Below the pieces are notes generated by a model. The model made no database searches. It had not been told where the DNA came from and saw nothing but the letters and a program-made list of their open reading frames with translations. Made by a program: the position numbers and the translations under genes. A stretch of DNA of 48,387 bases from Promethearchaeia archaeon (lineage in GTDB: Archaea; Asgardarchaeota; Lokiarchaeia; Sigyniarchaeales; SOKP01): positions 1 to 48,387 of the forward strand of contig JAHQWP010000048.1 of assembly GCA_029856235.1 (NCBI GenBank), given 5' to 3'. Shown piece after piece: positions 1 to 48,387 of the stretch; positions within the stretch are counted from its first letter, which is position 1, and every line of letters starts with the position of its first letter.

Positions 1-65
1 CGCAAAAGCAATTGAATTGAGGGGAATTTTCCCTTAAACGCATATTTTTTTCTTTAATATATCTT

Positions 66-1361
66 CTAAGGAAAAAGTAAAAGGATAAATAGAAATCCCA
101 TTGCACTTAGTATATGAATTATAGCAAAAGTAGCTCCAGTTTTTAATAGTCGTTTGTATCCTAAATTTTCAACGCCATTATCTTGTGCTACCTTAAGTGT
201 CATGAGATCTGCTGCAGCTCCTTGTGGAATTAGATTGCCACCTAAATTGATTGCAACAATAAAGGCAAATAAGAGAGGAACAGAAGGAAAATCGAATGTA
301 TTAATAAGCGTTTGCAAGATGGGAATAAAGATTAATGCAGTTGGGGTATTAGCAACGAAACCTGAAATCAAACTTACTAAGATAAGGAGAATAAATGCGA
401 TCAATATGGGATCGAGTAATTCAAATGGAATGATAGTAAAGATATCTGTAAATCCCGCTCTTAAAAGGCTTCCTATAATTATGTACAAAGATATGAAGAA
501 GAAAATTATTTCCCACTCAATATCTTTTAATAATTCCCCCATTGGTTTTTTTGTGTAGCTTCGATTTACTAAAACAAGTATTAAAGCTGCGATGATTGCT
601 GTTAAGTATAAAACAGGTAAGATAATAAAAAGCACTATGGTAAGAATAATCGCAAAACTGTTGAAATAGAACATTTTTTTATTTTTAATCATAACTTTTG
701 CATCTACAAGCTCAAGAACGAAATTTTTTGTTTGTTCATCGATATTTGGTTCTTTTGAGAGTAAAAATCGATCTATTAGAAATATAGTAAGAAATAATAA
801 TAGAAAAGAGAAAATCCAATAATATTGAACGAAATAAAAAGTATCAAGCTTAAACGCTGTAGAAATAATAATATTTTCTCCACTTGAAAATGGAGTTATT
901 ATAGAACCGATATTAATACAGATTGTCATACCCAGCAAATAAGTTCCCGCTCGAATTTTTAAAAAATGACACAATCGGACTACCACAGGAGCTAGAATTA
1001 ATACTACAACAACATCAGAAATAACAGCTGCTAATATCGTGGTAATCGTACAGAGAAGATAGAGAAAAATCCTACGGTCACCTTTTGATATTTTAAAGAG
1101 TTTTACTGCTACGTACTCTAAAATATTTGAGTCTTGGGCGATTTTAGTTATTATACTCATGCTTAAAATTATCAGAATAGCTTCCCATTCTACATCGAGT
1201 ATAAAATTTTCGATACCAATTCCTTGTTGAATACCGGTAATTGTGGCACCCAAAAACATGCAGAATAAGGAAATGGCAACAAAATCTACACCCTTTATGG
1301 AATAACTAACAATAATTACGATAAAAAGTACAAAAAGAAAAATTAAAAGCGGTAGATTCAT
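66..1361 (-). CDS. ArsB/NhaD-type ion permease
   Basis: A 431-residue protein that is almost entirely hydrophobic, with about 11-12 predicted membrane segments, the usual size and shape of the ArsB/NhaD/CitM ion transporter superfamily. Two re-entrant-loop-like stretches are visible: one in the first half containing GSIITPFSSGENIIIS and one near the C-terminus containing LGGNLIPQGAAADLMTL. These occupy the places where the family binds its ion. It would act in the cytoplasmic membrane, either as a sodium/proton antiporter or as an anion (arsenite or dicarboxylate) carrier. No arsR, arsC or arsA gene lies nearby, so arsenic export is not specifically supported. It is transcribed alone; an AT-rich TATA-like stretch lies about 25 bases upstream of the start. 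The family call is firm, the substrate is not. Confidence 0.85.
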   Translation of the reverse strand: MNLPLLIFLFVLFIVIIVSYSIKGVDFVAISLFCMFLGATITGIQQGIGIENFILDVEWEAILIILSMSIITKIAQDSNILEYVAVKLFKISKGDRRIFLYLLCTITTILAAVISDVVVVLILAPVVVRLCHFLKIRAGTYLLGMTICINIGSIITPFSSGENIIISTAFKLDTFYFVQYYWIFSFLLLFLTIFLIDRFLLSKEPNIDEQTKNFVLELVDAKVMIKNKKMFYFNSFAIILTIVLFIILPVLYLTAIIAALILVLVNRSYTKKPMGELLKDIEWEIIFFFISLYIIIGSLLRAGFTDIFTIIPFELLDPILIAFILLILVSLISGFVANTPTALIFIPILQTLINTFDFPSVPLLFAFIVAINLGGNLIPQGAAADLMTLKVAQDNGVENLGYKRLLKTGATFAIIHILSAMGFLFILLLFP

Positions 1362-1666
1362 CGGTGGTTAGACTATAGATTTTAAATTTTATTACTTATG
1401 TTAATAAACACCTTTTAATAAATCTAATGATATTATATGATTCACGCCTTCTAATATGGCAATTTCATGATCGTAATAATTTTCTGAAATATTCCTAAAT
1501 TAGAAAAATAGGGCGCTAGCAAGGATCTTCTTCTCTTAACCAGATATATAGACTCCCTATTCAAATATAGGAACCAACTCATCAATGCGAGTGATATATT
1601 GTATTGGAATGGAAATTATCCTATTTAAGCATACCCTTTAGCAACAACCGCATCAAATTAAAGAAC
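1362..1666. other. Intergenic gap, no gene seen
   Basis: These 305 bases separate two minus-strand genes. I find no reading frame of useful length, no tRNA-like fold and no repeat. The left end holds the AT-rich promoter region of the permease gene; the rest is AT-rich sequence with a few GC-containing patches that I cannot interpret. Confidence 0.5.
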
Positions 1667-2521
1667 TTATTTAAATAGAAAAAGTTGTAGGAGAAATTTG
1701 AATAAGTTTAATTCCTTTAGTAAAGAAATATTTGAAATCAAATATTCAAAAATATTCTCTTCAATAAAATAGTGTAAGGTTACATAATACCCCTCTTCAG
1801 TTTTTATCATTTCTGTGATTCTCCTTATCAAATTTATTATTTGTTTTTCTACTACAAGCATATCGCAGTTAGTTGGATCGATGTTAATAATGTTTATGCC
1901 TGAAACACGATTAAACGAAATTTTGCTTAATTCGGGATTATTTTGAACGTACTGATGATTTAGGTAATTGGTAAACATAGCCTCAATTTGCTGATGTATT
2001 TTATCTTTTTTTTCAGAGGTAAAATGTCCTTCAATTACATTTATTAGTAGGTTTAATATTTGCTGAAATACACCTAATATGTCAAAATATTCAGCAATTG
2101 TTGATATATTTTCCGCGGTTAACCATTGGGAGTAATATTCATCGATAACATCCTTAAACGGACTAAATAGCTCCGTATTTCCTTTCCATAGATTTTTCCA
2201 GCTTTCTAAATCTTTGGAAACGTACTGTTCTAGAAATGTTTGCTTAATAACATTAAGGCGAGCTTTTAACATATTTGAGCTAATATCTTTCTCACATGTT
2301 GCCACAAATAATAAATTTGAATCTTTGTCCTCTAAATATGACCATCTAAGGCCTCCCATTTCAATACTTTCTATACCTGTTTTAAGTTCATAGGTAGTAA
2401 ACTGGTTTAGAGCGGCTAAAAGTCCACTAATGAGATCCTCGTCTAAAGACAGATCCATATAAGGTTTGTACAACAACGTGATCCCACTTTCTGAATCAAG
2501 TACCCATATATTCATACTCAA
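1667..2521 (-). CDS. Longin-like domain protein of Asgard type
   Basis: A 284-residue soluble protein. Residues 1-100 have the pattern of the longin/Roadblock-like small domains that are expanded in Asgard archaea: a first strand with a Ser-Gly turn (WVLDSESGITLLYKPY), a helix (DLISGLLAALNQFT), a beta hairpin (IESIEMGGLRWSYLEDKDSNLLFVA) and a long final helix. In eukaryotes such domains sit on Ras-like GTPases and trafficking proteins (SNAREs, adaptins, Mon1-Ccz1). The remaining 180 residues are mostly helical with a hydrophobic C-terminus and no motif that I recognise. No small GTPase gene is in this window, so the partner is unknown. The assignment rests on pattern recognition, not on an alignment. 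Confidence 0.7.
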   Translation of the reverse strand: MSMNIWVLDSESGITLLYKPYMDLSLDEDLISGLLAALNQFTTYELKTGIESIEMGGLRWSYLEDKDSNLLFVATCEKDISSNMLKARLNVIKQTFLEQYVSKDLESWKNLWKGNTELFSPFKDVIDEYYSQWLTAENISTIAEYFDILGVFQQILNLLINVIEGHFTSEKKDKIHQQIEAMFTNYLNHQYVQNNPELSKISFNRVSGINIINIDPTNCDMLVVEKQIINLIRRITEMIKTEEGYYVTLHYFIEENIFEYLISNISLLKELNLFKFLLQLFLFK

Positions 2522-2602
2522 ACCCCGATTTTAGAGTTTATCAATAGTAATATAAAATTACTATTTAATAAATGATTATAATTAGATAATATCTTTATTA
2601 AT

Positions 2603-3100
2603 TCACAAGAAATCTTGAAGGTCTTTTGTTTTGCAAACTTTCTCTATGTTTCTCAACATCTCAGAAATTTTCCTCTGTAATACTAGATCTGCGCCTCCTC
2701 CTAATAGATTAAGAAATTCGCTACTTAAGGAGAAGGTCTCTATAAAGACGCCTAATTTCGATTTTGTAGGGGAGAGCGATTTAATGCGCAAACGGCCTTC
2801 TAATTCTCTAATATTCTCATTATTTCTAACATTGAATTCAATTAATCGCCCTTTACCGGCCTCTTCACCCTTGTCTGAAAGTACTAATTCTCCTTCCATC
2901 TCTATTGGAATTTTAATAAGATCAATTTCATCATAAATTTTAGTATATAGTACATTTGGAGCAGTGAATTCCGCCTCCATTTTTTTCGCAGGATTAATTT
3001 CTTCCCAAAATTCAGCTTTATAGAGCGCTTGAAAAAGAGCTTCGTTATTACAGTTATTCACTTCTAAAACTTTTGAAATCTTAGCCAATTTTAACACCAT
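2603..3100 (-). CDS. START/SRPBCC-like (CoxG-type) protein
   Basis: A 165-residue protein with the START/SRPBCC signature order: a short strand at the N-terminus (AKISKVLEVN), a helix ending in a Phe-Trp pair (LYKAEFWEEINP), a series of beta strands, and a long C-terminal helix (LVLQRKISEMLRNIEKV). Proteins of this fold hold hydrophobic ligands in a deep cavity or act as cyclases or carriers; nothing here shows which ligand. It lies 81 bases upstream of the longin-like gene on the same strand, so the two may be co-transcribed. The fold call is moderate; the function is unknown. Confidence 0.55.
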   Translation of the reverse strand: MVLKLAKISKVLEVNNCNNEALFQALYKAEFWEEINPAKKMEAEFTAPNVLYTKIYDEIDLIKIPIEMEGELVLSDKGEEAGKGRLIEFNVRNNENIRELEGRLRIKSLSPTKSKLGVFIETFSLSSEFLNLLGGGADLVLQRKISEMLRNIEKVCKTKDLQDFL

Positions 3101-3304
3101 AAGAAATTTTCGTATGATTTACTAATAAAAGTGGAAAATTTATAATCTTTTATATTACATAACATAAAGTTAAGAAAGTTAGCCTCAGACTTCCTTGATT
3201 ATTTCATCTATTTTGATCCTAAATCATTTATAACATTTCATCATTGGCTTACAAATTACGCTTTAAGTAAAAAAATTAGCGAAAATTTTTGATTTTTTGT
3301 AATT

Positions 3305-3502
3305 TTAATCCCGGAACAGCATGCTCTCTTCTAAATTCCGTTCCTCTTTACAATTGGGGCAAATCCAGGTAGTATCGTTCTTTTTTATAGAATTAATACA
3401 CATATCACAAATAGTTGTATCGCAAATGCAATAAGAGCATCTATCAAGTTTATCTGCGCAATCCTTTCCACATATAAAACAATTTGGAGGGTTTTTCGAC
3501 AT
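3305..3502 (-). CDS. Small ten-cysteine zinc-finger protein
   Basis: A 65-residue protein with ten cysteines: C8-x2-C11, C15, C22-x2-C25-x-C27, C32-x2-C35 and C48-x2-C51. The spacing suggests two zinc sites in a cross-braced (RING, FYVE or PHD-like) or double treble-clef arrangement, with a classic zinc-ribbon knuckle at the end (WICPNCKEE). There is no other domain, so it is probably an adaptor, a nucleic-acid-binding factor or a ubiquitin-system-like part. Asgard archaea are known to carry RING-type proteins, but no E1/E2-like gene is near. It is divergent from the small membrane protein at 3585, with 82 bases between them. Confidence 0.6.
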   Translation of the reverse strand: MSKNPPNCFICGKDCADKLDRCSYCICDTTICDMCINSIKKNDTTWICPNCKEERNLEESMLFRD

Positions 3503-3584
3503 TTCTATTTTATATTTTAAATTCTTTTATAATATTCATTATTATGATTATTATTAATTAAATTTAACAAAATTTCATAGTAAA

Positions 3585-3767
3585 ATGGAAAAACTTCAAA
3601 AACAAATTCAGTTACTTGCTTTAATAATTATATTTCCTATATATAAAGCCATAGAAGCTACTATTTTAAATAGTTATCCGGAAATTATTTTGTGGACCTT
3701 AATCTCGATTTTTTACGCTATTTCTCTTGTAATTTTATATCTTGTTTTTAAAAAAAGACAAAAATAA
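3585..3767 (+). CDS. Small two-helix membrane protein
   Basis: A 60-residue reading frame with two hydrophobic segments, about residues 8-28 (LLALIIIFPIYKAIEATIL) and 34-55, ending in a basic tail (VFKKRQK). This is the shape of a small integral membrane protein. No family is recognised. The AT-rich region just before the ATG could be a leaderless promoter shared divergently with the zinc-finger gene. It could be a chance frame, but its hydrophobic pattern and charged tail favour a real gene. Confidence 0.45.
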   Translation: MEKLQKQIQLLALIIIFPIYKAIEATILNSYPEIILWTLISIFYAISLVILYLVFKKRQK

Positions 3768-3812
3768 TACTTTATTAACTTTAAGCTAGATAATGGCAGT
3801 TAACCTTATAGA

Positions 3813-4079
3813 TCATGTCTTTTTTTTAAAGATATCTTGAATCAAACCTTCTATTCCAAGACTTTTTAAAACGCTATCTTTAACATCTACTTCAACTTTC
3901 ATTTCTTGCATTACTTTTAGCGTATCTCCTAACCTTCTAGAAAATGCCTCGCTCATTTCTTTAATTGTATCAGAAGTTAATTTTAGAGATTCTCGAATAG
4001 CTAAATTAGTCTCGTGCAATTCTAAGGTTAACATTTCCATTGTCTTTCTCATTTCAGAAAGTTCATGTTTCAATCCCAT
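3813..4079 (-). CDS. Small coiled-coil protein
   Basis: An 88-residue hydrophilic protein that is predicted almost wholly helical. Heptad spacing of Leu, Ile and Met runs through residues 3-70 (LSEMRKTMEMLTLELHETNL onward), so it is probably a coiled coil that forms a dimer or a longer bundle. The last 20 residues are less regular and end in a Lys run. No family is recognised. It is alone on its strand and converges with the small membrane protein at 3585, with 45 bases between the stops. Confidence 0.5.
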   Translation of the reverse strand: MGLKHELSEMRKTMEMLTLELHETNLAIRESLKLTSDTIKEMSEAFSRRLGDTLKVMQEMKVEVDVKDSVLKSLGIEGLIQDIFKKKT

Positions 4080-4232
4080 TTTTAATCGATTTACCTAAAT
4101 ATAAGTTGTTAATAATTTTGTAAAAGAAGGAACTACTTAAAGTTTTTATTTAAATGAGATATTAATACGGTCAGACTATCAAATATAATAAAAATTCTTT
4201 TAAGAGTCCCTTTTCATATTTTAATTAACTTA

Positions 4233-4418
4233 ATGAAAAAATTTAACACAAATCAAATGTCGGAATGGAAAAATAAAATTAAAAGACAAACTATAGAATC
4301 AGAAGACTATTTCTGTGCAAGAACAGGATGAGGCATTTCTGACGGAATCGTAGAATTAATAAGTGTAATAAAAAAACGTCGCAGAGAGAAAAAAGCAAAA
4401 AAACTTGATAGAACTTAA
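4233..4418 (+). CDS. Candidate tiny selenoprotein A (in-frame TGA)
   Basis: From the ATG at 4233 the frame runs 32 codons to a TGA at 4329-4331, then stays open 28 more codons to TAA at 4416-4418. Read through, it gives a 61-residue peptide with a basic N-terminal half, an acidic patch, then C28-A-R-T-G-[TGA33]-G-I, a hydrophobic helix and a Lys/Arg-rich tail. The neighbouring gene at 4599 has the same layout, with Cys five residues before its TGA and Thr two before. A structured RNA starts 5 nt after the TAA. TGA is used as an ordinary stop elsewhere here (for example at 18701 and at 40923), so a reassigned code is unlikely. Selenocysteine is known in Lokiarchaeota. If TGA is simply a stop, the product is a 32-residue peptide. 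The function is unknown; Cys-x4-Sec suggests a redox role. Confidence 0.5.
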
Positions 4419-4422
4419 ATAA

Positions 4423-4484
4423 AATCTCAAAGATTGGATTATAAATGGTAGAATTCAATCGAGAGTTCCGCAAGAACCGAGATT
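4423..4484 (+). promoter_or_regulatory. 3' three-way-junction RNA, copy A (SECIS-like?)
   Basis: A 62-nt element that begins 5 nt after the stop of candidate gene A. Stem P1 pairs AATCTC (4423-4428) with GAGATT (4479-4484). Stem P2 pairs GATTGGA (4432-4438) with TTCAATC (4454-4460). Stem P3 pairs GTTC (4465-4468) with GAAC (4474-4477) around the loop CGCAA. The P2 loop contains TAAATGGTAG, which is also present in copy B at 4747, while the stems differ in sequence yet still pair. It starts about 90 nt after the TGA, a workable distance for a selenocysteine insertion element. I cannot find the eukaryotic AUGA/GA quartet in it, so if it is a SECIS it is divergent. Confidence 0.6.
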
Positions 4485-4491
4485 AAAACAG

Positions 4492-4496
4492 TTTTT
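4492..4496 (+). terminator. T-run after element A
   Basis: Five consecutive T residues follow element A by 7 nt. Archaeal transcription often ends at such T-runs, so the transcript probably ends just after the structured RNA. Confidence 0.35.
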
Positions 4497-4521
4497 AAAA
4501 ATATGTAACTTCTTAGAAATC

Positions 4522-4537
4522 TTTATTTTTTATAAAA
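4522..4537 (+). promoter_or_regulatory. TATA-like promoter of candidate gene B
   Basis: An AT-only stretch with TTTTTTATAAAA lies about 62-77 bases before the ATG at 4599. A start about 25 nt downstream would give a leader of roughly 40 nt. This suggests that gene B has its own promoter and is not only read through from gene A. Confidence 0.3.
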
Positions 4538-4598
4538 CTCACCCTTAATATCCCTGTTTTTTTATTCTAGATAGAAATTTTAGTAGTGATAAAAACTT

Positions 4599-4739
4599 AT
4601 GTCAGAAGAAGAAAGTGAATTTGATTTTGGATTTGACGAAAATTGCTATGAAACCAGTTGATCGCTAATTTCCATGTGGTATTTGAGAGCACTTAAATTA
4701 CAAAAAGAAAAAGAAAAAGAGAACCTAAAAACTAAATAA
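4599..4739 (+). CDS. Candidate tiny selenoprotein B (in-frame TGA)
   Basis: From the ATG at 4599 the frame runs 20 codons to a TGA at 4659-4661, then 25 more codons to TAA at 4737-4739. Read through, the 46-residue peptide has an acidic start (MSEEESEFDFGFDEN), then C16-Y-E-T-S-[TGA21]-S-L-I, a hydrophobic helix and a Lys/Glu-rich tail. The Cys-x2-Thr-x-[TGA] core, the following small residue, the helix and the charged tail match candidate A, although the two sequences are otherwise strongly diverged. This argues for selection on the frame across the TGA. The same structured RNA follows the stop after 7 nt. It could be a paralogue or a partner subunit of A. The protein is not one I recognise; if TGA is a plain stop it would be only 20 residues long. 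Confidence 0.5.
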
Positions 4740-4746
4740 TAACGCC

Positions 4747-4810
4747 ATCTCGAAGATTAAGTCGGTAAATGGTAGGATTTAATCTGTAAGTTCTCGCATG
4801 AACTTGAGAT
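4747..4810 (+). promoter_or_regulatory. 3' three-way-junction RNA, copy B (SECIS-like?)
   Basis: A 64-nt element that begins 7 nt after the stop of candidate gene B and 85 nt after its TGA. P1 pairs ATCTC (4747-4751) with GAGAT (4806-4810). P2 pairs AGATTAAGTC (4754-4763) with GATTTAATCT (4776-4785), ten base pairs including one G-T. P3 pairs AAGTTC (4788-4793) with GAACTT (4800-4805) around the loop TCGCAT. Compared with copy A, the P2 and P3 stems differ in sequence and length but keep pairing, whereas the loop motifs TAAATGGTAG and CGCA are kept. That is the expected pattern for an RNA under structural selection. Confidence 0.6.
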
Positions 4811-4824
4811 AAAAGATCTTTACA

Positions 4825-4831
4825 TTTTTTT
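4825..4831 (+). terminator. T-run after element B
   Basis: Seven T residues lie 14 nt after element B, a likely transcription end before the convergent minus-strand gene at 4865. Confidence 0.4.
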
Positions 4832-4864
4832 ATGGTAATCCCTTAAGGAAGAAGTCTTAAACGA

Positions 4865-6229
4865 TTAAACCGGTTTTTTTGAACCCTCTCCGACCTTACG
4901 ATAAATAAAACCCTTTTTTTCAACTGTCTTCTTATCAAATATATTTCTCCCATCAATAATTATTGGCGTATTCACGATTTTCTTTAGATCATCAAGGTTA
5001 ATATTGTAATATTCAGAATGATTTGTCGTAAACATTAAAACATCTGCATTTGCAACTGCTTCGTTAAAATCGCTTGTGAGTTTAGTAAGCTTATAATCAC
5101 GCTCGTTTACATAAGGATCGTGAGCGATATACTCAATATTATGCGAGTGATATCTACTTTTTAGGACTCTTATGATATTTTCAGTTGGTGTATTTCGAGT
5201 ATCATCCGTATTTGCTTTATAAGAAACACCTAAAAGAACTATCTTTACATTGTCTACTAATCTATGAGAATCCCTAAATATGTTTTCCATTAATTTTATC
5301 ATGTGGTAGGGCATGTAGTCGTTAATTTTTCTAGAATCTGGAATTATTTTAATTTTTGATTCGTTTAATTTTTCTGTGTATTTATTGAACCCATAGAGCA
5401 GAAGCCAAGGATCTTTCGTTAGACAATGTCCTCCTACACCTGATCCGGGATAATGCATCATCCTATCATGCCGATGGTTTATTAAATTTATAATTTCGAA
5501 GATGTTACGATTGAAATCTTCAGATAACAAAGCCATCTCGTTAGCAAATGCAATATTCACATCTCTATATGCGTTTTCTATACATTTCGTTAATTCCGCT
5601 GTCAGAGTGTCAGTTACCTGTAACTCTTTCTTAACAACTTTTCCATACAAAAATTTTGCTTTTTCGTTAGCTTCTTGGCATCCCCCTCCTATTACACGGG
5701 GAAAATCTGTGATGTATTCTATTAATTTGCCTGGCATTACTCGTTCAAACGAGAATACCAAGTAAAAATCAGTACCTCTCTTAAGTCCACTCTTCTCTTC
5801 TAAAATAGTCTGAACGACATTATCTGTAGTTCCTGGAGCTACTGTAGATTCCAATATAATTGTTACTCCTTTCTTCATGTGTTTAGCAATCATTTCAGAG
5901 ACATCAATTAAAGAAGAATATCTAGGGATTTTTTGATCGTCAACGGGAGTTTGTACGTCGATTAAAATGTAATCTGCATCTTTTACAGCCTCGTATTTGT
6001 CAGAAACTTTAAATTTTTCGCTTCTTACTACTCTTTCAATTAGCTCATCCAGTCCTGGTTCATCCCCTTCGTAAGGATTTTTCCCTTGGTTTAGCCAATC
6101 TATTTTCCACCCCGATCTTTGGGACCTACGCTGAATACCAGTAACATAAAAATCAACAACATCAGCTAAAAGTGCCGCCATAGGAATACCGACATATCCC
6201 ATTCCGATTACAACTATATTAGTAGACAT
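4865..6229 (-). CDS. Nucleotide-sugar dehydrogenase (UDP-glucose/ManNAc type)
   Basis: A 454-residue member of the UDP-glucose/GDP-mannose dehydrogenase family, which oxidises the C6 alcohol of a nucleotide sugar to a uronic acid with two NAD+. The N-terminal Rossmann motif is VIGMGYVGIP (residues 7-16). The strand ESTVAPGTT lies at 127-135, the conserved Lys/Asn pair is in AELTKCIENAYR (K215, N219), and the catalytic Cys is C269 in GSGVGGHCLTKDP. The C-terminal domain has KANTDDTRNTP. The length is normal. The wording of the motifs is closest to the UDP-N-acetyl-mannosamine dehydrogenase (WecC-like) branch, but the substrate cannot be fixed from sequence alone. It probably feeds cell-surface glycan or protein glycosylation. 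It is transcribed alone. Confidence 0.9.
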   Translation of the reverse strand: MSTNIVVIGMGYVGIPMAALLADVVDFYVTGIQRRSQRSGWKIDWLNQGKNPYEGDEPGLDELIERVVRSEKFKVSDKYEAVKDADYILIDVQTPVDDQKIPRYSSLIDVSEMIAKHMKKGVTIILESTVAPGTTDNVVQTILEEKSGLKRGTDFYLVFSFERVMPGKLIEYITDFPRVIGGGCQEANEKAKFLYGKVVKKELQVTDTLTAELTKCIENAYRDVNIAFANEMALLSEDFNRNIFEIINLINHRHDRMMHYPGSGVGGHCLTKDPWLLLYGFNKYTEKLNESKIKIIPDSRKINDYMPYHMIKLMENIFRDSHRLVDNVKIVLLGVSYKANTDDTRNTPTENIIRVLKSRYHSHNIEYIAHDPYVNERDYKLTKLTSDFNEAVANADVLMFTTNHSEYYNINLDDLKKIVNTPIIIDGRNIFDKKTVEKKGFIYRKVGEGSKKPV

Positions 6230-6343
6230 ATTCTTAATTATTAGTTTGTAATATTAATTATAAAATTGATAGAGATATAAATCAAACATTCTTGAAAAAA
6301 TTTAATATTAAAAAAAAAAATAAATAAATTAAACGAATAAATC

Positions 6344-7015
6344 TTACTTCGGTTTTTTCTTATAAGAAGTCCCTTTTACTGCCTTATAGATGCCTGCCAT
6401 TACAGCACCTGCAACAAATCCTCCCACGTGAGCAAAGTGAGCAGTTCCTGTTAACTCAAATGAGAAGAAGGCGTAAGTTAATTCTGTGATAAAGTAGGTA
6501 ATAATAAAATAACTAGCAGTTACTTTTCGCATCGTTGATCCTGTTGGAAGGAGAAACTTGTTGTTAGGATAAAGTATTGCGTAAACGGCCATTAAACCAA
6601 AAATAGCTCCGGACGCTCCTAATGAAGGAATGAATTGAGCTATTGTTGTTCCCCACATTGGGATAAAGACCGTACTCCATGCGTGAAGCATAGTGGCAAA
6701 TATTCCAGAAACGAAGTATGTCAATAAATAAAACACATGTCCCATTGCGTGCTCGCAATTATCTGTTATTACAAAAAAGAACCACATGTTCATAAGAATA
6801 TGGAGGATATCTCCGTGCATAAACATTGAAGTAAAAATTGTCCACAGTTTCTGACCTGCAAAAAATTCTGCAGGAACAAAAGCATACTCAATGCGCATAT
6901 TGCCGGTAGGATCCATCATTTGCCATACAAACACTAAAACATTGGCAATCAATATAATAACTGAAAAGTATTGCTTAAAAAAAGAAATTTTGTCGGATTC
7001 TGCTTCTAAAACCAT
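6344..7015 (-). CDS. Rhomboid intramembrane serine protease
   Basis: A 223-residue protein with six membrane segments that cuts transmembrane substrates within the membrane. The catalytic dyad is visible: Ser135 in GASGAIFG and His196 in AHVGGFVAG. The oxyanion and structural residues H67, H72 and N76 are present in HGDILHILMN. The length and the six-helix core match the compact prokaryotic rhomboids, without extra cytosolic domains. The gene stands alone, divergent from the DUF2961 gene with 158 AT-rich bases between them. All the catalytic residues are intact, so activity is likely; the substrate is unknown. Confidence 0.92.
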   Translation of the reverse strand: MVLEAESDKISFFKQYFSVIILIANVLVFVWQMMDPTGNMRIEYAFVPAEFFAGQKLWTIFTSMFMHGDILHILMNMWFFFVITDNCEHAMGHVFYLLTYFVSGIFATMLHAWSTVFIPMWGTTIAQFIPSLGASGAIFGLMAVYAILYPNNKFLLPTGSTMRKVTASYFIITYFITELTYAFFSFELTGTAHFAHVGGFVAGAVMAGIYKAVKGTSYKKKPK

Positions 7016-7173
7016 TTTATATCATCGAGTAAATAATTATTAATATAGATTTTAATATGATGATCTGATATTTGAAGGTATTTAAGATTTTGTTATATAA
7101 CTGATAAATCATTATTTAACTTAATATTCGTGGAAATTAAAAGTTAAAATACTAGAATGTGTTTATTTAACCT

Positions 7174-8358
7174 ATGAAATTAGGTAAATCGAGTTTATAT
7201 AACATTGCTAAAATTCGACCTGATTCTGTCAAAAGAAGAAGAGTCTCAAGTTATGATGTTACTGGAGGAAATCACGATTGGATAGATATAAATCCGGGAG
7301 AAAAAGTAATTATTGGAGATGTGAAGGGTACTGGATGTATAACTCATATTTGGTGCACTATTTTATGCAAGAAACGTTATTATTTGAGAAATATTATAAT
7401 TAGGATGTACTGGGATGACGAAAAAGATAGTAATCCAAGCGTTGAAGTGCCTATTGGAGATTTTTTTGGATTAGGCCATGCGAAGCGTAAAAATTTTATA
7501 TCTATGCCGTTCCAAATGAGTCCCCAAAGGGGTAGAGCATTTAATTGTTGGTGGCCAATGCCTTTTTCAAAAGGATTTAAGATGACTATAGAAAACGATA
7601 ACTCTAAGCAAATGAGGCTGTTCTTCTACATTGACTATGAAATCTTTGAAGACGGAGATGAAAACGAAAAGGATTATGGGAGATTTCACGCACTTTGGCA
7701 TCGTGAAAACCCTACAAGTCCCAAAAAGAGGGATAGTGAAACCGGTAAAAAAATCTCAAAGATTAAACCTATACATTTTGCCTATAGAGGTCGCAATATT
7801 GACGATCCTTTTACTCAAAATTATAAAATACTCGAAGCAAAAGGTAAAGGTCATTACGTTGGGTGTCATTTGGATATCGATAATATTACTTTTAATCCGT
7901 GGTACATTAATTGGCCAGGCGAAGGAGATGATATGATATATATTGACGACGATATTGATAAAAGGGTCGCGACTCTACATGGAACGGGCACAGAAGATTA
8001 TGTAAACCAATCTTGGGCTCAAAGTCAAAAATATCACGCCCCTTATCACGGCACAATTAAACCAGGAGGGCTAAATTGGTGGGGCAAAATCTCGTATTAC
8101 AGATATCACATTGAAGACCCAATCTATTTCAATAAGAAAATTGTGGTTACAATAGAACATGGACACGATAATCATCGTAAAGACGATTGGTCTTCAACTG
8201 CTTACTGGTACCAACGGGAACCACACGATCCTACATTATTCCCAAAATTACTCAATAAGAAAGGAAGAAAACCTCGTTTCCATATAGCCCATTTGATCAG
8301 AAAGACTTTGTGCATCGTTCTAATAGTATTCCTAATCTCGTTATGGTTTATTATTTAG
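7174..8358 (+). CDS. DUF2961 (GH172-like) protein with C-terminal anchor
   Basis: A 394-residue protein of the DUF2961 family, now partly known as glycoside hydrolase family 172 (difructose-anhydride and D-arabinan-type activities in bacteria). Family hallmarks are GCITHIW near residues 49-55, the acidic strand SVEVPIGDFFG, and HGTGTEDYVNQSW near 269-281. The last 20 or so residues (TLCIVLIVFLISLWFII) form a single membrane segment and there is no signal peptide. The catalytic domain is thus tail-anchored and, if inserted like eukaryotic tail-anchored proteins, would face the cytosol. That is unusual for a glycoside hydrolase. The substrate is unknown. An upstream AT-rich region is shared divergently with the rhomboid gene. 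Confidence 0.8.
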   Translation: MKLGKSSLYNIAKIRPDSVKRRRVSSYDVTGGNHDWIDINPGEKVIIGDVKGTGCITHIWCTILCKKRYYLRNIIIRMYWDDEKDSNPSVEVPIGDFFGLGHAKRKNFISMPFQMSPQRGRAFNCWWPMPFSKGFKMTIENDNSKQMRLFFYIDYEIFEDGDENEKDYGRFHALWHRENPTSPKKRDSETGKKISKIKPIHFAYRGRNIDDPFTQNYKILEAKGKGHYVGCHLDIDNITFNPWYINWPGEGDDMIYIDDDIDKRVATLHGTGTEDYVNQSWAQSQKYHAPYHGTIKPGGLNWWGKISYYRYHIEDPIYFNKKIVVTIEHGHDNHRKDDWSSTAYWYQREPHDPTLFPKLLNKKGRKPRFHIAHLIRKTLCIVLIVFLISLWFII

Positions 8359-8444
8359 ATTTTTTTTCAAAAATGTTTATGATTTGCGCCTTAAAAAAAC
8401 CAAAAGTGAAAAATATAAGACATAAACATTTTTAACTTATATCT

Positions 8445-9479
8445 ATGTCAGAAATTGATTTAGCTACAGCAATTATTGGAATTTCCTTAGCTATATTCAC
8501 TACTTTTTGTTTTAATTTAGGTATTGTATACCAAAAGAAGGGGTTAAAGGAAGCAAAATTAAAAGGAATTGAGATAAAAACTGAGGAAGGGTTTATCCAC
8601 ATACTAAAAACTTTTGGGAAATTGTTTTCAGTTAGATCTTGGTTAATTGGTGCGATTACGGGAATTATCGGATGGTTTCCATATATAATATCGATTGGAA
8701 TGGTGGGCGTTCTCGTAACTGAACCTGTAATGGCAACAGGATTTATCTTTTTCGTCCCTGCTGCAATGAAAATCTTAAAAGAAAGAGTCGGGATTATTGA
8801 GTATATAGCAATCGGAATGTTAACGATATCTCCTATTCTTATTGGGTTCGCTGGTATTTCTGATGTCGATCTTGATTTAATTGAGTTTGTTCCGTCATTA
8901 ATTATATTTTTAGCAATATCTCTCTCAGTTTGTATTATTTCACTTACTATGGCTAAAAAAAAGAGGGGTAAGAGTATTGAGGGTCTTTTTATTATGTTTG
9001 GAGGTGCAATTTTATTTGCACTTGGAGGTTCTGCTACAAATATCTTAGCTCAGGCGTTGCAACAAACAGGCGAGGGTTTTCAGTGGTATACAATATTCGA
9101 GTTACCATTTGGTATCTTTTGGTTCCTGTTTGGAGGGGGTGTCGCCCATCTATGGATATTTTTAGGGTTTTGGATGATGGCAGCTTTCAACATTTCCAGT
9201 CTCCCCTACTATCAAGGGGGATTTCAAAAAGGTAAAATCCTTATAATGTATCCAATTTTGGATTCAATCGCTTTACTTCTTCCAATTACTGCTGGTATTT
9301 TTGTCTTTAAACAGACTTTCTCTAACTTTCCTCTTTTCTTTATTGCTTTGATCTGTAGTGTCTTTGCCACAATTGTCCTAAGCAAGTATCAAGCTGCGGT
9401 TGAGAGCATGGATTCTATAGAATTAGATAGTGATAAAGAAAGTAGTGAACCTACTAAGCGATCTACCGATCTTGAATAA
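8445..9479 (+). CDS. NIPA/EamA-like multi-pass transporter
   Basis: A 344-residue protein with nine or ten hydrophobic segments and the start typical of the NIPA branch of the drug/metabolite transporter superfamily: a first helix ending in FNLGIVYQKKGL, as in the FxxGxxxQKKG motif of eukaryotic NIPA magnesium transporters. A helix with GVLVTEPVMATGFIFFVPAA follows, where NIPA proteins have their conserved second repeat. The C-terminal 25 residues are acidic and soluble. It may carry Mg2+ or another small solute across the cytoplasmic membrane. It is a single gene, 86 bases downstream of the DUF2961 gene on the same strand. The superfamily call is firm; the substrate is inferred. Confidence 0.7.
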   Translation: MSEIDLATAIIGISLAIFTTFCFNLGIVYQKKGLKEAKLKGIEIKTEEGFIHILKTFGKLFSVRSWLIGAITGIIGWFPYIISIGMVGVLVTEPVMATGFIFFVPAAMKILKERVGIIEYIAIGMLTISPILIGFAGISDVDLDLIEFVPSLIIFLAISLSVCIISLTMAKKKRGKSIEGLFIMFGGAILFALGGSATNILAQALQQTGEGFQWYTIFELPFGIFWFLFGGGVAHLWIFLGFWMMAAFNISSLPYYQGGFQKGKILIMYPILDSIALLLPITAGIFVFKQTFSNFPLFFIALICSVFATIVLSKYQAAVESMDSIELDSDKESSEPTKRSTDLE

Positions 9480-9581
9480 TATTATTGGTTCTTGATTGTA
9501 AAAAATTCTTAAACCTATTTTCTTATTAATATATTATACTATAATATACATATACTCACTAAAGCAATCCTAATAATAACC

Positions 9582-10163
9582 ATGACAAAAAATAAAATTA
9601 AATCAAGTTCTTACTTGTTTCCCAGGCCAGTTGTCCTTATAGGAGCAAATATTAACGGAAAACCCAATTTTGAACCCCTCGCATATGTTAGCAGCGTTGA
9701 AGATAAACCTCCTTTAATATCAATTGCTTCTTACGAGACTCATTTCACAAACATTGGAATTAAGGAAAATGGTACATTTAGCGTGAACACTCCTTCTGAG
9801 GATATAATAGCAGGAACTGATTATTGTGGTATCGTCTCCGGAAAAGAAGTAGATAAGTCGAAAGTGTTTGATATTTTTTACGGAGAGCTTAAAACTGCTC
9901 CGATGATAAGTAAAGCACCATTAAATTTAGAATGTAAAGTAATCAAAACTCTTGCTATTAAAGATATAACTGGTGCTGAAATAGGTCACGAACTATTTAT
10001 TGGAGAAGTTGTAAATGCGTACGCTGAAGAAGAATATCTATCTGAAGGAGCGCCAGATATCTCCAAGATGAACACATTTACATATGCTATGAAACAATAT
10101 TGGAAGGTAGGTAAACCCATAGCAAAAGCTTGGGAAGTAGGAAAGAAACTAATGACGGATTAG
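9582..10163 (+). CDS. Flavin reductase-like FMN-binding protein
   Basis: A 193-residue protein of the flavin-reductase-like split-barrel family. It shows the PRPVVLIGANINGKPNF strand-turn-strand at residues 16-32, then AYVSSVEDKPPLISIAS where FMN phosphate is bound, and GTFSVNTPSEDI in the middle. The length is normal for the small archaeal members, which bind FMN and pass electrons from NAD(P)H or ferredoxin to various acceptors. There is no Fe-S motif. The gene is monocistronic, with a TATA-like AT stretch about 40 bases upstream, and converges with the response-regulator gene. Confidence 0.85.
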   Translation: MTKNKIKSSSYLFPRPVVLIGANINGKPNFEPLAYVSSVEDKPPLISIASYETHFTNIGIKENGTFSVNTPSEDIIAGTDYCGIVSGKEVDKSKVFDIFYGELKTAPMISKAPLNLECKVIKTLAIKDITGAEIGHELFIGEVVNAYAEEEYLSEGAPDISKMNTFTYAMKQYWKVGKPIAKAWEVGKKLMTD

Positions 10164-10197
10164 GAAAGGATAACAACTTATTCCTAATTAGAAATAA

Positions 10198-10593
10198 CTA
10201 ATTATCTTTTTTCTTTTTTAGTATGTTTTTAACATAAGTAATAATCTCATTTCCAGAAATAGCTTTAACTAAATAGCCGTCAGCACCGAGTTCTTTTCCT
10301 TTCTGTATGTCTTCAAAAAATTTTTTAACGGTAAAAAGAACTACCAAAATTTTAGGGTATTTTGACTTAATTTCAGTCAAAATGTCGTAACCACTCATAC
10401 CGGGAAGCATAATATCAAGCAAAACGAGTGCAATCTCTTCGTGTTTTTCTTTAACTATGTTTAATGCGTCGTAACCATTGCTACAAGTTATGGTGTCGTA
10501 TTTCTCGAGTTGTAAAAACTTCTCAGTAAGAATAGTTATATCTTCTTCGTCATCTACAATTAAGATTTTTTTTGCTGCTGACATTGGAGACAC
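10198..10593 (-). CDS. Receiver-only response regulator
   Basis: A 131-residue CheY-like receiver domain with no output domain. The acidic pair D14-D15, phospho-acceptor D60 (LLDIMLPGMSG), T88 and K110 are all present, so phosphorylation should be possible. K110 is followed by Ala instead of the usual Pro, which is a minor deviation. It is a paralogue of the gene at 10787, with which it shares the LPGMSG/MPGMSG loop, the SNG motif and the FTVK strand. No histidine kinase is within the window, so the phosphodonor is elsewhere. The start at Met1 could also be Met4. Confidence 0.88.
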   Translation of the reverse strand: MSPMSAAKKILIVDDEEDITILTEKFLQLEKYDTITCSNGYDALNIVKEKHEEIALVLLDIMLPGMSGYDILTEIKSKYPKILVVLFTVKKFFEDIQKGKELGADGYLVKAISGNEIITYVKNILKKKKDN

Positions 10594-10786
10594 ATCTTAT
10601 ATCTTATTTTTATATCCTACTAATATAGATTCTTTTTTCTTATTTAAAAAGTAGGTATGATTTTACTATTTTGATCGCTAGCATCTCTCAAATTTGTTAT
10701 TTAAAAGGAGATTGATTCAAAATCATCTAGACGCAATGAAATAAACAATTTTTAATAAAGAAACTAGAAAGAAAAATGCTTGATAT

Positions 10787-11167
10787 TTATCGATTTAAAA
10801 GTTTTTTCACATATTCACGGAGTTCGTTTCCCGAAAAAGGTTTAGTAATATATCCATCTGCTCCCAACTCATTACCTTTTTCTTTATCTTCTTTAAAACT
10901 TTTAACCGTAAAAAGAATAACCTTAATATCTTTGTAGGTCTCTTTTGATTTTATAGTTCTAAGGACTTCGAATCCTGACATTCCAGGCATCATAATATCT
11001 AATAGTATTAAAACGATCTCTTCATAGCTCTCTTCGAGACATTTTAACGCTTCTTTACCGTTACTACAAGTAAGCGTGTCAAAATGATCTAGTTGTAAAA
11101 ATCTCTTCACGAGACTAACTATATCTGGTTCATCATCACATATAAGAATAGAATTTTTATCTGCCAT
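10787..11167 (-). CDS. Receiver-only response regulator (paralogue)
   Basis: A 126-residue CheY-like receiver domain with D11-D12, phospho-acceptor D57 (LLDIMMPGMSG), T87 and K109-P110 intact. It lies 193 bases upstream of its paralogue on the same strand and looks like a tandem duplication. It has no output domain, so it must act by protein contact, for example as a phosphorelay intermediate or on a regulator encoded elsewhere. The intergenic spacing is large enough for each copy to have its own promoter. Confidence 0.9.
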   Translation of the reverse strand: MADKNSILICDDEPDIVSLVKRFLQLDHFDTLTCSNGKEALKCLEESYEEIVLILLDIMMPGMSGFEVLRTIKSKETYKDIKVILFTVKSFKEDKEKGNELGADGYITKPFSGNELREYVKKLLNR

Positions 11168-11299
11168 GCTAATCTTTTTTATAAACTAGTAATTATTAAA
11201 ATTTATACTTAGATATTTTTCTGATAACTAACAATATATATCAACTCATTTCGATAATTTATATGTATACTTTTTTAGGGTTTAAATTTACGATCAAAT

Positions 11300-11965
11300 A
11301 TGTCAAATCACGACAATAGTCCCATTTTTCCCGATTCATATGTTGGTGAAAATTCTACAGAATATGATAATTCGATTTGGATGGAAAGAAATCAAAAAAA
11401 GACAGCAATATTATGCTTACACTATTTATATGATGAAAAACTGGATAGGATAGGAATATTAGACACACTAAACGAAGAGAAATATTTAGTTGCTGATTTG
11501 GGTTGTGGAACTGGATTTTCCTCTGAAATTTTAGTAGAAAAAGGATATCGGGTTATTGCTGTAGATGTTTTAATTGATATGCTCTCTAAAGCAAAATCTA
11601 AAAAAAAACTTTTGGAAAAAGAAAAAAATCTTGAATTAATTTTAGCTGACATTAACTACTTACCATTAAAACAAAGTTCAATCGATCATATTATTTCCAT
11701 TTCGGCTTATAATTTTATAATTTATGGAAAAATTGTGTTAGGTGACATCTCCAAGACGGTTAATAATACAGCTAGATATTTGGAAAAAATTTTGAAACCT
11801 AATGGGAGAGTAATTATCGAATTTTACCCGAAAAATAAAAAAGAACTGGATATTTTTACTTCCTCATTTGATGAAAGCGGTTTTGATGGTTTTGTGGTTA
11901 AGAAGGACTCTAATCAAAAATCAGGTCAAACATTTTTATTATTAAAAAAGAGAGCAAAACTATAA
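11300..11965 (+). CDS. Bud23-like SAM methyltransferase
   Basis: A 221-residue class I methyltransferase. Motif I is VADLGCGTG (residues 64-72), followed by YRVIAVDVLIDML (motif II), LILADINYLP (motif III) and IISISAYNFI (motif IV). Two features recall eukaryotic Bud23, which methylates N7 of a guanosine in 18S rRNA with Trm112: the early Tyr-Asp...Met segment and the C-terminal RVIIEFYPKNKKELDIF, then SGFDGFVV and a final strand, which resembles the Bud23 stretch with LQLYPEN...AGFSGG. The lysine-rich extreme C-terminus of eukaryotic Bud23 is missing. Modification of 16S rRNA is therefore an inference. It is a single gene. Confidence 0.7.
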   Translation: MSNHDNSPIFPDSYVGENSTEYDNSIWMERNQKKTAILCLHYLYDEKLDRIGILDTLNEEKYLVADLGCGTGFSSEILVEKGYRVIAVDVLIDMLSKAKSKKKLLEKEKNLELILADINYLPLKQSSIDHIISISAYNFIIYGKIVLGDISKTVNNTARYLEKILKPNGRVIIEFYPKNKKELDIFTSSFDESGFDGFVVKKDSNQKSGQTFLLLKKRAKL

Positions 11966-12114
11966 GGATTTATGTTATTGGGGAATTATTTTCTATTTTT
12001 AAGAATGTCTCTAAACATATGATTATTTCTTAATAATGGCAACAATTAATAGTAAAACAACATTTTATCTTAAATATAATTTATAATTATTGGGGGAAAC
12101 ATTAGGCTGACATT

Positions 12115-13230
12115 ATGAAGAGAATACAGAGCATCGACATGATACGAGGATTTTGTATATTTCTTATGGTTCTGGGCCATACACTTGATTGGTGGGTACT
12201 ATGGGATGAACGATGGTTAATAAATATACTATTTTCGTTTTTAGCACCAATAGCGGCTACGGGATTTTTGTTCGTCTCGGGGCTCAGCGCAGCAATAGCA
12301 TATAAAAGTAGTGTTAGAAAAGCAAATAATTCTCCTGACACTACTATGAGCCAAGCTAGGAATATCTATATTATCAGAGCATTATTATTATTAGCAATAG
12401 CCTTAATATATAATACCATAGTTGCCGTGGGGGTATCGTTTGAGGAAAACTCAAACGAGATGAAGTGGATTTGGGCTTGGAATGCGCTCCAAACAATCTC
12501 TCTCTCGGCTTTAATGGCGTGGCCTTTATTGCGTTCCTCAAAATCTTTAAGGTTATTTTTAGGAATTGGATTGTTAGTCGCCAATGATTTGCTTTTATCA
12601 TTTTTGCTTACCTATGAAAATCAGTTAAATATTTATGGCGTTTTATTCCATATCTTTTACCATCCATTAGAGGCATTTACGATTTTACCTTATTTCGCAA
12701 TTTTCATAATTGGAACTGTAATTGGGGATTTCTTCTTTGACATTAATAGCATCAAAGACCAAGAAGAAAGGAAAAACACAATTAAGCGCGTGTTTTTAAG
12801 GACATTACTGATAGTTGGGACAATTTTCACTACTTTTGGTATAATTTACCGATTCAGCGATTTTTTGACACGAGAAACTATTTCTTCTATGTTTTATTCA
12901 ATAGGGGCGGTGCTAATTATGCTAGCCATCCTCATATATCTCGAGGAATTTGAAAAAATTAATCCTAAAAAAAGGTATAGGTTCTTCTTTTATTATTCGT
13001 TTTACTCATTTACGATATATATTGCACATGACCCTCTATACTTTTTATTTTATCAACAATTAAACCAATTAATTGTCTGGGGAGCTGCCATAGTATTGTT
13101 TGTTTTGTTGACACTTCTCCTAAGGATTTTGTATAAAAGAGTAGGGCCAAAGGCATCATTAAAAGCACAGTTGGGTATCTTAAGTTTAATAATCGCAAAA
13201 AGAATTGAACAAAGGAAAAGTAAAAATTAG
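12115..13230 (+). CDS. HGSNAT/DUF1624-like membrane acyltransferase
   Basis: A 371-residue protein with ten or so membrane segments. It begins RIQSIDMIRGFCIFLMVLGH, the N-terminal signature of the DUF1624 / heparan-alpha-glucosaminide N-acetyltransferase-like acyltransferases, with the conserved Asp, Arg-Gly and His. A second His lies near the end (FTIYIAHDPLYFLFY). Such enzymes move acetyl groups from cytosolic acetyl-CoA to sugars or other acceptors across the membrane. It may modify surface glycans. It is 88 bases upstream of the uS10 gene on the same strand, but no functional link is evident. Confidence 0.8.
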   Translation: MKRIQSIDMIRGFCIFLMVLGHTLDWWVLWDERWLINILFSFLAPIAATGFLFVSGLSAAIAYKSSVRKANNSPDTTMSQARNIYIIRALLLLAIALIYNTIVAVGVSFEENSNEMKWIWAWNALQTISLSALMAWPLLRSSKSLRLFLGIGLLVANDLLLSFLLTYENQLNIYGVLFHIFYHPLEAFTILPYFAIFIIGTVIGDFFFDINSIKDQEERKNTIKRVFLRTLLIVGTIFTTFGIIYRFSDFLTRETISSMFYSIGAVLIMLAILIYLEEFEKINPKKRYRFFFYYSFYSFTIYIAHDPLYFLFYQQLNQLIVWGAAIVLFVLLTLLLRILYKRVGPKASLKAQLGILSLIIAKRIEQRKSKN

Positions 13231-13318
13231 AAAATTAAGTTCTTTTAAGGTATTAATGATAAAATTTATTTATTTTTAATAATTTCTCTAACTACTTCAA
13301 TTAAAAAAAGTTAAAAAT

Positions 13319-13624
13319 ATGCAACGAGCACGTATCAGATTAAGTAGCACCCAATTACCTTCTCTTAAAGGCGTATGCGAACAAATAGAAAGCGTCTGTA
13401 AAAATCAAGGAATAAGGAAACTGGGACCCATCCCATTGCCCACAAAGAGATTAAGAGTGCCCGTATTAAAAGCTCCTTCTGGTCAAGGTACTTCTACCTG
13501 GGCGAAATTTGAAATGAGAATTCATAAACGTCTCTTTGAGATAACTGCTAACGAGCGTTCGATGCATCTTATTATGAAGATTCAAATTCCAGAATCAGTT
13601 TTAGTAGAAATTGAATTAATGTAA
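13319..13624 (+). CDS. rps10: 30S ribosomal protein uS10
   Basis: A 101-residue protein that matches archaeal uS10 along its length. It shows the N-terminal ARIRLSSTQLPSLKGVCEQI, the long loop GPIPLPTKRLRVPVLKAPSG that reaches into the small-subunit head, and the C-terminal HKRLFEITANERSMHLIMKI. It is a structural part of the 30S subunit and binds 16S rRNA with uS3 and uS14. In many archaea its gene follows the gene for elongation factor 1A; here no tuf gene is next to it and it stands alone after a membrane acyltransferase gene. The AT-only stretch 20-60 bases upstream is a suitable promoter. Confidence 0.97.
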   Translation: MQRARIRLSSTQLPSLKGVCEQIESVCKNQGIRKLGPIPLPTKRLRVPVLKAPSGQGTSTWAKFEMRIHKRLFEITANERSMHLIMKIQIPESVLVEIELM

Positions 13625-13704
13625 TATTTTCTTAGGTTATTAAGAGCAACCCTTATCTTTTAACTTCAATTTAACATTAATAAGAGAGAATCTTATTATT
13701 AAAT

Positions 13705-13767
13705 ATGTCTGAGGATCTTTATGGCCTCGAGCAACCTATAGTAAGCTATAGTTTATTTTTAAGGTAA
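13705..13767 (+). CDS. Possible 20-residue leader peptide
   Basis: An ATG-started mini-frame of 20 codons (MSEDLYGLEQPIVSYSLFLR then TAA). It lies in another frame just upstream of the 80-residue frame at 13776, with 8 bases between the stop and that TTG start. It may be a leader peptide, the remains of the true start of a frameshifted gene, or chance. I see nothing that decides between these. Confidence 0.2.
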   Translation: MSEDLYGLEQPIVSYSLFLR

Positions 13768-13775
13768 TATCAAAT

Positions 13776-14018
13776 TTGGCGTTAAAAATCATTAAAAGAG
13801 CAAAAAAAGCTGGTTCTGATACCCGCGTAAAATTTGGTGTAGGAAATCTTCTAAAACTCTTCCCAAATTGGGCGATAAATATTGAAATTATTAATTGGTA
13901 CTCACTCTGGGTTCGTATACCCACCAATCCAAACTGGTCGAAAAATACTCATAAAATGCTGAAAATTGCGGAACGACTTAAAACAAGTGAAATTATTCAC
14001 TTAAAATTTTTAGGATGA
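13776..14018 (+). CDS. Small basic protein of unknown function
   Basis: An 80-residue basic protein (many Lys and Arg, and three Trp) read from a TTG. No ATG is in frame before the helical N-terminal part, and the upstream frame is closed by TAG within about 30 bases. A basic start (LKIIKRAKKAGSDTRVKF) and a Trp-rich middle (INWYSLWVRIPTNPNWSK) do not match a family known to me; nucleic-acid binding is a guess. The short frame at 13705 may be part of the same gene if there is a frameshift. It is followed by the PC4-like gene after 55 bases. Confidence 0.4.
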   Translation: MALKIIKRAKKAGSDTRVKFGVGNLLKLFPNWAINIEIINWYSLWVRIPTNPNWSKNTHKMLKIAERLKTSEIIHLKFLG

Positions 14019-14073
14019 ATTTAAAACAATGAACAAATATTATGTTTTTAAAACATGGAGCCCTTTTTGAATT

Positions 14074-14796
14074 ATGACAGATTATCATACTAAAACCTTT
14101 TACGGACAAAAATCAAGCATTACGCTCACAAGTCCATCTAAATCGGTTCCATATGTCTTCTTAAGTTGTATAAATCGCAAGGAAGATGGAAAATGGGAGA
14201 GAACTTCGGAAGGAGAAGGGAAAACTGTTAAAATAACTATTGAAGAAATTATTTGTATATTAGAAGTTCTCAATAGAAATAGTGCGAATTGGAGAGGTTT
14301 TCACGTTTTTAAGGATCGCAAGACAGAAATTTATGTTGGTTGGGAAAAAGAATCTCATCAAGTAATCCATATTAAAATCGGTGATTATGTCAAGAAACTC
14401 CGATTCCCTAATTTAAATTTCTTTACTTTAATGCTAGAACACATATTAAACGAAAAAATAGAATTTGCAACTAGCGGAACAACCGAGAAAAAATCAAAAG
14501 ATGGGGAAGTTCATGGAGAAAGTGAATACGGTGTATTTTCTGAGCATATTCTTGCTAGAAACGGATTGCAAGTAGTAGAAACTACAGAATTTGGTGTTTC
14601 AAAAGAGACTATTGAGATAAAAGCTAAAATTAAAGTTGAGAGCCCAAAAGCTCTTCTAATAACACTTGAATCGGATTTAGAATTTTGGATTCCAAAAAGC
14701 ACGATTCACAGTAGATATGATGTGGAGAATAAAAAGAAATTGCAAACTCTTATTGTAGATAAATGGATTATTGAAAAACAAAGGATAACAAAATGA
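14074..14796 (+). CDS. PC4-like domain protein, 4-nt overlap with transporter
   Basis: A 240-residue protein. Residues 1-120 resemble the PC4/whirly-type ssDNA-binding fold: strands with VPYVFLSCINRKEDGKWERT, GEGKTVKITIEEIICILEVL and WRGFHVF-type turns. The second half (ETIEIKAKIKVESPKALLIT, then LEFWIPKSTI) looks like a small beta domain seen in some DNA-metabolism proteins that I cannot name. It could bind single-stranded DNA or act in transcription. Its TGA stop overlaps the ATG of the CDF transporter at 14793 by four bases, which implies translational coupling, although the two functions have no obvious connection. Confidence 0.45.
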   Translation: MTDYHTKTFYGQKSSITLTSPSKSVPYVFLSCINRKEDGKWERTSEGEGKTVKITIEEIICILEVLNRNSANWRGFHVFKDRKTEIYVGWEKESHQVIHIKIGDYVKKLRFPNLNFFTLMLEHILNEKIEFATSGTTEKKSKDGEVHGESEYGVFSEHILARNGLQVVETTEFGVSKETIEIKAKIKVESPKALLITLESDLEFWIPKSTIHSRYDVENKKKLQTLIVDKWIIEKQRITK

Positions 14797-16052
14797 AACA
14801 TAAAAATATCAGTAATAAATTTTATGGTAAGCCTATTTTTGTGAACTTATTATTATTAGTCCTAAATCTACTTTTGTTTATATTCAAGCTTATTGTTTCT
14901 AGTTTAAGTGGAAGTTTAGCCCTTCAAGCAGATGCTTTTGATAATTTAACAGATGTTATTATGGTTTTTGCAGCCGTAGTTGGAATATTCTATTCAAAAA
15001 GAAAACCTAATAAAAAATTTCCATATGGCTATTACAAAATCGAAAATATAATAAGTTTAATTATTTCAATGGTCATATTTTTTACGGCTTATAACATTAT
15101 TACTACATCTTTCTCCGAAATTTTTGAACAGATTGCGGGATTTCCAAAACAGATAATAATTACTCCCATTATTTTTCTTTTTTTAATAATTTCTTTACTA
15201 GTTTCGTTCTTATCAACTTTATATTTAAAAATAATAGGAAAACAGACAAATTCACCCATAATTCAATCTCAAGCTACTGAAAAACTCTATGATAACCTAA
15301 TATCTTCTTCTGTGATAATCGGGTTTGTTGGTGCCTTATTTGGCGTAAATTATTTAGATTCATTAATCAGTTTAGTTATTGCCCTGCTTATCATTAAAGG
15401 GGGATATGATATTTTCTTAACATCTACTAAAACTTTATTAGACGCTGTAATAGATTTCGATAAACGAAATGAGCTTAATAATATAATAAAAAATTTTTCA
15501 AATGTGAAAGAAATCGAAAACCTTGAGATTCGTTCTTATGGGCGATACATTTTTCTTGAAATTGTAATTGATTTAAATAAAGAACTTCATTTACATCAAG
15601 TTGAATCATTAAAAAAAGCAATATCAGCAAAAATAAAAATAGAGTTCCCTCAAATCTTTAAAATTATAATTATTTCTCAGGCACAACCAAAAGAAATCAT
15701 AAAAATCGCTACACCTTTAACGAACGACGATGGTTTAAATTCTAATATTTCTGAGCATTTTGGAGAATCTCCTTTCTTTTCTATATTGGAAATGCAAGAA
15801 GAAAATAAACGTTTCAAGTTAATTAATTATTATATTACCCAAAATAAGTTCATAAATGAAGAGAAAAGGAAAGGAATTTTGATTTCTGAGTGGTTGCTCA
15901 AAGAAAAAGTCGACAAACTTTATTTAAAAAATGAATTAAAAAAGGGTCCAAAATTACTCTTAGAAAATGGCTTAGTTCAAATGATAGTAGGTAAATTTGA
16001 AAGTTTAAAAGAGATTGTTGAACAAGAAACACAAATTCAAACCGTTCAATAA
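14793..16052 (+). CDS. CDF cation efflux protein fused to a NifX-like domain
   Basis: A 419-residue fusion. Residues 1-215 form six membrane segments of a cation diffusion facilitator, with the first metal site in ALQADAFDNLTD (D47, D50, D54). Residues 215-300 are the usual cytoplasmic dimerisation domain (NVKEIENLEIRSYGRYIFLE). Residues from about 303 to 410 (KIATPLTNDDGLNSNISEHF, then a long helix-strand pair) resemble the NifX/NifB C-terminal family that binds iron-molybdenum cofactor precursors. CDF proteins export Zn2+, Fe2+, Mn2+ or related ions in exchange for protons; the extra domain might sense an iron or Fe-S ligand. Nothing indicates nitrogenase genes nearby. It overlaps the previous gene by ATGA. 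Confidence 0.85.
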   Translation: MKHKNISNKFYGKPIFVNLLLLVLNLLLFIFKLIVSSLSGSLALQADAFDNLTDVIMVFAAVVGIFYSKRKPNKKFPYGYYKIENIISLIISMVIFFTAYNIITTSFSEIFEQIAGFPKQIIITPIIFLFLIISLLVSFLSTLYLKIIGKQTNSPIIQSQATEKLYDNLISSSVIIGFVGALFGVNYLDSLISLVIALLIIKGGYDIFLTSTKTLLDAVIDFDKRNELNNIIKNFSNVKEIENLEIRSYGRYIFLEIVIDLNKELHLHQVESLKKAISAKIKIEFPQIFKIIIISQAQPKEIIKIATPLTNDDGLNSNISEHFGESPFFSILEMQEENKRFKLINYYITQNKFINEEKRKGILISEWLLKEKVDKLYLKNELKKGPKLLLENGLVQMIVGKFESLKEIVEQETQIQTVQ

Positions 16053-16106
16053 AAGATAATTATTTAACAATGTTTTATTAATTAATTACACATTTGATTG
16101 ATTTCA

Positions 16107-16937
16107 ATGGAACTGTCTATTAACCTGTTAAAAAAAATTGCTATTAGTGTCTATGATGTAATTCACCCTATTTTGGGCTCTAAAGTTGCTGCAGAAAAGT
16201 TTCAGAGAGGCGCAGGAGGTGATATCTCTATGCAGATAGACTTACTTGCAGAGCAGATCATTATTCGCACATTAGAAAGCGAGAAAGTAGATATTCTAAT
16301 GATTAGCGAAGAAATTGGAGAAAAATACATAGGAAATAAAAACAAAGCAATTAAAAGCCAAAATGTTCTTATCATTGATCCTATTGACGGTTCCAATAAT
16401 GCTGTACGAGGGATTCCTTATTGTTCAGTTTCAATTGCCTATGCGATAGGTAAAAGTATAAAGGATTTAAAAAAAGCTGTGGTATTAGATTTAGTCTCTA
16501 AAGACATATATTGGGCTATTAAACGAGAAGGCGCTTATTTGAACGATAACAGGATTCGCGTATCAAATCTGGGCCTTTCAGATAACTGCTTCTTTGAGCT
16601 AAATCTTCCTAAGAAAAACGCGGTTAAAAATATGGAGAGATTAAAACCAATTATTCAGCAATTCCATCGCATGAGAATTTTAGGGAGTAGTGCTTTAACA
16701 TTATGCCAAGTTGCTCGTGGGAGTATGGAAGCATTCATCAATCTAAGAGAGACCAATCGTCTTGTAGATGTAGCCGCGGGATATTTAATCCTAAAAGAGG
16801 CAGCAGGTAAGTTCTTTTCAATAAAAGGAGCTAACTTTAACCTAAAATTATCAATAAAAACAAAATTTCCATTCATTGCATGTAATTCGAATTTAGAATC
16901 GTTCTTAAAAGAAGAACTTATTAAGATGGGACATTAA
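16107..16937 (+). CDS. Inositol monophosphatase/FBPase-family phosphatase
   Basis: A 276-residue metal-dependent phosphatase. The metal-binding motifs are SEEIGE, then DPIDGSNNAVRGIPYCSVS (WDPIDGT-like) and the C-terminal RLVDVAAGYLILKEAAG (DxxAG-like). In archaea such enzymes dephosphorylate both myo-inositol-1-phosphate and fructose-1,6-bisphosphate. Inositol phosphate is needed for archaeal phosphatidylinositol-type lipids, so either role is plausible. I use the ATG at 16107 rather than a TTG three codons earlier because it is the stronger start. It converges with the URO-D-like gene, whose last 17 bases it overlaps. Confidence 0.85.
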   Translation: MELSINLLKKIAISVYDVIHPILGSKVAAEKFQRGAGGDISMQIDLLAEQIIIRTLESEKVDILMISEEIGEKYIGNKNKAIKSQNVLIIDPIDGSNNAVRGIPYCSVSIAYAIGKSIKDLKKAVVLDLVSKDIYWAIKREGAYLNDNRIRVSNLGLSDNCFFELNLPKKNAVKNMERLKPIIQQFHRMRILGSSALTLCQVARGSMEAFINLRETNRLVDVAAGYLILKEAAGKFFSIKGANFNLKLSIKTKFPFIACNSNLESFLKEELIKMGH

Positions 16938-18000
16938 TAGGATAATTTCCGTATTTTCTCTTAATATTATGCATCGCTTCAAATCTATCAAGTGTTACTG
17001 CAGGATTAATACTGTGACCAGAACTGAAAATATACCCCCCACCTGGCGCTAATTCTCGAATGAGTTTTTTAGAATATTTTTCAATCTCAGATATTTCTCC
17101 TATAGCCAACATAACTGGGCTTAGATTACCCACGAGAGTAATTTTATCACCAAATTTTTCATTTAGTTTAAATATATCATACTCTGGGTTTGCTGTAGTT
17201 GATTCAATAGGATGAATTGCATCTACTCCACAGTTTACTATGTCTTCAAAAATTTCTAAGAGATCCCCATCTGAGTGTAGGAAAATTTTGCAATCAAGCT
17301 TATGAGCTGCATTGCATATTTGTTTTAACCACGGAAATATAAGTTTTCGATATAAGCTCGGTCTCATGAATAAACCGTTCTTAAATCCATAATCATCCCA
17401 TAACAATACCATTTTAGCGTCGTTTTCCGCTAAGATTTTCACTAACTCAACAGTAAAGGTACCTCTGTCGTCGAATATCCTCTTCATTTGTTTATCGTGT
17501 CCCGTAATTCGTGAAAAGGTTTCCATTCCAAAACCCTCCCAAGCGCACTCCATAAGAGAGCCACTTGCGGGGATAGAAAAAACTGTGTCTTCCACTTCTT
17601 TTTGAGCAGTTTTTCCTGAGAGAAATTGATCAATTCGAGATTTCAAATTTGGATCTGGTTGTTCCCAGCTTTCGTAATCCTCAAACGACTTAAAATGCCC
17701 TCCGTGGTATGCTAAGATCAGAGTTTTGTCTTCAGCATATTCATATTTCATTACTCTACCATATTCATCGACAAATCCTCCTTTAAACATTTCTCGTGGA
17801 TAGTTACTCACAAAACTAAGAACTAACTCTATTCCTACTTTGCTAAAGAATTTGTAAATGTTTTTATATCCCCGACCACCGCTAAGATTTACACCATAGT
17901 GCTTTATTATCGTATTGTTTGTAAAAGCGCTTTCAAATGCGGGAACACGATCTGGTTCTATGTGGTCAATAGAGGCTAAAACCCTTTCTGGAGCGTTCAT
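16921..18000 (-). CDS. Uroporphyrinogen decarboxylase-like (methyltransferase) protein
   Basis: A 359-residue protein of the URO-D/MtaA-type TIM barrel family, which begins MNAPERVLASIDHIEPDRVP as expected. The C-terminal part carries FLHSDGDLLEIFEDIVNCGV and IHPIES. The canonical methylcobamide methyltransferases bind zinc with His-x-Cys-Gly and a later Cys; here the position reads HSDGD, so a zinc site of that type is not evident. It may be a corrinoid-related decarboxylase or methyltransferase of unknown substrate. No corrinoid protein or reactivase gene is within the window. True haem-pathway URO-D is less likely given the surroundings. Confidence 0.7.
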   Translation of the reverse strand: MNAPERVLASIDHIEPDRVPAFESAFTNNTIIKHYGVNLSGGRGYKNIYKFFSKVGIELVLSFVSNYPREMFKGGFVDEYGRVMKYEYAEDKTLILAYHGGHFKSFEDYESWEQPDPNLKSRIDQFLSGKTAQKEVEDTVFSIPASGSLMECAWEGFGMETFSRITGHDKQMKRIFDDRGTFTVELVKILAENDAKMVLLWDDYGFKNGLFMRPSLYRKLIFPWLKQICNAAHKLDCKIFLHSDGDLLEIFEDIVNCGVDAIHPIESTTANPEYDIFKLNEKFGDKITLVGNLSPVMLAIGEISEIEKYSKKLIRELAPGGGYIFSSGHSINPAVTLDRFEAMHNIKRKYGNYPINVPS

Positions 18001-18054
18001 TAAATCTCAAGTAGATAATCTTTTATTAAAATCCTTAATTAATTTAAGAAGGTC

Positions 18055-18069
18055 TTTAAAATATAAAAG
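18055..18069 (+). promoter_or_regulatory. TATA box of the DNA glycosylase gene
   Basis: The sequence TTTAAAATATAAAAG lies 47-61 bases before the ATG at 18116. A start about 25 bases downstream would give a leader of some 20-25 nt. It supports the use of the ATG at 18116 instead of longer upstream starts. Confidence 0.45.
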
Positions 18070-18115
18070 CTTAATTTTACAAAAATGTAGAGCTGATTCC
18101 GATTTGAGCGAGCTT

Positions 18116-18703
18116 ATGCAACTGACTACAGACTTCTTTTCAAGAGATACAGTCGAAGTAGGTAAAGATCTTTTAGGTAGATATCTAATTAAAAAAACAG
18201 AGAAAGGGGATATAATAGGAAAAATAGTGGAAGTCGAAGCGTATTTAGGTCCAAACGATAAAGCCTGCCACGCATACAATTACAAAAAAACCGAAAAAAC
18301 AAAAGTTATGTATATGAAACCGGGTACTTTCTACATTTATTACATTTATGGGATGTATTTCTGTCTTAATGTAACTACTGAAAAAGAAGGGATACCATGT
18401 GCTATTTTCATAAGAAAATTGTTTCCAATTGAGGGAATAGAGTTAATGAAAGAAAACAGAAAGGTAAAAATCGGAAAAAATTATAAGAATTTGGTTGATG
18501 GACCCAGCAAGTTGTGCATGGCATTGAATATAACAAAAGAAGAATATAATGGTAAAGATTCTTGCGCTGAAACTTCAAAACTCCATTTTACTCAAGGGAT
18601 GATAATCGAAGATAAAAAAATTTCGTTAAGTAAAAGAATTGGAATAAACTACGCAGAAGAAGATAAAGATCGCCTATTACGTTTTACTTTGGAAGAAGAA
18701 TGA
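18116..18703 (+). CDS. 3-methyladenine DNA glycosylase (AAG family)
   Basis: A 195-residue enzyme of the AAG/MPG family, which removes alkylated or deaminated purines such as 3-methyladenine and hypoxanthine from DNA. The start is typical (FFSRDTVEVGKDLLGRYL). The catalytic Glu is in KIVEVEAYLGPNDKACHAYN, and the conserved substrate loop is KPGTFYIYYIYGMYFCLNVT. These match human AAG closely. A longer reading frame extends upstream to 17915, but those residues are unlike the family and would overlap the URO-D-like gene start; the TATA box at 18055 also supports the ATG at 18116. It converges with the SRP RNA gene. Confidence 0.93.
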   Translation: MQLTTDFFSRDTVEVGKDLLGRYLIKKTEKGDIIGKIVEVEAYLGPNDKACHAYNYKKTEKTKVMYMKPGTFYIYYIYGMYFCLNVTTEKEGIPCAIFIRKLFPIEGIELMKENRKVKIGKNYKNLVDGPSKLCMALNITKEEYNGKDSCAETSKLHFTQGMIIEDKKISLSKRIGINYAEEDKDRLLRFTLEEE

Positions 18704-18704
18704 T

Positions 18705-18710
18705 AAAAAA
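18705..18710 (-). terminator. T-run at the 3' end of SRP RNA
   Basis: On the minus strand a run of six T residues follows directly after the helix 1 strand of the SRP RNA, a normal archaeal termination signal. It partly covers the bases just after the stop of the DNA glycosylase gene, with which the RNA gene converges. Confidence 0.55.
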
Positions 18711-19010
18711 CCTAAATCTCGATTCCAATCCAAATACTATGGCCTGATAATATGCCCCTCCACGACCTTACCATAAAGCGTGAACGCCTAAACTTACGAT
18801 TGCTCCATCCCTGGCCTGATCGAGTTTGTTATTACGAGTTTATATCTTTCCTACGAAAGAGCCTACTCTGGTACCCACCATTATGGGGATCGCTTCGACG
18901 GGACATAAAATTGGATAATATTCCTCATGAAACCTGAATCTAGGCAATTTGCGCTAGAGACCATTTTGCGCTTCATCCAGTATAGGATTGCAGAACGGGC
19001 CTAAGGTTCC
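18711..19010 (-). ncRNA. ffs: Signal recognition particle (SRP) RNA
   Basis: About 300 nt on the minus strand, the normal size for archaeal 7S RNA, which scaffolds SRP19 and SRP54 and targets nascent membrane proteins. Helix 8 is clear at 18790-18827: AAACU/AGUUU and CGAU/AUCG stems, then the symmetric loop with CAGG on one side and AGCA on the other, and the tetraloop GGGA, which is the SRP54 site. Helix 6 at 18845-18860 is UCUUUC-GUAG-GAAAGA, with the GNAR tetraloop bound by SRP19. The 5' strand CAAUCC...AUACU pairs with AGUAU...GGAUUG at the 3' end (helix 1). The exact ends are set from the promoter and T-run and may be off by several bases. Confidence 0.93.
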
Positions 19011-19030
19011 AAGAAAAAAAATGAATGGAG

Positions 19031-19039
19031 TTTTAAAAA
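19031..19039 (-). promoter_or_regulatory. TATA box of SRP RNA
   Basis: Minus-strand TTTTTAAAA lies 21-29 bases upstream of the inferred 5' end of SRP RNA at about 19010, the normal TATA-to-start distance in archaea. Confidence 0.5.
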
Positions 19040-19080
19040 CTTATTGAAGTAAAGGAATAAGAAGGATTAAGTTTATAGGA

Positions 19081-19239
19081 TTAATCTAACGTCAATTCTT
19101 TATTGAGTTTTCGCCGCAATATCGATAAAAATTCTTCAGTGTCTGGAAAGACATAAGTTATGTTGTCTCCATCGTCCTCAATCGTAACTTCTTTGAAAAA
19201 CTTACCTTCTACTTTCACTTTCATATCATTTAATATCAT
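19081..19239 (-). CDS. Small 52-residue protein
   Basis: A short reading frame of 52 codons plus stop (start MILNDMKVKVEGKFFKEVTI, end RRKLNKELTLD). It has two beta strands followed by a helix and is acidic in the middle (EDDGDN). A second Met at residue 6 (19222-19224) gives a 47-residue alternative. It lies just upstream of the SRP RNA on the same strand. I do not recognise it; its amphipathic order and codon use look like a real small protein. Confidence 0.45.
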   Translation of the reverse strand: MILNDMKVKVEGKFFKEVTIEDDGDNITYVFPDTEEFLSILRRKLNKELTLD

Positions 19240-19383
19240 ACCAAAAGAATATCAAACTGGTTTCAAAAAACCTCATAACATGGAAGTATTATTAAGTTAA
19301 ACTTTATGTAAAACCAAAAATATGATAGAATATTATTTGCTTTTCAAAAAATAATAAAATTGAAAAACACTTAAGAGATTACT

Positions 19384-20487
19384 ATGTCTGAAAATACAAT
19401 ATATATTGAAGCGGAAACGCTCGAAAGCTTCATGCGAGACGTTTTTATAGGACTTGGGGTGCCTAAAGACGACGCCCACATTATAGCTGAAGTACTAATT
19501 GCATCTGATATTAGAGGAATTGACACCCATGGAATCCAACGCTGTAAAATGTACTTCGATCGCATAAAAGCGGGTATGTATGAGGTTAATACAAAAATCG
19601 ATGTAATTAAGGATGGTCCAACGACAGCCCTTTGGGACGGAAACTGCGGAATGGGCCATGTAATTGCTTATAAGGCTATGAAGACAGCTATTGAAAAAGC
19701 AAAAAAGTACGGACTGGGTTCTGTAGCAGTGAGAAATTCAACACATTTTGGCATAGCTGGCTTTTATTCACTCATGGCAATAAAAGAAGGAATGATAGGT
19801 TTAGCAGTAACTAACGCTCGACCTTCTATGCCACCTACATTTGGAGTCGAACCAATGTTAGGTACAAATCCTTTAACCGCGGGTGCACCTACAGACGAAG
19901 ATTTCCCCTTCTTAATCGATTGTGCAACAACAATTGTTCAAAGGGGAAAAGTGGAATTATATAATAGGATCAACAAACCTTTACCTGATGGAGTTGTAAT
20001 AACGGACGAGGGAAAGACGGAGACTGACCCCGCCGTAATTTTAGAAGGTATGGGTAAAGGAAAAGCTGCGTTATTACCTTTAGGAGGGAAAGGAGAAGGA
20101 ACCTCTGGTTATAAAGGCTATGGATACGCCACCCTTGTTGAAATATTATCTGCTGCGCTTCAAGATGGAATATTCCTTAAAGATACTATTGGAATTGTTG
20201 AGGATGGTCAGAAACGCTTAAAAGTAGGTCATTTCTTCTTAGCTATAAATATTGAAAGCTTTCTACCTCTTGGGAATTTTAAAAAAACGGCAGGAGACAT
20301 TATGAGAGGCCTTCGAAATTCAAAGAAGGAACCTGGTGAAAATCGTATTTATACAGCGGGAGAAAAGGAATATGAAGCGGAAATAGACCGAAAGAAAAAC
20401 GGAATAGCTCTTAATCAAAGTTTACAAGCCGATATTAAAATTATGAAAGAAGAACTGGGCTTAGATGACTATAAATTTCCTTTTTAA
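19384..20487 (+). CDS. Malate/lactate dehydrogenase (Ldh2 family)
   Basis: A 367-residue member of the Ldh2/malate dehydrogenase-like family, which uses NAD(P)H to reduce 2-oxo acids (malate, lactate, sulfolactate, ureidoglycolate). The catalytic His is H121 in NSTHFGIAGFYS. The conserved GTNPLTAGAPTDEDFPFLID, TDPAVILEG and LGGKGEGTSGYKGYG stretches follow in the expected order. The length is normal. The sequence does not settle which oxo acid is used. The gene stands alone and converges with the CDF gene, whose stop lies two bases after its own. Confidence 0.9.
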   Translation: MSENTIYIEAETLESFMRDVFIGLGVPKDDAHIIAEVLIASDIRGIDTHGIQRCKMYFDRIKAGMYEVNTKIDVIKDGPTTALWDGNCGMGHVIAYKAMKTAIEKAKKYGLGSVAVRNSTHFGIAGFYSLMAIKEGMIGLAVTNARPSMPPTFGVEPMLGTNPLTAGAPTDEDFPFLIDCATTIVQRGKVELYNRINKPLPDGVVITDEGKTETDPAVILEGMGKGKAALLPLGGKGEGTSGYKGYGYATLVEILSAALQDGIFLKDTIGIVEDGQKRLKVGHFFLAINIESFLPLGNFKKTAGDIMRGLRNSKKEPGENRIYTAGEKEYEAEIDRKKNGIALNQSLQADIKIMKEELGLDDYKFPF

Positions 20488-20489
20488 TT

Positions 20490-21941
20490 TTAAAATATAA
20501 TTCCCTCAGTTCGTCCTTCTAGGGGTTCAGAATGAAGAATTATCTCCGTTAAATTTTCAATATTTAGAGTATTTTTTATTTGTTGCTCCACTTCTGTTAT
20601 CAAAGTATGAACTCGCGTTATATTAAGATCCCCGTTAAAAAAAACATGGAGTTCGAGAACACAAAAATCAAGGGCAGCCCAAAATTCCAGACCATGATAT
20701 ACTTTAACCTCTGGAATTGATTTTAATAGACTTTCTAACGAAGCTTGAATTTCTTTCTTCTTTTCAGGTTCAATCGGTGTGCAAACTAGATGTTCCGTTA
20801 AAGATCTTTTCAGCATGGTTTGGGATTCTATGTGAGTAATAATTCGCGAGATAAATGGAACCTGCTCTTGTAACTGTCTTTCAAACAAACTGCTTAATTC
20901 GTGAGCCTCTTCTAACGATAAACTATCATCAACAATAATAGCTAATGATAAGAAGTAATCGTTTTCAATTCTAAACACATTCAAATCTTTAAAATCTGAT
21001 ATCTCTTTAAACTCACTTTTCATAGTATAAAGCAAATTGATTATCTTTTCTCCGAGCGAAGATTCTCCACTTAAAGGATTCATTTCGACTACTGTTTCAA
21101 CATTGTAAGACGGAAAAAATTTCTTGTTTAAAGATCTTATGCTTTTTGTAATTTCATTCGCATGTACTATAGATATGTGATCCTCAACAGATAGTCGAAT
21201 TTCTAAAAATAGCGTATTACCACTAAATCTAACTTTTAATTCTTCAACATCGTTTACATGATCAAGATTCAACACGTTTAGCTTTATTTCCTCTATAATA
21301 AGGGCGTTTACGGGGTTCACATCAATTAAATCTTTAATTCCTTCTTTAGAAAGAATGATTGAGGTTATAATTATCAATATAGAAAGAGCAATACTAAAAT
21401 AGGGATCTAAAAATTGAATATTAAAAAATAAGGCGATAACAAAACTAATTATAACGATGAGCGCTCGAAGAGAATCTTGGAATAAATTTAATCCTTGAAT
21501 TTTAAGAGATAAGCTATTTTGCTTCCTTCCTTGCCATATTAGCACTCTAGAAAATGTTAAATTAATGAAAAATGATATTATTAATATAAAGAATCCCACA
21601 TCTGGATTAATTATTGTAATTGAACTGGTTAATATGGTTTGAGTTGCTATAATAATAAGAACGCTATAAATATTGATTAAAATAATCCCTTGGACTAATC
21701 CTCCTAAAGAGTCAATTTTGGAATGCCCGTACATATGTTCGAAATCTGGGGGTTTTAGACTAATATGTATTGAATATATCGTGAGAGAAATAAAGAAAAT
21801 ATCCGTCAATGTATCAACTGTCTCGGATAAAAAACTTAAACTACCGGTGATTATTACACCTGCTAACTTCAAGCTGGATTGAATAAGGATTATAAATAAC
21901 GCTATAAATCCATATTTAATTTTAATATCCATGATCTTCAT
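20490..21941 (-). CDS. CDF cation transporter with three cytoplasmic domains
   Basis: A 483-residue cation diffusion facilitator. Residues 1-205 form the membrane part, with the metal site in LSETVDTLTDIFF and the conserved YGHSKIDSLGGL. Instead of one C-terminal domain it has three successive ferredoxin-like repeats: about 215-290 (NDVEELKVRFSGNTLFLEIR), 300-375 (LNVFRIENDYFLSLAI) and 395-475 (FWAALDFCVLELHVFF). Each has a helix with the spacing of the CDF dimerisation domain (ISIVHANEITKSI; LSLEEAHELSSLF; LNITRVHTLITEV). The last two copies have lost several of the usual acidic residues. CDF proteins export Zn2+, Mn2+, Fe2+ or related ions. Substrate not assignable. Confidence 0.85.
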   Translation of the reverse strand: MKIMDIKIKYGFIALFIILIQSSLKLAGVIITGSLSFLSETVDTLTDIFFISLTIYSIHISLKPPDFEHMYGHSKIDSLGGLVQGIILINIYSVLIIIATQTILTSSITIINPDVGFFILIISFFINLTFSRVLIWQGRKQNSLSLKIQGLNLFQDSLRALIVIISFVIALFFNIQFLDPYFSIALSILIIITSIILSKEGIKDLIDVNPVNALIIEEIKLNVLNLDHVNDVEELKVRFSGNTLFLEIRLSVEDHISIVHANEITKSIRSLNKKFFPSYNVETVVEMNPLSGESSLGEKIINLLYTMKSEFKEISDFKDLNVFRIENDYFLSLAIIVDDSLSLEEAHELSSLFERQLQEQVPFISRIITHIESQTMLKRSLTEHLVCTPIEPEKKKEIQASLESLLKSIPEVKVYHGLEFWAALDFCVLELHVFFNGDLNITRVHTLITEVEQQIKNTLNIENLTEIILHSEPLEGRTEGIIF

Positions 21942-22037
21942 AGAATTTCTTTATTATTTAATAAACAACTTAAAGCAATAATGAGAATTAAATATTTGGC
22001 AATAAAAAGATAATAAAAATAAAAATTTAACAATTGT

Positions 22038-23267
22038 TTAGAGGTCTCGGGGAACGATAATTTCGAGATCAGTAATTGGATACGATGCACATGGATGGAA
22101 ATAGTTAAATCTTTTGTCTCCACTCTTTCTCCAATCGGAAACTGGGTTTACATATACTTTACCATCTATTAAAAGAGATCGACAGAATCCACATTCACCA
22201 GAACGACATTTTGAAGGTGGGGTTAAATTTGCTCTTTCTAAAGCTACTAAAACAGATTCAGTTGCTATTGCTGGAATCTCTTTGGACATATCCCCAATAT
22301 GAACTTTAATCTTATATATTTTTTCAGCAACCTCTTTAGGGAATCCGGGGTGAGTTAAAATATCCTTCACTTCACCAAAAGCTTCTCTACGAATTCGTTT
22401 AACAGGTAAGTTTAACTTTTTAAGTTCTTCTTCGACGAAATTATACATGATTTGTGGTCCGCATATGAAAAAAGTACTTGAATTTGCATCACAGTATTTT
22501 TCAATTATTTCTTTGGTTATAAAACCCTTCTCGCATCCTTCCAATGAAATAGCATCGCAACTTAAAACATGAACAATCTTAATTTTAGAGGGGTTACTCT
22601 TTTCCATTTCTTTAAACTCATGGTAATAAATAATATCATCTTCCTCAGAACTTCCATACATTAATGTTAATTTTGCATCAAGTTTTCCATCAATTATTGC
22701 TTTAGCCATCGATCGGAATGGTGTGATTCCTGATCCTCCAGCGATTCCAACAATTTGTTTTAAATCCCGAAGAGGTTCATAAAAGAAGTATCCTTCCGGT
22801 CCAGAACTTTCAATCTTAGTTCCTTTTTTCCAGTTATCCCAGATAAATTCGGTTAAAAACCCTTGGTCCTCTTTCCTAACTGTAATTTCATAGTAGCCCT
22901 TTAAGGCTTCTGAAGGAGCTGATGATATTGAATAAGGTCTTGTAATCAATACACCATTTACTTGAACTTTCAAGCTTAAATATTGACCAGCTCTAAAATA
23001 AGCTACTTCTTTTGTTTTTGAATCGGGATCAGGTATGAGTTTAAATGTTTTAGTAGATTTTGTTTCATCCTTGATTTCACTGATAACTAAGTATTGTCTA
23101 ATTGGATGAAGTCGCACTGCGAGTTCGTTCATCGGATCTTTTGTTATCGGTTCACTTGATGCCCTTTCAAACCGCTTTTTACGGTTTGGTACTAATTTGG
23201 TAAACGCAAATAAATCTCTCGAATTGCTTTTAACAGTAATATCAAATTTGTTTTTTTCTTCGCTCAT
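22038..23267 (-). CDS. Flavin/2Fe-2S oxidoreductase (ferredoxin reductase family)
   Basis: A 409-residue electron-transfer protein. A 60-residue N-terminal extension precedes the FAD domain (RPYSISSAP), the NAD(P) domain (GGSGITPFRSMAKAI) and a plant-type 2Fe-2S domain near the end (KCRSGECGFCRSLLIDG, then a further Cys in HPCAS). This order matches oxygenase-type reductases (CDP-6-deoxy-glucose reductase, Hmp-like and others). It would take electrons from NAD(P)H via FAD to the cluster. Its ATG overlaps the TGA of the CrtI-like gene by four bases (ATGA), so it is probably the electron partner of that flavoprotein. Confidence 0.88.
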   Translation of the reverse strand: MSEEKNKFDITVKSNSRDLFAFTKLVPNRKKRFERASSEPITKDPMNELAVRLHPIRQYLVISEIKDETKSTKTFKLIPDPDSKTKEVAYFRAGQYLSLKVQVNGVLITRPYSISSAPSEALKGYYEITVRKEDQGFLTEFIWDNWKKGTKIESSGPEGYFFYEPLRDLKQIVGIAGGSGITPFRSMAKAIIDGKLDAKLTLMYGSSEEDDIIYYHEFKEMEKSNPSKIKIVHVLSCDAISLEGCEKGFITKEIIEKYCDANSSTFFICGPQIMYNFVEEELKKLNLPVKRIRREAFGEVKDILTHPGFPKEVAEKIYKIKVHIGDMSKEIPAIATESVLVALERANLTPPSKCRSGECGFCRSLLIDGKVYVNPVSDWRKSGDKRFNYFHPCASYPITDLEIIVPRDL

Positions 23268-24829
23268 TTTAATTCACCTCTTTTCTGTAAATCTTGTAAA
23301 GTTAGTAATGCAGCAGTTTGTCCATCCTTCAAAGAACTACTATATCCGTGAGCTCTTTTACCATGACCTCCACAAAATTCAAGACCATCAATATGTTTAT
23401 CGTCGTTCATCATCGCCAACCGTGGAATAATTGAATCCCAAGAATCTGGTTCGTATCCATACACTACCCCATTATAAGCTCTGGTAAATCTTGCAATGGT
23501 TTGAGGCGTAGCAACTTCAATCTCTTCAATATGTTCCTTTATTGGAGCGCCAGTGGTTTTTTCCAAAGTACTAATAAGGTCTTCTGCAATTTTATTTTTT
23601 ATTGTGAAGTAATCCTCTGGTTTTACATCGTCCCACGATCCTGGTAGAAAAGCAGTTGTAATCGAAACAATGCATGTTCCCGGTGGTGAGCAGTCGGGAA
23701 TTGCATTATTTAAACATATAGTTGCTTGAACCTCAGGTGCTTCAAGGTTATTTAAAGAATCATAAAGTTCATCAGTATTCATATTGTTAGAAATGAAATA
23801 ACTATAATCTTTGAGACCTAATTCCTCTGCTGTTGCATCTAAGCCCAAATAAACAACAAATGTAGAAACTCCGTGCCGTCTAGCATTGATTTCTTTATAA
23901 GCGATCTCAGGAACCTCTGATTTAGGATGTATTAACTTGTTATAAGTAAGCGTAGGGGAAGCATTGCTAATTACATGATTTGTTTTAATCTTATCTCCAT
24001 TAGAAGTTTCAATTCCGGTCACTTTACCATTTTCAACCAAAATCTTTTCTACCTTCGTATTGTATTCGATTTTACCCCCAAATTCTCTTATCTTATTATC
24101 AAATGCAGTTGTGTAATCGTGAGATCGAAATTTTGGAATATAGGCACCTTTTAAAATGTAACCATAGACCATTGAAGAAAATAATGTAAAATTAGATCTA
24201 CTTGCGGGAATTCCTAAATAAAGCCAATATGCGTTAAGAATGCTCTTGGCTTTTTCTGGAATGTTAAGTGCATCTTGAACAGCTTCCACAGAATAAGCCG
24301 CAGTTTTAAGGAAGTTTGAATGCTCTCTTAGCAAAACTTCTTGATCTGGCTTACCTTTCGACCGTCCTAAATATGAAGTTGCTACATCAACATCTCGCGC
24401 CAAATCAAAAAATTTGCTTACAGAATCTCTACATCCCGGGACTTCTTTCTCAATAGCATCAAGATAAGCATCAATTCCAAAAGGCATCACTACATCAAGA
24501 TCTTCATTTGGATCTGTTAAAATCAATCTATATGCCTCGGGAACTTCAATAAACTCTGAATCAAGTTCATATCTTTCTAGCAATCTTCTAGTGCCGCCTT
24601 TATTCGATTTAGGGCCCCAATCGTAAAGCTCGTGTAGTGAAGTTTCAAACTCGAACCTTCCCCTTACAAAACTAGAAGCAAAGCCTCCGGGTAAGTTATG
24701 TTGTTCTAAAAGCAGTATGTTAACACCGTTCATTGCTAATTCTGTGGCGGCTATTAAACCACCGTTTCCCGCTCCAATAATTACTGCGTCATATGAATCT
24801 TCAATTCTTTGTTCTTTACTCTCACTCAT
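23264..24829 (-). CDS. CrtI/retinol-saturase-like FAD oxidoreductase
   Basis: A 521-residue flavoprotein of the phytoene desaturase/amine oxidase fold. The FAD-binding start is DAVIIGAGNGGLIAATELA (about 14-32), followed by LLLEQHNLPGGFASSFVRG, which is typical of the CrtI/CrtN/retinol saturase group. The C-terminal part has the second FAD-contact motif (DGLEFCGGHGKRAHGYSSS). Such enzymes desaturate or saturate isoprenoid chains; in archaea, related proteins occur with lipid or carotenoid metabolism, but no carotenoid gene is within the window. It is first in a two-gene operon with the 2Fe-2S reductase and diverges from the glycyl radical enzyme gene (220 bases). Confidence 0.85.
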   Translation of the reverse strand: MSESKEQRIEDSYDAVIIGAGNGGLIAATELAMNGVNILLLEQHNLPGGFASSFVRGRFEFETSLHELYDWGPKSNKGGTRRLLERYELDSEFIEVPEAYRLILTDPNEDLDVVMPFGIDAYLDAIEKEVPGCRDSVSKFFDLARDVDVATSYLGRSKGKPDQEVLLREHSNFLKTAAYSVEAVQDALNIPEKAKSILNAYWLYLGIPASRSNFTLFSSMVYGYILKGAYIPKFRSHDYTTAFDNKIREFGGKIEYNTKVEKILVENGKVTGIETSNGDKIKTNHVISNASPTLTYNKLIHPKSEVPEIAYKEINARRHGVSTFVVYLGLDATAEELGLKDYSYFISNNMNTDELYDSLNNLEAPEVQATICLNNAIPDCSPPGTCIVSITTAFLPGSWDDVKPEDYFTIKNKIAEDLISTLEKTTGAPIKEHIEEIEVATPQTIARFTRAYNGVVYGYEPDSWDSIIPRLAMMNDDKHIDGLEFCGGHGKRAHGYSSSLKDGQTAALLTLQDLQKRGELK

Positions 24830-25049
24830 AATCTCTTTCTCATTTTTTTATTTTTTTTAATGATATTTATAATTCTTAATTTATTTTGAATTTGATAACT
24901 TTTCGTTATTAATTAAGATTCATAAATTGACTTTAATTGCCTTTAATTTCAATGTAAATAAGACCAAAGCTAAAGGCTTCTTTTCATTGATAAGTTTTAA
25001 TAATTACAAAATTAATCATTAAATAATATTATTTTTTGGGAATATACTT

Positions 25050-28001
25050 ATGCAAATATTAGATGTAGAAAAAGAACTTGAGAATTTTAAAGGACAGTTA
25101 AATCTGCTTGCTATGATCTTCGATACACGCAGAAAAATGCGAAGGGAGATTTATAATGAAAAAACAGGTTTTTATTTCAATGCTAAATATCAATTCTCAA
25201 CTAAAGATGATGCTTTTAATGTATATGTGATTTTTAAAGATGGAAAGATGACTGTCGCTGATGGAAAAATTGATGACCCTAATATCACGATATATTATAA
25301 AGATAAAGAGACTTTGGCTAACCTTTATAACAAAAGTGCTGAGGAATCGCTTGATTACCTTTTAACAAATGAAATGGGATATGTTGGAAATATGAGTTAC
25401 CTTACTAAATTCTCTTATCTCACATCACTCGTAATGGGGGCTAAAATAAAGGATTATAAGGGTCCTGAAAATCGATTATTGTATCCAATTGAAGATATTG
25501 ATCATAGAAAACTCGTTAATAAAAGCCTAAATCGTAAAATTGATAATGTTCAAGTATTAGAGGATCCATATTTAGCTAATTATTCTTTAAACGACTTTCC
25601 TAGGCTGAGTTATTTAAAAAACAGAAGATTTGCCTTAAAACCAGCAATATGTGCTGAAAGGGCGAAATTAGTTACAGAATATCATAAAGAAAATGGATTT
25701 GAATTAGATAAATCTGGAAATCCTTTTGATCCAGAATTACGACAAGCAGGAGCAGTGAATTATATAATGTCTAATAAAAAACCAATAATTCACGATAAAC
25801 ACCTTATTGCCGGCTCCACTACTTCGAAAGAAGTTGGTATACCTATGTATCCTGAACTTATAGCGACAGCAATATGGCCTGAATTAAAAACAATAGCCGA
25901 GCGAGAACTCAATCCTAACGATATTTCAGAGAAAGATGCTGATATCTTAAGTCTTGAAGTATTTCCGTACTGGATGGAACGAAATGTAAGGGAATATTGT
26001 AGAACAAAAAATAACAATCCAAAATCACAAGCATTAGAAGAAGGATGGGTTTTCTACTTTATGATGAAAACGAACGCCATTAGCCATACTGTTCCGGGTT
26101 TTCCAATGGTTCTAAATGAAGGCTTAGAAAGCGTTAAAAATAGGGCAAAGAAGTTAGAACAAGAGACCGAAGATATTGAGAAGAAGAATTTTTACAAGGC
26201 TATTCAAACTGCGATTGAAGGCGCGTTAGCCTATTCAATGCACCTGAGTGAGGAAGCTCTTAAACTCGCTAATAGTATGGATTCTAATGATCAAGATCAA
26301 GCAAAAAGAATAGAAGAATTAAAAGAAATTTCAAGGATATGTGCTAAAGTACCTGCAAAACCGGCAGACACATTATATGAAGCAGTTCAATCGATTTGGA
26401 CTAGTTTTGTATGCCTTCATTGTGAAAATGCGAACTCTGCTTTATCTATTGGAAGACTTGATCAGATGTTACAACCCTTTTTCATTAAAGATATTGAGAA
26501 AGCAAAAACTGAAGACGAGAAACAAAGCATCATTAAACATGTTATTGAATTAGTTGGATCCTTGTTTCTAAGAACCAATGACCACGATCCATTAATGCCA
26601 AATGTAGGTTGGAAGTTATTCGGAGGTAGTTCTTCAGACGACACTGTAACTATTGGAGGTGTGGATAGAGAAGGCAAGAATGCTGTTAATGATATGTCTT
26701 TTATTATTTTAAAAGCAAATGAAATGCTAGGTTTTCAAGATCCGAATATGAATGCCCGATATTATTCTGGGATTAACTCCAAAGAATATTTACGAAGACT
26801 AACAGAAGTCAACATTAATATGGGAGCGTCTCCGAGCATCCATAATGATAAGACTATGATTGAAGCTTTAGTCCATGAAGGGTTTTCTTTAGAAGATGCA
26901 AGAGATTGGGCGGTCACAGGATGCGTAGAACCCACGATTGCAGGAAAACATTATGGTCATACAAATTGTATGCTTTTAAACTTAGTTGCTCCTTTAGAAA
27001 TGGCATTAAATAACGGAAATATTCCCTTAACTGGCGATAAGATGGGTGTTGAAACCGGTGATGTTCGATCAGATTTTCCTACCTTCAGTGATTTTCTCAA
27101 TGCATACAAGGAACAACTTAAGTATTTAACCGAACAGTCGATTGAGATAAATAATTTTCTTGGGGATGCACACGAGTATGTTCATCCTACGCCCTTATTA
27201 TCAAGTTTTTACGAAGGACCTTTAGAAAAAGGTAAAGATCTTATAAAAGGTGGTGCAATCTATAACACTTCAGGGGTTGCTCTTGTAGCACTAACAGATG
27301 TTATTGATAGTTTATTAGTTATAAGAGATTTAGTGTACAACAGAAAAGAATTCGATTTTGCGACGTTGATGGAAGCAATTGATAGCGATTTTGAAGGATA
27401 CGAATCAATTTTAAATAAAATAGAGCAAGTTCCTAAATTTGGATCTGGTGAAGAAGGAACAGTTGAATTAGCTCAGGATATCATTGATTTCTGTTATAAC
27501 ATATATAATTCTGCTGATAATTATAGAGGCGGGAAATATCTTGTAGGATACTGGTCAATTAGTTATCATACTGGATTTGGAATGCTTACAGGGGCTTTAC
27601 CGTCAGGTAGGAAGAAAGGAAAAGCTTTGACGCCGGGATTAACTCCTGCTCCAGGGACTACTGATATATTGCTCCCAAGTATTCAGAGCGTTGCAGCTTT
27701 AGATTACTTGAAAATGGCTAATAATGCCTCATATAATGTAAAGTTGGTACCCCATGCAGGAGATACTCATGAACAAACATTGGATTTGTTTACTAGTTAT
27801 GTTCAAAGTTTTTTCGATTTGAATGGAATGCAATGGCAATTTAATGTTATATCATCAGATACTTTGAGAGATGCTATGGCCAATCCAATAGATTATAGAT
27901 GGTTATTAGTCAGAGTTTCGGGGTATAATGCTTACTTCACGAAATTAAATAAAAATATGCAATTAGAAATAATTGAACGGCATGAATATCAAGCAAAATA
28001 A
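25050..28001 (+). CDS. Glycyl radical enzyme with SCP2-like N-terminal domain
   Basis: A 983-residue enzyme. Residues 1-150 resemble the SCP2 sterol-carrier fold: FNVYVIFKDGKMTVADGK, then NITIYYKDKETLANLYN and a C-terminal helix. Residues 190-983 are a pyruvate formate-lyase-type barrel. The radical Cys is C625 in TGCVEPTIAGKHYGH, where Glu at +2 marks the dehydratase/lyase branch (not PFL, which has Cys-Cys). The glycyl radical site is G958 in RVSGYNAYFTKLN. The usual family length is 770-830, so the extra 150 residues are the SCP2-like domain. The substrate is unknown; the lipid-carrier-like domain suggests a hydrophobic one. The activase gene follows after 33 bases. Confidence 0.9.
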   Translation: MQILDVEKELENFKGQLNLLAMIFDTRRKMRREIYNEKTGFYFNAKYQFSTKDDAFNVYVIFKDGKMTVADGKIDDPNITIYYKDKETLANLYNKSAEESLDYLLTNEMGYVGNMSYLTKFSYLTSLVMGAKIKDYKGPENRLLYPIEDIDHRKLVNKSLNRKIDNVQVLEDPYLANYSLNDFPRLSYLKNRRFALKPAICAERAKLVTEYHKENGFELDKSGNPFDPELRQAGAVNYIMSNKKPIIHDKHLIAGSTTSKEVGIPMYPELIATAIWPELKTIAERELNPNDISEKDADILSLEVFPYWMERNVREYCRTKNNNPKSQALEEGWVFYFMMKTNAISHTVPGFPMVLNEGLESVKNRAKKLEQETEDIEKKNFYKAIQTAIEGALAYSMHLSEEALKLANSMDSNDQDQAKRIEELKEISRICAKVPAKPADTLYEAVQSIWTSFVCLHCENANSALSIGRLDQMLQPFFIKDIEKAKTEDEKQSIIKHVIELVGSLFLRTNDHDPLMPNVGWKLFGGSSSDDTVTIGGVDREGKNAVNDMSFIILKANEMLGFQDPNMNARYYSGINSKEYLRRLTEVNINMGASPSIHNDKTMIEALVHEGFSLEDARDWAVTGCVEPTIAGKHYGHTNCMLLNLVAPLEMALNNGNIPLTGDKMGVETGDVRSDFPTFSDFLNAYKEQLKYLTEQSIEINNFLGDAHEYVHPTPLLSSFYEGPLEKGKDLIKGGAIYNTSGVALVALTDVIDSLLVIRDLVYNRKEFDFATLMEAIDSDFEGYESILNKIEQVPKFGSGEEGTVELAQDIIDFCYNIYNSADNYRGGKYLVGYWSISYHTGFGMLTGALPSGRKKGKALTPGLTPAPGTTDILLPSIQSVAALDYLKMANNASYNVKLVPHAGDTHEQTLDLFTSYVQSFFDLNGMQWQFNVISSDTLRDAMANPIDYRWLLVRVSGYNAYFTKLNKNMQLEIIERHEYQAK

Positions 28002-28034
28002 ATAAAATCTTATTTTATTTTTCACAGTTTAATA

Positions 28035-28934
28035 ATGTTAGACAAAACATTACTTGTCGATATCAAAAGAAACGCGTTAGATGATGGTCCAGGAATAAGA
28101 ACCTTAGTTTTTTTTAAAGGATGTCCTCTTTCTTGTGTTTGGTGTCAAAATCCTGAAGCTATATCACCATTTAAAGAAATTTCTTTTAATAGGAATAGCT
28201 GTAGTGAATGTGAAACATGTTTAAGCGTTTGTAATCAAGACGCTATAGATTTTTCATATGAATATCGAATAAACCGCTCAAAATGTAATCTTTGTGGTAA
28301 GTGCATTGAAGTTTGCCCAAATTCCGCTTTAAAATTTGTAGGTCAAGAATATAGCATAAAAGACTTGCTCGAAATTATATTAAAAGATAAAATCTTTTAT
28401 AAAAATTCAGGCGGAGGGGTTACCTTTTCTGGCGGAGAACCGCTTTATCATATAGATTACATGAAGGCCTTAGTAAAAGAACTCAAAAAAGAAGAGATAA
28501 ATGTGTGCATTGAAACTTGTGGATATTATAATCGAAACAAATTTTATAAATTTATTTTACCACATATCGACCTTATCTATTTTGATTTAAAAATCTACGA
28601 ACCAGAATTACATGCTAAATATTGTAAAGTTTCAAATGAAAGAATATTAGCAAATTTTGAAGATGTCATTAAAAACAAATCAATAGAAATAGTACCAAGG
28701 ATTCCTCTTATTCCGAATATAACTGATACTGATGATAACTTGAGTAAATTGGCTAATTATTTAAAAACTTTAAATATAAGAAGAATAATATTATTACCTT
28801 ATAATCCCCTTTGGGTTTCTAAACCGGCAATGATAGGAATTAAGCCGTCCTATAATTATTCTGAATGGATAGATATTAAAAATAAAGAGAGAATTAAATC
28901 AATTTTTTCTGATCTTGAATTTAACGATTTTTAG
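28035..28934 (+). CDS. Glycyl radical enzyme activase (radical SAM)
   Basis: A 299-residue radical SAM enzyme that makes the glycyl radical on the preceding gene product. The radical SAM cluster motif is C30-x3-C34-x2-C37 in GCPLSCVWCQNPE. It is followed by an inserted ferredoxin-like domain with two 4Fe-4S motifs (CSECETCLSVCNQ and CNLCGKCIEVCPN), as in the activases of dehydratase- and lyase-type glycyl radical enzymes and unlike that of pyruvate formate-lyase. The SAM-binding GGEP motif occurs in GVTFSGGEPLYH. The gene lies 33 bases after the enzyme gene, so they are one operon. It works only without oxygen. Confidence 0.95.
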   Translation: MLDKTLLVDIKRNALDDGPGIRTLVFFKGCPLSCVWCQNPEAISPFKEISFNRNSCSECETCLSVCNQDAIDFSYEYRINRSKCNLCGKCIEVCPNSALKFVGQEYSIKDLLEIILKDKIFYKNSGGGVTFSGGEPLYHIDYMKALVKELKKEEINVCIETCGYYNRNKFYKFILPHIDLIYFDLKIYEPELHAKYCKVSNERILANFEDVIKNKSIEIVPRIPLIPNITDTDDNLSKLANYLKTLNIRRIILLPYNPLWVSKPAMIGIKPSYNYSEWIDIKNKERIKSIFSDLEFNDF

Positions 28935-28974
28935 TTAATTAATTCTATAAAGGTTAATATAATAGGTAATCCAT

Positions 28975-30390
28975 TTACGCTTCATTTGGTTTTACCTTGA
29001 ATACATAAACAGGAGATTCTCCTAATTTTTCAGGCACTTTTATAATTAAATTTTCTTGAACTTGCTCCCATAGTATTTGATAATTATAACCTAGCAACTT
29101 TATTGAGGAAGATTGAGGGATGTTTAATGATAATATACTTAAACTGTTTCCCATTGGCTTATTCAAGAGATGAATATACAATACTTCTTTCTTCTGTGTA
29201 AACCTAACTTCCTGATTATCAGTTGTTTTACCCTCAGCTCTTTCCCAGGGACGAGTGCCATAAATTCCCTCTCCGTTAATTTCTAGCCATTGACCTATTC
29301 CAAGTAATACTTCTTTTTGAATTTCAGGTATTCTTCCATCTGGCATAGGTCCAACATTCAACAGAAGATTTCCATTTTTACTTACAATATCTACAAGCAT
29401 CTTAATTAATTCATTTGATGTTAAGTAATCTCCTTCTTTTTCAATTTTATTATACCCATAAGAATTCCCAATACCTCGATTTGATTCCCACTTCTTTTTT
29501 TTAAAGATTTTATAGCTATAATATTCTGGTGTAGTAAAATCGTAAAAAAATGTCCTTCTCATCTTGTAGACCTTACCGTCTTCATGGAATATCTTATCCC
29601 AACGGTCGTTAATTACTCCATCTGGAAACTTGTTATAGTAATAGGCAAAAAGTTCGAAAAGATCAAAAAGAGGTGGTGCTCCAATATCGCTCCATAATAT
29701 TGAGGGTTTATATTCGTCAATTAATTCATACCAATGGTTTTTAACATATTCTGTATATTCAGGGGTTGTAATACCATTAGTCAAATCATTCGTTCGAGAA
29801 TCAATTGGCTCCGGATTGAAAGACCAGTCAAAGGAGGTGGAATAATAAAATCCCATTTTCATTCCTTCAGTTTTTACTGAATTTGTGAGTTCGCTCACGA
29901 TATTTCTACTAGCAAAATAGTTTTCTTTCATAGGATTTTTGTATTTGCTCGGCCATAAGAGAAATCCATCGTGATGTTTTGTTACGAGTACTACATATTT
30001 AGCACCTGCGTTTTTGAATAATTCAGCCCAATCTTGTGGATTCCACTTTTCTAATTCTTTATTAAATATAGGAATAAAATCTTCGTAAGAAAAATCTTCC
30101 CCGTACTCTCTATAATGATAATCTTGTGTTAGGCTTCCAGGAATCCTCAATGTATTAAGATACCACTCACCATACGGATTGTTTTTAAAATAATATTCCA
30201 TTCCCTGCTCTGGTGATTCCGTAAAAGTTAACTCTTTAACTGCGAATGCCGGTACGGAATACAATCCCCAATGAATGAAAATACCAAATTTTGCATCGTG
30301 ATACCAATCAGGAACTTTGTGTTTTCTTATAGAAGCTTTTGTTGGTTCAAAATTCATTATCGTATTCTCATATTTTTTTTCTTGGTTCAT
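28975..30390 (-). CDS. GH29 alpha-L-fucosidase
   Basis: A 471-residue enzyme of glycoside hydrolase family 29. Hallmarks are WYHDAKFGIFIHWGLYSVPAF (about 28-48), YVVLVTKHHDGFLLW with the catalytic-site His pair, GFYYSTSFDWSF, and the nucleophile Asp in SILWSDIGAP. Residues 340-471 form the usual C-terminal beta-sandwich. It releases terminal fucose from glycans. There is no signal peptide, so it would act inside the cell. The neighbouring sulfatase gene on the same strand suggests the two may work on sulfated fucans or similar glycans taken up as oligomers, but this is inference. It converges with the activase gene (40 bases apart). Confidence 0.93.
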   Translation of the reverse strand: MNQEKKYENTIMNFEPTKASIRKHKVPDWYHDAKFGIFIHWGLYSVPAFAVKELTFTESPEQGMEYYFKNNPYGEWYLNTLRIPGSLTQDYHYREYGEDFSYEDFIPIFNKELEKWNPQDWAELFKNAGAKYVVLVTKHHDGFLLWPSKYKNPMKENYFASRNIVSELTNSVKTEGMKMGFYYSTSFDWSFNPEPIDSRTNDLTNGITTPEYTEYVKNHWYELIDEYKPSILWSDIGAPPLFDLFELFAYYYNKFPDGVINDRWDKIFHEDGKVYKMRRTFFYDFTTPEYYSYKIFKKKKWESNRGIGNSYGYNKIEKEGDYLTSNELIKMLVDIVSKNGNLLLNVGPMPDGRIPEIQKEVLLGIGQWLEINGEGIYGTRPWERAEGKTTDNQEVRFTQKKEVLYIHLLNKPMGNSLSILSLNIPQSSSIKLLGYNYQILWEQVQENLIIKVPEKLGESPVYVFKVKPNEA

Positions 30391-30476
30391 ATCTAATAGA
30401 GAAAGAAGAAAAGGGTAAAAATTTATTTTTTTTTCCTTTTTTATTTAATGTTAATAAAAAAAGATCTAATTTTAAA

Positions 30477-30932
30477 ATGAAAACAGAAGAAACAGAAAGG
30501 ATTGGGAAAATATGGTTTGAAGACATGTGGAGCACACCTAATTTAAATGCAGCCGATGAAATTATAGATGTTGATTACGATCCAAGTTGGATTCATATAG
30601 ATAAAAAAGGGGCTGCTCAAGTAAAGCACGAAATAACATACTTTCGTTCGGTTTTTCCCGATCTTACATATAATATTGTTGAAATTAAGGGAGAAGAAGA
30701 TAAAGTCTGGATTCGCTATAAAGCAAGAGCTACCCATAAAGGAGAAAGTTGGGGATTCAAACCTACTAACAAAAGGGTTGAATTTGAAGGTGCTACAATT
30801 TTATATTTTAACTCAAAAGGAAAAGTTATTGATAGATGGGGTTCCTTTTGTTTCTATGATATTTTAGAGGAATTAGGTTTAGTGCCACCCTTTTGGGAAC
30901 TGCATAGTCATTTACCAAACTTCAAGAAGTAA
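30477..30932 (+). CDS. SnoaL-like ester-cyclase family protein
   Basis: A 151-residue protein of the SnoaL/NTF2-like fold: an N-terminal helix pair (RIGKIWFEDMWSTPNLNAAD), a YxxxFP motif (EITYFRSVFPDLTYNIVEIK), then WIRYKARATHKG and a final strand (GATILYFNSKGKVIDRWG). SnoaL-like enzymes close polyketide rings or hydrolyse esters, but most such small proteins are uncharacterised. A longer upstream frame to 30339 overlaps the fucosidase start and looks unlike the family, so I take the ATG at 30477. It lies between the divergent fucosidase gene and the convergent sulfatase gene. Confidence 0.75.
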   Translation: MKTEETERIGKIWFEDMWSTPNLNAADEIIDVDYDPSWIHIDKKGAAQVKHEITYFRSVFPDLTYNIVEIKGEEDKVWIRYKARATHKGESWGFKPTNKRVEFEGATILYFNSKGKVIDRWGSFCFYDILEELGLVPPFWELHSHLPNFKK

Positions 30933-30956
30933 ATTTCAAACTAAAATCTTAATTAA

Positions 30957-32474
30957 TCAGCTGCTTGCTTGCCTTTTTGGTATTTTTGTTTGAGCTTTTA
31001 AATTTTCATGTAATATCTTCGTTACGAGTCTTTCTTTTAAATCTCTATCCTTGTCCCACAAATTATTTAATTCATCGGGGTCATTTACACGGTCATAGAT
31101 ATCACCGGTATCTTCTAAACCGGCATAAACTGTGATTTTATGAGTTTCTGTAATTAAATGCCTTAATCTTACAGTTATTGTTCCAAATTCTTCATCTTCC
31201 TCTACAAATGCACAGTCTCTTACTTTCGCCTCGTAATCTTTCAGTACTGGTGTAAGATCAACTCCTTGAATAAATGGGGGATGGAGTCGAGTACGAATTT
31301 TTGTTAAGTTTAAGATTGTTTTTGCAAAATCAATAGAGCTAACTAAAGAATTTGAGACACTTCCTGGTTTAGTTATTCCTGGAACTCTCATAATTAAAGG
31401 AACATTCAACACACCATTAAAGGGCGAAGGTCCTTTATAAATCATACCATGATCTCCCATTAAATCACCATGATCACTAGTATAAATTACTATTGTGTTT
31501 TCTGCATATCCTAATTTTTCCAAACTTGCGAGAATTTTTCCAATAGCATGATCAAATAACGAAATTGAACCATAAGTTAAGCGGATAAATTCCTTTACTT
31601 CATCTTCATCAGATTCTCGAAGCATAGCTCCACGAAAAAGCGGATTTTTTATTAATGGACCTAAAAATTTATGGTTATATATGTTTTTAATATCAGAAAA
31701 GGTAGAAGGAAGACTAATCTCATCAGTTTTGTACATATCCTTATATTCACCCGGAGGACAGACGGGATGATGAGGATCTGGAATGGAACAACAGAGAAAG
31801 AATGGTTTGTCTCCAAATTCTCCTTTTGAATGTTTTTCTAAAAAGTTTATTGTCCTCTCTTGGCAATAGGTAGTAGGATAATGTTCGACAGCCATATCGC
31901 TTTCATAATAGACTTGGTCAAAAAATTTCAATGATAACCTTTTACGCATCCACTTTGTTGCTCCTGGACGTAATTCTTCTAACCAATCTAAATAATGCCC
32001 ACCACATAAATCACCGTGGCCCAAAGTAATTTCACTATCCTCAAATCCATAATAAGGTTTAGGAAAATTTTCTTTGGCTTTTTTTGATGTTTCTTTATGC
32101 ATCCAATATCCAATCATTTCGGCAGATTTTGTTTTTCGTTTAAAAGGGGGGATATAAAACTGAAAATGCATCTTACCTACATTATGAGTAATATATCCGC
32201 TCTTTCGCATAGCTTCAACAAATGTTTCAACTGTATCTGGTAAATTTATACCATTACTTCGGCACCCATGAACATTTGGATAAACTCCCGTAAAAATTGA
32301 GGATCTATTTGGCATACACATTGGATTTGCGCAAAAAGCATTTGTAAATCTAATCCCTTCTTTAGCCAATCTATCTAAATTAGGAGTTTTGACGACGGGA
32401 TTCCCGGCGCAGCTCATATGATCAGCTCTGTGCTGATCTGTCATTATGAATAATACATTCATTTTTTCGTTCAT
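30957..32474 (-). CDS. Sulfatase (formylglycine-dependent)
   Basis: A 505-residue type I sulfatase. The N-terminal metal-binding DQHRADHMSC and the modification motif C53-M-P-N-R57 (CxPxR) are present, so C53 should be converted to formylglycine. The second metal site is IYTSDHGDLMGDHGMIYKGP, and the catalytic His in CSIPDPHHPVCPP is seen. No maturase gene is near. The sequence is of the arylsulfatase/choline-sulfatase kind; its place downstream of a QueG-like protein, flavodoxin and DUF169 protein, and close to a fucosidase, suggests removal of sulfate from glycan or another sulfate ester. There is no signal peptide. Confidence 0.93.
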   Translation of the reverse strand: MNEKMNVLFIMTDQHRADHMSCAGNPVVKTPNLDRLAKEGIRFTNAFCANPMCMPNRSSIFTGVYPNVHGCRSNGINLPDTVETFVEAMRKSGYITHNVGKMHFQFYIPPFKRKTKSAEMIGYWMHKETSKKAKENFPKPYYGFEDSEITLGHGDLCGGHYLDWLEELRPGATKWMRKRLSLKFFDQVYYESDMAVEHYPTTYCQERTINFLEKHSKGEFGDKPFFLCCSIPDPHHPVCPPGEYKDMYKTDEISLPSTFSDIKNIYNHKFLGPLIKNPLFRGAMLRESDEDEVKEFIRLTYGSISLFDHAIGKILASLEKLGYAENTIVIYTSDHGDLMGDHGMIYKGPSPFNGVLNVPLIMRVPGITKPGSVSNSLVSSIDFAKTILNLTKIRTRLHPPFIQGVDLTPVLKDYEAKVRDCAFVEEDEEFGTITVRLRHLITETHKITVYAGLEDTGDIYDRVNDPDELNNLWDKDRDLKERLVTKILHENLKAQTKIPKRQASS

Positions 32475-32522
32475 TTCACTTAAACCCTACTTTAATTAAT
32501 AACAAAAAATTGAAAATGTTAA

Positions 32523-33377
32523 CTATTTTGCTTCATTCATCTTTTTATCTATTACTTCTCGCATGTATCGAAAACCGGGAGTTAAATTTTCGTCCAATTT
32601 TGGAAGTAGTTGCCTTAATGGAAATTTTAAGCCTTGACCTGATCCTGTTTGAAATAGATTCTCCAATACATAGAAGATAAAGCTACCTGGCATTCCAATT
32701 CCCAATTCGTGATCTTGAATTCCTGCAAATGAGCGATCTCCTGTACCCGGAATGACAATTTGGGCTTTTCGAGTAACGAACGGCATGAATCCCCCTTTTG
32801 AGCAACTTTCACCAAAACCTTCGAATGTAGATTGGATTCTATACTTTCTTTTATGTTCATAATTCAATGCGTTAATAATATAAGTTAACTTCGGACCATC
32901 GCAATAAATCATTATAGAATCTGGAATGACGGGAGTTTCCATTAATGGTGAAACAATTACTCCACGGTACGCCAATTCAATTACATTCTTAAAATTGCTT
33001 GCATATATGTGTTCGGCTCTTCTTTTCTCAGCTTGAACATCTTTTGACCATTTTTGACGTATCTGAGACTCGGTAAATTCTTTCACTGAGAGAGGAACCC
33101 ATCCATGCCCAACAGATGAGGGTGTGCAAAAATTATCAGCAGAAGTAATGCATAATTTTTGTTTAAATCTGCGTGCGTAAGTAAATGCTTGGCAAATAGA
33201 CATTTTTTCTCCGCTATCAATTGGTCTTCTAACTCCTGCGGGAATTTCATTTTCGAGATCTCTTATATATTTTATCGATATTGGATAAGAATCAAGATGT
33301 AATTTATCGAATATATCAACACCAGCTTTTTGATAATCTTCTAAATTCATGTTTTTACTACTCGTTTCAAATTTCAC
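32523..33377 (-). CDS. DUF169 family protein
   Basis: A 284-residue protein that matches the DUF169 pattern: an opening helix, then LHLDSYPISIKYIRD, KMSICQAFTYARRFKQKLCI and FCTPSSVGHG, with several conserved cysteines (C59, C76 and C83 by my count). DUF169 proteins occur mainly in anaerobic archaea and bacteria, often with metal or redox genes; no reaction is established. It is third of four genes on this strand, 61 bases downstream of the flavodoxin gene and 48 bases before the sulfatase gene. A start at Met10 is also possible. Confidence 0.75.
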   Translation of the reverse strand: MKFETSSKNMNLEDYQKAGVDIFDKLHLDSYPISIKYIRDLENEIPAGVRRPIDSGEKMSICQAFTYARRFKQKLCITSADNFCTPSSVGHGWVPLSVKEFTESQIRQKWSKDVQAEKRRAEHIYASNFKNVIELAYRGVIVSPLMETPVIPDSIMIYCDGPKLTYIINALNYEHKRKYRIQSTFEGFGESCSKGGFMPFVTRKAQIVIPGTGDRSFAGIQDHELGIGMPGSFIFYVLENLFQTGSGQGLKFPLRQLLPKLDENLTPGFRYMREVIDKKMNEAK

Positions 33378-33438
33378 CTTTATTATTTCAATTCGTCTTT
33401 TTGAAACCTTTCAAATGGAATAAAATATGGTTTTTTAA

Positions 33439-33948
33439 TTATTGATATAAAGATTTCCCAAAAGCTTTTGCGTTTGCAAGATCTTGCGCGTCCGGATGTC
33501 CTTTTGTTGCTTCTATTTTAGCTTCTTGCCTTTTTTTTTCTTCAGAAGGGAGTTTTGCTAACATCCCGAGGATAGTTTCCTTTGGCATACCAAGGTTTTC
33601 ACCTATGCAGTCGAATTCTCCAATTACTTTGGATCCACTTTCTTCAAGTTTGCTCCTTATTCTTTTAAAAGCCTTCTGATACGCAGTAGAGCTCTGATGG
33701 GTGTTAAAAAATGCGAACTTAGGGGGATATTCAGATACTTCTTTCATGAAGTCTGTTACTTTCTTGTTTAACTTCCCTCCGTATATACCTGAACCTAATA
33801 CTACAAGATCGTAATTCTTCAAGTTTGAAGGATCCGCGTCCTCAATTTTTAAAACCTCTATATTCTCATCTTCTAACCCTTCTGCAATACTTTTAGCAAC
33901 CTTTTCTGTATTTCCCGTATTAGAGAAATAACATACTAATATTTTCAT
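33439..33948 (-). CDS. Flavodoxin
   Basis: A 169-residue flavodoxin-domain protein. The FMN phosphate loop is FSNTGNTEKVAKSI (about 8-21), then DLVVLGSGIYGGKLNKKV contains the isoalloxazine-contact loop. This is the variant often seen in anaerobic archaea, somewhat longer than classical flavodoxins because of a C-terminal extension with Lys and Glu. It can pass one or two electrons at low potential. Only four bases separate it from the stop of the QueG-like gene, so the two are co-transcribed and flavodoxin may donate electrons to that protein. Confidence 0.9.
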   Translation of the reverse strand: MKILVCYFSNTGNTEKVAKSIAEGLEDENIEVLKIEDADPSNLKNYDLVVLGSGIYGGKLNKKVTDFMKEVSEYPPKFAFFNTHQSSTAYQKAFKRIRSKLEESGSKVIGEFDCIGENLGMPKETILGMLAKLPSEEKKRQEAKIEATKGHPDAQDLANAKAFGKSLYQ

Positions 33949-33952
33949 TATT

Positions 33953-35050
33953 TTATGCCTCTTTTTTTAATTTCTTCACTTTACTCTTATAATCTTTATA
34001 ATAGAGTCTTTGATTTTTAATAGGCATTGATTCAAATAATTCCTTTGCTTTATCTGTAGGATATATTTCCAGGCTGCCATCTTGTTTTTGAATCACACAT
34101 CCTGAATTAACCAGTATTTTGTATCGTTGTGCTGTTTCTTTAGGATTACCCGCACAAACAAATTGACAATTCCCACATGTGAGTTGAATATTAGCCATTC
34201 CACCAAAAGACGCGGGTTGATATCCACTTGAACAATCTTTAATAGGAGGTCTTTTCTTTTGACTTGTCATTGCGAGAGACATAAGCCGTGATACTTCTAA
34301 ATCATTTTCAGGGTAATCGTAACGTCCAGGTGACCATGTAGAAAACTTACCCGATGAATGTAATCCATTAGATCCCCCACATGTAAGAAAACAACGCATT
34401 TTATTCATCCTCTTAGAGTACCTAAAAGTCTCGCCCCCAATAGTTACAACAGTTTCTTCTGTAGGTGAGAACATTTGATAAGCACAGACTTTTGTGCAGA
34501 TTTTACACTCGTCACAAAATGATTCTGATTTCGGTATAGGCTCTGTCGGTTCAAGTTTTGCATCAGTAACGATACCTCCTAAGATAATGGCGGTTCCATG
34601 CTCCTTAGTACCAACATTTCCAGACCAACCAAACGAAGCCACTCCTGATCGAACGGCTAGGTATCTTAACGAAAGCTCGGGAGGTAATGTCACTTGCCAT
34701 CCCGGGATATCCATTCTATATTGATTATTAGGAAAAACAGACTTTGCTTTATAGCCCTGTTCGACTAACCAACGCTTCACATGTTGAGATGCATCCCATA
34801 TAATTCTATGGATGCCAATATTCTCTTCTTCATGCATTCCACGAATGCTAGGCTCTTCTTTTCCTAAATATTTTAAAATCATCTCTTTATTAAAGGGTAC
34901 ATAAAAACTGATGGCTGATTGTGCTTCAGGAAGTAGATATGTGATGTCCGCTCCTTTTGGTCCACCAGCCATAGTCTCAAGCGTTGCAAATCCAACTTTT
35001 TTTGCTCCGGCTTCTAACAACATCCCCTCAATATCTTGTTCTAAAGTCAT
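33953..35050 (-). CDS. QueG/RdhA-like Fe-S protein
   Basis: A 365-residue protein of the epoxyqueuosine reductase / reductive dehalogenase group. The segment RSGVASFGWSGNVGTKEHGT, then ILGGIVTDA, is the part that in QueG binds the cobamide. It carries two ferredoxin-type motifs: C179-x2-C182-x2-C185-x3-C189 (CDECKICTKVCAYQ) and CGNCQFVCAG. The N-terminal half is close to reductive-dehalogenase-like proteins of anaerobic archaea. Whether it reduces a queuosine precursor or an organohalide or other substrate is not decided by sequence. Its gene is first in the operon with flavodoxin, DUF169 and sulfatase. Confidence 0.75.
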   Translation of the reverse strand: MTLEQDIEGMLLEAGAKKVGFATLETMAGGPKGADITYLLPEAQSAISFYVPFNKEMILKYLGKEEPSIRGMHEEENIGIHRIIWDASQHVKRWLVEQGYKAKSVFPNNQYRMDIPGWQVTLPPELSLRYLAVRSGVASFGWSGNVGTKEHGTAIILGGIVTDAKLEPTEPIPKSESFCDECKICTKVCAYQMFSPTEETVVTIGGETFRYSKRMNKMRCFLTCGGSNGLHSSGKFSTWSPGRYDYPENDLEVSRLMSLAMTSQKKRPPIKDCSSGYQPASFGGMANIQLTCGNCQFVCAGNPKETAQRYKILVNSGCVIQKQDGSLEIYPTDKAKELFESMPIKNQRLYYKDYKSKVKKLKKEA

Positions 35051-35329
35051 AATTAAAGACCAATATTGGTTTTACTTATTCTTAACTTCACACAATTAAA
35101 TTTGTATTAATTTATTGAATAAAGGAAATTTCCCTTTTATACTTTAGAATGGTGATTATTTCTTTTCTGGTGATGCCTAACATCAATAAATAACAAATTT
35201 TTATATTATTAAAATAACTTTAACATAACATTTAAATAGATAAACTTCTATATACATAACATATGCATATCCTTTAATATTAAAAAGGATGTTTGTATAA
35301 CAATTACTTTTTTAGAAAGCTGATATCGT

Positions 35330-35893
35330 ATGACAACTATAGCCGAAAAATTAATAATAGAATTAAAAACAAAGGCATTAACAATTCTTCAATTAAGTGA
35401 AATAACAGGGATTGAAGAACCCAAAATAAGGACTACAATTAATAGATTAAAAGAAAAAACCATAGTACAAGAGACAGGAATGTTTTTAGACAGATATAAA
35501 ATATATAAACTTTCAGACAAATTGTTTAATGCATCTTTCATAATGAAAATGATAAAGAAGCTTGATGGTGTAAAAGCTGTCATTCTTATAAGTAATGTTG
35601 ATGGTGCACCAATAAGTAGTATACTTCCAGAAGGATCTATTGAATCACGTTATGCAGCAATAACTGTAGCTATGTTTAATTTGATGGAAAGAGCATGTAA
35701 AGAAACTAATAAAGGAAAATTTAAATTTTGTCATATTGAAGGAGAAGATGGAAAACTCCTTATCATTTCCTTCAACAAAGGGTTAATTTTATCGATTTCA
35801 TTCGATTTAACAGTAGATAATGACCTGATATTGACATCCTATATCAAAATTATTGATTTGATAAGTAATTCTTTATCTGATTTAATTCAATAG
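35330..35893 (+). CDS. Winged-helix + Roadblock/LC7 protein
   Basis: A 187-residue protein with two parts. Residues 1-60 form a helix-turn-helix of winged type (IAEKLIIELKTKALTILQLS, then TTINRLKEKTIVQETG). Residues 70-187 follow the Roadblock/LC7 pattern: a first helix, then VKAVILISNVDGAPISSILP, a helix (AAITVAMFNLMERACK), a beta pair (FKFCHIEGEDGKLLIISFNK, then LILSISFD) and a last helix. Roadblock domains are dynein and GTPase regulators in eukaryotes and regulators of small Ras-like GTPases (MglA) in bacteria. Such wHTH/Roadblock fusions seem largely confined to archaea. The partner is not in the window. Confidence 0.8.
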   Translation: MTTIAEKLIIELKTKALTILQLSEITGIEEPKIRTTINRLKEKTIVQETGMFLDRYKIYKLSDKLFNASFIMKMIKKLDGVKAVILISNVDGAPISSILPEGSIESRYAAITVAMFNLMERACKETNKGKFKFCHIEGEDGKLLIISFNKGLILSISFDLTVDNDLILTSYIKIIDLISNSLSDLIQ

Positions 35894-35937
35894 AGTTTTA
35901 TTCAGAAAAGAAAAAAAAGATTTGATTATTTTTTAAA

Positions 35938-36264
35938 TTATTCTGGTACCTCGAGCCCTAGAACATCCATTGCTTCGATAACTGAGGACATAACTTCGAT
36001 CTGACATTTATAACCTTCAAGACCTTTTGCTACAAAAATTACGAATTTATTGAGTCGAGCAAGGTAATCTTTAAGTTTCCCTTCTTTTATTTCAGATGCA
36101 GTTACTGTTTTGTATCCTTCTTTAGTTGTAGCGACAGCGTTATTTAGAAGCTGTTTGGAAAGGGATCTATCATTTGGGAACTTTTTCGAAGCTTCAATGA
36201 ATATATTTCCAGCCTCAGAGGCTTTTTCAATAGGAAACCATGTTGTAACCAAAACTATTACCAT
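35938..36264 (-). CDS. Small protein, dimeric alpha-beta barrel-like
   Basis: A 108-residue soluble protein that starts with a strand (VIVLVTTWFPIEKASEAGNI), then a helix (FIEASKKFPND), a long strand-helix alternation (GYKTVTASEIKEGKLKDYLA, KFVIFVAKGLEG) and a final helix. That order recalls the dimeric ferredoxin-like alpha-beta barrels of the YCII/EthD kind, but no catalytic residue can be picked out. It stands alone and converges with the Roadblock gene. I do not recognise a named family. Confidence 0.5.
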   Translation of the reverse strand: MVIVLVTTWFPIEKASEAGNIFIEASKKFPNDRSLSKQLLNNAVATTKEGYKTVTASEIKEGKLKDYLARLNKFVIFVAKGLEGYKCQIEVMSSVIEAMDVLGLEVPE

Positions 36265-36418
36265 CTATATCACTTTATACTATTTTAATTTATTAAATTC
36301 GTATCATTTTTATTAAAAAAAAGTGGGTTATACCCATAAATTAGAAAATTTTTCATTTCAGTATGAAATATGATTATATAATAATATATAGTAATAGTTA
36401 ACCTAAAATTGCAGATAC

Positions 36419-37081
36419 ATGTCAAGAAAAATTGATAAAGATATCGAACAGTATTATGCAGACAGAGCATATGAATATAATAAGACGTATTTGAGACCTG
36501 AACGCCAAAAGGATATTAAAAAGCTCCATAAATTGCTAAAGAACCTATTAAGCGGTCATATAGTACTTGAGGTTGCATGTGGAACTGGTTATTGGACTAA
36601 GACAATTACATCTGTCTCAAAATTTATCACTGCTGTTGATATAAATAATAAAGTTCTTCAAATTGCGAAAAGCCGCGAGATTCCTTCAGATAAGGTAATT
36701 TTTGTTCAAGATGATGTTTATTCATTAAATAGAATTCAGAATAATTTTTCTGCAGGTTTTGCTGGTTTTTGGTGGTCTCATGTATTAAAATCCAAGTTAA
36801 AAGGATTTCTTGACTTATTTCAATCAAAACTTCAATCAGATGCTCTTGTTGTTTTTGTTGATAATCGACGTGTGAAGAGAAGCTCTACCCCAATAATTCG
36901 AATTGACAATGATGGAAATACTTATCAGATAAGGAAATTAGAAGACGGTCGAGAATATGAAGTATTGAAAAATTTTCCTACCAAGCAAGAAATTCTCGAA
37001 ACTCTTGGAAATAAAATTAAAAATTTTAAGATGGAACTTTTAAAGTATTTTTGGCTTGTTTCATATAATATTCAAGAATAA
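36419..37081 (+). CDS. Class I SAM-dependent methyltransferase
   Basis: A 220-residue methyltransferase with the SAM-binding motif I VLEVACGTGYW (residues 49-59), then ITAVDINNKVLQIAKSRE with the acidic residue that binds the ribose hydroxyls, and VIFVQDDVYSL after it. The start DIEQYYADRAYEYNKTY is typical of small-molecule methyltransferases. The substrate-binding part is short, without a partner domain. The substrate is unknown. It is the divergent neighbour of the small protein at 35938, with 154 bases between them. Confidence 0.85.
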   Translation: MSRKIDKDIEQYYADRAYEYNKTYLRPERQKDIKKLHKLLKNLLSGHIVLEVACGTGYWTKTITSVSKFITAVDINNKVLQIAKSREIPSDKVIFVQDDVYSLNRIQNNFSAGFAGFWWSHVLKSKLKGFLDLFQSKLQSDALVVFVDNRRVKRSSTPIIRIDNDGNTYQIRKLEDGREYEVLKNFPTKQEILETLGNKIKNFKMELLKYFWLVSYNIQE

Positions 37082-37269
37082 GTTTCTTAAACTGACTTAA
37101 TTACCCCAAAAAAATCTTGTATAACAAAAACTCTAATTTTAAATAAAAAAGAGTTATTTTCTTGATTTTAGGAAAAATTATTTCTAAAAAATTTCGCCTA
37201 TAATCCAATATTTATACAAAAATGACAATTCTTATATGTATTTTAAATGTATAAAAGTATTACTGAAGT

Positions 37270-38157
37270 CTAATTCTTTGCTGGTGATGCGTAACAATAA
37301 GCGCAATTATGCTTGCACCGAAATATACCCGAGTAACCTCCAATATCTTTAGATTTAAAACAGCCACAACCTGTTCTTTGACCTGTATCTTTAACTTTTT
37401 GAATTTTTTCTCCTATTAATCTTTCAATTTTATTAGCATCAATACAATGAGCTTGTTTTATCCCAATAATATCAATTAAATCGGGTTGGCAGCATGCTTC
37501 CATCTGAATCTTGTAATTCTCACAAATTTTTAATAATCTATTAAGAATTTCCTTTTTTTTGCTTAAATGTGGTTCAATAGGGATATATCCTCTCTTTAAC
37601 ATGCGATTATTCACTTTAGAATAGATCGTCGCGAAGGAGAATATCATTTCCTTCAATCCAAGGGCTGAAATGTTTTCTATTATATATTCAAATTTATCTA
37701 GATTACTTCTTATTCCTTTTTCATCTTTTTTTTTGTATAAAATGATAGGATCGAATCGATAACTAATAGCATTTGATCCAAACTCGTTGATCAGCCACTC
37801 TAACTGAGAAAATCTTTCTTCTAAGGAAATCTTAACATTCTGCTCTAATTCAGACGGCGAGTTAATCGTAAATTGAAAGTAATGCCCCTTATAATTTTTA
37901 AATACTTGCGGATTTTTTTCGTATAATGTTATCCAGTCTCCAAAATTCTTGCTCCACCACACCCAACACTTTACATCCTTATGGTTAAGCGATATTCTTG
38001 ATACTTGCTTTCGATTAAATGGATTAACCACATCTACATAACCAACTTGAATTTTATCAAATACCCAATCCATTAAAAATGCCGGTATATCAGTTCTACG
38101 AGAGCACGAAATTATTGGAGATTTTATAAATTTTCCAGGAATTCTATTACTTTCCAT
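37270..38157 (-). CDS. DUF1848 Fe-S protein
   Basis: A 295-residue protein of the DUF1848 family. It starts with IISCSRRTDIPAFLMDW and then VVNPFNRKQVSRISLNHKDV, and ends in the Cys-rich tail TGCGCFKSKDIGGYSGIFRC and HNCAYCYAS. The tail is thought to bind a 4Fe-4S cluster, as in radical-type enzymes, and the barrel-like middle (SYRFDPIILY) is shared with that group. The reaction is not known. It lies six bases after the GlcD-like gene and is co-transcribed with it. Confidence 0.8.
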   Translation of the reverse strand: MESNRIPGKFIKSPIISCSRRTDIPAFLMDWVFDKIQVGYVDVVNPFNRKQVSRISLNHKDVKCWVWWSKNFGDWITLYEKNPQVFKNYKGHYFQFTINSPSELEQNVKISLEERFSQLEWLINEFGSNAISYRFDPIILYKKKDEKGIRSNLDKFEYIIENISALGLKEMIFSFATIYSKVNNRMLKRGYIPIEPHLSKKKEILNRLLKICENYKIQMEACCQPDLIDIIGIKQAHCIDANKIERLIGEKIQKVKDTGQRTGCGCFKSKDIGGYSGIFRCKHNCAYCYASPAKN

Positions 38158-38163
38158 TTAAAA

Positions 38164-39801
38164 TTATTCTCCTGACAGATATAATGTCATTGCTGAAATA
38201 AATAAATCTTTCTTATCTTCTATGGATAAAAAATCATCGTTATCTGCATTTGACAAATCGTTAATCGAAGATTTAAACTTTCTTATAAATAATTCGTCAA
38301 AAATCATTAAGTGAGGATTCGTAAATGCTTCGCCCTCACGAACTTTTTCTCTAAGATATCGTCTGAATACGGGATCTAACCATATTTTAAACGGACCAGG
38401 GCTATGTTCAGCCTTATGCTTTATTTTGAATTTGTAATTAAGATTAAATATAACATCATAAACAGTTTCGCATACGAGTTTCATGCTCTCTTTATTTTCT
38501 TTGTAAAAATACTCAATAGGAACGGGAAGGCGCATATGTAATAGTAATCCTTGTCCTTTTCTAAAATTAATATGACCATATCCAAAAATAACCTCATGAA
38601 ATCCTTTCTTAGTAAATATTTCATTAATCATCTCAATAGTCTGGGGTAAGTTTTTTGGTTCGCTTAAAATATCTTCAAATCCAGGGAACGCAATGAATTC
38701 TGATGTAGAGTCTTCTGTTTGAACTAGTAAGGCAAAAGTGGATCGTTCTTGGAGGTATTCTTGGAATTCTTCTTCATTTAATTTATTCCAGTAACATTGA
38801 GCTTTTTCTTTCATAGAAGCTATAAACTTATCAATTATTTCTTCAGTTCCCTTAATCAATATAGCCCATTTGACATTGTTATTCTCTTTATTTTCTTCTC
38901 CAAGTTTATTGAATTTTCCAGGAAGTTTTAAGTCAGATATTACAAATTCGCTAACCAAGGGAAAAATCTTTGAATCTAAAACAGATTGCAATCCATTAAA
39001 AGCATTGGTTATATTATAACCATATAGAATGACTTGCTTTAAATTAGCTTCAGGGCGGTATAATTTAAATTTTGCGCTCAATATCACACCAAAGTAACCA
39101 TTTCCACCTACTATTTTAGAAAAAAGTGAATTAGTTTTATCAATATCACTCAGAGATCCATCTAATTTCATAATTCGAATTGTTTCTACCCAATTTTCGA
39201 CAGAACCTAATTTTCCTGAAGTAATTCCACTTGCATTTGAGGCTATCAGACCTCCTACTCTCACAGGTAATTTGAGAGAACTTGCTGGTTGAACGGGAAA
39301 GATTAACTTATTATTACTCCTTATTATTGTATATTTAATTAAATCTGATATCAGAACATTTTGATTAACTCGAACAGTATTATTTTTAAAATCGTATAGA
39401 AAAGGTTCGTCGTATGATTGAAGATCAATCATATCAATAATTATACCGTAATTACTATATCCTCCAGAAAGCCCTGTTTTTCCTCCAGCAAATGTAATCG
39501 GGATACCGAATTTCTGCGAATTCTTAAGGATAACTCGTAATTGACTTTCTACCTTTGGTCTAAACAGAATATACGGTCTAACATGTAGGAGTGAAGTGTC
39601 TCTTATAGCACTTGCTTGAATTGGATCTCCAACAAGCATTACAAATCCCGTTTGAAGAGATTGAAAATTGGCTTTACTCACAGACACTTCAGAAGTTTTG
39701 ATGAAGGTTAGTTTTAAAAAACCTTGGCTTTCCATTTCTTCTATAAACTTATCCCAAGGTAAACGATTTTGGAGGTTTTTGATCAGAGAACTTTGCTTCA
39801 T
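38164..39801 (-). CDS. FAD-linked oxidase of the GlcD/Dld type
   Basis: A 545-residue FAD-binding oxidoreductase. The FAD/PCMH domain is clear at about 70-260 (ILFRPKVESQLRVILKNSQK, then FAGGKTGLSGGYSN, VGGLIASNASGITSGKLGSV). The C-terminal part has GYGHINFRKGQGLLLHMRLP, the GlcD-type cap. The family oxidises 2-hydroxy acids such as glycolate or D-lactate and hands electrons to an Fe-S or quinone acceptor. There is no Fe-S domain fused, although the co-transcribed DUF1848 protein has a cluster. Its length is a little above normal because of insertions near 300-370. Confidence 0.87.
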   Translation of the reverse strand: MKQSSLIKNLQNRLPWDKFIEEMESQGFLKLTFIKTSEVSVSKANFQSLQTGFVMLVGDPIQASAIRDTSLLHVRPYILFRPKVESQLRVILKNSQKFGIPITFAGGKTGLSGGYSNYGIIIDMIDLQSYDEPFLYDFKNNTVRVNQNVLISDLIKYTIIRSNNKLIFPVQPASSLKLPVRVGGLIASNASGITSGKLGSVENWVETIRIMKLDGSLSDIDKTNSLFSKIVGGNGYFGVILSAKFKLYRPEANLKQVILYGYNITNAFNGLQSVLDSKIFPLVSEFVISDLKLPGKFNKLGEENKENNNVKWAILIKGTEEIIDKFIASMKEKAQCYWNKLNEEEFQEYLQERSTFALLVQTEDSTSEFIAFPGFEDILSEPKNLPQTIEMINEIFTKKGFHEVIFGYGHINFRKGQGLLLHMRLPVPIEYFYKENKESMKLVCETVYDVIFNLNYKFKIKHKAEHSPGPFKIWLDPVFRRYLREKVREGEAFTNPHLMIFDELFIRKFKSSINDLSNADNDDFLSIEDKKDLFISAMTLYLSGE

Positions 39802-39828
39802 AGTAAATTAAGACTCTAAATAATACTT

Positions 39829-39898
39829 CTAATCTTAAATGTTTTGATTAAAAAAATTACTAATTTAATTATTTAAATCTTGTAATATTTAAGATTAG
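39829..39898. repeat. 12-bp inverted repeat between two divergent starts
   Basis: CTAATCTTAAAT at 39829-39840 and its perfect reverse complement ATTTAAGATTAG at 39887-39898 flank 46 bases of AT-rich DNA. The right arm ends one base before the mtnA start codon at 39900; the left arm lies 28 bases before the start of the minus-strand FAD oxidase at 39801. It could be a shared operator for both promoters or just a chance AT-rich palindrome. Confidence 0.5.
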
Positions 39899-39899
39899 T

Positions 39900-40925
39900 A
39901 TGATTCCTTCAATTGAATGGACCGTTGATAACAAAGTTAAGATGATTGATCAAACTCTACTACCGCATAAACTTGAGTTCTTAGAGTTTGATGATTTTAG
40001 AGGCGTTGCAAATTCAATCAAGGTGATGAATATTAGGGGAGCTCCTGCTATTGGTGTAGCTGCAGCAATGGGTATGGCGTTAGCAACAATAGAATATAAA
40101 GATCTTCCAAAGGAAAACTTCTTAAAAAAAATAGAAAATGCTGCTGATATAATACGCAGTACAAGACCTACAGCATCTAACCTTTTTTGGGCAGTAAATA
40201 GAATTTTAAAGGTTATAAATTCTTTTCCAGACAACCCTTTAAATATATCCGAACTTGTTATTGAAGAAGCCAAATTGATGGCGCAAGAAGATATTAATGT
40301 AAATAAAAACATCGGTAAAAATGGCGCAGCCTTGTTGCAAGACGGAGATACAGTTCTAACTCATTGTAACGCGGGATCCTTAGCAACTGTTCAATACGGC
40401 ACAGCATTAGCGCCAATTAGATCTGCTATCGAAATGGGAAAAAGCATCAATGTTATCGCAGACGAAACAAGACCAAGATTACAAGGAGCAAGATTAACAG
40501 CGTATGAACTTCAATACGATAAGATTCCCGTAAAAGTAATATCAGACACTTCTTCAGGACTATTGATGAGACTTGGAAAAATAGATAAAGTCATTGTTGG
40601 CACGGATCGAGTAACCTCAGATGCAGTTTTTAATAAAATTGGGACTTATTTAGTTGCCTTAGCTGCGTTTGACAATAAAATTCCATTCTATGTTGCTGCT
40701 CCAACATCTACCTTATCTCTTCAAGAAACTATTGAAGATGTTACAATAGAGCAAAGAGATAGTAGTGAAGTTGGTAATGTACTAGGTAAGGTACAAATTG
40801 TACCTAATGGTGTTGAATGCTTAAATTATGCGTTCGATATTACTCCTTTTAGATTAGTATCTGGCGTTATTACGGAAGACGGAGTCTTTACGCATGAGGA
40901 ACTATTAAAAAAATATAAAGGTTGA
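39900..40925 (+). CDS. mtnA: Methylthioribose-1-phosphate isomerase
   Basis: A 341-residue enzyme of the eIF2B-related isomerase family that turns 5-methylthioribose-1-phosphate into the ribulose form in methionine salvage. Conserved stretches are RGAPAIGVAAAMGMAL, the catalytic C156 in THCNAGSLATV, ADETRPRLQGARLTAYEL, and the catalytic D236 in VGTDRVTSDAVFNKIGTY. The length is normal. Ribose-1,5-bisphosphate isomerase of archaea is a relative, but the GSLATVQYGTAL and TRPRLQG stretches favour MtnA. The leader is very short; a TATA-like TTATTTAAAT lies about 25 bases before the ATG, so it is perhaps leaderless. Confidence 0.93.
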   Translation: MIPSIEWTVDNKVKMIDQTLLPHKLEFLEFDDFRGVANSIKVMNIRGAPAIGVAAAMGMALATIEYKDLPKENFLKKIENAADIIRSTRPTASNLFWAVNRILKVINSFPDNPLNISELVIEEAKLMAQEDINVNKNIGKNGAALLQDGDTVLTHCNAGSLATVQYGTALAPIRSAIEMGKSINVIADETRPRLQGARLTAYELQYDKIPVKVISDTSSGLLMRLGKIDKVIVGTDRVTSDAVFNKIGTYLVALAAFDNKIPFYVAAPTSTLSLQETIEDVTIEQRDSSEVGNVLGKVQIVPNGVECLNYAFDITPFRLVSGVITEDGVFTHEELLKKYKG

Positions 40926-40973
40926 CAATAATTTAACTTAAATAGCAATTTAAAAACTGATAAGTATAAAATT

Positions 40974-41222
40974 ATGAATCTTAATGATAAACAAAAAGAT
41001 TCACTCTTTAAGTTATTTATTTTTGGTATTATCCAGGTTTTTTGTTTATTTTATTATGTAATTGTTTCTGGATTTGCAGGAACTTTTGAGTGGACTGCAC
41101 AAGAGTTATCAACTAATACTTACGGAACGATCATGGCAATTCTCAATCTTATCATATTAGTAAATGGAATGATTATTTTTATGTATTTAGTAATCTTTGT
41201 TATTTTGGTTTTAAAAAGTTAA
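40974..41222 (+). CDS. Small two-pass membrane protein
   Basis: An 82-residue protein with two membrane segments, about residues 12-34 (LFIFGIIQVFCLFYYVIVSG) and 52-78 (MAILNLIILVNGMIIFMYLV). The 17 residues between them are outside or inside according to the positive-inside rule; the short basic N-terminus suggests both ends are cytosolic. There is no family I recognise. It lies 48 bases after mtnA and overlaps the end of the convergent dihydrouridine synthase gene by four bases. Confidence 0.5.
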   Translation: MNLNDKQKDSLFKLFIFGIIQVFCLFYYVIVSGFAGTFEWTAQELSTNTYGTIMAILNLIILVNGMIIFMYLVIFVILVLKS

Positions 41223-42205
41223 TTTAAGGAATCAATGATCTGCTCTAATTCCTCTAATTTTTTTGTTTTAGAAATTTTTACCCTAAGATCGGTTGAGCTT
41301 TGGATTTTTTTACTTAACCATATTAGATTTCTTTTTAATTCCATAAATTTATATTTCTCAGTAGAATAAGGAATTTCGAAATTTCCATCCAAATATTCGT
41401 TAACGCAGCGTTCAAACAGTTTAATAAGTTCTTTCATTTTCTTCACATTATTTTTAGGAATAAGTTTTAAGCCTTTTTTCAGATATTGATCAATCTGGTT
41501 AAAGATCTCGGGATTCCCCATCGATCCTCTTCCAATCATAAGTGCATCAACCTTTGTAAACTCTAGGAATTCCCGAGCTATTTTTGGGTTAAGGATATTA
41601 CCATTTCCAACAACAGGTATCTTTGATAAAGATTTTATTTTTTTTATCGCACTTATGTTAAATGTAGAGTCTTTAAAACGATCCCTAACTGCCCTTCCAT
41701 GAACTGTTAAGAATTCAATGCCCGAATTATTTATAACGTTCGTTAGTTTATCGATATCGTTTGAATTATTGAATCCTAACCTAATTTTCAACGAAACTGG
41801 TCTAGAAGAATGTTTTACCGCAACATCTATTAATTCCTTTAATTTATCCAAATCCTTAAGTAAATATCCTCCTTCTTGTGCTTTAATTGCTCTCTTAGAA
41901 GGACAACCGGCGTTTATGTCTAGCACGTCGAATTTATAACTTTCCAGAAAATCTATTGAACTTTTTAAGGCGTTCACATTGGACCCTATTAGTTGCACAC
42001 TTATTGGGTTTTCCTCTTCAATTTTATGGAGGTCCATTAAAACCGTGTTGGGACTATTTTCTACTCTCTTAGTGTAAAGCATTGGAACGCTTACTAATCC
42101 AATCTCTCCAAATTTTCTACAAAATCGCCTGAATGGGCTGGTACTTACTTGCAACATCGGCGCTAATACCAGATTATTTGCTAAAAGAAGTGTTCCTAAT
42201 TTCAT
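41219..42205 (-). CDS. tRNA-dihydrouridine synthase
   Basis: A 328-residue FMN enzyme that reduces uridines in tRNA D-loops with NAD(P)H. It shows the first barrel strand LVLAPMLQVSTSPFRRFCRK, the active-site loop NAGCPSKRAIKAQEGGYLL with catalytic C101, KIRLGFNN, FLTVHGRAVRDR, the VVGNGNILNP loop and ALMIGRGSMGNP, all in normal order. The C-terminal helical domain is present. The exact target uridine cannot be told. It is transcribed alone and diverges from the gene at 42340. Confidence 0.93.
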   Translation of the reverse strand: MKLGTLLLANNLVLAPMLQVSTSPFRRFCRKFGEIGLVSVPMLYTKRVENSPNTVLMDLHKIEEENPISVQLIGSNVNALKSSIDFLESYKFDVLDINAGCPSKRAIKAQEGGYLLKDLDKLKELIDVAVKHSSRPVSLKIRLGFNNSNDIDKLTNVINNSGIEFLTVHGRAVRDRFKDSTFNISAIKKIKSLSKIPVVGNGNILNPKIAREFLEFTKVDALMIGRGSMGNPEIFNQIDQYLKKGLKLIPKNNVKKMKELIKLFERCVNEYLDGNFEIPYSTEKYKFMELKRNLIWLSKKIQSSTDLRVKISKTKKLEELEQIIDSLN

Positions 42206-42339
42206 TTTATATAAAAATCTTATTGTGAATATTCTTTACATTCTATAAACAAGAATTTTTTAAAAAACTTCAATTTATCTTATTTAGGTTTTTAATTTAA
42301 AACGATTTTTAATTTCCAAATTAAAAGTGTTAGTCAAAA

Positions 42340-42843
42340 ATGTCAAATAATATTAGAGATTACGAATTCCGATCCGATCCAAAGGAAATTACATATTTAG
42401 ACGATGAACCTTTAAAATTAGAGAAAGATTTTAGCTTTTTTCACAATAAAAATAAATTCAGAAAAGAGTTAACCCGATTACAAATGCTTTTTAAAAATTA
42501 TACTGGTATTACACTTCTTGCTTCTGGAATAAGAGATTCCTATTTAAAAGATGAACTCTCAAACAAATTTTACATAGTCGCATTTACAACAAATCAAGTT
42601 ATTAAAGATACTAATAAATTGATAGATCCGTACAAGGATGCTAATATCAAGCCAGGATGCTTTTATCTTGAATGTAGAACTAATTACATGCTTTTATTAG
42701 CTAAAGATATGGAAGGTTTGGTAGCTGGAGTAGATGCTTTAGAGGATATTATTACTCAAACCTTTAAAGATTATTTCGAACAAAAAAATAGAGAAGATTA
42801 TGTTAAAATAAAGCTTTTTAAGCTTTTCAGTTGTGGCAAATAG
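42340..42843 (+). CDS. Hexosaminidase N-domain-like protein
   Basis: A 167-residue protein with a non-descript charged first third and a second part with FYIVAFTTNQVIKDTNKL, then GCFYLECRTNYMLLLAKDME and GLVAGVDALEDIITQTF. The last two recall the small alpha-beta domain found before the catalytic barrel of family 20 hexosaminidases and related enzymes (strand-turn-Gly-x2-x-Gly-x3-L-x2-hydrophobic). No catalytic barrel follows, so it is a stand-alone domain, perhaps a binding or regulatory one. The match is weak, and the gene could be simply uncharacterised. Confidence 0.45.
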   Translation: MSNNIRDYEFRSDPKEITYLDDEPLKLEKDFSFFHNKNKFRKELTRLQMLFKNYTGITLLASGIRDSYLKDELSNKFYIVAFTTNQVIKDTNKLIDPYKDANIKPGCFYLECRTNYMLLLAKDMEGLVAGVDALEDIITQTFKDYFEQKNREDYVKIKLFKLFSCGK

Positions 42844-42880
42844 ATGAAATCTTTATTTTTTATGATGTTTTGAAAAAAGA

Positions 42881-44602
42881 TTAGTCTGTAAATTTCCAAG
42901 GTTTCTGTTTTGTGAGCTTATATGCTTTTTTCGCATATTCTTTCATCATTCTGTTAGTGTTAAAGTAAGCTGCTAGAGCGATAGCGTTTTTGCTTTTGAA
43001 TAACCACTCATCGTGATTTAAATAAGTTGGTATAATTTTATTTTCTAAAGTATCATAAAGTGAATCTGAGTCAATGTCCCAACCATTTGAAACTCCTACA
43101 TCATCAGGATTTGAATCGTTAGGGCCAATAGCCCATCCTGCTAAAGGGTTCAAGCGATATCCTTCCAACCACCATCCATCTTGAACGCTAAAGTTTAAAA
43201 CGCCATTGAGAGCAGCTTTCATTCCACTAGTGCCACTAGCTTCGCGATATCTTTCTGGTGTATTAAGCCAAACGTCACAACCAGATACCATCATATGAGA
43301 CAAGTCCATATTATAATTTTCCATCATAACAACTTTAACACCGTAATTATCGTAAAGATACTCGCCTTTTTCATAGATTTCTTTAATAAAATCCTTTCCC
43401 ATATTATCTTTGGGATGTGCTTTTCCCGCAAATATAAATTGAATTTTACCTTTGCAAATTTTACCTAGTCTCTCAATATCTTTAAATATTAAGGTTGCTC
43501 TTTTATAAGTGGCAAAACGTCTAGCAAAACCTATTGTAATTAATTCCTCGTCCAATAAATTCCAGCTATGACCTTTTTGGTAACTAATTAGATTGAATTT
43601 ATTTTCAATATGTGCATCAAAAATATCTAAATCGTCTAGTTCTATCGCGTTTTGTAGAACTATCGGCTTTGATTTCCAATTGGGCCACTTTCTATCAAAT
43701 ATTTGGCGAAATGGTTCGCTAACCCAAAACCCTAAATGAATACCGTTTGTAATGTAGTCAACTTCATATTGAGGAAACATAGCTTTTGTTATTTCTCCGT
43801 GCTTTTTAGCCACTCCGTTTCTATACCTAGAAAGTCCCATTCCTAGATAGGTCATATTGAATTTACCTTTATCATCAGCGATTTTTCTAATATCCTGAGG
43901 TAATCTATCTTCAAATACTTTATCTACTAAATCTTGATTAAACCGATCGTGTCCGGCGGGGACTGGTGTATGGGTCGTAAATACAACCTTCTCCTTTACT
44001 TTAGCAAGATCGCCTTTGAACATATTATAGAGCTCTACAATTGAAAAAGAACCGTGTCCTTCGTTGAGATGGTAAGTCTGTATATTATTGTAACCTAAAG
44101 ATTTTAATAGCTTTACACCACCTATCCCTATTATCATTTCTTGAACAATTCTATTCCATCGAGAAGTGGAATCATAAAGAGAACCAGTCATATTTTTCAT
44201 CCACTCTTCATTTCCTTCAATATCCGTGGTCAATAGATAAATAGGAAGAACATGACCTGATTGGCCTATTACTTTGTATAACCAAGCAGAGACTAATACT
44301 TCTTTATCTTCAATTTTTACCTTTATAGGTTTTTCAACTTTTTCAAACTCGTAGAAAAAGTTCCACTCAATTTCTTTTTCTTTTTGCTCACCAAGTTCAT
44401 TGAAGAACTGATAAAAATACCCTGAACTATAACACAAACATATTCCTACCATTGGAAGCTCTAAATCTGCCGCAGCTCTAACTGTGTCACCCGATAATAC
44501 GCCTAAACCTCCACTATATGTTGGAATGTTTGAATCCACAGCAATTTCCATAGATATATAAGCAATTTGAGTACTATCTTTTAAATCTTTATTAATTTCC
44601 AT
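42881..44602 (-). CDS. glgP: Alpha-glucan phosphorylase (short archaeal type)
   Basis: A 573-residue GT35 phosphorylase that releases glucose-1-phosphate from glycogen, starch or maltodextrin. It shows AYISMEIAVDSNIPTYSGGL and GVLSGDTVRAAADLELP, then TTHTPVPAGHDRF and the PLP-binding K462 in EASGTSGMKAALNGVLNFS. It is shorter than the 800-residue eukaryotic/bacterial form, as is usual for archaeal members. It stands alone, with 154 bases between it and the next gene. Its product could enter glycolysis or supply sugar nucleotides. Confidence 0.93.
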   Translation of the reverse strand: MEINKDLKDSTQIAYISMEIAVDSNIPTYSGGLGVLSGDTVRAAADLELPMVGICLCYSSGYFYQFFNELGEQKEKEIEWNFFYEFEKVEKPIKVKIEDKEVLVSAWLYKVIGQSGHVLPIYLLTTDIEGNEEWMKNMTGSLYDSTSRWNRIVQEMIIGIGGVKLLKSLGYNNIQTYHLNEGHGSFSIVELYNMFKGDLAKVKEKVVFTTHTPVPAGHDRFNQDLVDKVFEDRLPQDIRKIADDKGKFNMTYLGMGLSRYRNGVAKKHGEITKAMFPQYEVDYITNGIHLGFWVSEPFRQIFDRKWPNWKSKPIVLQNAIELDDLDIFDAHIENKFNLISYQKGHSWNLLDEELITIGFARRFATYKRATLIFKDIERLGKICKGKIQFIFAGKAHPKDNMGKDFIKEIYEKGEYLYDNYGVKVVMMENYNMDLSHMMVSGCDVWLNTPERYREASGTSGMKAALNGVLNFSVQDGWWLEGYRLNPLAGWAIGPNDSNPDDVGVSNGWDIDSDSLYDTLENKIIPTYLNHDEWLFKSKNAIALAAYFNTNRMMKEYAKKAYKLTKQKPWKFTD

Positions 44603-44756
44603 CGCTTAACACTTGATTTGTTAGTTTTTAACTTGACTTCAGCAAAAAATATTTTAATCTATATATATTATTTTTAAAACGCTTAGTATAAATTCTTATG
44701 TTAAAATGGATGATAATAAACCTTTCTGTTAATCATCTATTATTAGTTAAATTAAC

Positions 44757-45128
44757 CTAATCATCATCAAGTTTTAAATTAGGGTTTTCTAATTTGACTT
44801 TCTTCGAAACTCCAAAAGTATCCCATCTTTCAATATCTAATTCATCCAATTTCTTTAAAAGTTCATTACTCCCTAAATTAGGTAGTGGGTTTAAAAGGTT
44901 TGGCGTAGGTGTTGGGTTAATAATATGTGGTTGCAGAAAATCATTACTTTTAGTTAAAATATCTTCAGTCAGGTTTTTATTAGAAAGATGTTTTTTAAAA
45001 AAAGGGTTTTCAGGCCTTAAATTCACTTTCTTGGTGGTATCGTTAAGGATTGGGGTTCGGGGGACTGTTGATTTTGTCATCCGGCAAATGGGACAGTTGA
45101 TTTTATCAAGACCGTGCATACAAAGCAA
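44757..45128 (-). CDS. Short zinc-knuckle protein with Pro/Asn-rich linker
   Basis: A 123-residue protein. The first 17 residues (MLCMHGLDKINCPICRM) form a Cys-x-His...Cys-x2-Cys zinc site. Residues 20-95 are low in structure, rich in Pro, Asn, Lys and Leu (with HIINPTPTPNLLNPLPNLGS), and a final 30 residues contain a helix (NELLKKLDELDIERWDTFGV). It looks like an adaptor with a zinc end and a peptide-binding or disordered body. I do not know its family or role. Confidence 0.45.
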   Translation of the reverse strand: MLCMHGLDKINCPICRMTKSTVPRTPILNDTTKKVNLRPENPFFKKHLSNKNLTEDILTKSNDFLQPHIINPTPTPNLLNPLPNLGSNELLKKLDELDIERWDTFGVSKKVKLENPNLKLDDD

Positions 45129-45230
45129 ATTCTATCACTTTAATATAAATTCAGTTCTGAATTGGATAAATTAATTTTATCTTATATTTTTTTTTATTAT
45201 TAAATATGAATAATTTTATAGGGGAATAAA

Positions 45231-46328
45231 TTGAACGATAATTTTCTTAAAGAAATCAAATCTCAACCTCAAGCCTTAAGGGATACATTTGATTATATCC
45301 TTGGAGAAGGCAAACCTCAATTTTTAAAATTAAGAGACTTTATAAAAAAAGGAGGAATTACAAAACTTGTTTTTACCGGAATGGGCTCTAGTTTCATCAG
45401 TTCGTATCTACCCTATTATATATTAAACCAATATGGGATAGCTGTTGAAATGCGAGAAGCTGGAGAATTCCTCTTTAACACTTTCCCTACGATAAAAAAA
45501 AATTGCTTTAAAGATACTGGAATTATAATTATTTCACAATCAGGGGAATCTGGTGAAATTAGAGAATTGTTAAGGGAAATAAATGCAATCCCTATTGAAA
45601 ACAAACCTTTGACAATTGGAATGACAAATAATGCTGATAGTTATCTGGCATATATGACAGAGTTGCAAATATATATGAATTTTGACAAGGAAGTTTCAGT
45701 TACTTCAAAAAGCTATGTATGTACTCTGTTATTGCTCTACATTATGGCAAAGACTATTATTGGCGAATTTTTTACAAGCGAAGCCGAAAATCAAAGAGTA
45801 GAAGAATTACTGACTGAAATTGAAAGAATTCTAAAAGATCAAAAGCAGATCAATAAAATATGGAAAGAAATTCTTACACCATTTGGATATAAGATTGAAT
45901 TTCTCGAAATCCTCTCGAGAGGTTCTTCGTTAACTACAGCACATCAAGGTGCATTAAATTTTAAGGAAATCGTCAAATCATACTCGGAAGCAAGTTCTAT
46001 ATCCACTTTTAGACATGGAGGCATAGAATGCTTAAAAGATACAACAAACCTTATAATTCTGTCATCTGATAAAGAAAATCTTAATCTAAATGTTCCATTT
46101 ATAGATAATATAGTGAATAAATGGGCTTTTGGGAAAATGTTGCACATTACGAATCAAGATTTCGACAAAGAAGTAGAAGAATTACATGACAATCATAACA
46201 TAATCACTTACAAGCACAATATAAAAGATCCCCACTTAGCTTCGATTATGGAAATCATTATTCTTCAATTACTATTCTACAAGATGGCAGAAAAAAAAGG
46301 AATTGAACCAGGAGCATTTTTTTATTGA
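45231..46328 (+). CDS. SIS-domain sugar-phosphate protein
   Basis: A 365-residue protein with two SIS domains of the kind found in glucosamine-6-phosphate synthase isomerase halves and AgaS. The first has VFTGMGSSFISSYLPYYIL, then IIISQSGESGEIRELLREIN; the second has ILSRGSSLTTAHQGALNFKE. The start SQPQALRDTF is typical of the GlmS isomerase half without its amidotransferase domain. It probably isomerises or deaminates a sugar phosphate. The start is a TTG with a GGGG purine run seven bases before it; no ATG is in frame for about 50 residues and the N-terminal match begins right there. Confidence 0.85.
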   Translation: MNDNFLKEIKSQPQALRDTFDYILGEGKPQFLKLRDFIKKGGITKLVFTGMGSSFISSYLPYYILNQYGIAVEMREAGEFLFNTFPTIKKNCFKDTGIIIISQSGESGEIRELLREINAIPIENKPLTIGMTNNADSYLAYMTELQIYMNFDKEVSVTSKSYVCTLLLLYIMAKTIIGEFFTSEAENQRVEELLTEIERILKDQKQINKIWKEILTPFGYKIEFLEILSRGSSLTTAHQGALNFKEIVKSYSEASSISTFRHGGIECLKDTTNLIILSSDKENLNLNVPFIDNIVNKWAFGKMLHITNQDFDKEVEELHDNHNIITYKHNIKDPHLASIMEIIILQLLFYKMAEKKGIEPGAFFY

Positions 46329-46418
46329 CAGAAAATAACAGATAACATTTAACACTACCAAGATTTTAACCCGAATTCATAGGTTATATTATATCAATCT
46401 ATTTGCTTGTTAAGAATT

Positions 46419-47696
46419 ATGGAATCAACAGCTACGAAACAAACTTTAAGAAGCTATATATTTTTTTGGTCAGGTCAATTATTTTCGTTGTTAGGGTCAT
46501 CTATTGTTCAAATTGTACTAAATTTTTGGCTCTACGAGGAAACTAAAAGCTTAACGATCGTATCACTAGCTTTTTTTTTCTCTTTTCTACCACAATTTAT
46601 TCTTGGACCTTTTGTTGGCGTATTTGCCGATAGATGGAACAGAAAAATTTTAATAGGAATTTCTGATTTTTGTCAAGCACTTACTACCTTAAGTTTAGTG
46701 TTTCTATTTTTCTTTAATATTCGGATGGTATGGCTAGTTATTTGTATTAATAGTCTTAGAGGGGTATTTCAAGCATTTCATTGGCCCGTTGTAAATGCAA
46801 TAATACCATTAATGATACCAAAGAAAAATTTAAGCAGGATGAATGGTATTAATTATTTTTTTACCGGTTTAGTTAATACGATGGGTCCTATTATTGCTGG
46901 CATTTTGTTATTATTATTTCCTATCGAACTAATATTATGGGTTGATATTCTTACTTTTTTGATTGCTATAACTCCTTTAATATTAATAAAAATACCTCCT
47001 CTGTTGAAGAAAATTCTTCCAAAACATAGAAGTTCATATTTCAGAGAATTTAAAGTAGGATTTAAAGCCATAAAAATTGTCCCGGGACTCCTAACCCTTC
47101 TTTTTGTAGCAACCATTTTAAATTTTTTGGGAAATCCATTTAACACATTAATGATACCGTATGTAAGAGGGGCTCATTCTGGGAGTGTAGAAAATCTAGC
47201 TATTGTACTTGCATCAATTCAAGCAGGGATGTTTGTTGGAGCAATAATTGTAGTCGTTAAAAAGATTTGGAATAAAAAACCCATAATCATTTTTACTGGA
47301 ATATTGATAGGTGAGGCCGGACACTTAATATTAGCTTTAGCGCCTCCATCTAATTTTCTTATGATTAGTATTGGTGGATTTCTTTTTGCATTTATCGTTC
47401 CTTTTGTCAATACCATGTTCTTAACGATTCTACAAACCGTCATTCCTCCAGATAAACAAGGACGAGTCATGTCTAATGTGATTACTATAGTCACTCTAGT
47501 TTCACCTATAGCGATGTTAATATCAGGGCCCTTAGCAGAGCTGATTAGCATTACGACCCTTTTTATTTTTAGTGCAGGGTTAAATATTATTTTTGTAATA
47601 TTTGTTTGGATTTTTACAAATGTTAGAAATAACGATTACGATAAAGTGTATGAATTTGAATTGGATGAAAATATTATTGACCAAAACAGTTTTTAA
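46419..47696 (+). CDS. MFS-type exporter
   Basis: A 425-residue major facilitator with twelve membrane segments. The first loop GPFVGVFADRWNRKILIGIS has the classical motif A, and a long charged loop lies between segments 6 and 7 (KKILPKHRSSYFREFKVGFK). The sequence is of the MFS_3/enterobactin-exporter-like group. The substrate is unknown. I chose the ATG at 46419 over the TTG four codons earlier (46407). It is separated by 90 bases from the SIS gene on the same strand and by 56 bases from the nucleotidyltransferase gene. Confidence 0.85.
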   Translation: MESTATKQTLRSYIFFWSGQLFSLLGSSIVQIVLNFWLYEETKSLTIVSLAFFFSFLPQFILGPFVGVFADRWNRKILIGISDFCQALTTLSLVFLFFFNIRMVWLVICINSLRGVFQAFHWPVVNAIIPLMIPKKNLSRMNGINYFFTGLVNTMGPIIAGILLLLFPIELILWVDILTFLIAITPLILIKIPPLLKKILPKHRSSYFREFKVGFKAIKIVPGLLTLLFVATILNFLGNPFNTLMIPYVRGAHSGSVENLAIVLASIQAGMFVGAIIVVVKKIWNKKPIIIFTGILIGEAGHLILALAPPSNFLMISIGGFLFAFIVPFVNTMFLTILQTVIPPDKQGRVMSNVITIVTLVSPIAMLISGPLAELISITTLFIFSAGLNIIFVIFVWIFTNVRNNDYDKVYEFELDENIIDQNSF

Positions 47697-47752
47697 AAAA
47701 GAGCTTTTTAATTATTGTATACAACCCATTAAAACATAAAGATAATAGAAAA

Positions 47753-48387
47753 ATGACGAAAGCAATAATACTATCGGGTGGTTGGGGTACAAGGCTAAGA
47801 CCCTTAACATGTACAATCCCTAAAACTCTAATTCCGATCGTTAATAAACCAGTTATTGAGCGGCAGATGTTACTGTTGAAATCGGCGGGTGTTAAGGAAA
47901 TTGTGTTAGCCGTGAGTGTGATGGATGATGTAATTAAAAAGTATTTCAAAGAAGGTGAGAAATTAGGAATAAAAATCTATTACACGATTGAAAAACATCC
48001 AAAAGGGACTGCAGGGGCTTTGAAATTAGCAGAATCTTACCTAAAAGACGATAATTTTTTCATGCTAAATGGTGATGTAGTTCTAAATTATGATATGGGA
48101 GAAATGCTTAAATTCCACAACAAAAACAAAGGGATCGGTACAATTGCGGGTAAAGTTGTAGATGATCCCTTAAGATATGGTGTTTTAATTGTAAACGGTG
48201 AAACTCATCAATTGTTAGAATTTTTAGAAAAAAAAGAATATTCACCTCCACACGGCAAACTAGTTCCTATGCCTATAAATGCAGGAATATATATTTTAGA
48301 ACCCGAAGTATTTTCTTATATTGAGGCAAATAAAAAAGTATCGATTGAAAGAGAAGTGTTTCCTAAATTAGTAAAAGAGAAAAATCT
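47753..48387 (+). CDS. Sugar-phosphate nucleotidyltransferase (partial)
   Basis: The first 211 codons of a gene that runs off the window end. It starts MTKAIILSGGWGTRLRPLTC, with the nucleotide-binding GGxGTRLRP loop, then PKTLIPIVNKPVIERQMLLL, LNGDVVLNYDMGEML with the metal-binding Asp, and MPINAGIYILEPEVF. This is the GDP-mannose pyrophosphorylase / glucose-1-phosphate nucleotidyltransferase group; PKTLIPIVNKP is close to mannose-1-phosphate guanylyltransferases, but the choice is open without the C-terminal half. It probably supplies an activated sugar for glycan or glycosylation pathways. Confidence 0.9.
   Translation, partial: MTKAIILSGGWGTRLRPLTCTIPKTLIPIVNKPVIERQMLLLKSAGVKEIVLAVSVMDDVIKKYFKEGEKLGIKIYYTIEKHPKGTAGALKLAESYLKDDNFFMLNGDVVLNYDMGEMLKFHNKNKGIGTIAGKVVDDPLRYGVLIVNGETHQLLEFLEKKEYSPPHGKLVPMPINAGIYILEPEVFSYIEANKKVSIEREVFPKLVKEKN

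Follow-up and report, generated by a model that had tools for sequence, protein, structure and literature searches.

The stretch of DNA that we analyzed (the window; 48,387 nucleotides of contig JAHQWP010000048.1 of a Promethearchaeia archaeon, assembly GCA_029856235.1) carries two small adjacent genes, here called F1 and F2, that each stay open through an internal TGA (Table 1). Aligning both gene regions revealed strong similarity after the stop codons, a block of RNA that was absent from the original prediction for this locus. The frames, both TGAs, and both TAA stops given in that prediction stood, but its F1 start at position 4233 did not. The ATG conserved among relatives is at 4257 (MSEWK...); conservation does not extend to 4233, which is probably too early a start. 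As had been claimed, TGA is a normal stop elsewhere in the window, where it ends 8 of the 41 long ORFs that we picked.

Table 1. Positions of the F1 and F2 genes and their 3' RNA elements in the window, and of the tRNA-Sec gene of the same genome
Feature	Position	Strand	Remarks
F1 selenoprotein gene (proposed)	4257..4418	+	53 residues, Sec = residue 25, MSEWK...CARTG-U-GISDGI...KKRRREKK
F1 Cys codon before Sec	4314..4316	+	C-x4-U in window, C-x2-U in most relatives
F1 in-frame UGA, proposed Sec codon	4329..4331	+	TGA in 35/35 aligned ORFs
F1 3' RNA element, proposed SECIS	4424..4483	+	63.1 bits
F1 element outer stem	4424-4428/4479-4483	+	
F1 element hairpin I	4432-4440/4452-4460	+	apical loop AUAAAUGGUAG
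F1 element hairpin II	4465-4468/4474-4477	+	loop CGCAA
F2 selenoprotein gene (proposed)	4599..4739	+	46 residues, Sec = residue 21, MSEEE..DFGFDENCYETS-U-SLISMWYLRALK...
F2 conserved Cys codon (C-x4-U)	4644..4646	+	alignment of relatives
F2 in-frame UGA, proposed Sec codon	4659..4661	+	TGA in 26/27 aligned ORFs, TGT in the other
F2 3' RNA element, proposed SECIS	4747..4810	+	79.7 bits
F2 element outer stem	4747-4751/4806-4810	+	
F2 element hairpin I	4755-4763/4776-4784	+	apical loop GGUAAAUGGUAG
F2 element hairpin II	4790-4793/4800-4803	+	loop UCGCAU
tRNA-Sec gene	L145:2086-2236 (own genome, contig C65)		two introns: anticodon loop, T arm

Both families share a [T/S]-[G/S/T]-U motif (U, proposed Sec) followed by a basic C-terminal part. 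F1 proteins are 44 to 62 residues long with a median net charge of +6, and F2 proteins are 45 to 59 residues long with a median net charge of -3, being acidic before Sec (N-part median, -8) and basic after it. AlphaFold predicted a helix that begins at Sec in F1, a helix that spans Cys and Sec in F2, and no strands, with low pTM values (0.35 and 0.37) that support no fold. A convergent gene, which we take from its translation to be nucleotide-sugar-dehydrogenase-like, adjoins F1/F2 in 21 of 25 loci (the exceptions are L075, L080, L081, and L102, the last of which ends before it), and we read this neighbor as sharing a position rather than a function with F1 and F2.

Conservation of the UGA codons and of the frames behind them

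An F1 profile searched against the 227 phylum genomes gave matches with E values no higher than 3e-7 in 46, all of them in the Lokiarchaeal family of the window (46 of its 65 genomes), and six further genomes gave only weaker matches (E 0.002 to 0.009) without TGA. Each of the 46 matched stretches contains one TGA, and two also contain a TAA. TGA was present in all 42 of the 46 F1 sequences that we read, 35 by script and seven by eye (L015, L017, L080, L081, L157, L159, and L161). The F1 of G022 has a frameshift in the assembly, and that of G013 has no ATG at the usual place. F2, searched for by profile within the family and with a single protein in 58 relatives, was found in 27 of the 65 family genomes at 29 loci, with TGA in 28 and TGT (Cys) in the exception. 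One genome (G154; L175 and L176) has three F2 copies, two of them in tandem outside the usual locus. The F1 and F2 most similar to those of the window are in G008.

In codon alignments, TGA occupied one column in 35/35 F1 and 26/27 F2 ORFs. The sequences left out of these alignments, namely the F2 of L163 (whose frame runs past a second TGA), the F2 of L008, and the seven F1 that the script pattern missed, all have TGA. The aligned proteins are 33 to 96% identical to the first row, with the same TGA and downstream frame kept in dozens of genomes. After the UGA, D is invariant across 22 F1, and W, Y, R, A, and K are among the residues invariant across 11 F2. Loss of the frame behind the TGA in relatives and a dN/dS near 1 in that part had been named as observations that would speak against recoding. 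We found the downstream frame to be conserved in 46 (F1) and 27 (F2) genomes, and the median dN/dS for unsaturated pairs was 0.37 upstream and 0.45 downstream (406 pairs) for F1 and 0.22 upstream and 0.46 downstream (249 pairs) for F2. In the closest pair, window and G008, selection on the downstream part of F1 is weak (8 nonsynonymous changes over 66.8 sites and 3 synonymous changes over 17.2 sites).

The C-x4-[TGA] spacing proposed as common to both genes is general in F2 (26/27 ORFs, the other being the Cys form) but not in F1, where C-x2-U occurs in 32/35 ORFs and C-x4-U in 3/35; that the F1 and F2 of the window have this spacing in common is partly a coincidence. Three more divergent F1 (G152, G155, and G159; loci L157, L159, and L161) have C-x7-U: Asn or Lys stands where C-x2-U has its Cys, a Cys occurs five residues before that position, and the UGA is kept.

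Consistent with the original prediction that the peptides belong to no known selenoprotein family, comparison of 22 F1 and 11 F2 with Pfam and NCBIfam gave nothing near a cut-off (best Pfam E, 0.0044 for DUF3088 in 7/22 F1; best NCBIfam E, 0.031), and no PDB sequence was convincing. The predicted new family is new but is two families rather than one; as a check on joint origin, comparison of the F1 and F2 profiles gave a probability of 28% over 20 columns. We rejected as chance a stretch resembling F1 (E 0.09 to 0.10) in what is presumably a P-type ATPase-like protein. F1 and F2 would share Sec, mostly with a nearby Cys, with the known archaeal selenoproteins (SelD, HdrA, FrhD/VhuD, FrhA/VhuU, Prx-like, AhpF-N-like, and DsbA-like), but they differ in matching no family model and in being whole proteins of 44 to 62 residues. 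Small size and, for F1, CxxU are features in common with selenoprotein W and the CC/Se motif family NF041239, but F1 and F2 have no NCBIfam or Pfam match and no predicted strands. To our knowledge, F1 and F2 would rank among the smallest selenoproteins.

A three-helix RNA element at the 3' ends of F1 and F2

In 30 seed elements from relatives, the RNA consists of an outer stem (UCUC/GAGA), a nine-pair hairpin (hairpin I), and a short second hairpin (hairpin II) with a mostly YGCAA-like loop. In the apical loop of hairpin I, AAA is unpaired and invariant in 30/30 seed elements and UAG is nearly invariant. In a MAFFT alignment of these elements, 94.7% of 570 cells were paired and 11/19 pairs had two-sided changes, which was matched by 0/500 shuffles and by no slid version. 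For all 71 elements, 96.0% of 1348 cells were paired, 14/19 pairs had two-sided changes, and the covariation score was 0.383 (shuffles, 0.191; slid versions, no higher than 0.133). Fourteen two-sided pairs were reached in 1/500 shuffles, and the other measures were reached in none. This larger alignment was fitted to the RNA model, and the MAFFT seed alignment of 30 agrees with it. Since the outer stem hardly varies, it is supported by conservation more than by covariation.

RNAalifold alone recovered just part of the second hairpin. Folding of tightly cut single sequences gave the three-helix form for both window elements (z, -1.8 and -3.0), with 11/200 and 2/200 shuffles folding as well, and the F2 stretch with a longer flank folded otherwise. 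An Rfam scan of the window returned nothing at the gathering threshold, and we took three matches at a lax threshold as chance.

The 71 elements lie in 44 loci. We could check the upstream sequence of 69 of them (one of the other two is at a contig end and one is behind a masked stretch), and 69/69 stand behind a frame with Cys and an in-frame UGA, 66 behind C-x2-U or C-x4-U and 3 behind F1 with C-x7-U, a count that is not blind, as the loci were mostly found through the proteins; blind evidence comes from fewer loci. When we ran a degenerate version of the element as a pattern against 257 Gb of genome sequence from bacteria and archaea, it matched 14 loci, all in Lokiarchaeota MAGs, and each of the 14 had a C-x2/4-UGA frame at the element, just upstream (13 F1 and 1 F2), one of these frames being frameshifted in its N part. 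Eleven of these contigs were already known, ten of them as sources of seed elements, and three were new (L092, L093, and L095). The same scan of viral contigs gave no match. The RNA model alone recovered F1 in two genomes (G028 and G036) in which the single-protein search had missed it. The genome-wide RNA search scored 91 of the 648 to 9531 first-look candidates per genome, and further genes with weaker elements may be present in the scanned genomes. Weak matches to the RNA model (25 to 30 bits) in G025, G054, G050, and G042 had no Cys-x-UGA frame upstream, and we set them aside as chance or unexplained; the one at L082:1501-1562 (G025; 30.1 bits) is possibly a decayed locus or chance.

A homolog with TGC or TGT in place of the TGA, which the original prediction proposed to look for, was found once for F2 and not for F1 (227 genomes; E 0.01). 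The sole Cys homolog is the F2 with TGT in one MAG (G148), which is isolate 9R3_44 judging from its identity with L095. Behind this F2 we found no element on either strand with all filters off (best, 4.6 bits), and the F1 just upstream in the same locus keeps both its TGA and an element of 72.2 bits. A Cys F2 without an element is the pattern expected on a change from Sec to Cys. In G142, 19 nt separate the F1 stop from the F2 start, and the sole element is behind F2, after both genes. This arrangement of one element for two genes is like that of the hdrA-frhD pair, which has one common SECIS (PMC11227280).

Known SECIS types and the Sec machinery

We tested for the strict published SECIS core ([A/G]UGA below the upper stem and GA or AA after, with at most one mismatch). 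It occurred in 14/20 regions taken as SelD 3' ends (shuffles, 1 to 4), a few of which are not true SelD ends. In F1 and F2 it occurred at the level of shuffles, in 1/35 regions (shuffles, 2 to 6) and 4/26 regions (shuffles, 1 to 4), respectively; the F2 ORFs of L121 and L163 were left out, and for a few genes the tested region cuts the first bases of the element. We discarded the loose published eSECIS pattern (PMC11227280; our own reimplementation, stems without gaps) as evidence because shuffled AT-rich sequence matches it nearly as often.

The F1/F2 element resembles the Asgard eSECIS-like element (AUGA_GA; Huang et al. 2024, PMC11227280) in its 3' position, outer stem, long hairpin, and unpaired A's near the apex. 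In contrast to AUGA_GA, it has no quartet, with the two positions above the junction paired as G-C and A-U type, and its apical motif, AAAUGNUAG, is unlike those of Asgard eSECIS-like elements. The SelD SECIS elements of the same genus have the core, along with room for a second short hairpin (loop YGC in 11/15 and YGU in 4/15), and our RNA model (R1), tried on 14 loci, recovered no SelD element. With the euryarchaeal eaSECIS (GAA_A bulge), the F1/F2 element shares the 3' position and archaeal machinery, but GAA follows the outer stem in only 5/30 seed elements (by eye), the upper stem is A-U rich with no G-C run, and a three-way junction replaces the one hairpin. From these comparisons, the F1/F2 RNA looks like a new SECIS variant without the AUGA_GA core that would serve in decoding. 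Our literature searches, mostly of titles and abstract openings, returned no paper about F1/F2 or about Asgard SECIS elements with a three-way layout.

The genome of the window was also examined for the Sec machinery, a check suggested by the original prediction, and it contains tRNA-Sec, SepSecS, SelD, and a PSTK-like gene, with EFSec absent from the assembly. SelD has an in-frame TGA and its own SECIS. The SepSecS match scored 478 bits with a model that matches 1/14 controls. The PSTK-like gene, matched over its full length, reached 165.8 bits where the curated cut-off is 290.5, and its model matches 9/14 controls. The tRNA-Sec gene (anticodon UCA) lies 78 nt before the SepSecS match, and ARAGORN calls it when its two introns (28 and 30 nt) are excised from the sequence. 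The Rfam tRNA-Sec model was over its cut-off in 12/25 genomes; we rejected its match in the genome of the window as tRNA-Leu only, the real gene being the one with two introns beside SepSecS. ARAGORN reads the tRNA-Sec of G005 and G015 without introns; in that of L143 (G004), both the T arm and the D arm seem to carry an insertion. A T-arm intron in Lokiarchaeal tRNA-Sec is already published (cited in PMC5330540). EFSec gave no match in the genome of the window (98.8% complete, 226 contigs), and matches of 226 bits or more were found in 8/13 genomes searched, five of the same genus, with G008 among the eight and one match over the curated cut-off. We suppose that an assembly gap is the simplest reason for the missing EFSec.

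Two further observations concern genes of this pathway. An uncharacterized protein of ~225 residues is encoded directly after SepSecS in two genomes (L145:3735-4415 and L142:4912-5589), and an Asgard protein of no assigned role near Sec genes is mentioned in PMC11227280. Several genomes of the genus have two adjacent SelD genes (L047-L050, L053, L055, and L056). Both genes of a pair contain an in-frame TGA and have a SECIS of their own, with differing cores (AUGA or UUGA).

Interpretation of F1 and F2 as probable small selenoproteins

With a probability of roughly 0.93, we interpret F1 and F2 as two small selenoproteins in which UGA encodes Sec as directed by the 3' RNA, on evidence at the level of genes and RNA. 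The predicted recoding of TGA to Sec gained support from the conserved TGA, the coding sequence on both sides of it, the Cys homolog without the RNA, the 3' RNA itself, and the machinery. The in-frame UGA would be decoded by Sec-tRNA(UCA), with the ~60-nt RNA at the 3' end of the message directing this decoding as a SECIS, and translation would end at the next stop codon (UAA for both window genes), which lies either in the element or no more than about 16 nt from it.

Readthrough of UGA with an ordinary amino acid, by a suppressor tRNA or as programmed readthrough with the 3' RNA as its signal, would agree with an element without the canonical SECIS core and with the missing EFSec in this MAG. 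We regard it as very unlikely considering that the single sense-codon replacement is Cys and that this copy is without the element, that TGA is a normal stop in the ORFs of the window, that the genome has tRNA-Sec(UCA), SepSecS, a PSTK-like gene, and Sec-SelD, and that a Cys precedes the UGA shortly, mostly by 3 or 5 residues, in the F1 and F2 that we read. Hardly credible at all is that the peptides end at the UGA (at 24 and 20 residues) or that the genes have decayed, the remainder of each frame being chance: the persistence of the downstream frame in 46 genomes for F1 and 27 for F2, the residues that stay invariant behind the UGA, a dN/dS below 1, and the Cys version in G148 outweigh the very short frames, the AT-rich DNA, and the weak downstream selection in the closest pair. 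The RNA might also be the functional product, as a terminator, a 3'-processing signal, or a small RNA, with the conserved frames riding along. Its sequence is invariant in parts, and it lies where the gene ends, mostly facing the convergent gene, but the in-frame-UGA frame at every checkable element, the absence of the element behind the Cys copy, and the single element after both genes in G142, as in hdrA-frhD, make this explanation highly improbable.

If Sec is inserted, it may form a reversible selenylsulfide with the nearby Cys (C-x2-U in most F1 and C-x4-U in F2), located where a helix with a basic tail begins or close to that point. A Cys-x4-Sec redox pair had been proposed for both peptides; its spacing proved general for F2 but not for F1. 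The most likely function of F1 and F2 appears to be redox, as a small selenothiol pair, a reading weakened by the three F1 that have Cys only at C-x7-U. With odds below even, a role other than redox is possible: the Cys and Sec could together bind a metal or cluster, or F1 and F2 could be selenium carriers or peptide substrates. The prediction of helices only, with no thioredoxin-like fold, the lack of any family match, and the shifted Cys position in some F1 are in line with such roles; the aligned F1, in contrast, have no further invariant Cys or His, and many redox selenoproteins carry C-x2-U (PMC13188914). The basic F1 and the F2 with its acidic N-part, encoded in tandem, may act as a pair. 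More specifically, we give even odds to a distinct SECIS class without the kink-turn GA quartet that is used by an F1/F2 minimal selenothiol couple in one Lokiarchaeia family.

The AUGA_GA core is regarded as a link between Sec decoding in archaea and in eukaryotes, and we know of no SBP2 for Asgard Sec decoding. If our interpretation is true, two new selenoprotein families are added, and the group nearest to eukaryotes would have a SECIS variant that does without this core. The distinct SECIS class, if real, would mean that Asgard Sec decoding recognizes a three-helix layout with AAA and YGCAA-like loops, not the quartet. One genome with both kinds of element makes the question of the Asgard SECIS reader testable, and a Sec copy with the element versus a Cys copy without it is a natural control. 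A large study of Asgard selenoproteomes relied on similarity to known families and then on SECIS models, and its authors leave finding new selenoproteins to future work (PMC11227280); F1 and F2 would be missed by a search of that kind.

Next to F1 and F2, a small ORF at 3585-3767 (+) encodes a 60-residue membrane-like peptide and another at about 3308-3502 (-) encodes a Cys-rich zinc-ribbon-like peptide, both as judged by eye. The stretch from 25050 to 28934 holds what we take to be a glycyl-radical-enzyme-like gene and then, presumably, a radical SAM activating-enzyme-like gene.
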